This document shows positions 1 through 43,390 of a stretch of 43,390 nt of DNA, piece after piece. A model generated the notes under the pieces. That model saw nothing but the letters and a program-made list of their open reading frames with translations, was not told the origin of the DNA and searched no databases. How positions within the stretch are numbered: the first letter of the stretch is position 1; each line of letters starts with the position of its first letter. This DNA comes from Nitrospirota bacterium (GTDB taxonomy: Bacteria; Nitrospirota; Thermodesulfovibrionia; Thermodesulfovibrionales; JdFR-85): positions 1-43,390 of the forward strand of contig JAYWMQ010000032.1 of NCBI GenBank assembly GCA_035873375.1, written 5' to 3'. The translations under genes and the position numbers were made by a program.

Positions 1-2
1 TT

Positions 3-338
3 CTGGGACGTTCAGGTATGGAGAACGGGCTGGTAACGGTCTTTTGTCCCGGCTCGACCGGGGCTGTTACAACTATAGAATACGAATCCGGTGTGCTCAT
101 GGACCTGCGGGATGCCATCGAGAGGATTGTTCCATCCGGCCAGACCTACGAGCATGACAGGCGCTGGGGTGACGGCAACGGCTTTTCCCACGTCAGGGCT
201 GCTCTCATGAAACCCTCTCTCACCATTCCCCTCATCAGGGGGAGCCTTACCCTGGGAACGTGGCAGCAGATAGTCTTTATTGATTTTGATAACAGGGGAA
301 GAAAGAGGGATATAATCGTGCATGTTACAGGGGAGTGA
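3..338 (+). CDS. YjbQ/UPF0047 family protein (5' end outside window)
   Basis: This is the C-terminal three quarters of a YjbQ (UPF0047) family protein. The family includes enzymes with weak thiamine-phosphate synthase activity, but the physiological role is unclear. The visible part carries the family landmarks: the G(x)ENGLVTVF strand, DLRDAIERIVP, the acidic/histidine segment near SHVRAALM, and the PLIRGSLTLGTWQQI strand, ending in a VTGE-type terminus. The frame stays open to the left edge and the first in-frame ATG (18) falls inside the conserved fold, so the true start is upstream of the window. It is followed by a 150-base gap and then the rpsF operon. Confidence 0.85.
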   Translation: MGRSGMENGLVTVFCPGSTGAVTTIEYESGVLMDLRDAIERIVPSGQTYEHDRRWGDGNGFSHVRAALMKPSLTIPLIRGSLTLGTWQQIVFIDFDNRGRKRDIIVHVTGE

Positions 339-368
339 ACGGAACACTGTTTCAGAGGGCAGGCTGAA

Positions 369-398
369 TTGATTTAATTGCCATGATTGTGCTATAAA
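369..398 (+). promoter_or_regulatory. candidate sigma70 promoter of rpsF operon
   Basis: TTGATT (369-374) and TATAAA (393-398) are separated by 18 bases. Transcription would start near 405, giving a leader of about 85 bases before rpsF. The boxes are degenerate, so this is a moderate call. Confidence 0.4.
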
Positions 399-450
399 AT
401 ATGTCAGGCATGATTCTCCCGGTGTTTCAATGTCGGGGAAATTACTCCTT

Positions 451-465
451 GCCCTTATCAAGGGC
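451..465 (+). promoter_or_regulatory. hairpin in rpsF leader
   Basis: GCCCTT-ATC-AAGGGC forms a perfect 6-bp stem with a three-base loop, 26 bases before the rpsF start and just before the strong ribosome binding site (GGAAGGAGG, 475-483). Many bacteria have an rpsF leader RNA bound by the S6:S18 complex. This hairpin is in the right place, but I could not confirm the CCG-containing bulge that defines that motif. Confidence 0.3.
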
Positions 466-491
466 TTTATATCCGGAAGGAGGTTTTTTAG

Positions 492-893
492 ATGGAAATG
501 AATTTTTATGAGAACATTGTAATTATTGACCCCGCCCTTAGTGACGAAGAGATCGAAGCTGCTGCCCAAAAAATCAATGACCTTATAGTCAAAGCCGATG
601 GTGAAGTGCTTAAGGAAGACCGCTGGGGAAGAAAAAAGCTTGCCTATGAGCTGAACAGGAAAACCCAGGGGTACTACATACTTTACACCTTCAAGGCACC
701 CGCCACATGTATCAAGAAACTTGAGGATTTCTACAAGATATATGATCCCGTCTTCAAGTACATGGTAATTAAACTTGAAAAGAACCAGATAGCAGCCCTG
801 ATGAATGAACTCAGGAAGTCTGCCGAGCCTGTTGCCGAGCCGGTTACCGAGCCGGTTACCGAAGAGGCTGTTGAATCTGCTGAAGGAGTGTAG
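492..893 (+). CDS. rpsF: 30S ribosomal protein S6
   Basis: Small-subunit ribosomal protein S6, which pairs with S18 on the platform of the 30S subunit. The protein starts MNFYENIVIIDP after a two-residue lead and has the conserved KLAYELNRKTQGYYILYTF core. At 133 residues it is longer than the core fold because of an acidic C-terminal tail with repeated E-P-V-T units (about residues 113-125), encoded by a short tandem DNA repeat at 826-861. A strong Shine-Dalgarno sequence precedes the ATG. It is first in rpsF-ssb-rpsR, with only three bases before ssb. Confidence 0.97.
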   Translation: MEMNFYENIVIIDPALSDEEIEAAAQKINDLIVKADGEVLKEDRWGRKKLAYELNRKTQGYYILYTFKAPATCIKKLEDFYKIYDPVFKYMVIKLEKNQIAALMNELRKSAEPVAEPVTEPVTEEAVESAEGV

Positions 894-896
894 GAG

Positions 897-1289
897 ATGT
901 TTAACAGGATAATTCTTGTAGGCAATCTTACAAAGGACCCTGAACTGAGATACACCCCGCAGGGCACCCCGGTAGTCAGTATGCGTATTGCGGTCAATTC
1001 CCGTATAAAACAGGGCAATGAATTCAAGGATGAAACCCTCTTTATCGATACAGTTGTATTCGGCAAACAGGCTGAGAATATAACGCAATATCTTGGCAAG
1101 GGGCGTGGTGTGCTTGTTGAGGGAAGACTGAAGGAGAGACGCTGGGAGTATGAGGGGCAGCAGAAGAGCAAGTTTGAGGTAATTGCAAGCACCGTGAGGT
1201 TCCTGCCAAGGAAAGACGCATCGGCTGACTATGGCTCAGGAGATGAAACTCCGCCTCCGGAAGAGACAACCGAGCTTGAACCGTTTTAA
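897..1289 (+). CDS. ssb: single-stranded DNA-binding protein
   Basis: SSB coats single-stranded DNA in replication, recombination and repair. The N-terminal OB fold is clear: MFNRIILVGNLTKDPELRYTP, then SMRIAVNSR, then the WEYEGQQKSKFEV strand. At 130 residues it is short because the disordered linker is small. The tail ends LEPF, a weaker version of the usual DDDIPF tip that recruits partner proteins. It lies between rpsF and rpsR, an arrangement found widely in bacteria. Confidence 0.96.
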   Translation: MFNRIILVGNLTKDPELRYTPQGTPVVSMRIAVNSRIKQGNEFKDETLFIDTVVFGKQAENITQYLGKGRGVLVEGRLKERRWEYEGQQKSKFEVIASTVRFLPRKDASADYGSGDETPPPEETTELEPF

Positions 1290-1359
1290 CCAGGGCAGTT
1301 GATAACATATAATCCATTACAAATAACTTAACACCTGAATAAAGAAAGGAGTGTCGAAA

Positions 1360-1578
1360 ATGAGAAGGTTTCAACGCAAAAAGTACTGCAGGTTTTGTGC
1401 AGACAAGATACCTTACATTGATTATAAGGATATGAAGGTTTTGCGCGGGTATATAACAGAGAGGGGAAAGATCCTGCCGCGGAGAATGACCGGGACTTGT
1501 GCAAGACACCAGAGAGAGATTACCACTGCAATAATGAGGGCAAGAAATATAGCATTGCTGCCATTTATGGAAAAGTGA
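1360..1578 (+). CDS. rpsR: 30S ribosomal protein S18
   Basis: S18, partner of S6 in the 30S platform. The 72-residue protein begins [16 protein letters not shown] and contains the conserved [18 protein letters not shown] block. It keeps the Cys-x2-Cys pair and the later Cys-x2-His, so it is the zinc-binding (C+) form. I chose the ATG at 1360 because AAAGGAG at 1344-1350 sits nine bases before it. The GTG at 1351 directly abuts the Shine-Dalgarno sequence. The next gene starts one base after the stop. Confidence 0.96.
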
Positions 1579-1579
1579 G

Positions 1580-1861
1580 ATGCGGATACCCAAATCCTGG
1601 GTAGCTCCCATGGCAAAGAGGATTATAGATGACCTGATCGGGCGGGGTTATATAGAATCCGCTGTTCCGGAAAAGGATCTGCTTGCAGCCGTTGAGGGGA
1701 TTCTTCTTTATGAGTTGATGGCTGAAGACAGGCTTAATGAGGAAGTCAGGGGGATACTTCAGCTCCATTCCTCTGAGATAGAAGAGGGCCGTCTTGATTA
1801 CAGAAGGCTCTTTGATCTCACAAAGCGTAAACTTGCAAAAGAGAGGAATATTGTTCTATGA
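1580..1861 (+). CDS. DUF507 family protein (first of a pair)
   Basis: A 93-residue, highly charged, mostly alpha-helical protein of the DUF507 family, whose function is not known. The typical opening (xxIPKSWVAPMAKRIIDDLI) and the central LLAAVEGILLYELMAED helix are visible. It begins one base after rpsR and overlaps the next gene by four bases (ATGA), so it is probably translated with the ribosomal operon. No catalytic motif is apparent. Confidence 0.8.
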   Translation: MRIPKSWVAPMAKRIIDDLIGRGYIESAVPEKDLLAAVEGILLYELMAEDRLNEEVRGILQLHSSEIEEGRLDYRRLFDLTKRKLAKERNIVL

Positions 1862-2142
1862 TGCTGTCAGACGAAAAGGTCACCCATATGAGCCATGTTC
1901 TGTTGAAGGAGCTGAAAAAGAAGGGGCTTGTTGTTGTTAAAGAGGATGAGGGGAAGATCAGGCGCCAGATTCAGAAGTCCATTACAGACGAGCTAAAGGC
2001 AGGGGAAGAGATTGAAGAGGCCGTTAGACGCAAAATCCAGTCCTACTCAAAGAAGATAATAGAGGGCAGCTCTGAGTGGGAAGTCCTTTACAAGAAGTTC
2101 TTCAAAGAGGAGGAGGCAAAAAGAGGAAGATACTCGGGCTGA
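1858..2142 (+). CDS. DUF507 family protein (second of a pair)
   Basis: A 94-residue paralogue of the preceding gene, again DUF507-like: MMLSDEKVTHMSHVLLKEL, a central IRRQIQKSITDELKAGEEI segment and a C-terminal SEWEVLYKKFF helix. The two proteins are clearly related but diverged. They may form a heteromer, which is an inference from tandem arrangement and coupled translation only. Function unknown. Confidence 0.78.
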   Translation: MMLSDEKVTHMSHVLLKELKKKGLVVVKEDEGKIRRQIQKSITDELKAGEEIEEAVRRKIQSYSKKIIEGSSEWEVLYKKFFKEEEAKRGRYSG

Positions 2143-4085
2143 TAAGGTTCCTCCCGTATTTTTTCCTGATTCTCCTGTCATTCTGTCTCTATTCAGACCT
2201 TCCTGACAGAAGACCTGTAATCTTTTCAATAGTCTTTATTCTATTTGTCTCCAGTGCCTTATACAGGTATTCAAAACACCGCAGTGAGCTGTTTCTCCTG
2301 ATATTCGGGGTTCAGGCCTTTTTTGAGGCTTTTTTTCAGGTAAAGGACTCCAGCTGGCTTCACCTTGTAAATATCCCCCTTATGGCGGCCTCGGCCCTTT
2401 TCCTCAGCGTTAAATCCTTTTTTATCCTGTTGTCTTTGCAGCCCCTGCTTCATGGCAGGGAATTATTCTCCTCGGGGCGTATGGATGCATTGGTTCTGCT
2501 GGGCATTGTCATACTGACATCACTGCCGGTCACTCTTTATCTGTATAAACTGAAAAACAGGATAAAGGACTACAATGAGTCCTTTAACAAGCTGCAGCGC
2601 CAGGCCAAGGAGCTTGCGGATAATGCCCCTTCCTTTAATGATGATACCCTGATGTCCCGGTATTTAACAGACGTCCTGGAGGTGGAGGACGATATACTCG
2701 GGCTTTTGAGGATAGCAGAGAAGGCAATGGTGGCAGATGCGGTCAGCCTCTTTATTAACGAAGACAACGGGCTTGTCTGCAGGCTGTCTTCAGGCAGGTC
2801 CGGTATGGTTACCACTGGTGACGGGTTGATATATACGGTCTTCAGAAGTGGCAAACCCCTGCTCCATTATGCCGAGTCTCCCGGGAAGGATATCAGGCCG
2901 GGGTATCTGAGTGATGCCGGGATTTCAACGTTGCTCGCTGTTCCTGTTATGGAGCTGTCAACGCCCCTTGGTGTATTGTGCGCCGACAGCTTGCGATACC
3001 GGGCCTTTGATCAGCAGGACATAGGGTTAATGGAGCTTGTAGCCCGTGAAACAGCCAAAATCCTGAAGAGGCAGAGGATATATTCACAGATTCAGCTATC
3101 ATACAGGAGTCTCCGAATACTGCATGAGGAGAGTGCGCCCCTTGCAAGGTCTCTTGAGCTTTCAGCACTTTGCGAGAGGATTGTGGAGAGCTCTGCAAGG
3201 GTTTCCGGGGGCAAGGTAGTCCTGTTGTTGAAAAAAGGCCGTTCGTATGAGCTGTTTACAAGAGGGGCCGGGTATCTGAATGAAAAAAAGGTAACTTCTC
3301 TTAAGGGAACACTGCTTGAGATGGTTCATGCCAACAGGGATCCACTTTATCATCCGGATGTGAGCGGATTCAGGACGAGGGTACTTCCATTCCATTTCAG
3401 GGGCGTAAAATCGGTTCTTGCCCTGCCACTTTTTCATGGGGCGAAGATTAAGGGCATACTGACGGTCCTGTCGGAAAAGAAGAATGCCTTCAATCCAATG
3501 CAGATTAATCTGCTGGAGATTTTGGTGAACCAGGTATCCGTAAGTATCTCGAATGTCCTCCTGCATGAGGAGATCAAGAAGATGGCCTTCACCGATGGAC
3601 TTACAGGTCTCTTTAATCACCGCCACTTCAAGGAAAAGCTGACCGAAGAGTTCAGGAGGTCGGAACGTTTTGAAGATACGCTCTCACTGATACTTGCTGA
3701 TATCGACCATTTCAAGAAGGTTAACGACACCTATGGACATCCGGTTGGCGATATTGTGCTGAAGGGTGTGGCAGGGATAATCAGCAGGACAGTCAGGGAT
3801 ATAGATATACCAGCACGGTACGGGGGAGAGGAGTTTGCCATCCTGGTGGTGAAGACGGATGCAAAGGGTGCCAAAAAGATAGCCGAAAGGGTAAGAAAGA
3901 ATATAAAGGCTCATGACTTCAAGGTAGAGGGTCATCTGTTGAAGGTGACCGTGAGCATCGGTATAGCCTCATATCCTGCTGACGTAACAAGTGGGGATGA
4001 ACTGATTGAAAAGGCGGACCAGGCACTTTATGCTGCAAAAAAGGGGGGCAGGGACAGGACGGTGCTTTATGGGGATTTGAAATGA
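2076..4085 (+). CDS. membrane GAF-GAF-GGDEF diguanylate cyclase
   Basis: Predicted inner-membrane enzyme making cyclic di-GMP from two GTP. Residues 20-165 contain about five or six hydrophobic segments. Two GAF-type sensor regions follow (roughly 200-335 and 350-495), then a GGDEF domain (about 505-669). The active-site signature is GGEEF (583-587), and an RxxD inhibitory site (RDID) lies just before it, so both catalysis and product inhibition should be intact. The only usable start is GTG at 2076, which overlaps the DUF507 gene by 67 bases. No later ATG precedes the first membrane helix. The exact start is therefore uncertain. Confidence 0.88.
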   Translation: MGSPLQEVLQRGGGKKRKILGLIRFLPYFFLILLSFCLYSDLPDRRPVIFSIVFILFVSSALYRYSKHRSELFLLIFGVQAFFEAFFQVKDSSWLHLVNIPLMAASALFLSVKSFFILLSLQPLLHGRELFSSGRMDALVLLGIVILTSLPVTLYLYKLKNRIKDYNESFNKLQRQAKELADNAPSFNDDTLMSRYLTDVLEVEDDILGLLRIAEKAMVADAVSLFINEDNGLVCRLSSGRSGMVTTGDGLIYTVFRSGKPLLHYAESPGKDIRPGYLSDAGISTLLAVPVMELSTPLGVLCADSLRYRAFDQQDIGLMELVARETAKILKRQRIYSQIQLSYRSLRILHEESAPLARSLELSALCERIVESSARVSGGKVVLLLKKGRSYELFTRGAGYLNEKKVTSLKGTLLEMVHANRDPLYHPDVSGFRTRVLPFHFRGVKSVLALPLFHGAKIKGILTVLSEKKNAFNPMQINLLEILVNQVSVSISNVLLHEEIKKMAFTDGLTGLFNHRHFKEKLTEEFRRSERFEDTLSLILADIDHFKKVNDTYGHPVGDIVLKGVAGIISRTVRDIDIPARYGGEEFAILVVKTDAKGAKKIAERVRKNIKAHDFKVEGHLLKVTVSIGIASYPADVTSGDELIEKADQALYAAKKGGRDRTVLYGDLK

Positions 4086-4171
4086 TATGCTTTGGCAGAG
4101 AAGAAAGGTTGCCGGAAGCGATATGTTTAGAGTCTTTATTTTGTCGATAGACCTGGATAACCTTTAATTTA

Positions 4172-4897
4172 TTACTTCAAGGGACTTACAACAAAGTCCA
4201 GGTCCACCTTTAGCCCCCTCCCCCTTGCTTGTCCCTTTGGGGTCATGGCGATATACTCTCCCGGGACTTTGAAGACCTTCTCTGTGTCATCCCAGATAAC
4301 GGAGCTGCTCTTTATGAGCCTCTCAGATAATACATCTTCTATGCTAACCCCTTTCATCTTTGTTTCTTTCTTCTTGAAGTCAATGTACCCCTTGCCGGCT
4401 TTGACTACCATGGAGAGCCTGTCGGCCCTGTATATCTTCAAAACAAGCCCCTTTATCACTCCCCTTGTTATAAGGCCTATCCCTTTTACAGCAAACTTCT
4501 TGCCACCGTTCATAAGGGGCAAAACACCTTCACTAAAAGAGAACAAATCCGCCTTCGAAGACATTCCCTTATAGATGTGGATATCTACTCTGACATTGGT
4601 TAAGGTGGCCTCATTAAAGGGTTTTATGTTGAAGATAAAGAATCTCCTGGGGTTTATCTTAAACTCATCAGCTTCTATTTTGGTTATAAGCCTATCCCCC
4701 TCGTAGGTGCTGGCGTTAAAGCCCTTTATCCATATTGGATAAGGAGAGGTCTTCTTCTCCACAAGAGGGGGGGCAGTCTCCTTCCTCTGGCTCAGGCCCC
4801 AGAGTATTATAAGCCCGAGGGACAGAGCAGTAATCAATATCAGAGAAGTCTTTATTATTGTCCGCTGCACGGGCATATCCTCCATCACATGTGACAC
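4172..4897 (-). CDS. LptC-like lipopolysaccharide-export protein
   Basis: A 241-residue protein with one N-terminal membrane anchor (about residues 13-34) followed by a beta-rich periplasmic domain. The pattern of short amphipathic strands, an IKGFNASTYEGDRLITKIEA entry strand and a G-x-G-L near the end fits LptC/LptA-type jellyroll proteins that pass lipopolysaccharide from the inner membrane to the periplasmic bridge. I start it at GTG 4897 because AAGGAG lies four bases upstream. ATG at 4885 or 4876 is possible. No lptA, lptB or kdsC neighbour is present, so the family call is tentative. Confidence 0.6.
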   Translation of the reverse strand: MSHVMEDMPVQRTIIKTSLILITALSLGLIILWGLSQRKETAPPLVEKKTSPYPIWIKGFNASTYEGDRLITKIEADEFKINPRRFFIFNIKPFNEATLTNVRVDIHIYKGMSSKADLFSFSEGVLPLMNGGKKFAVKGIGLITRGVIKGLVLKIYRADRLSMVVKAGKGYIDFKKKETKMKGVSIEDVLSERLIKSSSVIWDDTEKVFKVPGEYIAMTPKGQARGRGLKVDLDFVVSPLK

Positions 4898-5006
4898 ATT
4901 ACTCCTTCCAGGTTGACAGATGAAGAAAGAATGTGTCTGAAAATCAGATACCTTTTATGCCTCCTTGTTGATCTCTCTGATGAGCCCATCTATAGATCGG
5001 TCGTTT

Positions 5007-5052
5007 CAGGGTAAAAAGGGAGGAGGCAAGAGCCTACTCCCTTTTTACCCTG
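5007..5052 (-). terminator. long near-perfect hairpin after lipoprotein gene
   Basis: CAGGGTAAAAAGGGAG (5007-5022) pairs with CTCCCTTTTTACCCTG (5037-5052). Past one mismatch, AGGC pairs with GCCT around an AAGA loop. The total is about 20 bp of stem. It lies 58 bases beyond the lipoprotein stop codon, so it is probably that gene's terminator. No clear U tract follows the stem. It could instead be a small palindromic repeat. Confidence 0.5.
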
Positions 5053-5109
5053 CGGTATCAGCAGGCTATATGTACGGATGCACGTTGTCCCCGAGGGGCC
5101 TCCCTCAAA

Positions 5110-7512
5110 TCAAGGAGTCAGGAGAAGGGTATATACCCAGATATCATCATTTCCTGCCCTGCTTGACCTGAACACGAGTCTCGTGCTGTCAGGGCTCCAG
5201 GCAGCACCACCATCATCATCTGGATTGTCGGTAATCTGATTCTGCCCGGTGCCATCGCTATTCATAATCCAGACTTCCCTATTCCATGTCCTCAATGACC
5301 AGAATGCTATCCTGGAGCCATCCGGACTAAAATGTGGGTGTCCATTAGATGTCCACCAGGTATTGGTAAGCTGGGTCGGGTTGCTTCCATCAGCGTCCAT
5401 AACCCAGATTTCACGGTTTCCTGTCCTTTCTGATTCAAATACTATCCTGGAACAATCCGGCATCCAATCCGCACGCGTATCCGATGCCGTGTCGGTAGTA
5501 AGCTGAGTCAGGCCCGTCCCATCGGTATTTATAACCCAGATCTCACGGTTTCCAGACCTGTTGGAATCGAACACAATCTTGGTGCCATCCCCTGGACATA
5601 CATCTGGCCGGTTGTCATTATCTGCATCAGAGGTGATCTGTATCAGACCTGTGCCATCTGCGCTCATTATATAGATATCATAATTTTCGCTCCTGTCTGA
5701 CTGGAAGATTATCCTGCCGTCAGGAGTCCAATGGGGCTTTGCATTATCTCCTGACGCGCTTGTTAGCTGAATTGGATTTGTCCCGTCGGAATCCATAACA
5801 TATATGTTACGGCTTCCTTTGTCTCCTGAATGGAATACGATCTTTGTTCCGTCAGGGCTCCAGTCCGGATTACCCTCAGCTATCGAGTCAGTAGTTAGTT
5901 GGGTCGGGTTTTCAAAGATATCTGCTGTGCCATTGTTATCGGTGTCAGTATTTAGCACATCGGGGGCATATCCGTTGAGTTGTATCAGTACTCCACCAAA
6001 GGAGGGGTCGGGCAGGAGTCCTGTGGGATCATCCCCTGCAAAGGGTGGCAGGATCGTTCTCAGATTAATCCATGGGTCTGCAAAGAATTGACTCAGGTCT
6101 ATGATGGTATCATCCGTGGTATCGGAAGGTGTGTCTCTGTCATCTATAGTTACAGGCGTTTCGCCATTGAGTGAGGCATTGTAATTAGTAATATCCGTTT
6201 GTGTCTCTGTAATCTCCGAGGGTGTCATATCCCCAAGGTCGATAAGATCATCATCCTGATTGTCTGTCTCCGCCTTTATCTCATCGATGGCAGCATTCAA
6301 ATCATTGAGGGCAGCAGAGTAGAGGGTTTGAGCGCTATTGAGGTTATCAATATAAGACCCTGTTAGTGAAAGGAAGCTGCCGTAGTTATTAAGGAAGTCC
6401 TCTGTAGTAGTATTTTCCTTATTACCTTCTGCAGCAATATCCACATAAAGATTATAAGCATACTGTGTATAGAGGTTTGCCGCAAGACCTTCCAGTGCGG
6501 CCTTGAAGAAGAGGACATCCCCGCGGTCACTCTCTACCATGGTTTTGTCAAAAGGCTCTATCCACTGTTTGTTAAAGTCTTGGGAGACAGCACCAAGGTT
6601 GGTAATTGCGCCTTCAATCTCTGGAAGGATCTCTTTGTAGAGAAATGTTTGAAGGGCAGCGCCATCAGTGGTATTGCTTGGCAAGGGGTCTAAACATTCA
6701 ATGGTGTCCCAGTTTGCACGTGCTGTATCTGAGGGGAGAGCGCCGCACCTGTCAAGGATATCCCCCAAGCTGTTCATATCACCGGGGGTTCCGTCAGAAA
6801 AGGTATCAGCGCTAATGGCAGCTACCCTTGTCAGTGCATAGAAGAACCTGGCGGTATCAGCATCGTTAGAGGTCGAGTCTCCTGCCAAATCCACAGCGGC
6901 CTTAAAGTAATTTCTTGCCTTGAGCATCCATTCATTTGATACTGCTTCAAGACCGTCGGTTATTAGTTGGTTTAAGGAAGAACCAGCCGGAGGTTCGGGG
7001 TTGGTAATGGTGTCGGGTATATCAGGATTTTCTGCTCCTCCTGTCACTCCTTGATAATCTGTGGGATTGTTTTGAGGAATGGCCTTTCCTTCTTGTCCTG
7101 TCGTATCTGTATCCACAAACCCAAGATCGATAGTTGTTGAGGAGGCTAAGGAGAAAACATTGGTATCTCCATTACTATCAAAATACATGGGATAGATACC
7201 GCCCGATGTTATCAGATAAACCCTGATATTTTGTCCGACAGGGATTCCGGTAAGGGTAAAAGGATAATTCCCGTTTGCATCGGGCGTTTTGCCTGTTGAG
7301 TCATCACTGGCAACTATCTCCCCGCTATCATTCACTGCTATAATAATGGTTCCGCTTACACTGCCGGAAATCGTAGCTGTCTCGGTTGTTGTACCTCCTC
7401 CGCTCCCCGTGGTGGTTGTTGTTCCTCCGCCTCCACCACCACAGGCGTAGATTAAAAACATGCAGGCCATTGTCACCAGAAGTCTTATTCCTAACGTCTT
7501 TCCCTTTCTCAT
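5110..7512 (-). CDS. lipoprotein with C-terminal TolB-like beta-propeller
   Basis: An 800-residue exported lipoprotein. The start at 7512 is chosen because GAGGAGGAGG precedes it and it gives a compact signal peptide ending LIYAC, with the lipidated cysteine at residue 24. A glycine/threonine-rich low-complexity linker follows. The middle (about 30-540) contains a carboxypeptidase-regulatory-like strand region and a long helical part without a family I recognise. Residues 546-800 hold six PD40/TolB-type repeats of about 42 residues, each with W-(S/T)-P-D-G, a (I/V)-F-x-S strand, and IWVMDADG-like turns followed by QLT. This makes a six-bladed propeller. The role is probably binding in the cell envelope; the ligand is unknown. 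Confidence 0.88.
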   Translation of the reverse strand: MRKGKTLGIRLLVTMACMFLIYACGGGGGGTTTTTGSGGGTTTETATISGSVSGTIIIAVNDSGEIVASDDSTGKTPDANGNYPFTLTGIPVGQNIRVYLITSGGIYPMYFDSNGDTNVFSLASSTTIDLGFVDTDTTGQEGKAIPQNNPTDYQGVTGGAENPDIPDTITNPEPPAGSSLNQLITDGLEAVSNEWMLKARNYFKAAVDLAGDSTSNDADTARFFYALTRVAAISADTFSDGTPGDMNSLGDILDRCGALPSDTARANWDTIECLDPLPSNTTDGAALQTFLYKEILPEIEGAITNLGAVSQDFNKQWIEPFDKTMVESDRGDVLFFKAALEGLAANLYTQYAYNLYVDIAAEGNKENTTTEDFLNNYGSFLSLTGSYIDNLNSAQTLYSAALNDLNAAIDEIKAETDNQDDDLIDLGDMTPSEITETQTDITNYNASLNGETPVTIDDRDTPSDTTDDTIIDLSQFFADPWINLRTILPPFAGDDPTGLLPDPSFGGVLIQLNGYAPDVLNTDTDNNGTADIFENPTQLTTDSIAEGNPDWSPDGTKIVFHSGDKGSRNIYVMDSDGTNPIQLTSASGDNAKPHWTPDGRIIFQSDRSENYDIYIMSADGTGLIQITSDADNDNRPDVCPGDGTKIVFDSNRSGNREIWVINTDGTGLTQLTTDTASDTRADWMPDCSRIVFESERTGNREIWVMDADGSNPTQLTNTWWTSNGHPHFSPDGSRIAFWSLRTWNREVWIMNSDGTGQNQITDNPDDDGGAAWSPDSTRLVFRSSRAGNDDIWVYTLLLTP

Positions 7513-7985
7513 TTTATCTTCCTCCTCCTCGTTTTTTTTACGGAGCGTTTTGACCTTGTTGCCTTTGTGCAGGATAACGTCTATGCCGGTTTTTTTCACC
7601 ATTACTCAGCTTGCCTTAGGGTGGCCTGTCATGTGTTGCACAGTGTGAAGTGATGGCAGTTTTTCCCCTCTGCAGATGCGTAAATGGTATTTCGATTAAT
7701 CCTGCCACAGGTACTGTCGGTCTTTCCGTAGTTCTCAAGCCAACTATTGGTGATAAATATCTCGCAATAGTTATGCCAGTTTATAACCCTTCAATATTAA
7801 AGCCTTTTGTGAAATAGCCTGCCTGAAACGCCGTTATTATTACCGGGGAAACGTAATAGTTTTTCGATTGTTCGAAGGATTGCTGTTGATCGCAAGTCAG
7901 TTGTCAATTCTTTAAGAAGCAGGAGACCCTGTTTTCTCCGGCCCTTGAGGGAAGCGGAACCGGGAATCTGTTATAATATAAAACC
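7513..7985. other. 473-bp divergent intergenic region
   Basis: Separates the leftward lipoprotein gene from the rightward HNH gene. The lipoprotein frame stays open back to an ATG at 7602, but that extension lacks a Shine-Dalgarno sequence and would bury the signal peptide, so I treat it as leader. An 8-bp inverted repeat, AACTATTG (7742-7749) and CAATAGTT (7765-7772), is a possible operator. I looked for a riboswitch and recognised none. Confidence 0.4.
7969..7985 (+). promoter_or_regulatory. extended -10 promoter abutting HNH start codon
   Basis: TGTTATAAT (TG-n-TATAAT, hexamer at 7972-7977) ends eight bases before the ATG at 7986. The intervening ATAAAACC has no Shine-Dalgarno sequence. 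A transcript from this promoter would begin at or within a base or two of the start codon. No good -35 box is visible, which is tolerable for an extended -10 promoter. Confidence 0.5.
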
Positions 7986-8300
7986 ATGTATTCTGATTTG
8001 AATTTTTTTCCTCAAGTGAGTGATGAGGAAGTAAACAGGGAGAAGAGAAAGGCTAGGGAGCTCAGGGCTACCAGGTGGTGGAGGAATAAAAAGGGCAGGG
8101 GTGTATGCTTTTACTGTGAAAAGCAGATGTCGCCTGCGGAACTCACCATGGACCATGTAGTGCCTCTCATAAGGGGCGGCAAGAGCACAAAATCAAATAT
8201 CGTTGCAGCCTGCAAGGAGTGCAATAACAAAAAGAAGTATATGCTGCCCATGGAGTGGGATGAATATACAGGGAACAGGGGTGGTGATGAAGATGTATAG
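7986..8300 (+). CDS. HNH endonuclease family protein
   Basis: A 104-residue protein with a C-terminal HNH nuclease fold. It shows CxxC (41, 44), the TMDH core (Asp56-His57), GGKSTKSN with Asn71, and a second CxxC (76, 79). The paired cysteines would hold a structural zinc, and His57/Asn71 occupy the beta-beta-alpha metal site. The N-terminal 35 residues are basic and helical. It resembles small stand-alone McrA-like HNH proteins of unclear role, many of which nick DNA. It overlaps the following fabG-like gene by 14 bases. No restriction methylase is nearby. Confidence 0.85.
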   Translation: MYSDLNFFPQVSDEEVNREKRKARELRATRWWRNKKGRGVCFYCEKQMSPAELTMDHVVPLIRGGKSTKSNIVAACKECNNKKKYMLPMEWDEYTGNRGGDEDV

Positions 8301-9036
8301 ATTTGACGGCCGCGTGGCCCTTGTGACCGGCGGTACAAAAGGGATAGGAAAGGCTATAGCGCTCTGCCTTGCACGGGGTGGCGCGAGGGTTGTAGTCAAC
8401 TACTCCTCTGATGAGGACTCTGCTTTAAGTACAGAGGAGGAACTCAGAAAGGTAAATGGTTTTGGGCTTTCCCTGAAGGCGGATGTCTCGGATTCCCGGC
8501 AGGTGCAGGAGATGTTCGGGCAGATACTTGAGACAACCGGCACCCTGGACATTGTCGTCAATAACGCAGGGATGATAAGGGACAGTCTGCTTATGCTGAT
8601 GAAGGATGAGGACTGGCAGAGGGTTATTGATGTCAATCTGACAGGTGTTTATAACTGTTCAAAGGCGGCACTGAGGCCCATGATTGGTGAAAAGTGGGGG
8701 CGGATAATAAATATTATCTCTCCGACGGCATTGATGGGCAGGGCAGGGCAGACCAATTATGCAGCCTCAAAAGGCGGAATTCTCAGCTTTACACGCTCAC
8801 TTTCCAGGGAGGTGGCAAGCTATGGCATAACGGTCAATGCCGTCAGCCCCGGTCTTATAGAGACGGATTTGACATCCTCCCTCAGTGAAAAGGTAAGGAA
8901 TGAATTCCTCGGCATGATACCCGGCAGGAGGCTTGGCACTACAGAAGAGGTCTCTCATGCCGTGGCCTTTCTTGCCTCAGGCAAGTCAGGATATATTACA
9001 GGGTCGTATATCTCGGTGGATGGGGGTATGACATAG
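8287..9036 (+). CDS. FabG-like 3-oxoacyl-ACP reductase (SDR family)
   Basis: Short-chain dehydrogenase that probably reduces 3-ketoacyl-ACP with NADPH. It has the TGGTKGIG cofactor loop near the N terminus, NNAG, the catalytic Ser (IISPTAL), YAASK with a 13-residue Ser-to-Tyr spacing as in FabG, the AGQTNYAASKGG block, and the VDGGMT terminus. The start is ATG 8287 (250 residues) or ATG 8293; the preceding CAGGGG can serve either. It could supply reductase activity to the ketosynthase cluster at 22-27 kb, but it is 13 kb away and not in an operon with it. A decayed relative lies 550 bases downstream. Confidence 0.88.
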   Translation: MKMYRFDGRVALVTGGTKGIGKAIALCLARGGARVVVNYSSDEDSALSTEEELRKVNGFGLSLKADVSDSRQVQEMFGQILETTGTLDIVVNNAGMIRDSLLMLMKDEDWQRVIDVNLTGVYNCSKAALRPMIGEKWGRIINIISPTALMGRAGQTNYAASKGGILSFTRSLSREVASYGITVNAVSPGLIETDLTSSLSEKVRNEFLGMIPGRRLGTTEEVSHAVAFLASGKSGYITGSYISVDGGMT

Positions 9037-9092
9037 CCGCATCCAGTCAGTCTCTTTTAATTACATGCCAATCCAAGTACTTTTTCTTCGGT

Positions 9093-9323
9093 TCATTTTT
9101 TATTCTTAAATCCTAAGACTATTTGCATTATACCAAGTAAGAAAATCAAGCCGGATGCTCCCATAAGTATTTGGTATAACGGTTCCTTTATGAAGCTTTG
9201 TCTCCCCTGGCCCATCATCATGAGTGCTTCACCAAAACCAGACGGGGGTCTCATCGAATAGACCGTGACCAATCCAATAACTCCGACAGTAAGTAAAATG
9301 ATTCCAACTGTTTTTTTGTTCAT
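9093..9323 (-). CDS. small two-helix membrane protein (DUF3185-like)
   Basis: A 76-residue protein with hydrophobic helices at about 5-23 and 50-70 and a short glycine/methionine-rich loop between. The layout and length resemble DUF3185 small membrane proteins, whose function is unknown. Translation is well supported: AAAGGAGG lies eight bases before the ATG. It is a single gene between fabG and the fabG pseudogene. Confidence 0.65.
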   Translation of the reverse strand: MNKKTVGIILLTVGVIGLVTVYSMRPPSGFGEALMMMGQGRQSFIKEPLYQILMGASGLIFLLGIMQIVLGFKNKK

Positions 9324-9569
9324 AGCATGCCTCCTTTCAAGGTTGCTACAGCATTAATTCTTTATTATTCTTCCTTTGTTTAATTTTTAATGTTAGGGAG
9401 AGCGATTCACGTAAACTGGATAGTGCATACCTGTAATTATACCAGATTTAAGGATTCAGGTAATAATATTCGTGTACACATTTTCCTGTAATCTCTCAAT
9501 CAGGTTCAACCCGAATCCAGTAATAAAAGGTTGTTGGAAGCGATATGACGGACTCTTCACTCAACTACA

Positions 9570-9824
9570 ACCCCGGACCACAATTCCAGGCGGCTATCCA
9601 GTCCGCATCCCATGTCAGTATCACGGTCAATGCTGTCAGGGCCGGCGTTATTGAGACGGAGTTGACGGTGTCACCCAGTGAAGAGATAAAGCAGGAGTTT
9701 CTCGGTATGATACCCAGAGGTTCGGCTCTACTGAGGGGTCTTCTCAAGCTATGGCTTTTCTTGCCTCTGCAATGCAGGATATATTACAGGGTCATATATC
9801 CTGGTGGATGGGGGTATGACATAG
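9570..9824 (+). pseudogene. decayed fabG-like 3' fragment with two frameshifts
   Basis: This stretch repeats the last third of the fabG-like gene at 8287-9036. From 9608, ITVNAVxxGxIET, LSEE(I/V)xxEFLGMIP and later RxGSTE and AFLAS are recognisable. The final GYITGSYxLVDGGMT plus TAG aligns exactly with the intact gene's end. The homologous pieces are in three reading frames, so at least two frameshifts have occurred, and the 5' two thirds are missing. Sequence divergence indicates a paralogue, not a recent copy. The upstream boundary is approximate. Confidence 0.85.
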
Positions 9825-10032
9825 CCGGGAGAGGTATAAATAGAATGGGGGAGGTTTCATGTTATTAACCCGGCAAATAAACAGGGTGACATAGGAGGGG
9901 GAAAATAGAAAAAGAAGATGCGAGAAAAATGGCACAAAAGACACAGCAACAGATGCGGAAACAGGGAATCCGACTACGCCAGAAGGGATATGGCACATCT
10001 GTTGCCTCGGAAGTACTGTTTTGAGGCCGCTT

Positions 10033-10449
10033 TCAGGTCTTTTTCTTCCGGAAGTCAACCTTGACGACTTTCGACGGTTTTTCCTCCCCGGTGGTTGACT
10101 CAGTGGCAGTTTCCGGCCCCATGTCCGTCAGACACAGAAACTGCGTGTTCAGCTCTGGACAATAGACCCCCATTATATGATCTGCCGGGACAATACAGTG
10201 CTGGGGGGTTGTTCCAAAGACGAGCCTGGCATCAATTCCATAGTCATCCCACGTAAATTTCATCCCCTTGTTGAAGACCAGGATGAGTCCCTTCTCCTCC
10301 TCTTCCAGGAGAAAGCCCCGGTTGCCGATAATCACATTTTCAGCATTCCTGACAACAACAAAGACCCTTCCGGCAAGATCGAGGAGTTCATAGAAGAGAT
10401 GTCTCTTCAGTTCATTCAGTCTAATGCCTGTTTCTTCTCTCTTTTCCAT
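10033..10449 (-). CDS. sspB: SspB-type ClpXP adaptor
   Basis: SspB delivers ssrA-tagged and other substrates to the ClpXP protease. The 138-residue protein has the substrate-binding fold: LNELKRHLFYELLDLAGRVF, a GLILVFNKGMKFTWDDYGI-type centre, and the conserved QHCIVPADHIMGVY strand. A flexible acidic linker follows, then a basic end, KVVKVDFRKKK, that matches the position of the ClpX-binding tail. No Shine-Dalgarno sequence precedes the ATG; a TATAAT ends five bases upstream. It stands alone between repeat-rich gaps. Confidence 0.88.
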   Translation of the reverse strand: MEKREETGIRLNELKRHLFYELLDLAGRVFVVVRNAENVIIGNRGFLLEEEEKGLILVFNKGMKFTWDDYGIDARLVFGTTPQHCIVPADHIMGVYCPELNTQFLCLTDMGPETATESTTGEEKPSKVVKVDFRKKKT

Positions 10450-10454
10450 TATAT

Positions 10455-10460
10455 ATTATA
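10455..10460 (-). promoter_or_regulatory. candidate -10 box abutting sspB
   Basis: TATAAT on the minus strand ends five bases before the sspB ATG. There is no ribosome binding site and no convincing -35 box. If used, the mRNA would have essentially no leader. Confidence 0.35.
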
Positions 10461-10499
10461 CCCGGCCTCAGCAATAAAAAGCCTCCGCAACTAAATTAA

Positions 10500-10625
10500 A
10501 ACACAGAGACACAGAGTCACGGAGAGAAAAAGAGAACCTTACTCTCAGCAACACTAAAAACTGCCTGGAACTTATAGTTTCCTGTAGTTGTTCTGTCTGT
10601 CTCCGTGCCTCAGTGTCTCAGTGTT
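10500..10625. repeat. inverted-repeat element, CACAGAGACACAGAG family
   Basis: The 26-base ends (10500-10525 and 10600-10625) are inverted copies of each other with 23 of 26 positions matching. The core is ACACAGAGACACAGAG followed by CACGGAGA. About 75 bases of unrelated sequence lie between. It is in the gap between oppF-like and sspB genes. Confidence 0.8.
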
Positions 10626-10639
10626 TATTAACCCGTAAA

Positions 10640-11614
10640 TCAACACAGGTGACAGGCGATTTTTCTGTCTCCCGTGTCTCTCAGTTCAGGAGTCTCCCTG
10701 CTGCATATTGATACTTTCTTCGGACATCTTGGATAGAAGAGGCAGCCTGAAGGTAATTCGGCCATCTCCGGGATACTGTTACAGGCTTTCACGAATTTGT
10801 CCTGCCTCTTTTCTGTAATCTCCTGTTGTGTAACCCTTACTTTTGGTATGGCATTCAGTAGCATTTCGGTGTAAGGGTGCTGCGGGTCCTGAAATATCCT
10901 TTCGGCATCCGCCTCTTCAACGATTTTTCCCAGATACATGACTGCCACCACATCAGCAAAGTAATAAACCACATTCAGGTCATGACTGATGAATATAAAT
11001 GACAGCTTTTTCTCTTTTTTAAGGTCACCGAGCAGGTTGATTATCTGGGCCTGTATGGAGACATCAAGGGATGACAGGGGCTCATCTGCCACAATAAGCT
11101 CAGGTGAAAGGGCCAGAGCACGTGCTATGCAGACCCTCTGCCTCTGCCCCCCGCTGAACTCATGGGGATAACGGTTCATGTGTTCGGGTTTTAGTCCAAC
11201 GGTTTCAAGAAGCTCTGCAATCCGGTCCTTAAGTTCTTTTTTGCGCACGATATTATGGATTATCAAAGGTTCGGAGAGGATGGAGAGTATCTTCATCCTT
11301 GGGTTGAGTGACGCAAAGGGGTCCTGAAATATCACCTGGACCGCCCTCCGGAAGTTTTTCAGTTCCCTGACACCGGCGTTATGGATATTGTTGCCCTTGA
11401 AGAATACCTTCCCCTCAGTGGGTCTGAGCAGTTGCAGTATGAGTTTTGCAAATGTTGATTTTCCACATCCGCTCTCACCAACAATGGCAAATACCCTGTC
11501 CGAATCAACAGATATGCTCACTCCGTCAAGTGCCTTAAGGGTCTTTGTCTTGGCAAAGATGCCTGCCTTGATTTCGTAATATTTTCTGAGGTCTTCTGTC
11601 CTTAGTATCTCCAT
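10640..11614 (-). CDS. peptide ABC transporter ATPase, OppF/DppF-like
   Basis: Cytoplasmic ATPase of an oligopeptide/nickel-type ABC importer. It has Walker A (GESGCGKST), the Q loop VIFQDPFASLNP, the signature SGGQRQR, Walker B (LIVADEPLSSLD), the switch histidine (ISHDL) and the C-terminal oligopeptide_HPY region with paired cysteines (GCLFYPRCPKK), which mark the OppD/OppF subfamily. I start at ATG 11614, one base after the oppD-like stop; an upstream ATG at 11635 would overlap it. It forms a pair with the next gene, but no permease or binding-protein gene is in the window. Confidence 0.9.
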   Translation of the reverse strand: MEILRTEDLRKYYEIKAGIFAKTKTLKALDGVSISVDSDRVFAIVGESGCGKSTFAKLILQLLRPTEGKVFFKGNNIHNAGVRELKNFRRAVQVIFQDPFASLNPRMKILSILSEPLIIHNIVRKKELKDRIAELLETVGLKPEHMNRYPHEFSGGQRQRVCIARALALSPELIVADEPLSSLDVSIQAQIINLLGDLKKEKKLSFIFISHDLNVVYYFADVVAVMYLGKIVEEADAERIFQDPQHPYTEMLLNAIPKVRVTQQEITEKRQDKFVKACNSIPEMAELPSGCLFYPRCPKKVSICSRETPELRDTGDRKIACHLC

Positions 11615-11615
11615 A

Positions 11616-12641
11616 TTAACCCTGACGGATAACATCCTCTACCCTGATGCACCTGACGAGATGGTCCTGTTCGATCCCGTGCAGTGGCGGCTCTTCGAGG
11701 TCGCATGCAGCAGTCCTGTATGTGCACCGTGTTGAGAACTTGCAGCCCGGGGGCAGTTCGTCCGGAGCCGGGACTGATCCAGGGATCGGCTTTAACTGAA
11801 TATTCCTTGCCACCGGAAGGGAGTGAAGCAGGCCAAGGGTATAGGGATGTGCCGGTTTCCGGAAGAGTCTATCAACCGGGGCTATCTCCACGATTCTTCC
11901 GGCATACATGATGGCCACCCTGTTGGCATTTTCTGATATGATTGCAAGGTCATGGGTAATAAGCAGGATGGACATCCCCCGTTCCTCCTTGATATCAAGC
12001 AGGAGGTTGAGTATCTCCGCCTGAATCGTTACATCAAGGGCTGTTGTGGGCTCATCTGCTATCAGCAGGGAGGGATTGCACGCTACAGCCATTGCTATCA
12101 TCACCCTCTGGCGCATACCACCGGAGAGCTGGTGCGGGTAGTCCTTTATCCTGTGTTCAGGCGATGGTATATGGACGAGGCGAAGGAGTTCCACTGTCCT
12201 CCCGGTTGCCGCCTTTCCGGAGAGCCCCTCATGTGTTGTCAGTACCTCCGAGATCTGGTAACCAATAGTGAAGACAGGATTCAGGGATGTCATTGGCTCC
12301 TGAAAGACCATCCCCATCTCTTTACCCCTTATAGAGCGTAGTGTGGATTCATCAAGATTCAGGATATCCATCTCTTTACCGGTCGGCGGATTGAATAGTA
12401 TCTTTCCTGTTGCATAGGCAGTGCCTGGAAGCAGACCCATGATTGATAGTGCTGTAATGCTTTTACCGCACCCGCTTTCCCCGGCAAGACCAAAGGTTTC
12501 TCCGGGCCTGATGTCAAGTTCGAGATTGGAGACAGCCGCAAGGGGTTTGTCCTTTTTTCTGAAGAAGATGTTGAGGTCCTTTATTTTCAGGAGGGGTGAT
12601 TCTGTAACAACGGTTGTCGGACGTTTGCCGTCGGCAGCCAT
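11616..12641 (-). CDS. peptide ABC transporter ATPase, OppD/DppD-like
   Basis: Second ATPase of the pair. Motifs: Walker [10 protein letters not shown] loop [11 protein letters not shown], signature LSGGMRQR, Walker [13 protein letters not shown], switch ITHDL and the HPY-type C-terminus with a GCKFSTRC cysteine motif. 341 residues is the usual length. The two ATPases would sit together under one permease pair that must be encoded elsewhere. It starts five bases after the TPR gene's stop codon, so TPR-oppD-oppF is a probable three-gene operon. Confidence 0.9.
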
Positions 12642-12646
12642 AACGT

Positions 12647-13357
12647 CTATTTTTTTTCCTCTTTTCTTATAAGGTGGAGATAGTTTTTTGCCTCTTGCAG
12701 TTTAGGATTTTCCTCAAAAGCCTTTTCCCATTCCTCAATTGCGAGACCCGTGAGGCCCTTCATGTAGTAAGTGATGCCGAGCTGTACCCATGCCTGACCG
12801 TAAGCGGGATTGATCTCCTTGGCTGAATTGAAATGTATTATTGCCTCTTCATACCTGTCCATGTTCCTGAGGGCAATGCCGAGTTTTGTGTGTACATCCG
12901 GAAGCCTTGGAGATAGCTTCAGTGCCTTGCGGTATTCTTCTATTGCCTCGTCATTCATGCTGAAATCAAGGTATATATTGCCAATCTTGTAATGTTCATT
13001 TGCAAGCTTGCCGGCAACAAATGGATCAAGTGTCCCGGGTGTTGGATGGGCTACCTGGGCTGCAATGGAGAATATCTCCTGTGCCCTTTCAAATTCACCA
13101 AGGTCATTGTACGTGATGGCAAGATTCAGTGATGCCTCGGTGTATCGCGGGTTCAGTTTCAGGGCTTTTTCAAAATAATCTACCGCTTCTTTCAGTTCTC
13201 CCTTCAGGTAGGAGATAACCCCGAGGTGATTCAGTATATCTGCATACTCGGGCTTTCTCTCCAGAACCTCTTTTAATATTGGTTCTGCTTCAGAGTATTT
13301 CCCTTCCTCAAACAGCCGGTTGCCCTCATTATAAAGTTCTTCAAGTTGTTCGTCCAC
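12647..13357 (-). CDS. tetratricopeptide repeat protein
   Basis: A 236-residue protein made almost entirely of TPR helix pairs. About five repeats are visible, with the typical A/G-x3-Y/F-x11-A-x3-F/Y-x-A-x2-P spacing (for example FEKALKLNPRYTEA, YRKALKLSPRLPDV, FNSAKEINPAYGQA). There is no signal peptide or membrane helix, so it is probably a cytoplasmic scaffold. It heads the operon with the two peptide-transporter ATPases; any functional tie to them is unproven. Confidence 0.85.
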   Translation of the reverse strand: MDEQLEELYNEGNRLFEEGKYSEAEPILKEVLERKPEYADILNHLGVISYLKGELKEAVDYFEKALKLNPRYTEASLNLAITYNDLGEFERAQEIFSIAAQVAHPTPGTLDPFVAGKLANEHYKIGNIYLDFSMNDEAIEEYRKALKLSPRLPDVHTKLGIALRNMDRYEEAIIHFNSAKEINPAYGQAWVQLGITYYMKGLTGLAIEEWEKAFEENPKLQEAKNYLHLIRKEEKK

Positions 13358-13805
13358 AGTTATCCCTTTTCAGGCCTTAAAATGCACGAATATCATGCCT
13401 GGGTTCTTTTAGGGGATGCCTTCCCGCTTCTTAAAAGTATAGGGGCTCAAAAGATTTTTTGTCAAGATTCAGGAGGGTTTGAGCGAATTTGTAAAAAAAG
13501 CAGCCAGGGAGGTGGGCGCCTGGCTGCCAAGGGGAGGAAGTAACCGAGAGAAAATATGCCTGTATCACTCTATTTAAGAGTTTTGTTGCGATGAGATTTA
13601 ACGAGCCGTTATTAAGAAATTACCCTTGATCCTGCTTATAGGATAGCTGAAGATTTTGAAAAAAGGATGAAGAAATTATGAATAAATAGTGAAGATTTGC
13701 CTTGATATAGAGGGATGTTGGATATAATAGAATTGTTGTTAATATGGGGTTGCATTTATGTGTGCATAAGTAGCAGAATATTTCATCACACAACAAGGAG
13801 GGATT
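13358..13805. other. 448-bp divergent intergenic region
   Basis: Lies between the leftward TPR operon and the rightward CBM48 gene. It contains a strong leftward terminator-like hairpin (separate entry) and, for the CBM48 gene, a TATAAT at 13723-13728 with a weak TTGATA 15 bases upstream. No small gene with a credible ribosome site was seen. Confidence 0.4.
13492..13527 (-). terminator. leftward intrinsic terminator or attenuator in TPR-oppDF leader
   Basis: GCAGCCAGG (13500-13508) and CCTGGCTGC (13519-13527) form a 9-bp GC-rich stem. Read on the minus strand, it is directly followed by CTTTTTTTAC, a classic intrinsic terminator tail. No minus-strand gene lies upstream of it for more than 5 kb; its only downstream gene is the TPR operon 135 bases away. 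It may therefore act as a leader attenuator. Confidence 0.55.
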
Positions 13806-14390
13806 ATGAAAAAGCAAAGGGGAAATCAATCTGACAGGAAATCGTTTGTCAAGGGGACAAAGGAGACAAGGAGCACTTCCAGTAACCCTGAGTCTAAGGC
13901 TGTCTCCAGTAAACCTGCTGCTGGCAATCCTGTCTCCAGTAAGCCAGCTGCCGGCAAATCTGTTTTCAGTAAACCTATCTCTGGTAAACCTGCTACCGGT
14001 AAGGCTATCTCCAGTAAGCCTGCTGCCGGTAAAGCTATCTCAGCTAAACCTGTTTCCAGTAAACCTGTGAAGAGTTGGGAGGTTGCAGGGATTAAGAAAC
14101 AGTACCTCAAAAGTCGTCCTGCCTGTAAGGTCACTTTCAAGCTGCCGAAAGAGGCGGCTCCAGATGCTCATAAGGTCAGCATAGTGGGTGATTTCAATAA
14201 CTGGGACGGAGGGGCCGCTGTGATGAAAAGGCTCAAAAGCGGTGACTTTACTATCACCATGGAACTTGAGACAGGAAGAGAGTACTGTTACCGCTATCTT
14301 ATAGATGCAACAAAGTGGGAGAACGACTGGTGTGCTGACAGGTACAGGCCGAATCCCTTTGGCTGTGATGATTCCGTGGTAATTCTATAG
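13806..14390 (+). CDS. repeat-rich protein with CBM48/AMPK-type glycogen-binding domain
   Basis: A 194-residue protein in two parts. Residues 31-88 are a basic low-complexity region of degenerate octapeptides like SSKPAAGK, encoded by a tandem DNA repeat. Residues about 105-194 form a CBM48/AMPK-beta-like carbohydrate-binding domain: VTFKLP, VSIVGDFNNWD (125-134), a YCYRYLIDATKWENDW strand pair and a terminal PNPFG(x)DDSVV. No catalytic domain and no signal peptide, so it likely binds glycogen or a similar glucan in the cytoplasm. It has a good ribosome site (AAGGAGGG). The HEPN gene starts one base after its stop. Confidence 0.85.
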   Translation: MKKQRGNQSDRKSFVKGTKETRSTSSNPESKAVSSKPAAGNPVSSKPAAGKSVFSKPISGKPATGKAISSKPAAGKAISAKPVSSKPVKSWEVAGIKKQYLKSRPACKVTFKLPKEAAPDAHKVSIVGDFNNWDGGAAVMKRLKSGDFTITMELETGREYCYRYLIDATKWENDWCADRYRPNPFGCDDSVVIL

Positions 14391-14391
14391 G

Positions 14392-14778
14392 ATGCCTTCA
14401 GGTGTTGTGAAAAGGAGATTGGCTGAAGCAGAAGGCTACCTTGAAGAGGCAGAATACCTCTATAAAGAAAAGCTCAGCAATCTCCACACGCTTGCAAAAC
14501 TATATCATGCAATGATCTACAGCCTTTTTGCACTCTTTGACCTCAGGGATATCGGGGGGTTGACGCATGCAGATTTGATAGAGAGATTTGAGAGGGATTA
14601 CGTGCAAAAAGGAGTTTTTGATTCAACTGTTCTTGAAGCAATGCGATTTGCTTATGATATAACACATGAGTGTGATTGTGCTCATATGAAACAGCCTGAG
14701 GATAGGGATGTAACGAGGTTAGAGCCGATTGTGAGAGGTTTTGTCCATGAGGTTGGGGCTGTTCTGAGAGGACAATAA
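14392..14778 (+). CDS. HEPN domain protein
   Basis: A 128-residue all-helical HEPN protein. The hallmark layout is present: an N-terminal helix rich in AEGYLEEAEYL, the AKLYHAMIYSLFALF helix, the THADLIERFERDYV segment, and the helix with Arg85-x6-His92, which fits the R-x(4-6)-H ribonuclease motif of active HEPN proteins. HEPN domains often act as toxins paired with MNT nucleotidyltransferase antitoxins, but no MNT gene is adjacent. Instead it is translationally coupled to the CBM48 gene. Activity is an inference from the motif. Confidence 0.75.
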   Translation: MPSGVVKRRLAEAEGYLEEAEYLYKEKLSNLHTLAKLYHAMIYSLFALFDLRDIGGLTHADLIERFERDYVQKGVFDSTVLEAMRFAYDITHECDCAHMKQPEDRDVTRLEPIVRGFVHEVGAVLRGQ

Positions 14779-14910
14779 TTCAGCATACCACCACAGTCTC
14801 AGTTTTTTTTTGCACAGCACAGAATTATCCATGTATCCAGGAGTTGCAAGCCTTCTGTGCTTCTTTCCAGCTTTTTTCTATCGGGATATCCAGGTGTAAT
14901 AAGTTTTTGC

Positions 14911-14940
14911 TTGACTTTGATTCGGGGTATTCTTTAGAAT
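14911..14940 (+). promoter_or_regulatory. candidate feoB promoter
   Basis: TTGACT (14911-14916) and TAGAAT (14935-14940) with 18 bases between. The Fur-box-like palindrome begins four bases after the -10 box, so a bound repressor would cover the start site. Confidence 0.55.
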
Positions 14941-14943
14941 GAG

Positions 14944-14962
14944 ATTGAGAATAAATCTCAAT
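14944..14962 (+). promoter_or_regulatory. Fur-box-like operator
   Basis: ATTGAGA-ATAAA-TCTCAAT is a perfect 7-bp inverted repeat. Its centre can be read as the 7-1-7 arrangement TGAGAAT-A-AATCTCA (14946-14960), the geometry of Fur sites, though the bases differ from the enteric TGATAAT consensus. Its position over the start site of the feoB-fur transcript supports iron-dependent autorepression. Confidence 0.55.
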
Positions 14963-14976
14963 TGTTATTCCCGGCC

Positions 14977-15087
14977 CCCGAAAGCCTTCGGGAGTAGGAA
15001 AGCCTTCTTAAAGAACGACAACTGTTAGAGCTCGGGACATCCGGAAAGCATTAAAAAGATAGATTCCGGCTTAAGAACTGCCGGAAT
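14977..15087. repeat. two small palindromic repeats in feoB leader
   Basis: CCCGAA-AGCC-TTCGGG (14977-14992) and ATTCCGGC...GCCGGAAT (15063-15087, nine-base loop, followed by GAC). They resemble dispersed palindromes with a TTC-x-GG core, such as the CCCGAATCAAGTTCGGG copy at 35940. Confidence 0.55.
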
Positions 15088-15134
15088 GACAGACAGGAAA
15101 ATTGAGTTTATAAACAGACACTAATTAAAGATAT

Positions 15135-17105
15135 ATGGAATGTCATAAAACAGAGAAGATAATTTCAGGTATTCAGAGGATAGTCCTTGTAGGGAATCCC
15201 AATGTGGGCAAGAGCGTTATCTTTGGTTTCCTTACAGGCAAGTACGTTACGGTTTCTAATTATCCGGGAACGACGGTCGAGATATCCCAGGGCAATATCA
15301 ACCTTGAAGGTAACAAGTTCCTTGTAATTGATACTCCGGGTGTGAATAACCTGATACCCATGAGCGAGGATGAGAAGGTTACAAGGGACATCCTGCTTTT
15401 AGAGAGACCCTTTGCAGTAATTCAGGTGGCGGATTCCAAGAACCTCAAGAGGACCCTGATGATAACCTTACAGTTATCGGAGATGGGCCTGCCCCTTGTC
15501 CTGGACCTTAATATGGAAGATGAGGCCATGGACAGAGGTGTTCAGATTGACAAGGAGAGGCTGAGGGAATTGCTCGGTATTGACGTAGTCGGTACTGTTG
15601 CTCCAAGAAGAAAAGGGGTTAAAGAGCTAAAGGAGTGCATCCTCAGGGCAGCCATACCAAAGATAAAAGTTGTCTATGACGCTCTGATAGAGGAATATAT
15701 TGAGAAGATAACCTCGCTGCTTCCTGAATCAGGGGTTTCTAAAAGGGCGATTGCCTTGATGATCCTTGCAGGAGATGAGAGCCTGAGGAGTTGGCTGAAA
15801 CTCAAGCTTTCTGATGAAGTGATCGAGGAGATAGAGAGGCTGAGGGATGAGTGTCAGGCCCATTATCCAAAACCCCTGGGTTTGATTATTCATGAGACAA
15901 GATATCGTTATGTCAAAAGCATAACCGATGAGGTCTTAACAAAGGTGCAGGCAAGCAGGGGCAGGCTTGGTCTCTTTCTGGAGAGGGTAAGCATGGACCC
16001 CATCTGGGGCCTTCCGGTTTTCCTTGCTGTATTGTATCTGTTGTACGAGTTTGTTGGTGTTTTTGGAGCAGGCACCCTGGTGGATTTCTTTGAGAAGGTC
16101 ATTTTCGGCCGCTATCTGAACCCAATGGTGATAAAACTCGTGGATGTGCTGTTGCCGGTACCCTTTCTGCGGGACATGCTTGTGGGGGAGTATGGTGTTG
16201 TTACAGTGGCGTTAACCTATTCCATTGCCATCGTGCTTCCTATTACCGCGACATTTTTCATCGCTTTTTCAATCCTTGAGGACAGTGGATACCTGCCGCG
16301 TCTTGCCATCATGAGTAACCGGATATTTAATCTCATCGGCCTTAACGGCAAGGCCATCTTACCCATGATACTTGGGCTTGGCTGCGGGACCATGGCAGTT
16401 ATGACCACGAGAATACTGGAAACAAAGCGGGACAGGATAATTGCCACATTTCTCCTCGCCCTGGCCGTTCCCTGCTCGGCTCAGCTTGGCGTGATTCTTG
16501 GAATGCTGGGTGCCCTTTCATTTAAGGCTACCGTAATATGGATAGGTGCGGTTTTGGGTGTTCTTTTTGCTGCAGGTTTTCTTGCATCAAAGGTTGTTCC
16601 GGGAGAGAAGACCGAGTTTTTTCTTGAAATACCGCCTATAAGAATGCCGGGGTTGTCAAATGTATTAATAAAGACCGTTGGCAGAATCGAATGGTACCTG
16701 AAGGAGGCGGTTCCACTCTTCATTCTTGGTACCCTCGTATTGTTCTTTCTTGATAAATTCACACTCCTTGGCATTATAGAGAGGGGGGCATCTCCTGTGG
16801 TTCAGGGGTTTTTGGGTCTCCCTGCAAAAACAACAGGATTTTTCATCCTTGGATTTCTCAGAAGAGACTATGGTGCTGCAGGGCTTTTCAGTATGTCAAT
16901 AGCAGGAGAACTAACCCCGATACAATCTCTTGTAAGCCTTGTAACCATTACCCTGTTTGTGCCCTGTCTTGCAAACTTTTTTATGATAATCAAGGAGAGG
17001 GGGATGAAGGTTGCACTTGCTGTAACCACTATAGTCTTTATCCTTGCCTTTTTGGTCGGAGGTATGTTGAATTTTGCACTCAGGGGGCTGAATGTATCCA
17101 TATGA
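15135..17105 (+). CDS. feoB: ferrous iron transporter FeoB
   Basis: Inner-membrane Fe(II) importer with an N-terminal G domain. G motifs: GNPNVGKS (20-27), PGTT (44-47), DTPG (66-69) and N-x-x-D (126-129). The G domain is followed by the helical spacer and two Gate/nucleoside-recognition membrane regions (about 280-656) with the conserved ILPMILGLGCGTMAVMTTR and ALAVPCSAQLGVILGML segments. At 656 residues it is of the shorter FeoB type. No feoA or feoC gene is adjacent, which is unusual for a lone operon. It is preceded by a Fur-like site and followed by fur after 48 bases. Confidence 0.95.
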   Translation: MECHKTEKIISGIQRIVLVGNPNVGKSVIFGFLTGKYVTVSNYPGTTVEISQGNINLEGNKFLVIDTPGVNNLIPMSEDEKVTRDILLLERPFAVIQVADSKNLKRTLMITLQLSEMGLPLVLDLNMEDEAMDRGVQIDKERLRELLGIDVVGTVAPRRKGVKELKECILRAAIPKIKVVYDALIEEYIEKITSLLPESGVSKRAIALMILAGDESLRSWLKLKLSDEVIEEIERLRDECQAHYPKPLGLIIHETRYRYVKSITDEVLTKVQASRGRLGLFLERVSMDPIWGLPVFLAVLYLLYEFVGVFGAGTLVDFFEKVIFGRYLNPMVIKLVDVLLPVPFLRDMLVGEYGVVTVALTYSIAIVLPITATFFIAFSILEDSGYLPRLAIMSNRIFNLIGLNGKAILPMILGLGCGTMAVMTTRILETKRDRIIATFLLALAVPCSAQLGVILGMLGALSFKATVIWIGAVLGVLFAAGFLASKVVPGEKTEFFLEIPPIRMPGLSNVLIKTVGRIEWYLKEAVPLFILGTLVLFFLDKFTLLGIIERGASPVVQGFLGLPAKTTGFFILGFLRRDYGAAGLFSMSIAGELTPIQSLVSLVTITLFVPCLANFFMIIKERGMKVALAVTTIVFILAFLVGGMLNFALRGLNVSI

Positions 17106-17153
17106 GAATAACTGGATCCTGTTCAGAAACTAAAATGGGAGGGGGTACCCGTT

Positions 17154-17660
17154 ATGAAAAAGAAGCGGGAGTTAAAGAAGGTGGACCGGACAGGAAGTTC
17201 AAAGACTTCAGGCCGCATGCCTGCCCGGAAAACTGATTACGAGGAGGTTTTCAGGAATTTCCTCCAGACCAGGGGCCTGAAACTGACCAGAGAAAGAAGG
17301 GTCATCCTTGAAGAAGTATTCAAGTATCATGACCATTTCGATATTGATGAATTCTATCTGAAGGTCAGACAGGAAGGTTTAAAAGTCTCGAAGGCTTCAA
17401 TATACAGGACCTTGCCGCTGCTTCTGGAGTGTGGACTTGTGGATGAGGTTAAGACTACAGAGAGACAGGCATTTTATGAACATATCCATGGACATAAACA
17501 CCATGATCACCTCATCTGCCTCTCCTGCGGAAAAGTGATAGAGTTTTATTCACCTGCCATAGAGAGGCTCCAGGAAGAGATATGTAAAAAAAACAGATTT
17601 AAGAGTTTGAGACACATCCTTGAGATTCAGGGCCATTGTAAGGACTGTGCCGATGGTTAA
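17154..17660 (+). CDS. fur: ferric uptake regulator family repressor
   Basis: Metal-sensing transcription factor of the Fur family. The winged helix is visible (LKLTRERRVILEEVF, then SKASIYRTLPLLLECGLV as recognition helix), followed by the metal/dimer domain with HHDHLICLSCGKVIEF and a second GHCKDC. Zinc cysteines are 122, 125, 162 and 165. The N-terminal 25 residues are an extra lysine-rich extension. The likely partner is iron, given that it follows feoB in one transcript; a Zur or PerR role cannot be excluded from sequence alone. A good GGAGGGGG ribosome site precedes the ATG. Confidence 0.9.
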   Translation: MKKKRELKKVDRTGSSKTSGRMPARKTDYEEVFRNFLQTRGLKLTRERRVILEEVFKYHDHFDIDEFYLKVRQEGLKVSKASIYRTLPLLLECGLVDEVKTTERQAFYEHIHGHKHHDHLICLSCGKVIEFYSPAIERLQEEICKKNRFKSLRHILEIQGHCKDCADG

Positions 17661-17708
17661 GTTGTTGTGTTATTATAATAATCTTAAAATTCTTTAAAAC
17701 CACAATAC

Positions 17709-18605
17709 ATGAAAGAAATGAAGACCTATCTTGACTGTTTTCCCTGTTTTTTAAGGCAGGTAGTTATAGCCCTGTCCCAGGTATCAGTGGATGAGACTTT
17801 AAAGGTGGAGATACTGAAGGAGACCCTTGAGGATATCCGGGAGACTGATACTTCAAAGACCCCTGCACATGCCACTACGTTTATTCACAGGAAGATTCGG
17901 GAACTCCTTGGATGTGACCCATTCAAGGAGATAAAGCAGAGGTATAACCGGATAGCCCTCGGTCTTTATCCCAGCCTTAAGTCTCTCGTTGACGACTCCC
18001 CTGATCCGCTCTGGACGGCTTCCAGGTTGGCGATAGCGGGCAATGTGATAGATTTTGGTATTTATAAAGAGGTTGACATAGAGGCAGAGATTAACCGTTC
18101 CCTGAGGGGTGAGATTGTGTGGGATGACTATGCAGACTTCAGGGCCTCCCTGGACAGTACCGAAGAGGTGCTTTATCTTATCGACAATGCCGGAGAGATA
18201 GTCTTTGACAGGATACTGATCGAGACCATCCGGGACAGGGGGAAGAGGGTTACCGCAGTAGTAAAAGGCGGACCTGTTATAAATGATTCAACGGTAGAGG
18301 ACGCTTTTGAGGTTGGGCTTCAGGAGATATGTGAGATAAAGGACAACGGTTCAGATGCCATAGGTACCATTCTTGAGTGGTGTTCTGAAGAGTTCACGCG
18401 GCTTTTTTACGGGGCATCCCTTATAATCAGTAAAGGACAGGGTAACTTTGAGACCCTGATGAACGTGGATAAAGAGGTCTTTTTTCTTTTTCAGGCAAAG
18501 TGCGATGTGGTCTCCGGTTTCCTCGGTGTTACTAATGGTTCGATGTTGCTTGTTGAAAACAGGAAACTCTTTAGCCGCGAATCTCCACGAATGGGCACGA
18601 ATTGA
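17709..18605 (+). CDS. DUF89/ARMT1-like metal-dependent phosphatase
   Basis: A 298-residue protein of the DUF89 family, whose studied members are metal-dependent phosphatases acting on damaged or overflow phospho-metabolites. Features: N-terminal C-x2-C-x2-Q (Cys10, Cys13), GNVIDFG (111-117), LIDNAGEIVFD with Asp159/Asn160/Asp167 in the metal site, and SKGQGNFE (241-247). The last 15 residues (NRKLFSRESPRMGTN) are not family-like: they are encoded by a copy of the dispersed AGCCGC-AAT-type repeat, which also supplies the stop codon. The substrate is unknown. It follows fur by 48 bases and may be co-transcribed. Confidence 0.82.
   Translation: MKEMKTYLDCFPCFLRQVVIALSQVSVDETLKVEILKETLEDIRETDTSKTPAHATTFIHRKIRELLGCDPFKEIKQRYNRIALGLYPSLKSLVDDSPDPLWTASRLAIAGNVIDFGIYKEVDIEAEINRSLRGEIVWDDYADFRASLDSTEEVLYLIDNAGEIVFDRILIETIRDRGKRVTAVVKGGPVINDSTVEDAFEVGLQEICEIKDNGSDAIGTILEWCSEEFTRLFYGASLIISKGQGNFETLMNVDKEVFFLFQAKCDVVSGFLGVTNGSMLLVENRKLFSRESPRMGTN
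18571..18603. repeat. one-ended AGCCGC-type repeat inside DUF89 3' end
   Basis: TTAGCCGCGAATCTCCACGA and the following ATGGGCACGAATT match the dispersed repeat family seen at 23308, 24629 and 39164. It forms the final codons and stop of the DUF89 gene. Confidence 0.65.
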
Positions 18606-18644
18606 AAGTATCATTGATTACTTATTCAGATATTTGCGAATTAT

Positions 18645-18768
18645 AAACCACAGAGGCACAGAGACACGGAGATTAGAACTAATCCCAGCTTATGATATGG
18701 ATTATTAAGACTTTAAAAGTGAAAGTTCATAAATATTTTTTTTCTGTGTCTCCGTGTCTCTGTGGTTT
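18645..18768. repeat. inverted-repeat element, CACAGAGACACGGAG family
   Basis: Left end AAACCACAGAG-(GCACAGAG)-ACACGGAGA (18645-18672), right end TCTCCGTGTCTCTGTGGTTT (18749-18768). Apart from an 8-base extra unit on the left, the ends are perfect inverted copies. About 75 bases of AT-rich sequence lie between. It occupies the DUF89-tsaC gap. Confidence 0.8.
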
Positions 18769-18815
18769 AATGAAGTCTTTATTCTTAACGCTGAAAGCTT
18801 ACGGAGGTGAGCATT

Positions 18816-19430
18816 ATGGAGTATCTGAGACTCTCAAGGGCTAATGAAGAGGAGATTATTCAAAAGGCCATAGATGTGCTGAATAGAGGTGGCGTTGTTG
18901 CCTTTCCCACAGAGACCTTTTATGCACTTGGGGCAATGTATGACAAGGAAGAGGCACTTAAGAGGTTGTATGAGCTTAAGAGGAGGCCTTTTGAGAAGGC
19001 CATTCCGGTAATGATAGGTTCTACCGAACAACTCTCTCTTATAGCAACGGATGTCCCTGAAGAGGCAAGGAGGCTTACGGAGAAATACTGGCCCGGACCA
19101 CTTACCATAGTGCTGAAGGCCGGAGCAGGCCTGAGCCGCTATCTTACAGCTGGGACAGATAAGGTTGCAGTGAGGATTCCGGGAGAGTCCTTTGCCCTCG
19201 GTCTTGTCAGGAAGGCCAACTGCCCTATAACTGCTACCAGTGCAAACCCTTCGGGTGTGCCTCCAGCCGAGCATGCCCAGGCTGTACTGAAATATTTTGG
19301 TGAAACCCTGGACCTTATAATAGATGGGGGACTGACTCCGGGGGGGGCTCCCTCAACCATAGTTGAGATAGTCAAGGGTGAGGTGAAGCTGTTAAGGAAG
19401 GGCAGAATCAGAAAGATTATGCTGGATTAG
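18816..19430 (+). CDS. tsaC: threonylcarbamoyl-AMP synthase (TsaC/Sua5/YrdC)
   Basis: Makes threonylcarbamoyl-AMP from threonine, bicarbonate and ATP, the first step of the t6A37 modification in ANN-decoding tRNAs. The YrdC-fold landmarks are present: GGVVAFPTETFYALG, the KRRPFEKAIPVMI loop, YWPGPLTIVLKA, VAVRIPG, and CPITATSANPSG. At 204 residues it is the short TsaC-like form without the Sua5 domain. The ATG at 18816 is chosen because GGAGG lies eight bases upstream; the GTG at 18807 overlaps that site. Its last four bases overlap the convergent histidine-kinase gene. Confidence 0.93.
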   Translation: MEYLRLSRANEEEIIQKAIDVLNRGGVVAFPTETFYALGAMYDKEEALKRLYELKRRPFEKAIPVMIGSTEQLSLIATDVPEEARRLTEKYWPGPLTIVLKAGAGLSRYLTAGTDKVAVRIPGESFALGLVRKANCPITATSANPSGVPPAEHAQAVLKYFGETLDLIIDGGLTPGGAPSTIVEIVKGEVKLLRKGRIRKIMLD

Positions 19431-21568
19431 AATTTTTTTGTTCCACGGTCAAGAATCTCTCTTATCACAGAGAGCAGTTTTGAGCTCTGAAAGGGTTTTT
19501 TCAGGAATCCGTCTATCCATACATTGCCGACGTCTTCACTAAACCCGGTTGTTGCAATTATCTTAGTGCCGGGCTTTAACTTTCTTAGTTGTTCTATCAA
19601 CTGGGCTCCATCCATTGAGGGCATGACAATGTCTGTTATCACAAGGTCTATTTTATTTCTGTTTGCTTTGAAAAACTCAAGACCATGCAGGGGGTTATCA
19701 TATATTATTACATTAAATCCATTATGAGAGAGTGCTTCTTTAATCAGTTGAAGTATCGGAATCTCATCATCGATGACGAGTATTGTCTTAATACCGACGA
19801 CCTTTTCTATTCCTTTAGAGCTGTCTCTGAAGAACTGTTTTTTAGAGACCGGTAAATATATGTTGAATTTCGTTTCATGTCCCTTCCTGCTTTCAACCGT
19901 AATGTACCCGCGATGCTCTTTAATAATTCCATATACCATGGCAAGACCGAGCCCTGTGCCCTTGCCCTTCTCTTTTGTGGTATAAAATGGTTCAAAAATG
20001 TGTGGTAAGTGTTTCTCTGATATTCCGGTTCCTGTATCAGTAACCGTTGTGTGAATATACTCTCCACTCTTGATAGCTGCCCGAATGTCAAGACTATTAT
20101 GTTTGATCTCCACGAGTTTGGTTGCTATGGTTATTTCACCTCCGTCAGGCATTGCATCCTTTGCATTGATTATCAGGTTCATCAGTACCTGTTCTATCTG
20201 GCTTACATCGCCTTCAACAGGAGGAATAGATTTGTCCAGTTCTTTTCTGAGCACGATGTCTCTGGGAACAAGCCTTGAAACCATACTCATGGTATCTTCA
20301 ATAACAGAGTTTATTGCAAAGGGGACAGATTCAACGCTGCCTTTGCGGGCAAAACTGAGTAGCTTGGAGACCATCTGGGAGGCCTGCCTTGCAGATGTTT
20401 CAATAACCCTTACCTTGTTGGCTATTTCAGGTAAAAGTTTATCACTCAGAAGAATCAGGTCGGCATAGCCGAGGATGGCAGTTAATATGTTATTAAAATC
20501 ATGGGCTATCCCTCCAGCGAGGGTACCTATAGACTCCATCTTCTGGGAGTGCAGGAGCTGTGCCTGGAGCTGTTTCTTCTCCGTAAGATCCCGGTGAAAC
20601 GACTGTATTAATAATCTGCCGTCTATCTGTATTGCTTTTGCACTTATTTCAATGGATACTTTGTTTTCATCCTTTCCGTAATGTTCGGTTTCAAATAGCA
20701 GCGGCTCTCCATTCAGCAGCCGTTCCAGGCGTTCCCTCCACATGAGTCTGTTTTTGTCTGTGTCAGGTCCAAGGTGTTGTATGTCTGTGCCTATAAGCTC
20801 TTTTTTCTCACGTTCATAGATTTCGCATGCCCGTTGATTTGCGTCCACGATCACACCGTTATCGTTCATAATCAGTATACCGTCATTGGCGTTTTCAAAC
20901 AGGGTCTTGAGCATGGCCTCCGACTTCCTGAGGTCCCTGGTCCGTTCCTGAACTATTTCTTCAAGTTGCTGGGAATATTCCTTGAGTTTGGTTTTTTCTT
21001 TGTCGAGGTCGTATTGGAGGCTGAGTTCATTTATGAGGCTTTTTTGATGTAGGTATCTCCATATGACAGCAATAACAAAAAATGATATTAGAAAAGAATT
21101 GTTGGAAAAGAATAGTCTAAAATCGACTACTTTGTCGAAAAGCAAAATCGGGACTAAGTATATGGAGTATACAAGCGCTATTCCTAACAGAGAAAATGAT
21201 AGGTTGAGAGGTATTAAACCGAATATACAAACTACTAAAATAATCATTCCAGCATAATAGGATGATCTGTGACCTCCAAAGTCGAGTATCATGAATTCTA
21301 TCATAGTTGCAGAGACTATAATAGTGAGTATAATAATTGCGAATCGATAGTATCGATTTACTACTTTTATATTTAAGAAAAAGAAGATCAAAAGTGAGAG
21401 GGAAGCCATTACTCTATAGAACATAAATTTTTCAAAATTTTCCGGAGTGCTGACATAGTCCATGATGCCCAATATGAGGAAAAGACAAGAACCTAAGATT
21501 AAAGTGGTACTAAGCCAAAACTTGGTTAGTTCGTCGAGTTTCCTGTTTATGTATAAAGTTTTTTCCAT
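19427..21568 (-). CDS. membrane hybrid sensor histidine kinase (7TM-like, PAS, HisKA, HATPase, REC)
   Basis: A 713-residue signalling protein. Residues 17-172 contain about six hydrophobic helices, followed by a coiled coil (185-215), a PAS domain (about 217-330), a phospho-acceptor helix with GGIAHDFNN (His356), an ATPase domain (NLIINAKDAM, DTGTGI, GTGLGLAMV) and a receiver domain with DDE and the phospho-acceptor Asp646 in ITDIVMPSMDG, plus Lys in FLKKPF. All catalytic residues are present. It begins two bases after the CrtI-like gene and is therefore probably expressed with the ketosynthase operon. No separate output regulator is adjacent, so where the phosphate goes is open. Confidence 0.93.
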   Translation of the reverse strand: MEKTLYINRKLDELTKFWLSTTLILGSCLFLILGIMDYVSTPENFEKFMFYRVMASLSLLIFFFLNIKVVNRYYRFAIIILTIIVSATMIEFMILDFGGHRSSYYAGMIILVVCIFGLIPLNLSFSLLGIALVYSIYLVPILLFDKVVDFRLFFSNNSFLISFFVIAVIWRYLHQKSLINELSLQYDLDKEKTKLKEYSQQLEEIVQERTRDLRKSEAMLKTLFENANDGILIMNDNGVIVDANQRACEIYEREKKELIGTDIQHLGPDTDKNRLMWRERLERLLNGEPLLFETEHYGKDENKVSIEISAKAIQIDGRLLIQSFHRDLTEKKQLQAQLLHSQKMESIGTLAGGIAHDFNNILTAILGYADLILLSDKLLPEIANKVRVIETSARQASQMVSKLLSFARKGSVESVPFAINSVIEDTMSMVSRLVPRDIVLRKELDKSIPPVEGDVSQIEQVLMNLIINAKDAMPDGGEITIATKLVEIKHNSLDIRAAIKSGEYIHTTVTDTGTGISEKHLPHIFEPFYTTKEKGKGTGLGLAMVYGIIKEHRGYITVESRKGHETKFNIYLPVSKKQFFRDSSKGIEKVVGIKTILVIDDEIPILQLIKEALSHNGFNVIIYDNPLHGLEFFKANRNKIDLVITDIVMPSMDGAQLIEQLRKLKPGTKIIATTGFSEDVGNVWIDGFLKKPFQSSKLLSVIREILDRGTKKF

Positions 21569-21570
21569 TT

Positions 21571-22986
21571 TTAAAGTTTGTATTCTTCTTTTCTTAGAAT
21601 TAATTTTGCGGTTTCACGTCCAATATAGGCAACTCCAGATACCCCTTGGGTTTGAGCAACCCAGTGACCAGATAAATATAACCCATTTATTGAAGTGGTC
21701 TGCCGCAATTCAGGAGTGAACATTTGTGAGGGCATGCTCGCCCAGCCATAAGCAGCTCCTTGATAATTCAGGGTATACCTGTACATTGTATCAGGCGTAG
21801 CTATTTCTTTTAAAACTATATGTTGCGATAATTGTGGGATAATTTGCTCAATCCTATTTACTAAGCATTCTGACAAACTATCTTTATTGTCAATCCAGTA
21901 CTTTTTGTTTTTAAATGGAGCATTTACAAATGCCTGAACACTGTTTTTGCTGGGTGATACGCGTACCATATACCCTGTTGAATTGTTTGTACTGCCATTT
22001 TGTAAGGCGAGATACAAATCTTCTATTTTATGATGGGGCATTCCCCAGATATTTACGCCTGGGTTGGGTAGGTTGTAATATTTATCTATTCCTAAATAAA
22101 CAACAAAGACTGACAAGGAAGGAATCAGTCTGTCAAGCTTGCGTAGAAGTTCACCGTTAGTTGCCTGTTGTTCTAATAGTTTTAAAAAGGTTTGTCTTGC
22201 ATCGCAATTAGAAATTACATATTTTGACGAAATGAAGCCATCTTTTTCTAAGAAGACTCCTTTAACTTCGTTACTTTCTACCTTGATTTTCTGGACAGGA
22301 TTGGATAGTCGTAATTCACCTCCCAGTTCCTTTAGCCTGAGTGACAATATGTCAGGTAGAACTTGCATCCCACCTTTGGGATAGTACCCACCATCAAGAA
22401 GAAATTCAGTATAAATTTTTGTGCCGGTAAAGGCTGAAATTAACGATGGAGGCAATCCACCATTCCCTAAAATAGGAAGTGATAGCATTGATTTAAGTTT
22501 GTTGTCGATAAGATGTTGACTTAGTAAGTCGTTAAAAGTCATATTTCTTAAAGCTGCGAAATCGAATGGTTTAGAATCGGATAGAAAAGAGATGAAACTT
22601 TTAATACCTTTTGCTTCGTGGGGAAATAACTCTAAGAGTCCTTCTATCGTTCTGTTTATGTCTGCCCAAAAGGTTATTTTGTAATCAGGCGAGACAATAA
22701 TGTCTGAAGGGTCATGTCGTTCTATTTTTATTCTTTTGTCTAAATCTAATGTTTCCAGGATACGTTTCATATTTCCGTCTTTACGGTAACTACCAAAAGA
22801 ATGAGCAGCAGCATCAAAAGTAAAACCGTTTCTTTTAAAAGAGGTACAGTACCCCCCCGGTTTATGATGCTGTTCTGCAATTAGCACCTTCATCCCTGCC
22901 TTTGCCAGATAGCAACCGCAGACAAGGCCACCTATTCCTGCACCAATAATTATTGCATCATAATGATTATTCTTTCCACTGTTCAT
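21571..22986 (-). CDS. CrtI/CrtISO-like FAD-dependent oxidoreductase
   Basis: A 471-residue flavoprotein of the phytoene-desaturase/carotenoid-isomerase-like superfamily. The N-terminal dinucleotide site is IIIGAGIGGLVCG (12-24), followed by the GGYCTSFKRNGFTFDAAAH loop. The C-terminal FAD motif is GLYLSGHWVAQTQGVSGV. Such enzymes desaturate, saturate or isomerise long conjugated or acyl chains. It overlaps the ACP gene by four bases (ATGA) and follows two ketosynthase genes. The likely substrate is therefore an acyl or polyene chain made by this cluster and not phytoene, since no phytoene synthase is present. That substrate assignment is an inference. Confidence 0.87.
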   Translation of the reverse strand: MNSGKNNHYDAIIIGAGIGGLVCGCYLAKAGMKVLIAEQHHKPGGYCTSFKRNGFTFDAAAHSFGSYRKDGNMKRILETLDLDKRIKIERHDPSDIIVSPDYKITFWADINRTIEGLLELFPHEAKGIKSFISFLSDSKPFDFAALRNMTFNDLLSQHLIDNKLKSMLSLPILGNGGLPPSLISAFTGTKIYTEFLLDGGYYPKGGMQVLPDILSLRLKELGGELRLSNPVQKIKVESNEVKGVFLEKDGFISSKYVISNCDARQTFLKLLEQQATNGELLRKLDRLIPSLSVFVVYLGIDKYYNLPNPGVNIWGMPHHKIEDLYLALQNGSTNNSTGYMVRVSPSKNSVQAFVNAPFKNKKYWIDNKDSLSECLVNRIEQIIPQLSQHIVLKEIATPDTMYRYTLNYQGAAYGWASMPSQMFTPELRQTTSINGLYLSGHWVAQTQGVSGVAYIGRETAKLILRKEEYKL

Positions 22987-23240
22987 GTCTGATCGCTCTG
23001 TGAAAGCAATCTTTTTGTTAAATCTATTATCTGCTCAACAGTGTTGATTTCAGGTATGTCAGAGTCTCTAATGGATATCTTGTACTTTTTTTCAAGTGCA
23101 ACGGTAAGCTCGATCGCCTTGATTGAGTCAATCTCCAGGTCATCTGGCAAGTTTGTATCAGAGGTTATTTCTTCCTTCTCAAAGCCTGAAATATCCGAGA
23201 TTATCGAAATGATTTCATCTTCAATTTTTTCAGCCAACAT
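22983..23240 (-). CDS. acyl carrier protein
   Basis: An 85-residue acyl carrier protein. The phosphopantetheine attachment serine is Ser39 in DDLEIDSIKAIEL, a DSI/K variant of the usual DSL motif, with the standard four-helix pattern around it. A strong AAGGAGGA ribosome site precedes it. The I-K after the serine and the divergent sequence suggest a dedicated pathway ACP and not the housekeeping AcpP. It is translationally coupled to the CrtI-like gene and lies just after the ketosynthase genes, so it presumably carries the growing chain. Confidence 0.92.
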   Translation of the reverse strand: MLAEKIEDEIISIISDISGFEKEEITSDTNLPDDLEIDSIKAIELTVALEKKYKISIRDSDIPEINTVEQIIDLTKRLLSQSDQT

Positions 23241-23307
23241 ATAGCTTCCTCCTTATTGAATGAATTTCTTCACTGTGCCACAGATTTCCACGAACTACAT
23301 ATATTTT

Positions 23308-23417
23308 TTTAGCCGCAGATTTACGCCGATTAGCACTGAGATTTTTTTCTTTTATTATCATAGATAAATTTTTATACTTAAACCTATCCGTGTTCATCCG
23401 CGTAAACCTGCGGCTAA
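23308..23417. mobile_element. 110-bp internally deleted derivative of GxxExxY element
   Basis: Terminal inverted repeats TTAGCCGCAGATTTACGC (from 23309) and GCGTAAACCTGCGGCTAA (ending 23416) match at 17 of 18 positions. Translated on the minus strand, the interior still encodes MNTDRFKYKN at the head and KNLSANRRKSAAKK at the tail, corresponding to both ends of the GxxExxY protein at 24626-25051 with the middle removed. Its end provides the stop codon of the ketosynthase gene (TAG at 23414-23416). It behaves like a miniature non-autonomous element. Confidence 0.78.
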
Positions 23418-24625
23418 ACATTGCTAAGTTTCTTCAAAACCAGGGAGGCGTTATTGCCTCCAAAGGCATAGGAATTATTCAAGGCTATATTAACAGTCTG
23501 CTTCCTTGCCTGATTCGGTACGCAGTCAATATCACATTCAGGGTCAAGTGTTTCAAAATTGATAGTAGGCGGTATCAGGTCGTTTTTTACAGCTAAGGCA
23601 CACGTGATGGCCTCAAGTGCAGAGGCTGCTCCCATTGTGTGGCCCAACATGGACTTAATGGAGCTTACAGGAATTTTCTTATAGAGAGGGCCGAAGACTT
23701 CTTTAATTGCTGCGCTCTCATTCTTGTCATTTGCCAGTGTGCCTGTTCCATGGGCGCTTATATAGTCCACATCTTCAACTGTAATCCCTGTTTCCAGCAA
23801 GGCCTTTTTCATGCATTCCGCAATGCCCTCTATTGATGGGGTTGTCATGTGGCTGGCGTCGCAACTGAGGCCGTATCCTAATATTTCGGCATAAATCCGG
23901 GCATTTCTTTTTAAGGCATTCTCCAGGGTTTCCAATACAAGGATTCCTGCACCTTCTGCCAGCATCATGCCTTTCCTGTTTTTATCGAATGGCTGACACC
24001 TTTCAGGAGCGACTGCCTTGAACTGGTTAAAGCCCGTGTATTCAATCCTGGACATTGGATCAGATGCCCCTGCAAACACGATGTCGGCTCTGTTAAGTTT
24101 GACCTGATCATAACCATAAGCAATGGCATAATTGCCGGCAGCACATGCTGTAGAGAACATAAAATTGGGGCCGTTGAATCTGAATTCTTTTGATATCATT
24201 GATGGTGCTGCATGTGTTGGCATTTGGTAGAATAATTCGTTGCCTATTTCCTCATTAGCAAGGATGTGGTTGTTAATCTTCTCAATGGTCGTAATAGTCC
24301 CCAATGTTGTGCCATGAGAAACACCAACCCTGAAGCTGGCTAATTTCTCGGACGTCAAAGCTGCGTCTTCTAAAGCAAGCTTTGTTGCAGCCAGTGCCAT
24401 TTGTGTGGCACGATTCATGACCTTCAACCGTTCCGCTGAAATAAAGTCTTCGGGGTTAAATTGTTTGACTTCCCCACCCATATGTGTAAAGTGTTTGGAG
24501 GTATCAAAGGATGACACAGGACTTATTCCCGATTTACCTTTCAGGAGGCTGTCCCAGAACGCATCTTTCCCGATTCCAATGGAGGATATAACGCCGATGC
24601 CTGTTATGACTACTCTGTTTTTCAT
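23414..24625 (-). CDS. 3-oxoacyl-ACP synthase, FabF/KS-alpha type
   Basis: A 403-residue condensing enzyme of the KAS II/FabF family joining malonyl-ACP to an acyl chain. The full catalytic triad is present: Cys161 in STACAAG, His292 in SAHGTGT and His329 in SMLGHTMGA. The C-terminal YAFGGNNASLVL is typical. It starts directly after the GxxExxY stop codon (TAA then ATG), with no Shine-Dalgarno sequence of its own, and its stop lies in the next element's terminal repeat. Paired with the histidine-less ketosynthase upstream, it looks like the KS-alpha of a type II system. Confidence 0.93.
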   Translation of the reverse strand: MKNRVVITGIGVISSIGIGKDAFWDSLLKGKSGISPVSSFDTSKHFTHMGGEVKQFNPEDFISAERLKVMNRATQMALAATKLALEDAALTSEKLASFRVGVSHGTTLGTITTIEKINNHILANEEIGNELFYQMPTHAAPSMISKEFRFNGPNFMFSTACAAGNYAIAYGYDQVKLNRADIVFAGASDPMSRIEYTGFNQFKAVAPERCQPFDKNRKGMMLAEGAGILVLETLENALKRNARIYAEILGYGLSCDASHMTTPSIEGIAECMKKALLETGITVEDVDYISAHGTGTLANDKNESAAIKEVFGPLYKKIPVSSIKSMLGHTMGAASALEAITCALAVKNDLIPPTINFETLDPECDIDCVPNQARKQTVNIALNNSYAFGGNNASLVLKKLSNV

Positions 24626-25051
24626 TTATTTAGCCGCAGATTTACGCAGATTGGCGCAGATATTTTTCCTCTTATTATCAAATGCAAACCTTCTAACTTC
24701 TGGTTTTCTTGCAAAATTCACTAACAATCCAACCTCAATATTTGTTGCTTTCAAGTAATTGATTATTTGGGCTTCATGTGCAGGGTCAATAGTGCGTGTT
24801 GCTTTTAGTTCAACTATTACTTTTTCGTTTATAATTAAATCCGCCTTAAACCCTCCGATGACATCTCCTCTGAAAAATACCGGGATACTTTTCTGATTCT
24901 CTACTTTCAGGCCATATCCGGTCAACACAATATACATGGCATTTTCATAGATGGATTCAAGAAATCCATCACCGAGTTCATTATAAACTTCATAAAAACT
25001 CCCAAGAATTATATCTGTGATCTCTTTATGTTTAAATACATCAGCGTTCAT
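24626..25051 (-). CDS. GxxExxY protein (PD-(D/E)XK-like)
   Basis: A 141-residue protein of the GxxExxY family: the naming motif is GFLESIY at residues 29-35. A nuclease-like core follows, with Asp71 (FKADLI) and ELK (81-83), fitting the PD-(D/E)XK fold. Biochemical function is not established. The gene fills a 444-bp element: its start codon overlaps one terminal inverted repeat, its last residues (ANLRKSAAK) are encoded by the other, and its TAA directly abuts the next gene's ATG. It interrupts the ketosynthase operon in the same orientation, so transcription can read through. Confidence 0.85.
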   Translation of the reverse strand: MNADVFKHKEITDIILGSFYEVYNELGDGFLESIYENAMYIVLTGYGLKVENQKSIPVFFRGDVIGGFKADLIINEKVIVELKATRTIDPAHEAQIINYLKATNIEVGLLVNFARKPEVRRFAFDNKRKNICANLRKSAAK

Positions 25052-25072
25052 CTGCGTAAATCTGCGGCTAAA
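24629..25072. mobile_element. GxxExxY element with perfect 23-bp terminal inverted repeats
   Basis: Bases 24629-24651 and 25050-25072 are perfect 23-bp inverted copies (TTTAGCCGCAGATTTACGCA plus GAT and its complement). The element sits exactly in the gap between the two ketosynthase genes: four bases after one stop and four before the next ATG. No transposase is encoded and I saw no clear target-site duplication. Related ends occur at 23308, 18571, 39164 and 40176. Confidence 0.8.
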
Positions 25073-25075
25073 TAT

Positions 25076-26326
25076 TTACGGTTTTTCAAGCACGACCGCT
25101 GTATTATTGCCATATGGATCAGATGATATTACAAGCGCTGTATTGATGTTCTTCTCCCTTGCCTCATTAGGTACATAATCAAGGTCACATAGAGGATCTT
25201 TTTCTGAGTAATTTATTGTGGGTGGCAGGAATCCCTTGTGAATAGCACCGACTACTGCAGATAACGACAGGGCGCCCGAGGCTGAAAATGTCTCACCTAT
25301 CATTGACTTTATTGCACTTACAGGAATGTTGTAGGCCCTTTCTCCAAAAACTTTCTTGATTGCGGTTGTATCCATTTCGTCAAGCTCTCTTGTAGAGTTA
25401 GCACTTGCGGATATATAATCAATGTCAGCAATATCCAGGGAGGCTTCACGGATGGCAAGTTTAATAGCGGTTGCAAGCCCATTGTCGGAGCTGAACCTTT
25501 TGTCGTTTTCAGAGGTAAAGGAGTTTCCATAGCCTGATACCTTTGCAAGAATGACAGCCCCTCTTCTAAGGGCGTGCTCTTTAGACTCCAGGACTAAAAG
25601 CGCAGCCCCTTCTGAAAGGATTGTGCCGCATCTTCCTGCATCAAATGGACAACAGACAGGATCTCTCCCGTCTGAGCCGGAGAGAAACCCAAGTTTGTAA
25701 AAGCCCATATATGTCTCCTCACACAGCTCTTCCACTCCCCCGGCAAGGACTGCTTCAGCCCTCTTTAACCTGATAAAATCAGCAGCATAGGTCAGGGCGT
25801 CAAGAGAGGCACAGAAGCCTGTTGAGATGGTCGTGTTAAACCCCTTTATTTTGAAGCGGATAGATACCTGGCTTGCCGGGGAGTTTATCACGGTGTTTGG
25901 AAATAGTGAAGGGTTGACATATCGAGGCCCCTCAATAAGACCCGTGCGGTCAAACTGGGAGATACTATGCAAACTCCCAAAGGTAGTTCCTACCGAAACG
26001 CCGATAGAGCGGGTGCTTATTTCATTGATATCCAGCCCGGCATCATCTATGGCGAGGCGGGCTGCTGAGGTTAAGAGTTTGGTGCTCCGGTCAAGGATTC
26101 GTAGATCCTTTTTGCCGATATAAACTTCCGGCTCAAAATCGATCACCTCTCCAGCTACATGTACATTGACCCCTGAGGTATCAAACAGGCTTATCTCCTT
26201 AAATCCAGACTTGCCCTGTCTCAAACCATCCCAGTAAAAATCTTTGCCAATGCCGATTGGTGATACAACCCCTATGCCTGTGATAACTATATCTCTTTCT
26301 GTATTATTAGTTGTCAGACTTTTCAT
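25076..26326 (-). CDS. ketosynthase-like protein lacking both catalytic histidines (KS-beta/CLF-like)
   Basis: A 416-residue member of the FabF family. The fold-defining segments are intact (DIVITGIGVVSPIG at the start, YGNNTAVVLE at the end), and the nucleophile position keeps cysteine (Cys172 in STGFCASLD). The first histidine motif HGTGT is replaced by S-A-N-S-T (Ser308), and the second, GHT, by GET (Glu345). Without both histidines normal decarboxylative condensation is not expected. Such loss is typical of chain-length factors, although those usually replace the cysteine too. It likely forms a heterodimer with the complete ketosynthase two genes downstream. Confidence 0.87.
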   Translation of the reverse strand: MKSLTTNNTERDIVITGIGVVSPIGIGKDFYWDGLRQGKSGFKEISLFDTSGVNVHVAGEVIDFEPEVYIGKKDLRILDRSTKLLTSAARLAIDDAGLDINEISTRSIGVSVGTTFGSLHSISQFDRTGLIEGPRYVNPSLFPNTVINSPASQVSIRFKIKGFNTTISTGFCASLDALTYAADFIRLKRAEAVLAGGVEELCEETYMGFYKLGFLSGSDGRDPVCCPFDAGRCGTILSEGAALLVLESKEHALRRGAVILAKVSGYGNSFTSENDKRFSSDNGLATAIKLAIREASLDIADIDYISASANSTRELDEMDTTAIKKVFGERAYNIPVSAIKSMIGETFSASGALSLSAVVGAIHKGFLPPTINYSEKDPLCDLDYVPNEAREKNINTALVISSDPYGNNTAVVLEKP

Positions 26327-26349
26327 GTAGAGCTTTTTGTTTTTACCAA

Positions 26350-27765
26350 TCAGAGCGCTTCAATGACATAAAAGATTATAACACCTGCTTCTTCCCGTGA
26401 TTCTGTTATTGCACTCTCAGGTATCCCGGCCTGTTCGAATATCTCCCTGAAATCTTCTTCCTTGCGCTGGAGGAACCCGTCCCAGTCGGTTAGCCAGTGA
26501 TAGTCCTGCGGTCTGTAACGGCGTACATCCTTGAATGGAGCAATCAACTTGCCCCCGGGGTTCAGAAGTTTATAAAGGGTTTTAAACAGTTTTACGAGGA
26601 AGTCATTGGGCAGATAGTCAAAAAAACCGGCACTGTAAATGATGTCCCTGGTCCCGAAGTCTTGCAGGGTTAGCTCGTAGTCGAACATCCTCAGGGCGTT
26701 GTGCTTTCTGAATTCTATATGGGGCAGGGCGCCAGTGTGATAAAGACGGCTGTAAGAGAAGGAGAGTGCATCCTCATCGTTGTCCACACAGAGGATATGT
26801 GCCTTTGATTTGAGAATCTCAGGGGCTATTTCAACGAGCTCCCTGCAGGATCCACAGGCAATATTTAGAACAGAGGGTCCGGTTCTGTTCATTAACTCAT
26901 CTTTAAGGATGCCCTGTAATTTTCTTATCCTGTTTCTGACAGCAACGGCAAGTGTTGACCTGAGGGATGCAAGGTCAAGATAGTGTCCTATGCCATCAGA
27001 CAGGGGTATGTTTCTGTATGCGGTTTCAAGTGTTTTATAATCACCATGATGGCCTTGTGGCCATGTCCTTGCACGGTTATAAATGTAACTTTTTGAGAAT
27101 ATATGATTTGTCTTTTGATGGAATTGAGCCCTGTGATGTTTGATGACTGATATATCATTAATCCCATCTTCAAACCGCTCTGCCTTGAGAAGGAAGTCAT
27201 CTGAAATCTGTTCGAGTATTTCAAGGACATCATCATTGTCATCTGCCTGAGAATGTACTGTTTCTTCGAGGGCATGGAACCTTTCTATCAATTCCTCTGT
27301 GGCCTCTTCGATATAGTCTATCCACCGCTGCTGAATCTCCCTTTCATGGATATCAAGAAATTTTTCACTTCCAAAGTTGATGTTCCGTCCGCAATTCCAG
27401 CAACTTTCAGTTTTGTTAAGGTTGCGGCTGCTACAATAGGGGCATGTTTTTTCAGAGGAGAGGTTGTCTTTGATATACTGCCACAGTGTCAATCTGGAAG
27501 ATTTATCGAGGTTTATAAATCTCACAGCAATTCCATCTTCATCTTTTCTGAGTATCATGCCGTTAATTTCACAATCACCAATGTTTGGCAGATGGGCCTT
27601 TAATCTGATTAGTTCATTTTCTGTTAAGTGTGATAATGAATTGAGGAAGGCGCCATTGAGTCCGAGATTTTTAATTTCAGTTTCTTGATGCACATTCCCT
27701 GAACTGTAATCTGATAAAATCGTGGCTGGAATCCTGGCATTACACCTTACGTCAAAACGTAGCAT
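26350..27765 (-). CDS. PilZ - zinc ribbon - SAM methyltransferase fusion
   Basis: A 471-residue three-part protein. Residues 3-90 form a PilZ-like domain with R-x3-R (RCNAR) and an N-x-G-x-x-G variant of the c-di-GMP-binding motif (NLGLNG). Next is a zinc ribbon with Cys108, 111, 122 and 125, then a charged helical linker. The C-terminal class I methyltransferase has GHHGDYKTLETAY and motif I, VLNIACGSCREL (299-310), with the acidic LCVDNDED strand; this type is often annotated with 3-hydroxypalmitate methyl ester (PhcB-like) synthases. I start at ATG 27765 because GAAGGAGGAG directly precedes it; a TTG at 27780 falls inside that site. It heads the ketosynthase operon, 23 bases before the next gene. 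Confidence 0.82.
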   Translation of the reverse strand: MLRFDVRCNARIPATILSDYSSGNVHQETEIKNLGLNGAFLNSLSHLTENELIRLKAHLPNIGDCEINGMILRKDEDGIAVRFINLDKSSRLTLWQYIKDNLSSEKTCPYCSSRNLNKTESCWNCGRNINFGSEKFLDIHEREIQQRWIDYIEEATEELIERFHALEETVHSQADDNDDVLEILEQISDDFLLKAERFEDGINDISVIKHHRAQFHQKTNHIFSKSYIYNRARTWPQGHHGDYKTLETAYRNIPLSDGIGHYLDLASLRSTLAVAVRNRIRKLQGILKDELMNRTGPSVLNIACGSCRELVEIAPEILKSKAHILCVDNDEDALSFSYSRLYHTGALPHIEFRKHNALRMFDYELTLQDFGTRDIIYSAGFFDYLPNDFLVKLFKTLYKLLNPGGKLIAPFKDVRRYRPQDYHWLTDWDGFLQRKEEDFREIFEQAGIPESAITESREEAGVIIFYVIEAL

Positions 27766-27804
27766 AGTCTCCTCCTTCAAATTGGATTTAATGCCAATAC
27801 TTGC

Positions 27805-27816
27805 ATATAATTATAT
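27805..27816 (-). promoter_or_regulatory. palindromic AT-rich -10 region before methyltransferase gene
   Basis: ATATAATTATAT is a perfect 12-bp palindrome containing TATAAT on either strand, about 40 bases before the methyltransferase start. It is the only promoter-like signal in the 27766-27883 gap. No good -35 box is visible. Confidence 0.3.
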
Positions 27817-27883
27817 ATGAAAAATTAGAAAAATTAATAGCTTGTCTAATCCCTTGAATCTCCAGGCCGATAAAATGCCAAAA

Positions 27884-28558
27884 TTATAAGCTGACTATTC
27901 TTCCGTCAACCATCCTGATTATCCGTGTGCATTTCCGGGCAAGCATATCATTGTGTGTGACTATGACAAAGGTTGTTCCCTTTGAGGAGTTGACTTCAGT
28001 GAGGAGATTGAACAGGTCATCACCTGTTTTTGTGTCGAGATTGCCTGTTGGTTCATCGGCAAGGACAACAGCTGGTTCCATAATCAGGGCCCGTGCCACT
28101 GCAACGCGCTGCTGCTCACCTCCCGAGAGTTCACCGGGCCGGTGTGAGATACGACCATGAAGGCCGAGTTCTGTCAGTATTGATGTTGCCCTCTCTTTTA
28201 TCTTGGATTGGTTCAATCCATTGATAATCCCCGGCATCATCACATTTTCAAGGGCGCTAAATTCAGGCAGGAGATGGTGAAACTGGAAGACGAATCCAAT
28301 TCTGTGATTCCTGAACGATGCGAGGGTAATATCGTCAAATGAGAAAACATCGTCACTGCCGTACAGGACCTCTCCTTCGGTAGGCTTGTCAAGGGTGCCG
28401 AGGATGTGAAGGAGCGTGCTTTTGCCCACACCGGATGCTCCCACGATTGCAGCCATTTCACCCGCTGCTATCTCAAGATCAATTCCTCTGAGAACCTCAA
28501 TGTCTCCTGCAGGTGTATAAAACAATTTTTTCAGACCGCGGGTTTTGATAAGGGGCAT
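27884..28558 (-). CDS. lolD: lipoprotein-releasing system ATPase LolD
   Basis: ATPase of LolCDE, which extracts lipoproteins from the inner membrane and hands them to LolA. The 224-residue protein shows Walker A (GASGVGKST), Q loop [11 protein letters not shown], signature LSGGEQQR, Walker B ([12 protein letters not shown]) and the switch VTHND. The pattern is that of the MacB/LolD family. It lies one base after a small membrane-protein gene and downstream of lolC/E, consistent with one operon. Confidence 0.9.
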
Positions 28559-28559
28559 T

Positions 28560-28811
28560 CTATCTGTCTGTTATCTCCTTTTTGATCTTCCTTGCTTTTT
28601 TTGTCTGTTCCTTAATTTTTTTCTTTGTGCTTTGGAGGTTGTCGGCCTTCTCCGCAAGCTCATCGCTTTTTTCCTGTATAAGTTGCCCTGCCTCTTCCGA
28701 TTTCTGTCCGAACCATCTGAAGGGCTCACCACCTTTAAGGATGGCAATTATCACAAACGCCACTACCGCAATGATAGCGAGACATATCATCCGTCTGATA
28801 AGTTTAAACAT
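28560..28811 (-). CDS. small single-pass membrane protein with coiled coil
   Basis: An 83-residue protein with an N-terminal hydrophobic helix (about 7-26) and a lysine/glutamate-rich region (about 38-83) predicted to be a long helix or coiled coil. I do not recognise a family. It is placed between lolC/E and lolD with gaps of about 21 bases and one base, so it is co-transcribed with the Lol genes. A role near that transporter is only a positional guess. Confidence 0.65.
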
Positions 28812-28832
28812 CTTTCTGTCCTGGTGTTTTCA

Positions 28833-30062
28833 TCATTCATACCTCAAAGGCTCAACAGGGTTGAGCCTTGCTGCCTGGTAGGCGGGGTAAATGGTAGCAA
28901 GAAAGCTTATACAGATGGCTGAGAGCGATACAGCAACAAAGTCAGTCAGGTTCATCTTTACAGGAATAGAGCTGAGATAATAAACATCCGGAGGAAGTTT
29001 TATTATTTCATATGTATTTAACAGATAGCCAAGAAGATACCCGCCTGTAACACCAATGGTCGTACCTGCAAGCCCTATCATCAGTCCCTGAAAGATGAAT
29101 ATGGCCATTATTGCACGGTTTGTGGCACCCATAGCCTTAAGTATAGCTATCTCCCTCTCTTTCTCAATGACGTTCATTATGAGGGTGCTGATAATATTAA
29201 ATGATGCAACGAGTATTATTAGTGTTAGTATAACAAACATTGTGAATTTTTCGAGTTTCAGTGCCGAGAAAAGGTTTTTGTTCATCTGCATCCAGTCCCT
29301 TGCGTAAAACGTGGGGCCAAGAATCTCCTGCACCCTCTCTCTCACCTCCGGGGCACTGTATATGTCGTCAATCCTCAGCTCAATCCCCGTTACAGCGTCC
29401 CCAGTGCGGAAAAACTCCTGTGCAGCCTTGAGGGATGTAAGGGCAAGATTTGTATCATACTCATACATGCCCACCTCAAAAAGCCCCACAACCCTGAACT
29501 TTCTTACCCTCGGGAGCATCCCCATCGGTCCTAACTCCTGAATAGGGGATATCACGTTAATCTCATCGCCCACGTAAGCGCCAAGGATATTTGAAAGTTC
29601 GCTTCCCAGTATGATGCCCGGAAGTGTTGCGTCCTCAGTGAGGTTGTCAAGAGTTCCTTCCTTCATGTGCTCTCTCAGGGATGTTGTCTGGTCTTCATAT
29701 GCAGGGTCTATGCCCCTCAGATACACCCCGTGTGCCCGCTTGCCTTTTGATACCATTATCTGACCAAGGACAAATGGTGATGCCCCGGTTACACGGGGAA
29801 TGGTCTTTAATTCTTTAATTACCCCTTCATGGTTCTCTATGCCGCCGGTGTAGTTGAGTACGACAACATGGGCATTTACTCCGAGTATCTTTTTTCTCAG
29901 GTCTTCATGAAAGCCGCTCATTACGGACAGGACAACAAGGAGGGCCATAACTCCCACTGCAACCCCGCCTGTGGTTATAACCGTGTTGAATGATATGCCT
30001 TTGTGTTTCTTTTTTGATTTAAGATACCTGAGTGCTATGAATATCGGATAAGATAGTTTCAT
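28833..30062 (-). CDS. lipoprotein-releasing system permease LolC/LolE
   Basis: A 409-residue MacB/FtsX-type permease with one N-terminal helix (about 25-50), a large periplasmic domain (50-270) and three C-terminal helices. The start YPIFIALRYLKSKKKHKGISF and VGVMALLVVLSVMSGF(x)EDL are diagnostic of LolC/LolE. Only one such gene is present with lolD, suggesting a homodimeric LolF-like system, or a second permease elsewhere. It follows lysS by 16 bases. Confidence 0.9.
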   Translation of the reverse strand: MKLSYPIFIALRYLKSKKKHKGISFNTVITTGGVAVGVMALLVVLSVMSGFHEDLRKKILGVNAHVVVLNYTGGIENHEGVIKELKTIPRVTGASPFVLGQIMVSKGKRAHGVYLRGIDPAYEDQTTSLREHMKEGTLDNLTEDATLPGIILGSELSNILGAYVGDEINVISPIQELGPMGMLPRVRKFRVVGLFEVGMYEYDTNLALTSLKAAQEFFRTGDAVTGIELRIDDIYSAPEVRERVQEILGPTFYARDWMQMNKNLFSALKLEKFTMFVILTLIILVASFNIISTLIMNVIEKEREIAILKAMGATNRAIMAIFIFQGLMIGLAGTTIGVTGGYLLGYLLNTYEIIKLPPDVYYLSSIPVKMNLTDFVAVSLSAICISFLATIYPAYQAARLNPVEPLRYE

Positions 30063-30078
30063 ATGCTCCTTATTTTGT

Positions 30079-31554
30079 TTATTTCTCAGGCTTCATCTGA
30101 GGGAACAGGATAACGTCGCGTATGGAGTGCGAGTTGGTCATAAGCATAACAAGTCTGTCAATTCCGATGCCCTCACCTGCAGCCGGAGGCATACCATACT
30201 CGAGTGCCCTGATGAAGTCGTCGTCCATCCAGTGGGCCTCTTCGTCCCCCTTTTCCTTTGCCTCCACCTGGCGGAGGAATCTGTCGCGCTGGTCCATGGG
30301 GTCATTCAGCTCTGTAAAGGCATTGGCGATCTCTCTTGAGGCTATGAAGAGCTCAAACCTTTCCACGAGTTCCGGCGAATCCTTTTTTCTCCTGGCAAGC
30401 GGGGAGAGTTCAAGGGGATAGTCGGTAATAAACGTTGGCTGGATCAGGTGCGGCTCTACCTTCTCCTTGAATATCTCGTCAAGGAGCTTTCCAAGTGTAT
30501 GGACATCCTTAACATCTATTCCTTCAGCCTTTGCCCAGTCCCTGGCCTTTTCATAATCAGTGAGTGCTTCCTCAGGCACACCATGTTTCATCATGGCCTC
30601 GTACATGGGGAGCCTCGGCCACGGAGGGGTAAAGTCGAGTGTTAACTCACCGTAGGGGATCCTGAGGGTGCCGTGTATTTCCATCAACAGTTCGGTGAAG
30701 AGTTTTTCCGTGAAATCCATCAGGAAGTTGTAGTCTTTATATGCGATATAGAACTCAAGCATGCTGAATTCAGGGTTGTGTTTTGTGGACATGCCCTCAT
30801 TGCGGAAGTTTTTATTCAACTCGTACACCCGCTCATACCCCCCGACAAGGAGTCTTTTGAGGTAGAGCTCAGGTGCAATTCTCAAGTAGAGGTCTATGCC
30901 AAGGGCATTGTGGTGTGTTCTGAATGGTTTTGCAACTGCACCCCCGGGTATCTGGTGCATCATGGGGGTCTCCACCTCGATAAAACCCTCTTTTTCAAGA
31001 AAGTCCCGGATAAACTTGATGATGGCGCTTCTTCGTGCGAATGTCTCCCTTACCTGTGGATTTACAATAAGGTCAACGTATCTTTGACGGTATCTCAACT
31101 CTATATCCTTCAGACCATGCCATTTTTCGGGCAGGGGTCTGAGGGATTTTGTCAGCAGGGTAAAGCCATCAACCAGGATGGTGAGCTCGTTTGTCTTTGT
31201 CCTGAAGAGCCTGCCACTTATTCCTATGATGTCACCGATATCGAGTTTTTTTACGATCTTGTATCTCTCTCCAAGGATGTCTTTACGGAAATAGAGCTGT
31301 ATGCGCCCTGTCTCATCCTGTATGTGGGAGAAGGCTGCCTTGCCAAAGTTCCTCCAGGCAATAATCCTTCCAGCCACTGAGGTCTCCACGGGGGTTTTTT
31401 CGAGGTCTTCCTTTGGGGTCTCTCCATGCTGGTTCTGGAGTTCTCCGGCCTGATGGGTGACATCGTAGGGCTGCCCATATGGATCTATCCCCATCTCTTT
31501 GAGTTCATTCAGTTTCCTTATGCGCTGCTCTATCAGTTCATTTACCTCTTCCAA
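30079..31554 (-). CDS. lysS: lysine--tRNA ligase, class II
   Basis: Charges tRNA-Lys. The N-terminal OB fold (VAGRIIAWRNFGKAAFSHI) and the class II core are present: motif 2 (NFRNEGMSTKHNPEFSMLE), the LIQPTFITDYPLELSPLAR block and motif 3 (GEGIGIDRLVML). I place the start at TTG 31554 (491 residues) because GGAGG lies about five bases upstream and the extra 23 residues of the longer reading frame would overlap proA and are not LysRS-like. An ATG-initiated start at 31623 is the alternative. Confidence 0.93.
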   Translation of the reverse strand: MEEVNELIEQRIRKLNELKEMGIDPYGQPYDVTHQAGELQNQHGETPKEDLEKTPVETSVAGRIIAWRNFGKAAFSHIQDETGRIQLYFRKDILGERYKIVKKLDIGDIIGISGRLFRTKTNELTILVDGFTLLTKSLRPLPEKWHGLKDIELRYRQRYVDLIVNPQVRETFARRSAIIKFIRDFLEKEGFIEVETPMMHQIPGGAVAKPFRTHHNALGIDLYLRIAPELYLKRLLVGGYERVYELNKNFRNEGMSTKHNPEFSMLEFYIAYKDYNFLMDFTEKLFTELLMEIHGTLRIPYGELTLDFTPPWPRLPMYEAMMKHGVPEEALTDYEKARDWAKAEGIDVKDVHTLGKLLDEIFKEKVEPHLIQPTFITDYPLELSPLARRKKDSPELVERFELFIASREIANAFTELNDPMDQRDRFLRQVEAKEKGDEEAHWMDDDFIRALEYGMPPAAGEGIGIDRLVMLMTNSHSIRDVILFPQMKPEK

Positions 31555-31597
31555 TCCATCCTCCGTCAATCCTGAATCTTGTATTTGAATTCTGTGG

Positions 31598-32854
31598 CTA
31601 TGTCCGCAACTGTCCACTGCCAAGGACTATAAACTTGGTGCACGTGAGCTCTTCAAGTCCCATGGGGCCGCGTGCATGGATCTTGTCAGTGGAGATACCG
31701 ATCTCTGCTCCAAGACCGAACTGGCCACCGTCGTTCAGCCTTGTGGAGGCATTTATCATTACTGCCGAGGAGTCCACTTCGCGAAGGAATCGCATGGCCC
31801 TGTGGTAGTTTTCCGTCACAATTGTATCCGTATGGGCAGAGCTGTATTTTGCTATGTGCTCCATCGCCTCATCCATATCCTTTACGACCCTGACATTCAC
31901 GATTAATTCAAGGTATTCCCTGTGAAAGTCCTCCTCTGTTGCCTCCTCTATTCCCGGGAATATCCGGGCAGTCCTTGCGCAACCCTTTATCTTTACGCCT
32001 GCATCCCTGAACCTGGTGAGGATTGCGGGGAGGAACTCTCCTGCAGCTGCCTCATCCACAAGCATGGTCTCCATGGCATTGCAGGTGCCGGGCCTCTGTA
32101 CCTTTGAATTAAAGCATATATCCTCAGCCATCCTGAGGTCAGCATCCCTGTCGACAAAGACGTGGCAGATCCCCTTGTAGTGTTTCAGGACAGGGATCCT
32201 GGAGTTCTCCGTAACAGTGCGGATGAGACCTTCGCCTCCCCTGGGGATGATGAGGTCAACGATACCCTCTAATTTGAGCATCTCCATTACGGCTTCTCTG
32301 TCAGGTGTGTCAATAAAGGTGATTGCACCTTCATGTATGCCCTCTGAGGAGGCAACCTCCCTGAGAATATTAACAATTGCCAGGTTTGCATTGATTGCCT
32401 CTGAGCCGCCCCTGAGCAGCACGGCATTTCCGGCTTTCAGGCAGAGGCCTGTGGCATCTGCTGTGACGTTGGGTCTTGATTCATAGATTATGCCGATAAC
32501 GCCGATGGGGACCCTCATCTTTCCGACCGTCATCCCGTTTGGTCTCTGCCACATTTTTGTGACCTCGCCGACAGGGTCAGGCAGGGCAGCCACATCCCTG
32601 AGTCCCTCTGCCATTTCAGTGATCCTCTTATCTGTCAGGGTCAGCCTGTCGATCAGTGCTGAACTCAACCCCTTATCCCTTGCAAAATCTATGTCCTTGC
32701 TGTTTTCTTTTTTGAGAATGTCACTGTTTTTGACAATGGCCTCAGCCATCTTCAGCAGCGCACTGTTTTTCTGTGCTGCAGTGGCCTTGAGCAGTGCCCT
32801 TGCACCTTCTCTTGCCTCAAGGGCCTTTTGAAGAACGAAATCGTGTATATCCAT
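31598..32854 (-). CDS. proA: glutamate-5-semialdehyde dehydrogenase
   Basis: Second step of proline synthesis: reduces glutamyl-5-phosphate to the semialdehyde with NADPH. Conserved segments include [20 protein letters not shown], the cofactor-binding LRGGSEA and the catalytic cysteine in [14 protein letters not shown] (about residue 255). 418 residues is normal. No proB is nearby. It is first in a probable proA-lysS-lolC/E-small-lolD operon, and no other promoter is obvious in the short gaps. Confidence 0.94.
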
Positions 32855-33225
32855 TTTTTTCTGTACCTCCGTCTCTCTCCTGTTTTGAAGGTTTTTAAAG
32901 CATGTAGTCCTTATATAGAGATTAATTATACCAGAACTTACTCGAAAACATTAACCGGGTCTTTTCTTCCAGTATTGCCGGGAGAAAACATCTCAACTTT
33001 CAGAAAGGGAGACGGATACAGAGTTTGAACGGATTTAATTATCACTTTTGTCTCACCCGGATGGTGTGACGTGATAATTCCCTCGGAGACAGACAGGATG
33101 TCTGTCGAGAATGAGTGAAAACTCTGTATCCGTTTCCCTTTCCCTCTCTCTATCGCTATGTTTGGATTTCTCTGGATTTCTTATTCTGCATTGAGGTAAA
33201 GCCTCCAATAAGGTTAAAATTAACC
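32855..33225. other. 371-bp divergent intergenic region proA/mutL
   Basis: Holds the promoters of the leftward proA operon and the rightward mutL operon (no strong boxes identified) and a 138-bp nested inverted-repeat structure (separate entry). The mutL frame is open upstream to 33115, but those codons run through the repeat and lack family similarity. Confidence 0.4.
33004..33141. repeat. 138-bp nested inverted-repeat structure
   Basis: Outer arms 33004-33026 and 33119-33141 are 23-bp inverted copies with one mismatch. Inside are AATTATCAC (33037-33045) with GTGATAATT (33071-33079), enclosing a CACCC-GGAT-GGTG hairpin, and GACAGAC (33088-33094) with GTCTGTC (33100-33106) around an AGGAT loop. 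As RNA it would fold into a closed three-way-junction-like structure. Confidence 0.75.
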
Positions 33226-34956
33226 ATGCCTGAGATAAGGGTACTTCCGGAGGAATTACAGAACCGTATAGCAGCAGGGGAGGTTATTGAGAGACCCGCC
33301 TCAGTGGTAAAGGAGTTGATCGAGAACTCCATTGATGCAGGAGCCACGGAGGTCGTGGTTGACATACTCAATGGCGGCAGGCGTCTTATCCGTATCTCCG
33401 ACAACGGCAGGGGTATGGAGCGGGAGGATGCCCTAATCTGTTTTTATCCCCATGCCACAAGCAAGATAAGCACAGAGGAAGACCTGTTTGATATCAGGAC
33501 CCTCGGTTTCCGGGGTGAGGCCCTCTCATCCATTGCCTCTGTCTCAAGGCTGAAGATATTGACCGCCCCTTCGGGCTCAACCCTCGGGGTCTCTCAGGAG
33601 ATTCACGGAGGGGAACTGAAAGAGGTCAAAGATGTTGCCCACAGCGGTACAACCATTGAGGTCAATGACCTCTTTTTTAACACGCCGGCAAGGAAGAAGT
33701 TCCTCAAGAGCCAGAGAACAGAGGTATACCATATCGTGGAGACAGTTACCGTGGCGGGACTGTCACACCCTGATGTGGCATTCTTCCTTACGATAGACAG
33801 GGCGGAGACCCTCATGCTTCCTGTGGCCAGCGGTATAAGAGAGAGGGTGCTCCAGATATATGGTGAGGAGTTTTTGAGGGGGCTCAGGGAGGTAAAGGAA
33901 AGTAACTCCAGAGCCCTGATATCAGTGGAGGGAAACTTCCGTTCATCAAGGGCCAACCAGTATATCTTTGTGAACCACAGACCAATCAGGGATGCCGCTT
34001 TAAGGCATGCCGTCTACAGTGCCTATGATACGTTTCTTCCCAGGGACAGGCACCCAATCTTCTTTCTCTACCTTGACATAGTGCCCTCTGAGGTGGATTT
34101 TAATGTCCATCCTGCAAAGAGGGAGGTCCGTTTCAGTGACAGGGAGGCAGTGTACAGGACGGTTTACAATGTTGTCAGGGAAGCTTTGACAGGTTCCGGT
34201 GAGGAGGATGCAGATTACGGGGTTGAGACCGACGATGCACCTGATGGTTTGCAACCCGCAACCCGCAACCCGCAACCCGTAACTTCCGTGTCGCAACCCG
34301 CAACTCCAGTGCTGCAACCCGCAATCCGCAACCCGCAACCCGCAACTCCTGATGCCCCCCTTGTTGCTGAATCACTGATAAAATACGGTAATAATTTCCG
34401 TTATATCTATTTGGGTGATGTATTTGTAGCCTATACCGATGGCCGGGGTATAACGCTCCTTGACCACCACGCCGCCCATGAGAGGATACTTTATGAGCGG
34501 CTGCGCAAGGGTATTGGCCTTGATGTGACATACATGCTATTCCCAAAGCAGGTGAGGCTGCCGGCAAGGGAATACAAGGTGCTCCTCCACCGTCTTGACG
34601 AGATAAAAGAGATGGGGATAGAGGCGGAGGACTTCGGGCATAATACGCTTATGGTAAGGGCAGTCCCCCAATTTCTGTTTGATGCTGATATGGCAGGAAT
34701 CCTGTCTGACGTTGCTTTCTGCCTGATTGAATCCACTGCCAGCTCCCCGATTGAGGATATAAGGGACAGGATTGCAAAGCGGATTGCATGCCACAGCTCT
34801 GTCAGGGGTGCTGTTATGTTGAGCCACGATGAGATTGCCCGGCTCCTTGATGACCTTTCCGAGGCAGAGGACCCTGAGCACTGCCCCCATGGGAGGCCGA
34901 CAAGGATTCACATGAGCCTTGAGGACTTAAAGAGAATGTTTAAGAGGACAGGTTAA
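33226..34956 (+). CDS. mutL: DNA mismatch repair endonuclease MutL
   Basis: Mismatch-repair matchmaker with an N-terminal GHKL ATPase: ELIENSIDAGA (30-40), DNGRGM (59-64), GFRGEAL (94-100). The C-terminal domain has the endonuclease motif as DHHAAHER(x)LYE, plus ACHSSVR and CPHGRPT, so it should be a nicking MutL as in organisms without MutH. I start at ATG 33226 (576 residues) since homology begins there. The linker (about 342-375) is encoded by a CAACCCG tandem repeat and is probably length-variable. The next gene follows after 84 bases. Confidence 0.95.
   Translation: MPEIRVLPEELQNRIAAGEVIERPASVVKELIENSIDAGATEVVVDILNGGRRLIRISDNGRGMEREDALICFYPHATSKISTEEDLFDIRTLGFRGEALSSIASVSRLKILTAPSGSTLGVSQEIHGGELKEVKDVAHSGTTIEVNDLFFNTPARKKFLKSQRTEVYHIVETVTVAGLSHPDVAFFLTIDRAETLMLPVASGIRERVLQIYGEEFLRGLREVKESNSRALISVEGNFRSSRANQYIFVNHRPIRDAALRHAVYSAYDTFLPRDRHPIFFLYLDIVPSEVDFNVHPAKREVRFSDREAVYRTVYNVVREALTGSGEEDADYGVETDDAPDGLQPATRNPQPVTSVSQPATPVLQPAIRNPQPATPDAPLVAESLIKYGNNFRYIYLGDVFVAYTDGRGITLLDHHAAHERILYERLRKGIGLDVTYMLFPKQVRLPAREYKVLLHRLDEIKEMGIEAEDFGHNTLMVRAVPQFLFDADMAGILSDVAFCLIESTASSPIEDIRDRIAKRIACHSSVRGAVMLSHDEIARLLDDLSEAEDPEHCPHGRPTRIHMSLEDLKRMFKRTG
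34251..34348 (+). repeat. degenerate CAACCCG tandem repeat inside mutL linker
   Basis: About 100 bases of imperfect units such as GCAACCCGCAACCCG, in frame with mutL and read as R-N-P-Q-P and related peptides. It falls precisely in the disordered linker between the ATPase and endonuclease domains, where changes are tolerated. Confidence 0.85.
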
Positions 34957-35040
34957 CAGACCTTGTGGTTTCTAAAGAGACTATTTATGTAAAATAAAAT
35001 GCTGTATGTTATTTGTTCTGTATTGCAGGGATTATAATTC

Positions 35041-35862
35041 ATGACAGAGATATTAGGAATAGAATACTTGAGGGAGATTGGGGCAAGGCTCAGGGCTGTT
35101 ATCCCCCAGCTGAGGTTTTCAGCCACTGTCAGGGAGCCCCTTGAGGTGGGGGCTTCAGGGGATAAGACCTTTCAGATTGACAGGGTGGCTGAGGATACGG
35201 TGGTCTCAGCCCTGAAAGAGCTCAGGAGACCGTTGACTATAGTTTCTGAAGAGATGGGCATGCTGGATATTGACGGAGGTGGTGACAGGGTCCTGATAGA
35301 CCCTATTGACGGCAGCAAGAATGCCGTCTCGGGTCTTCCCATGTTCTGCACCTCTATAGCTGTTGCAGCAGGGGAGACAGTGAAGGAAATATACCTTTCC
35401 TATATCATTAATCTTCTCAGTGGTGATGAATTCTGGGCTGAGAAGGGGAGGGGGGCTTACTGGAACGGGCAGAGGCTAAGGGCCCAGACAGATGATAAAG
35501 TCAGGGTGGTTATTTATGAAACGCAGAATCCGGGTAGGGACATCCCGAAGATCCTGCCGCTTCTCTCCCTTTCAAACAGGACCCGGTGTTTCGGTTCTAC
35601 CGCCCTTGACCTTGCCTTTGTTTCATCAGGTGCTGTAAGTATTTATGCAAACCCCTCGCCTTCAAGGAGCTTTGATTTTGCAGGAGGGCTGCTCCTTGTG
35701 AGAGAGGCAGGCGGCATAATAACTGATACAAGGGGTGAGGATATTGACGGTGTTGAGCTTTCAATAAAGAAATCTACCCCCTTGCTCGTCTCGGGTAATG
35801 AGATGCTCCATGAAAAGGCATTAGAGACACTTTCAAAATCTCAAAAAGACAGGAACGGATAG
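35041..35862 (+). CDS. inositol monophosphatase family phosphatase
   Basis: A 273-residue Mg2+-dependent phosphatase of the IMPase/FBPase superfamily. The metal site is shown by SEEMG (Glu70, Glu71) and LIDPIDGSKNA (Asp87, Asp90), with GDKTFQID near residue 40 and SFDFAGG replacing the usual WDxAAG. Substrates may be inositol-1-phosphate, fructose-1,6-bisphosphate, or a related sugar phosphate; the SKN after DPIDG is closer to archaeal-type dual enzymes than to CysQ. The exact substrate cannot be told from sequence. Confidence 0.85.
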   Translation: MTEILGIEYLREIGARLRAVIPQLRFSATVREPLEVGASGDKTFQIDRVAEDTVVSALKELRRPLTIVSEEMGMLDIDGGGDRVLIDPIDGSKNAVSGLPMFCTSIAVAAGETVKEIYLSYIINLLSGDEFWAEKGRGAYWNGQRLRAQTDDKVRVVIYETQNPGRDIPKILPLLSLSNRTRCFGSTALDLAFVSSGAVSIYANPSPSRSFDFAGGLLLVREAGGIITDTRGEDIDGVELSIKKSTPLLVSGNEMLHEKALETLSKSQKDRNG

Positions 35863-35956
35863 ATGCTGAATCAAGTTCAGCATGACAGCAGTGTAGGGGT
35901 GTTATTCCGGATGATGTTTTGTGGTTTGTCATTCTGAATCCCGAATCAAGTTCGGG
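35863..35956. repeat. pair of AATCAAGTT palindromes after IMPase gene
   Basis: ATGCTGAA-TCAAG-TTCAGCAT (35863-35883) and CCCGAA-TCAAG-TTCGGG (35940-35956) share the same five-base loop and differ in their stems by compensating bases. They bracket about 55 bases between the phosphatase and ABC-F genes. The first lies at the right place to act as a terminator, but no T run follows. Confidence 0.7.
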
Positions 35957-36002
35957 AAATCTGATAATAACAGGAGTTGAAACTGTTGGAACGGCTTAAC
36001 TT

Positions 36003-37865
36003 ATGATCCAGGTTAACGGCTTGGATAAATCGTACGGACAGCAGGTTGTCTTTGACAATGTCTCTTTTACGATCAATCCCAGTGAGCGTGTGGGATTTGT
36101 CGGAAGAAACGGCCATGGCAAGACCACGCTTCTGAGGATGATACTTGAGCAGGAGCATCCTGATTCGGGAACCATCAATATTCCCGCCGGTTACAGCATA
36201 GGCCATCTCTCCCAGCACATCCGTTTTGAAGAAGATACGGTGCTGAAAGAGGCATGCCTGAGCCTCCCTGACCAGGAGGACGGTATTGACGAGACTTACA
36301 AGGCTGAAACCGTGCTTGCGGGTCTCGGGTTTCTCAGTGATGATCTGGAACTCCATCCAATGGCTCTGTCCGGAGGATACCAGGTGCGGCTTAACCTTGC
36401 AAAGGTCCTGGTCTCTGATCCGAACATCCTCCTCCTTGATGAGCCAACGAATTACCTTGATATTGTCTCCATGCGCTGGCTTGCCCGGTTTCTGAGGGGC
36501 TGGCAAAAAGAGCTTATCATAATCACCCATGACCGCAACTTCATGGACAGCGTTACCACGCATACCATGGCCATACACCGCTGCAGGATCCGAAAGGTTT
36601 CCGGTTCCACTGAAAAATTATATCAGCAGTTACTGCTGGAAGAAGAGGTTTACGAAAAGACGAGGACAAACGACGAGAAAAAGCGTAAGGAGACCGAGCA
36701 GTTCATAAACCGCTTCAGGGCAAAGGCAACCAAGGCCAGGGCTGTTCAGTCAAGGGTAAAGGCCCTTCAGAAAAAAGAACAGCTTGAAGAGCTGTCCGAG
36801 ATAAAAAAACTTGCCTTCACATTTAATTCAGCGCCTTTTACAGGCAGGCAACTGATGGAGGTAGAAGACCTCTCTTTCGGATTTGAGCCTGACGGGCCGC
36901 TGCTGATAGAGGGTTTAAGCTTTTATGTCGGGAAAAAGGATCGCATAGCCATTATAGGTAAAAACGGCAAGGGCAAGACAACGCTTCTCAATCTGCTTGC
37001 CGGGGAATTGTCACCTGTGGGCGGAGCTATTCACTGTCCCCGTGACCTGAAATTAGCATATTTCGGCCAGACAAATATAAACCGTTTGAACCTCCGGAAA
37101 ACCGTGGAAGAAGAGATAATGGACGTGCACCCCGAGCATCACAGGGGCGCAGCCCGCAGTATATGCGGGGCCATGATGTTTCCCGGGGACCAGGCCCTGA
37201 AAAAGCTGGGTGTTCTTTCCGGTGGTGAAAAGAGCCGGGTCCTGCTCGGTAAACTGCTTGTTACCCCTGCCAATATGCTGCTGCTGGATGAGCCCACCAA
37301 CCACCTTGATATGGAGTCTACCGATTCACTCCTTGAGGCGATCGATGAATTCAGGGGCGCTGTAGTCATTGTTACGCACAGTGAGATGATCCTCCATGCG
37401 CTGGCAACACGGCTTATTGTCTTTGATGACGGAAAGGTGACCATATTTGAAGGTACATACAAGGAATTCCTGGACCGTGTGGGGTGGAAAAATGAAGACC
37501 CTTCCCCCCGGCCGGCAACTTCAGAGACCGGTCGTGCAAGGCAATCCGGAAACAGAAAACACCTGCGGCGTATCCGGGCCGGATTGATTAATGAGAGGTC
37601 GAGAACCCTGGGAGCGCTGCAGCGGAAGATCAACGAGATTGAAGGTGAGATAGTAAGGCTGGAAGAAAAGACAGAGCAGGATAACAGTGACCTTATAAAT
37701 GCCTCTGTTGCAGGTGACGCTGAAACCATCAGGAGACTCTCAAAGGCCCTCCATGACTCAAAGTCAGAGATTGAATCACTCTTTTCTGCACTGGAATCCC
37801 TGCATAGCGATCTTGACAGCAGGACAAGGGAGTTTGAGGAGAAGCTCAATACTGTGGAAATATAG
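36003..37865 (+). CDS. ABC-F family ATPase (Uup-like)
   Basis: A 620-residue soluble protein with two ABC ATPase domains and no membrane part, the ABC-F arrangement of ribosome-associated factors. Domain 1: Walker A GRNGHGKTT (34-42), LSGGYQVR, LLLDEPTNYLD. A charged linker (about 225-270) follows. Domain 2: GKNGKGKTT, LSGGEKSR, LLLDEPTNHLD. A C-terminal coiled coil of about 100 residues, as in Uup, may bind nucleic acid. No ribosome site is evident close to the ATG. Antibiotic-resistance ABC-F proteins are distinct and not implied. Confidence 0.9.
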   Translation: MIQVNGLDKSYGQQVVFDNVSFTINPSERVGFVGRNGHGKTTLLRMILEQEHPDSGTINIPAGYSIGHLSQHIRFEEDTVLKEACLSLPDQEDGIDETYKAETVLAGLGFLSDDLELHPMALSGGYQVRLNLAKVLVSDPNILLLDEPTNYLDIVSMRWLARFLRGWQKELIIITHDRNFMDSVTTHTMAIHRCRIRKVSGSTEKLYQQLLLEEEVYEKTRTNDEKKRKETEQFINRFRAKATKARAVQSRVKALQKKEQLEELSEIKKLAFTFNSAPFTGRQLMEVEDLSFGFEPDGPLLIEGLSFYVGKKDRIAIIGKNGKGKTTLLNLLAGELSPVGGAIHCPRDLKLAYFGQTNINRLNLRKTVEEEIMDVHPEHHRGAARSICGAMMFPGDQALKKLGVLSGGEKSRVLLGKLLVTPANMLLLDEPTNHLDMESTDSLLEAIDEFRGAVVIVTHSEMILHALATRLIVFDDGKVTIFEGTYKEFLDRVGWKNEDPSPRPATSETGRARQSGNRKHLRRIRAGLINERSRTLGALQRKINEIEGEIVRLEEKTEQDNSDLINASVAGDAETIRRLSKALHDSKSEIESLFSALESLHSDLDSRTREFEEKLNTVEI

Positions 37866-37917
37866 CGATTTTGCATGAGCAACAGTAAGAGTTTTTCTTG
37901 TTCTGGTCAGGTTTCAA

Positions 37918-39147
37918 TTACAGGCTTCTGTGTGCTCCCGAAGGTCTCCATGCGGGGGAGATTACCCCTTTATGGAGGGGGTTGTGGATGCAGGCTGCCC
38001 AGGTAAGGGTGGATGGGCCGTATTTCCGGTTTAACCTGTCCATTACATCAAGCAGTTCGGCCCTCCTGTTCTGCTCATTAAATATTGTCATCTGGTTGTT
38101 GACCTGCTCAAGGCCGGACAGGGTTATCCCGAGCAGACGCACGGGCTCTCTCAGCCTTACAGAGTTTAATATATCCATGGCCGAGTGGAATATCCTGTGG
38201 GTGTCGTTGGTAGGGGAGTTGATCCTGCGCTGCCTTGTAAAGGTTTCAAAGCTCCGGTACCTTATCACCAGACCAATGGTCCTCCCCATAAATCCATGCC
38301 TCCTTGCCCTTGAGCCCACCTTTTCGGAAAGTTGCAGTATCCTGGGTGTTATTTCTGCACGTACTGACAGGTCCTGCGGCAGGGTCATGCTGTGGCCTAT
38401 GGATTTTATCTCTTCGTGGTTGCCACTGTCTTTATCTGAATCAGCATAAACAGGGGTGGAATCCATTCCCATGCCCAAGGCCTTGAGCTTTTCACCGATA
38501 ATACCGAAATGACTCCTCAGCAGCCCTGCAGGGGCCCTTCCGAGTTCTCCGCATGTCCTTATGCCCAGGGTCTTCAGTTTTTCGGATGTCTTTCTGCCTA
38601 TACCCCAGAGTTTTTCTGTCGGAAGGTCTTTAAGCAGGTTCCCTGTCTCTTCAGCCTTGATCCATCTGAGTCCGTCGGGCTTGGAGATGTCTGAGGCGAG
38701 TTTGGCTATCAACTTGTTTGGACCTATGCCGATGGTGGAGTTGATGCCGAATCTTTCCTTTATCTCAGCCTTTATCTTTCTGCCTGTCTCAATGGGCCCC
38801 CCGAAGAGGTGATGAGAGTCTGTTATATCCAGGAATGCCTCGTCTATTGAGTATATCTCAACAAGGGGGGTGTATTTAAGATAGACTTTTTCCAGTGTTG
38901 CACATATGTGAGTATATTTGTCGTTATTCCCGATAACCAGTATGAGTTGGGGGCATAGGGCCTTTGCCTCGTAAATGTTCATCCCTGTCTTTACCCCGAA
39001 TTTCCTTGCCTCATATGATGAGGTGGTGATGACGGTCCTGTGACCGGCACCTGTTACGCCTATTGGTTTGCCTCTCAGGGCCGGGTTGCTCTGTTGTTCA
39101 ACAGAGGCAAAGAAGGCATCCATATCTACAAGCAGTATTATCCTCAT
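37918..39147 (-). CDS. dinB: DNA polymerase IV (Y-family)
   Basis: Error-prone translesion polymerase. Catalytic acidic motifs are MDAFFASVEQ near the N terminus and YSIDEAFLDIT (SIDE box). The fingers segment SYEARKFGVKTGM, the helix-hairpin-helix KLWGIGRKTSEKL and the little-finger domain follow. At 409 residues it is of usual length. The C-terminus ends GAHRSL with no recognisable QxxLF clamp-binding peptide; an extension of about 25 residues after the little finger looks unrelated. Good AAAGGA ribosome site. It is third in the lexA operon. Confidence 0.95.
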   Translation of the reverse strand: MRIILLVDMDAFFASVEQQSNPALRGKPIGVTGAGHRTVITTSSYEARKFGVKTGMNIYEAKALCPQLILVIGNNDKYTHICATLEKVYLKYTPLVEIYSIDEAFLDITDSHHLFGGPIETGRKIKAEIKERFGINSTIGIGPNKLIAKLASDISKPDGLRWIKAEETGNLLKDLPTEKLWGIGRKTSEKLKTLGIRTCGELGRAPAGLLRSHFGIIGEKLKALGMGMDSTPVYADSDKDSGNHEEIKSIGHSMTLPQDLSVRAEITPRILQLSEKVGSRARRHGFMGRTIGLVIRYRSFETFTRQRRINSPTNDTHRIFHSAMDILNSVRLREPVRLLGITLSGLEQVNNQMTIFNEQNRRAELLDVMDRLNRKYGPSTLTWAACIHNPLHKGVISPAWRPSGAHRSL

Positions 39148-39163
39148 AGTCCTTTAATCTGTT

Positions 39164-39193
39164 CGTATTCATTTGTGTAGATTCGTGGCTGAG
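39164..39193. repeat. single degenerate AGCCGC-type repeat end
   Basis: CGTATTCATTTGTGTAGATT followed by CGTGGCTGAG aligns with the terminal-repeat arm at 23390-23417. It lies in the dinB/DUF6504-like gap without an opposing arm, so it is a one-ended remnant. Confidence 0.5.
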
Positions 39194-39199
39194 TGTTTT

Positions 39200-39448
39200 T
39201 TACAGCTCTGTCTCCACCGCCTGAAGCATCCAGCTCAGCCCTTCGGGATCAAAACAGAGGTTGTAAAGGGTGCTGCCGTCTGTGAGGGAGAAGCAGTATA
39301 GCCTTCTGCCGCCATCATGCCGGATCCACCTGTAGGTTATTTCCTTTACAGGGATTACCCTCCCTGACCATCTGAACTTGAGAGGGCTTATTCTTTCGCC
39401 GCCGCCAAAAGAGGCAATAACAGTTACGGGTTCGTCTATGGTTGTCAT
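39200..39448 (-). CDS. DUF6504-like small protein in SOS operon
   Basis: An 82-residue protein resembling DUF6504 proteins that occur with SOS polymerase genes: the pattern P-x-F-x-W-x-G-x4-V-x-E (PLKFRWSGRVIPVKEITYRW) and a later F-S-L-T-D-G-S-x-Y-x-L-C-F-D strand are visible. Function unknown; a helper of translesion synthesis is suggested by context only. Its ATG overlaps the lexA stop (ATGA) and is served by AAGGAGG within the end of lexA. Confidence 0.7.
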   Translation of the reverse strand: MTTIDEPVTVIASFGGGERISPLKFRWSGRVIPVKEITYRWIRHDGGRRLYCFSLTDGSTLYNLCFDPEGLSWMLQAVETEL

Positions 39449-40047
39449 GAAAACCTCCTTATGAGTCCGGTGACCTTCCCTATAATCCTTACTTCCTCTG
39501 CGGCGACTATAATAGGGGTCATTTCAGGATTTTCAGGCTGGAGCCTTATTTTTTTACCCTCAGGATAAAATCTCTTTACCGTGGCATCATCCCCGATGAG
39601 GGCAACAACAATATCCCCCCTCCTTGCTTCAACCTCCGGGTTTACAATGACGATGTCTCCTTCAAGGATACCTGCCCCCTTCATGCTTTCACCCACCACC
39701 CTGAGGCCAAAACCCTCGTCAGTCCTGAACATCCGTCTGTCCACTGATATGTATTCCTCTATATTCTCAGTGGCGAATATCGGCGTACCAGCCCGGATTC
39801 TTCCTGCTACAGGAATTTGCACTGCCTTGTAAGGGCTGAGTCCCACCACCTCAAGCCCCCTGGACCTGGAGGGAGTCTTTTTTAAAAATCCCTTTTTCAC
39901 CAATGCATCGATGTGGAGTTTTGCTGAAAGGGGACTCCTGTACCCAAACTTCCCTGCCACCTCCCTTACAGTGGGAGGGTATCCTATATTGAGGATATGC
40001 TCCTTTATGTAGTCGAGTACCTTTTTTTGCTGTGGGGTTAAGTTCAT
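39445..40047 (-). CDS. lexA: LexA SOS repressor
   Basis: Represses the SOS regulon and cleaves itself when RecA filaments form. The 200-residue protein starts MNLTPQQKKVLDYI and has the winged-helix DNA-binding part (PPTVREVAGKFGYRSPLSAKLHIDAL). The cleavage site is probably Ala86-Gly87 in GRIRAGTP, with Ser121 (GESMKGAG) and Lys158 (DATVKRF) as the catalytic dyad. The reading frame stays open for 87 codons upstream, but through repeat sequence; the ATG at 40047 starts the family homology. A LexA-type palindrome lies five bases upstream, indicating autorepression. Confidence 0.96.
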   Translation of the reverse strand: MNLTPQQKKVLDYIKEHILNIGYPPTVREVAGKFGYRSPLSAKLHIDALVKKGFLKKTPSRSRGLEVVGLSPYKAVQIPVAGRIRAGTPIFATENIEEYISVDRRMFRTDEGFGLRVVGESMKGAGILEGDIVIVNPEVEARRGDIVVALIGDDATVKRFYPEGKKIRLQPENPEMTPIIVAAEEVRIIGKVTGLIRRFS

Positions 40048-40051
40048 GGCT

Positions 40052-40073
40052 ATACTATACAGATGTATAGTAT
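40052..40073 (-). promoter_or_regulatory. LexA operator (perfect palindrome)
   Basis: ATACTATACA (40052-40061), GA, TGTATAGTAT (64-73) form a perfect 10-bp inverted repeat. It covers the -10 box and most of the spacer of the lexA promoter. The half-site CTATAC / GTATAG is unlike the enteric CTGT-ACAG and the Gram-positive GAAC-GTTC boxes, so it is lineage-specific. Confidence 0.85.
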
Positions 40074-40082
40074 GAAAGTCAA
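40054..40082 (-). promoter_or_regulatory. lexA operon promoter, start at or next to the ATG
   Basis: On the minus strand TTGACT (40077-40082), a 17-base spacer and TATAGT (40054-40059) make a near-consensus sigma70 promoter. Only six bases, ATAGCC, separate the -10 box from the lexA ATG, so +1 should fall on the A of the start codon. No Shine-Dalgarno sequence exists. Confidence 0.75.
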
Positions 40083-40117
40083 GAGTGATACTGATTTGAG
40101 ATAATCTGATAGGGGAA

Positions 40118-40204
40118 TTAACCACAGAGACACAGAGAGCACAGAGCTTGAAAAGCAGAAAACAAGACTGCATTTGGCCGCAGATTTTTGCAGATAACGC
40201 AGAT
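40118..40204. repeat. fragments of both repeat families upstream of lexA
   Basis: TTAACCACAGAGACACAGAG and the next bases (40118-40146) belong to the CACAGAG family; GGCCGCAGATTTTTGCAGAT and the next bases (40176-40204) to the AGCCGCAGAT family. Neither has a matching inverted arm nearby. Confidence 0.65.
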
Positions 40205-40270
40205 ATTAAATTAAAATTCTTCTTGAAATCATGACAATAACCAACAGATGTGGTTAAACAGGTTTTTGAA

Positions 40271-40348
40271 TGGTCGGGGCGAGCCGATTTGAACGGCCGA
40301 CCTCTCACACCCCAAGCGAGTGCGCTAACCAGGCTGCGCTACGCCCCG
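40271..40348 (-). tRNA. tRNA-Pro (anticodon GGG)
   Basis: The 78-base gene begins CGGGGCGTAGCGCAGCCTGG and ends with encoded CCA (40271-40273 complement). The acceptor stem CGGGGCG/CGCCCCG is perfect. The anticodon arm is CTCGC-TTGGGGT-GTGAG, giving anticodon GGG and reading CCC/CCU. The T arm contains GTTCAAATC. It lies just downstream of merR in the same direction. Confidence 0.96.
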
Positions 40349-40360
40349 AATTTTGAGGGG

Positions 40361-40738
40361 TTATAACTGATTGATTATCTCTCTTAGACGGGCCTTGATC
40401 CTTGAAATGGTCTCTTCCAGTCTGGTTCTGCTGTCTTCACCTTCCGGTTTGACCAACCGGAGGTGGGGCTCTGAAAACCTTTTTTTTACTCCTTCTATCG
40501 TATATCTCTCTTTATAAAGTAATCTTTTTATCTCAAGGATGCTCTCAATATCTTTTTTTATATACAGTCTCTGGCCCGAACTGCTCTTCCTCGGCCTTAG
40601 AAAGGGGAACTCGCTCTCCCAGTATCTCAGGACATAAGGCTCTATGCCTGTAAGCCTGCCGACTTCTCCAATTTTATAAAAGAGCTTTTCAGGGATATTC
40701 TGTGTTCCCGCGCTCTTTCTTTCCCTGGGCTTAATCAT
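40361..40738 (-). CDS. MerR family transcriptional regulator
   Basis: A 125-residue MerR-type DNA-binding protein: LFYKIGEVGRLTGIEPYVLRYWESEF is the winged helix and wing start, followed by GQRLYIKKDIESILEIKRLLY and a C-terminal dimer helix. It lacks a metal- or drug-binding domain, so its ligand is unknown. It overlaps ihfA by eight bases and is followed by tRNA-Pro. The ihfA-merR-tRNA-Pro order recurs in other Gram-negative genomes, to my knowledge. Confidence 0.9.
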   Translation of the reverse strand: MIKPRERKSAGTQNIPEKLFYKIGEVGRLTGIEPYVLRYWESEFPFLRPRKSSSGQRLYIKKDIESILEIKRLLYKERYTIEGVKKRFSEPHLRLVKPEGEDSRTRLEETISRIKARLREIINQL

Positions 40739-41015
40739 TCTGTTTACCTATCGTGGATTTAAGGATATTGCTCGGTTTAAAAGTGATAACCCGCCTTGCG
40801 CTTATCTCCATCTCCTCACCTGTCTGGGGATTCCTGCCCCTCCGAGGTGTCTTTTTCCTGACATTAAACGTGCCAAACCCGGTTATCTTTACCGACTCTC
40901 CTTCGGCAAGGGTCTGCTTCATGGTGTCGAGGATTATTTCTATTATGTCCTGGGCTTCCTTTTTGGGAAGTCCAACTTTTTCAAAGATTATTTTTGCCAG
41001 TTCAGCCCTTGTCAT
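40731..41015 (-). CDS. ihfA: integration host factor alpha-like DNA-bending protein
   Basis: A 94-residue HU/IHF family protein that bends DNA. The start MTRAELAKIIFEKVGLPKKEA, the VKITGFGTFNVRKKTPRRGRNPQTGEE arm and the RRVITFKPS end are more IHF-alpha-like than HU-like. A consensus promoter lies directly upstream. Next to it is a second, HU-type gene; the two may form different dimers. AGGAGT precedes the ATG. Confidence 0.9.
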   Translation of the reverse strand: MTRAELAKIIFEKVGLPKKEAQDIIEIILDTMKQTLAEGESVKITGFGTFNVRKKTPRRGRNPQTGEEMEISARRVITFKPSNILKSTIGKQND

Positions 41016-41036
41016 AAGAATAGTACTCCTCTGCTA

Positions 41037-41065
41037 ATTATATTACCTGGGTTCATAATTGTCAA
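41037..41065 (-). promoter_or_regulatory. ihfA promoter (consensus sigma70)
   Basis: On the minus strand TTGACA (41060-41065), 17 bases, TATAAT (41037-41042): a full consensus. The start site should lie near 41030, leaving a leader of about 15 bases with the ribosome site AGGAGT. Confidence 0.85.
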
Positions 41066-41155
41066 GTTTTTTTATTTAAAAATAGTGGCTTAGTGGAGGG
41101 GATTATTATAACTGAAAGAGGCGGGGTTCAATTACGTCCTTGCCGGGACACAGGA

Positions 41156-41176
41156 AAGGGGGGATGATCCCCCCTT
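41156..41176 (-). terminator. probable terminator of HU gene
   Basis: AAGGGGGGA-TGA-TCCCCCCTT is a perfect 9-bp stem with a three-base loop, 44 bases past the HU stop codon. On the minus strand it is followed by a short TTTCC stretch, a weak U tract. Confidence 0.6.
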
Positions 41177-41219
41177 CTTCAAATAATCCTGATAACGGAT
41201 AATCTCATTTTTTAATGTA

Positions 41220-41504
41220 TTATTTTTTCTTTCCGGCAATAATTTCTTTAAGTCCTTTACCGGCCTTAAACTTGGGGCTCTTCCTGGCTTTTATCTTTAT
41301 GCTCTCACCTGTTATCGGATTTCTTCCCTTTCTTGCCTTCTGTTTAACCACGCTGAAGGTGCCGAACCCGACAATAGTGACGTTTTCGCCTTTCTTGAGG
41401 GTCTTTGATATTGTGTCGAATACAGCGCTTACTGCTTTTGCAGCTACAGCCTTTGATGACTCTGTGACAGATGCAACCTTTTCAATTAATTCGCCTTTGT
41501 TCAT
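41220..41504 (-). CDS. hup: DNA-binding protein HU
   Basis: A 94-residue HU-type histone-like protein: MNKGELIEKVASVTESSKAVA, the central GENVTIVGFGTFSVVKQ strand and the DNA-binding arm KARKGRNPITGESIKIKARK are all present. The C-terminus ends in a lysine-rich tail. A strong GGGAGG ribosome site precedes it, and an AT-rich tandem repeat lies in its upstream region. It has its own terminator and stands between ihfA and the kinase-like gene. Confidence 0.93.
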   Translation of the reverse strand: MNKGELIEKVASVTESSKAVAAKAVSAVFDTISKTLKKGENVTIVGFGTFSVVKQKARKGRNPITGESIKIKARKSPKFKAGKGLKEIIAGKKK

Positions 41505-41530
41505 AAAACTACCTCCCGATTAAAGTTTTA

Positions 41531-41566
41531 ATATATTGAAACTTTTACATATATTGAAAATTTTAC
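41531..41566. repeat. tandem 18-bp AT-rich repeat before HU gene
   Basis: ATATATTGAAACTTTTAC (41531-41548) is followed directly by ATATATTGAAAATTTTAC (41549-41566), 17 of 18 bases alike. Next to it, ATTAAAGTTTTAAT (41519-41532) is a 6-bp-arm palindrome. Together these cover the expected promoter of the HU gene and may be a regulator or self-binding site. Confidence 0.7.
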
Positions 41567-41601
41567 AGGATTTGCCGAAAAAATTCAAATCAGACGTTGT
41601 T

Positions 41602-43377
41602 TTAAGAAGGGAGGCGCTTGATTACCTTGAATAGTTCTATGGAGGCAGACCTTGGTCCGATTTGCTCAAATCCCTCAATGCCGAGTCTTGTCCTGATCTG
41701 ACCGACCATTGTGCCGGATTTAAACATTTGCTCAAAATAAGAGACTGCACACTTTTCATGTTCCTCTTTGCGCTGGGGAGCGCCAAAGGGATTGGCAAAA
41801 TATGTATGGACAAGACCTTTTTCATCTGTAGTGCCCTTTGCAAGGCGGGCTCCACTTCTGAAGACGGAGATCGCCTCTTCGGGGGTGGAGAAGAATTCGA
41901 TTGCCGGATGTTCATCGTCAACCTGCTCATAATTGTTAGCATATAGCAAAATATCCACGGGGTAGCCCTTTACTATATGGTGATATCGGGTTATCGGCAT
42001 TACCAGTCTTGCGTTTGTCTTGTCAGGGTTCATAAAGACGCTCCTGTCAATCTCCTCATATGCATATCCGGGCTGCAGATCGTCAAGCCTTACAAATGCG
42101 CCTATCTCTGTGCCGTATCCGACTACCCTTCCGTTGCCGTCAAGACCCAGAGACCCCATATCGTCAAAAATTATTCGCATCTCGCAGATATGCTCTTCCG
42201 ATAGTACGCGGAGGGCTTCAAGGGTTTCCGATTTCCCTGCTCCGCTGTCCCCGATTATTACGACATTTGCAGTTCCGCCGGACTTGAGTTTTATGTAGAC
42301 CATGGCCCCATGAACAGGGAGTCTGCCCCTCCTGAGCATTGCTATATTATGCAGCGTGAGGGTCATCTTCTTGAAGTAGCCGAAATAGTCTACTTCTTCG
42401 GAATGCCTTATGAGGCCGATAAGTGTACCACTGCCCTTGTCTTCATAAAAGACCGTGTCTCCTGTGAAGTTGTTATTTGAGAGGCCGAAGACCAGCATCA
42501 GGTCGGGCATCCTGCCCTCTATATCCTCATAATCCGCTATTTCAAAAAGATTGCTCATGGTGAGGCCAAGGGATATAAAATCCCGATGAAAATATATAAA
42601 GGCAGTCAGGTCTCCGACTTTTGCGGGAAAACAGAACCACTCCTCCGGGTTAAGCAGGAGCATTTCTTTTGTTAACGCCGGTATTTCTTCAAACCTGCCC
42701 CTTCTTTTATTCATTGCAGGGTAGAGTATCAGGGGAGGCTCTATAAGGGAAAGCCGTATAAAGGGTATGTCCTTCAGTGTGGCATATGTTTCGGGGCAAC
42801 TCCAGTCTATCCTCTCAAGGAGCATCCCCATGTTTGCCCCGGCCGGCAATTGCCTGTAGACCCGGGGGTTCTTACCTGTCAGATTTTCGCTGATACGTCT
42901 GTAAACATAGAGAACGAGGTTCTTGAACTCCTCATTTAATTTTATGAACTGGGTATGGTGGATACTGCTTTTAGAGTACATAGACCTTTTGGGGGCCTCA
43001 AGATAGATAAACCTTTCAAACCTCCGCCAGTAGTTGTACAGCTCTTCGATAAACTCATACAGGTATTCTTTTTCAGAAAGGATGGGGCCGAATTCGCTGT
43101 TCATGGCGATAATCTCTTCTGCGGTATGGCTGGAAAGCAGTCTGAAGAGATTTACAATGTGCCCGGTTAGCTCATTTCTTTTCAACCCGTGCAGATTGTT
43201 CTTCAGGAATGCAAAGATTGAACTCTCCCTGGCCGCTATTCTCTCTATAAAGCGGTCAACCGTCTCTTCAAACAGCTCACTCCTCAGGAGTTGCTCCGGT
43301 GTATCACAGTAAAGGCCCGAATAGTCAACGATTACCTTCCCGCGGGTTATAATATATGGTTTCTTTGCAGTCAACAT
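41602..43377 (-). CDS. HPr-kinase/PEPCK-like P-loop protein
   Basis: A 591-residue protein with a C-terminal P-loop kinase domain. Around residues 375-383 is GDSGAGKSE, followed by RIIFDDMGSLGLDGNG, a metal-binding Asp-Asp strand, and GTEIGAFVRLDDL, NARLV and EFFSTPEEA segments. This recalls HPr kinase and ATP-dependent PEP carboxykinase, which share one fold. The N-terminal 350 residues match neither enzyme in my memory, and the PEPCK substrate motifs are not complete, so I call it a family member of unknown substrate. The frame is open upstream to the window edge and no ribosome site is seen in the last 13 bases, so an earlier start is possible. Confidence 0.7.
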   Translation of the reverse strand: MLTAKKPYIITRGKVIVDYSGLYCDTPEQLLRSELFEETVDRFIERIAARESSIFAFLKNNLHGLKRNELTGHIVNLFRLLSSHTAEEIIAMNSEFGPILSEKEYLYEFIEELYNYWRRFERFIYLEAPKRSMYSKSSIHHTQFIKLNEEFKNLVLYVYRRISENLTGKNPRVYRQLPAGANMGMLLERIDWSCPETYATLKDIPFIRLSLIEPPLILYPAMNKRRGRFEEIPALTKEMLLLNPEEWFCFPAKVGDLTAFIYFHRDFISLGLTMSNLFEIADYEDIEGRMPDLMLVFGLSNNNFTGDTVFYEDKGSGTLIGLIRHSEEVDYFGYFKKMTLTLHNIAMLRRGRLPVHGAMVYIKLKSGGTANVVIIGDSGAGKSETLEALRVLSEEHICEMRIIFDDMGSLGLDGNGRVVGYGTEIGAFVRLDDLQPGYAYEEIDRSVFMNPDKTNARLVMPITRYHHIVKGYPVDILLYANNYEQVDDEHPAIEFFSTPEEAISVFRSGARLAKGTTDEKGLVHTYFANPFGAPQRKEEHEKCAVSYFEQMFKSGTMVGQIRTRLGIEGFEQIGPRSASIELFKVIKRLPS

Positions 43378-43390
43378 AGTTCTTGTACTT

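Follow-up and report, generated by a model that had tools for sequence, protein, structure and literature searches.

The KS2/KS1 junction of a Nitrospirota genome poses the question of why a small gene of the GxxExxY family begins and ends within a pair of inverted repeats between two ketosynthase genes, and what kind of unit the gene and its repeats form. The window, meaning the whole stretch of DNA analysed here (43,390 nt), carries on its minus strand, in this order, KS2, GxxExxY, KS1, an acyl carrier protein gene and a FAD-dependent oxidoreductase gene. An initial annotation had described the GxxExxY gene as a self-contained cassette that rides at gene borders. Taken as a whole, this reading is partly supported by the present analysis; it did not include the iteron structure of the ends, the matching between protein and iterons, the gene-less copies, or the age and decay of the copy at the junction. 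The features concerned are the following:

25076-26326, minus strand: KS2, upstream ketosynthase gene; its stop codon abuts the element
25034-25074, minus strand: 5' arm, iterons AGCCGCAGAT-TTACGCAGAT-GAACGCTGAT in minus-strand reading; contains the GxxExxY ATG and first codons
24626-25051, minus strand: GxxExxY gene (P0001; PDDEXK_3, TIGR04256), 141 aa, assigned from profile matches, alignment and AlphaFold2 model
24627-24667, plus strand: 3' arm, inverted iterons AGCCGCAGAT-TTACGCAGAT-TGGCGCAGAT; codes for the GxxExxY C-terminal tail
23414-24625, minus strand: KS1, downstream ketosynthase gene; its stop codon TAG lies inside an arm of the gene-less copy
23308-23418, no strand: gene-less (MITE-like) copy; ends as in the cassette
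23238-23275, minus strand: former KS1 tail with its ribosome-binding site (GAAGAAATTCATTCAATAAGGAGG), beyond the gene-less copy
40113-40215, plus strand: single arrays of -AG iterons (ACCACAGAGACACAGAGAGCACAGAG), then of -AT iterons (GGCCGCAGATTTTTGCAGATAACGCAGAT)

The cassette, its arms and its protein

The inverted ends proposed for the cassette are exact: positions 24629-24651 and 25050-25072 form a perfect inverted pair of 23 bp. These 23-mers are the cores of longer arms of 41 nt (24627-24667 and 25034-25074), which are 85% complementary. The coincidence of gene ends and repeat ends also holds just as described, with the GxxExxY ATG overlapping the inner edge of one 23-mer, the last codons (NLRKSAAK*) encoded across the other, and the TAA (24628-24626) touching the KS1 ATG at 24625. 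The gene and its matched inverted ends make up a self-contained unit.

Each arm consists of about three iterons of 9-10 nt (CGCAGAT type) in tandem. The same plan is found with other words at other loci, such as TAGAACGCAGATGACGCAGATGCACGCAGAT, ACCACAGAGACACAGAGGACACAGAG, TCTCGCAAAGGCGCAAAGTTCGCTAAG and TTAACATGGATAAACAGGATGGACAGGAT, and the general iteron form, as judged by eye, is C-R-N-N-R-A-(T/G) with a period of 9-10 nt, some clades having shorter cores. The mean self-match of the arms is highest at lags 9 and 10, and the spacers between iterons resemble one another more within a locus than between loci (0.61 versus 0.36). In the predicted transcript, the two arms pair with each other (z -5.5), and the gene-less copy at 23308-23418 forms a hairpin as single-stranded DNA (z -6.1). 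Such pairing, in RNA and single-stranded DNA, and the spacer match within loci allow either a hairpin intermediate or RNA processing. In the genome of another genus, CACGAAG iterons also form long tandem clusters with a single orientation (G006:C14:65-444 and 13591-13746).

The family profiles PF13366 and TIGR04256 match the protein with E values of 9e-40 and 3e-38, and profile scores of 130.8 bits (cut-off 35) and 136.1 (cut-off 22) place it in the GxxExxY family. Residues G29, E32, Y35, D71, E81, K83, Q95 and Y99 are invariant or nearly so in an alignment of 91 sequences. They form the motifs G29xxE32, D71, E81xK83 and Q95xxxY99, and the succession G-x-x-E, D, E-x-K, Q-x-x-x-Y is what we take to be the RecB/Cas4/lambda-exonuclease pattern. 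A Foldseek search with the AlphaFold2 model (pLDDT 91) returned LHK-Exo, Cas4 SSO0001 and lambda exonuclease, with an E value of 1.4e-4 for LHK-Exo and Cas4 4ic1; a sequence search returned no solved structure of a relative. The only domain found in P0001 is PDDEXK_3 / GxxExxY, with no known transposase and no Y1 (HUH) domain, and a profile search gave no match to a homing-nuclease family. Judged from its motifs and modelled fold, the protein is a predicted minimal PD-(D/E)XK nuclease of the RecB/Cas4/lambda-exonuclease type.

Matched arms across genomes

Inverted ends were sought at other GxxExxY genes and were found, both across many phyla and within Nitrospirota. The sample comprised 79 GxxExxY loci in named genomes of many phyla, together with 2372 control windows from the same loci; the arm score was the best inverted match between the upstream and downstream flanks, with cut-offs at the 99% and 99.9% levels of the controls. 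Matched inverted arms exceeded the 99% level at 55 of the 79 loci, compared with 0.9% of the 2372 controls, and the 99.9% level at 43 of the 79. Within Nitrospirota, matched arms were present in 31 of the 36 best-scoring loci; a near-complete set of the loci from 396 genomes gave 85 of 98, and most of the other 13 also show short arrays by eye. Many of the genomes compared are draft MAGs. Iteron triplets in the correct inverted orientation on both sides occur at 53 of 115 loci versus 1 of 2507 control windows (p=5e-77), and triplets in the wrong orientation at 2 of 115. The count of 53 was obtained with a relaxed pattern, adopted because a strict expression (C[AG]..[AG]A[TG], three times) detected 26 of 115 and missed most variants. 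The inverted-array pattern is far beyond chance.

The arms are matched to their own cassette and to the protein it encodes. Across 13 genomes with at least three cassettes each, the opposite arm of the same cassette was the best within-genome match in 55 of 57 cases. When the iteron class (-AT or -AG) is mapped onto a tree of the protein core, it requires 2 changes across 118 loci, compared with at least 28 in 300 shuffles; within Nitrospirota alone, 2 changes are needed versus at least 13 when shuffled. The first protein trees could include arm-encoded residues; consequently, the test was redone on core columns only, with those residues excluded. Both iteron classes are represented in the source genome, where P0001 belongs with -AT iterons and a second protein (L001) with -AAG.

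The gene and the iterons also occur together at the level of whole genomes. GxxExxY is found in 26 of the 32 genomes with three or more AT iteron pairs versus 31 of the 364 others (p=2e-19, or p=1e-8 after removal of the richest family), and in 24 of the 29 genomes with at least three AG triplets versus 33 of the 367 others (p=3e-18). Over the 396 genomes, the association between iteron richness and GxxExxY has an odds ratio of 44-49, although common descent means that these genomes are not independent, a weakness from which the within-genome and tree tests are free. Nine iteron-rich genomes have no GxxExxY gene, possibly because their iterons are relics or their assemblies incomplete.

Gene-less copies, gene borders and the age of the junction copy

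Gene-less copies of 60-115 bp are dispersed in genomes with GxxExxY. In the 2.67-Mb genome from which the window derives, the 23-mer occurs 18 times with up to three mismatches, compared with no occurrence in the reversed control, and several of these occurrences are inverted pairs of 90-115 bp. One such copy, at 23308-23418, sits at the end of KS1 opposite to the cassette. Its interior reads KFIYDNKRK, comparable to RFAFDNKRK in the C-terminal part of GxxExxY, and because this remnant lies between the arms, the copy is most simply interpreted as a cassette after internal deletion. The site is empty in three relatives (G002, G003 and G005), in which KS1 ends with KKF(I/T)(Q/K/E). KS1 of the source genome ends with KKLSNV, its stop codon lying inside the element and its old tail and ribosome-binding site beyond it; the tail corresponding to 23238-23275 is intact in sister species. 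Between the old KS1 tail and the gene-less copy, at 23255-23300 of the window, there is a further half array (GTGCCACAGATTTCCACGAAC, plus strand), which makes this insertion a composite one.

A second case is provided by genus g14. One of its genomes, G099, has a single GxxExxY gene, and its gene-less copies share their outer end (ATCCGCAGAT) with its cassette. Among the copies compared in detail, two gene-less insertions of G099 occupy sites that are empty in G078 and G334, and one further copy is also present in G078 and missing from G115. G078 and G334 carry 28 and 37 gene-less iteron pairs and no GxxExxY gene, as if the gene had been lost and its relics had stayed behind, and G115 has neither the gene nor iteron pairs. 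Another gene-less copy of G099 (L186, G099:C1:978900-980300) lies within a larger dispersed repeat with the ends TTACAGAAAAAG...CTTTTTCTGTA, found at many sites of that genome; the iterons may be subterminal in this larger repeat.

At the KS2/KS1 junction itself, the genomes compared are in the following states:

Source genome: cassette intact
G004: same cassette with deletions
G005: degenerate cassette
G002: different GxxExxY gene with different ends and iterons (TAGCTACGAATTAACGC)
G003: short remnant of about 100 bp
G006 (another genus): deleted remnant
G011, G012, G013, G014 (other genera): nothing; KS2 runs straight into KS1

Empty sites in relatives were thus found at the junction, as they were at 23308-23418 and for the G099 copies. 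In a further Nitrospirota MAG (L068), a cassette lies directly before KS1, which indicates that the insertion at the junction is old. From these comparisons, the junction copy is to be regarded as an old one that is decaying in sister species, not as a fresh insertion. The closest proteins, 75-79% identical and from MAGs of Desulfobacterales and Pseudomonadota, are encoded at other sites.

The position at gene borders is general. Among elements with long flanks, a codirectional upstream stop codon lies within 15 nt of the outer edge in 27 of 53 (51%), whereas 20 of 345 control genes have one that close (6%, p=4e-15); in a larger set, such abutment was found in 67 of 130. In several elements, the arm itself includes the upstream stop codon. 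In Flavobacterium, three cassettes (L078, L083 and L098) adjoin a bioF-like gene at its 3' end, and in two of them bioD comes immediately afterwards; the upstream gene takes its stop codon from the arm (TTCTAGCC, TTTTAAGCC). A search across the junctions gave no consistent or clean target-site duplication; TTA in G002 and GAAGAAA at KS1 are possible ones, at AT-rich borders in diverged genomes. Full cassettes are seldom duplicated within one genome. GxxExxY was absent from 50,697 phage records and present in 8 of 72,556 plasmids and in two viral contigs, one of the two being an IMG/VR contig (L358). On these counts, phages, plasmids and viral contigs are not the usual vehicles of the elements. 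Of the proposal of a mobile cassette at gene borders, the border position and the empty sites stand, while its route of movement is something we infer.

Mechanism, alternatives and known systems

By analogy, the most plausible description, which we hold to be probable though by no means secure, is a single-gene element resembling REPIN-RAYT, in which a nuclease gene is bounded by its cognate inverted iterons and gene-less pairs act as satellites. In the REPIN-RAYT system, inverted doublets scattered over the genome are associated with a characteristic Y1 protein encoded by a single-copy gene (PMC3116915). The nuclease would here take the place of the Y1 transposase, and the hairpin-forming gene-less pairs of 60-115 bp would be non-autonomous satellites of the cassette. 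The nuclease would bind its own iterons, at both ends or in an extruded hairpin, and cut, so starting a movement in which host repair or replication would move or copy the element. Insertion at the 3' ends of genes, with the element supplying stop codons, would allow operons to tolerate it. That the nuclease itself moves the elements is inferred; no strand-transfer chemistry is known for a PD-(D/E)XK nuclease alone. The broader proposition appears evenly poised: GxxExxY proteins would serve as the enzymes of a class of mobile elements that spans phyla and has gone unrecognised, in which a lone nuclease is paired with its own inverted iterons, cassette and satellites spread to stop codons, and specificity co-diverges, with the S23 family behaving likewise on 7-nt arrays.

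Several other explanations have to be weighed against this description. A Y1 transposase of the RAYT/TnpAREP type encoded elsewhere could move the repeats, leaving GxxExxY as a passenger or host nuclease and the arms as mere operators. Y1_Tnp is indeed present in all 32 AT-iteron-rich genomes versus 254 of the 364 others (p=4e-5), and the source genome has seven Y1 matches. However, GxxExxY shows a far stronger association (p=2e-19), Y1 is common in iteron-free genomes, the arms lack the GTAG/CGTC tag of REPs, and a passenger would not account for the agreement between protein clade and iteron class; this explanation is therefore considered unlikely. A homing-type process, in which the nuclease cuts gene-less pairs or borders and repair copies the cassette in, would make the gene-less copies unoccupied sites. 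Unlike cassettes at the same junction in sister species and the lack of an accompanying transposase would fit such a process, but the replacing cassette in the sister species has iterons unlike those of the resident, and the copy at 23308 retains a gene remnant, as expected if it derives from a cassette by deletion. Homing thus seems quite unlikely.

The element could also act at the level of RNA, in the manner of the 23S rRNA intervening sequences (IVS): the arms would pair in the transcript, RNase III would remove the insert and render it harmless, and rare recombination would spread it. The predicted pairing (z -5.5) and the spacer match within loci (0.61 versus 0.36) agree with this, as do the inverted arms seen at S23-type genes and the excision of one S23 IVS by RNase III (PMC4990558). 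Nevertheless, such a process needs neither tandem iterons nor their correlation with protein clades, and the element stays in DNA and disperses. As the main explanation it is improbable, while RNA processing is compatible with the single-nuclease description as a secondary trait. Finally, the arms could be ordinary intergenic palindromes beside a gene, forming no unit with it, given that such repeats also occur without the gene. This is scarcely credible in view of the matched-arm frequencies relative to control windows, the matching of each arm to its own partner, and the cassette swap that brought swapped ends with it.

If the single-nuclease element is the correct description, its interest lies in what it connects. 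GxxExxY genes and CACAGAG/CGCAGAT-type repeats are widespread in environmental genomes; the open-access literature yielded no role for either and no published description of a GxxExxY/iteron system. The link between gene and repeat turns two unknowns into one testable system, which offers a small protein, for each gene a predicted cognate site that can be read from the adjacent DNA, and many natural specificity variants. Should the nuclease move the arrays, transposition-like spread would take place without a known transposase, which would be a new mechanism; should it not be the mover, the pairing of protein and repeat would still call for explanation.

Among known systems, REPIN-RAYT (TnpAREP) is similar in its genome-dispersed inverted pairs of short repeats, about 100 bp long (PMC3116915, PMC8266576, PMC8049555), its single-copy gene per repeat family and the hairpins formed by gene-less pairs. 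In contrast, the cassette protein is of the PD-(D/E)XK type with no Y1/HUH domain, the ends are arrays of iterons of about 10 nt with, by eye, no GTAG/CGTC-tagged palindrome, and the gene is bounded as a unit, at stop codons, in many phyla. The cassette is consequently not a member of that system, since its protein is not Y1 and its repeats are not tagged palindromes. Insertion sequences and MITEs share with it a single ORF in inverted ends, internally deleted gene-less derivatives and empty sites in relatives, but the cassette encodes no recombinase of the DDE, HUH or serine/tyrosine type, shows no clear target duplication and is found in few full copies per genome. The Rpn (YhgA-like) proteins belong to a different family from GxxExxY and are likewise PD-(D/E)XK nucleases once proposed as recombination drivers; early work treated them as promoters of recombination (PMC5350276), a later study reported a toxin-antitoxin function in phage defence (PMC10327210), and iteron ends do not feature in the abstracts. 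The 23S rRNA IVS with an S23 ORF is also about 430 nt long, has one small ORF and is regarded as selfish (PMC4990558). In Nitrospirota, genes of this four-helix type (PF05635, loci L329-L357) were accompanied by inverted arrays of short words in 18 of the 22 tested, and the period of these arrays is sharp, at 7 nt (self-match of 0.67 for lag 7). The S23 protein is unrelated to GxxExxY, and its arrays follow a 7-nt period as opposed to the 9-10 nt of the cassette.
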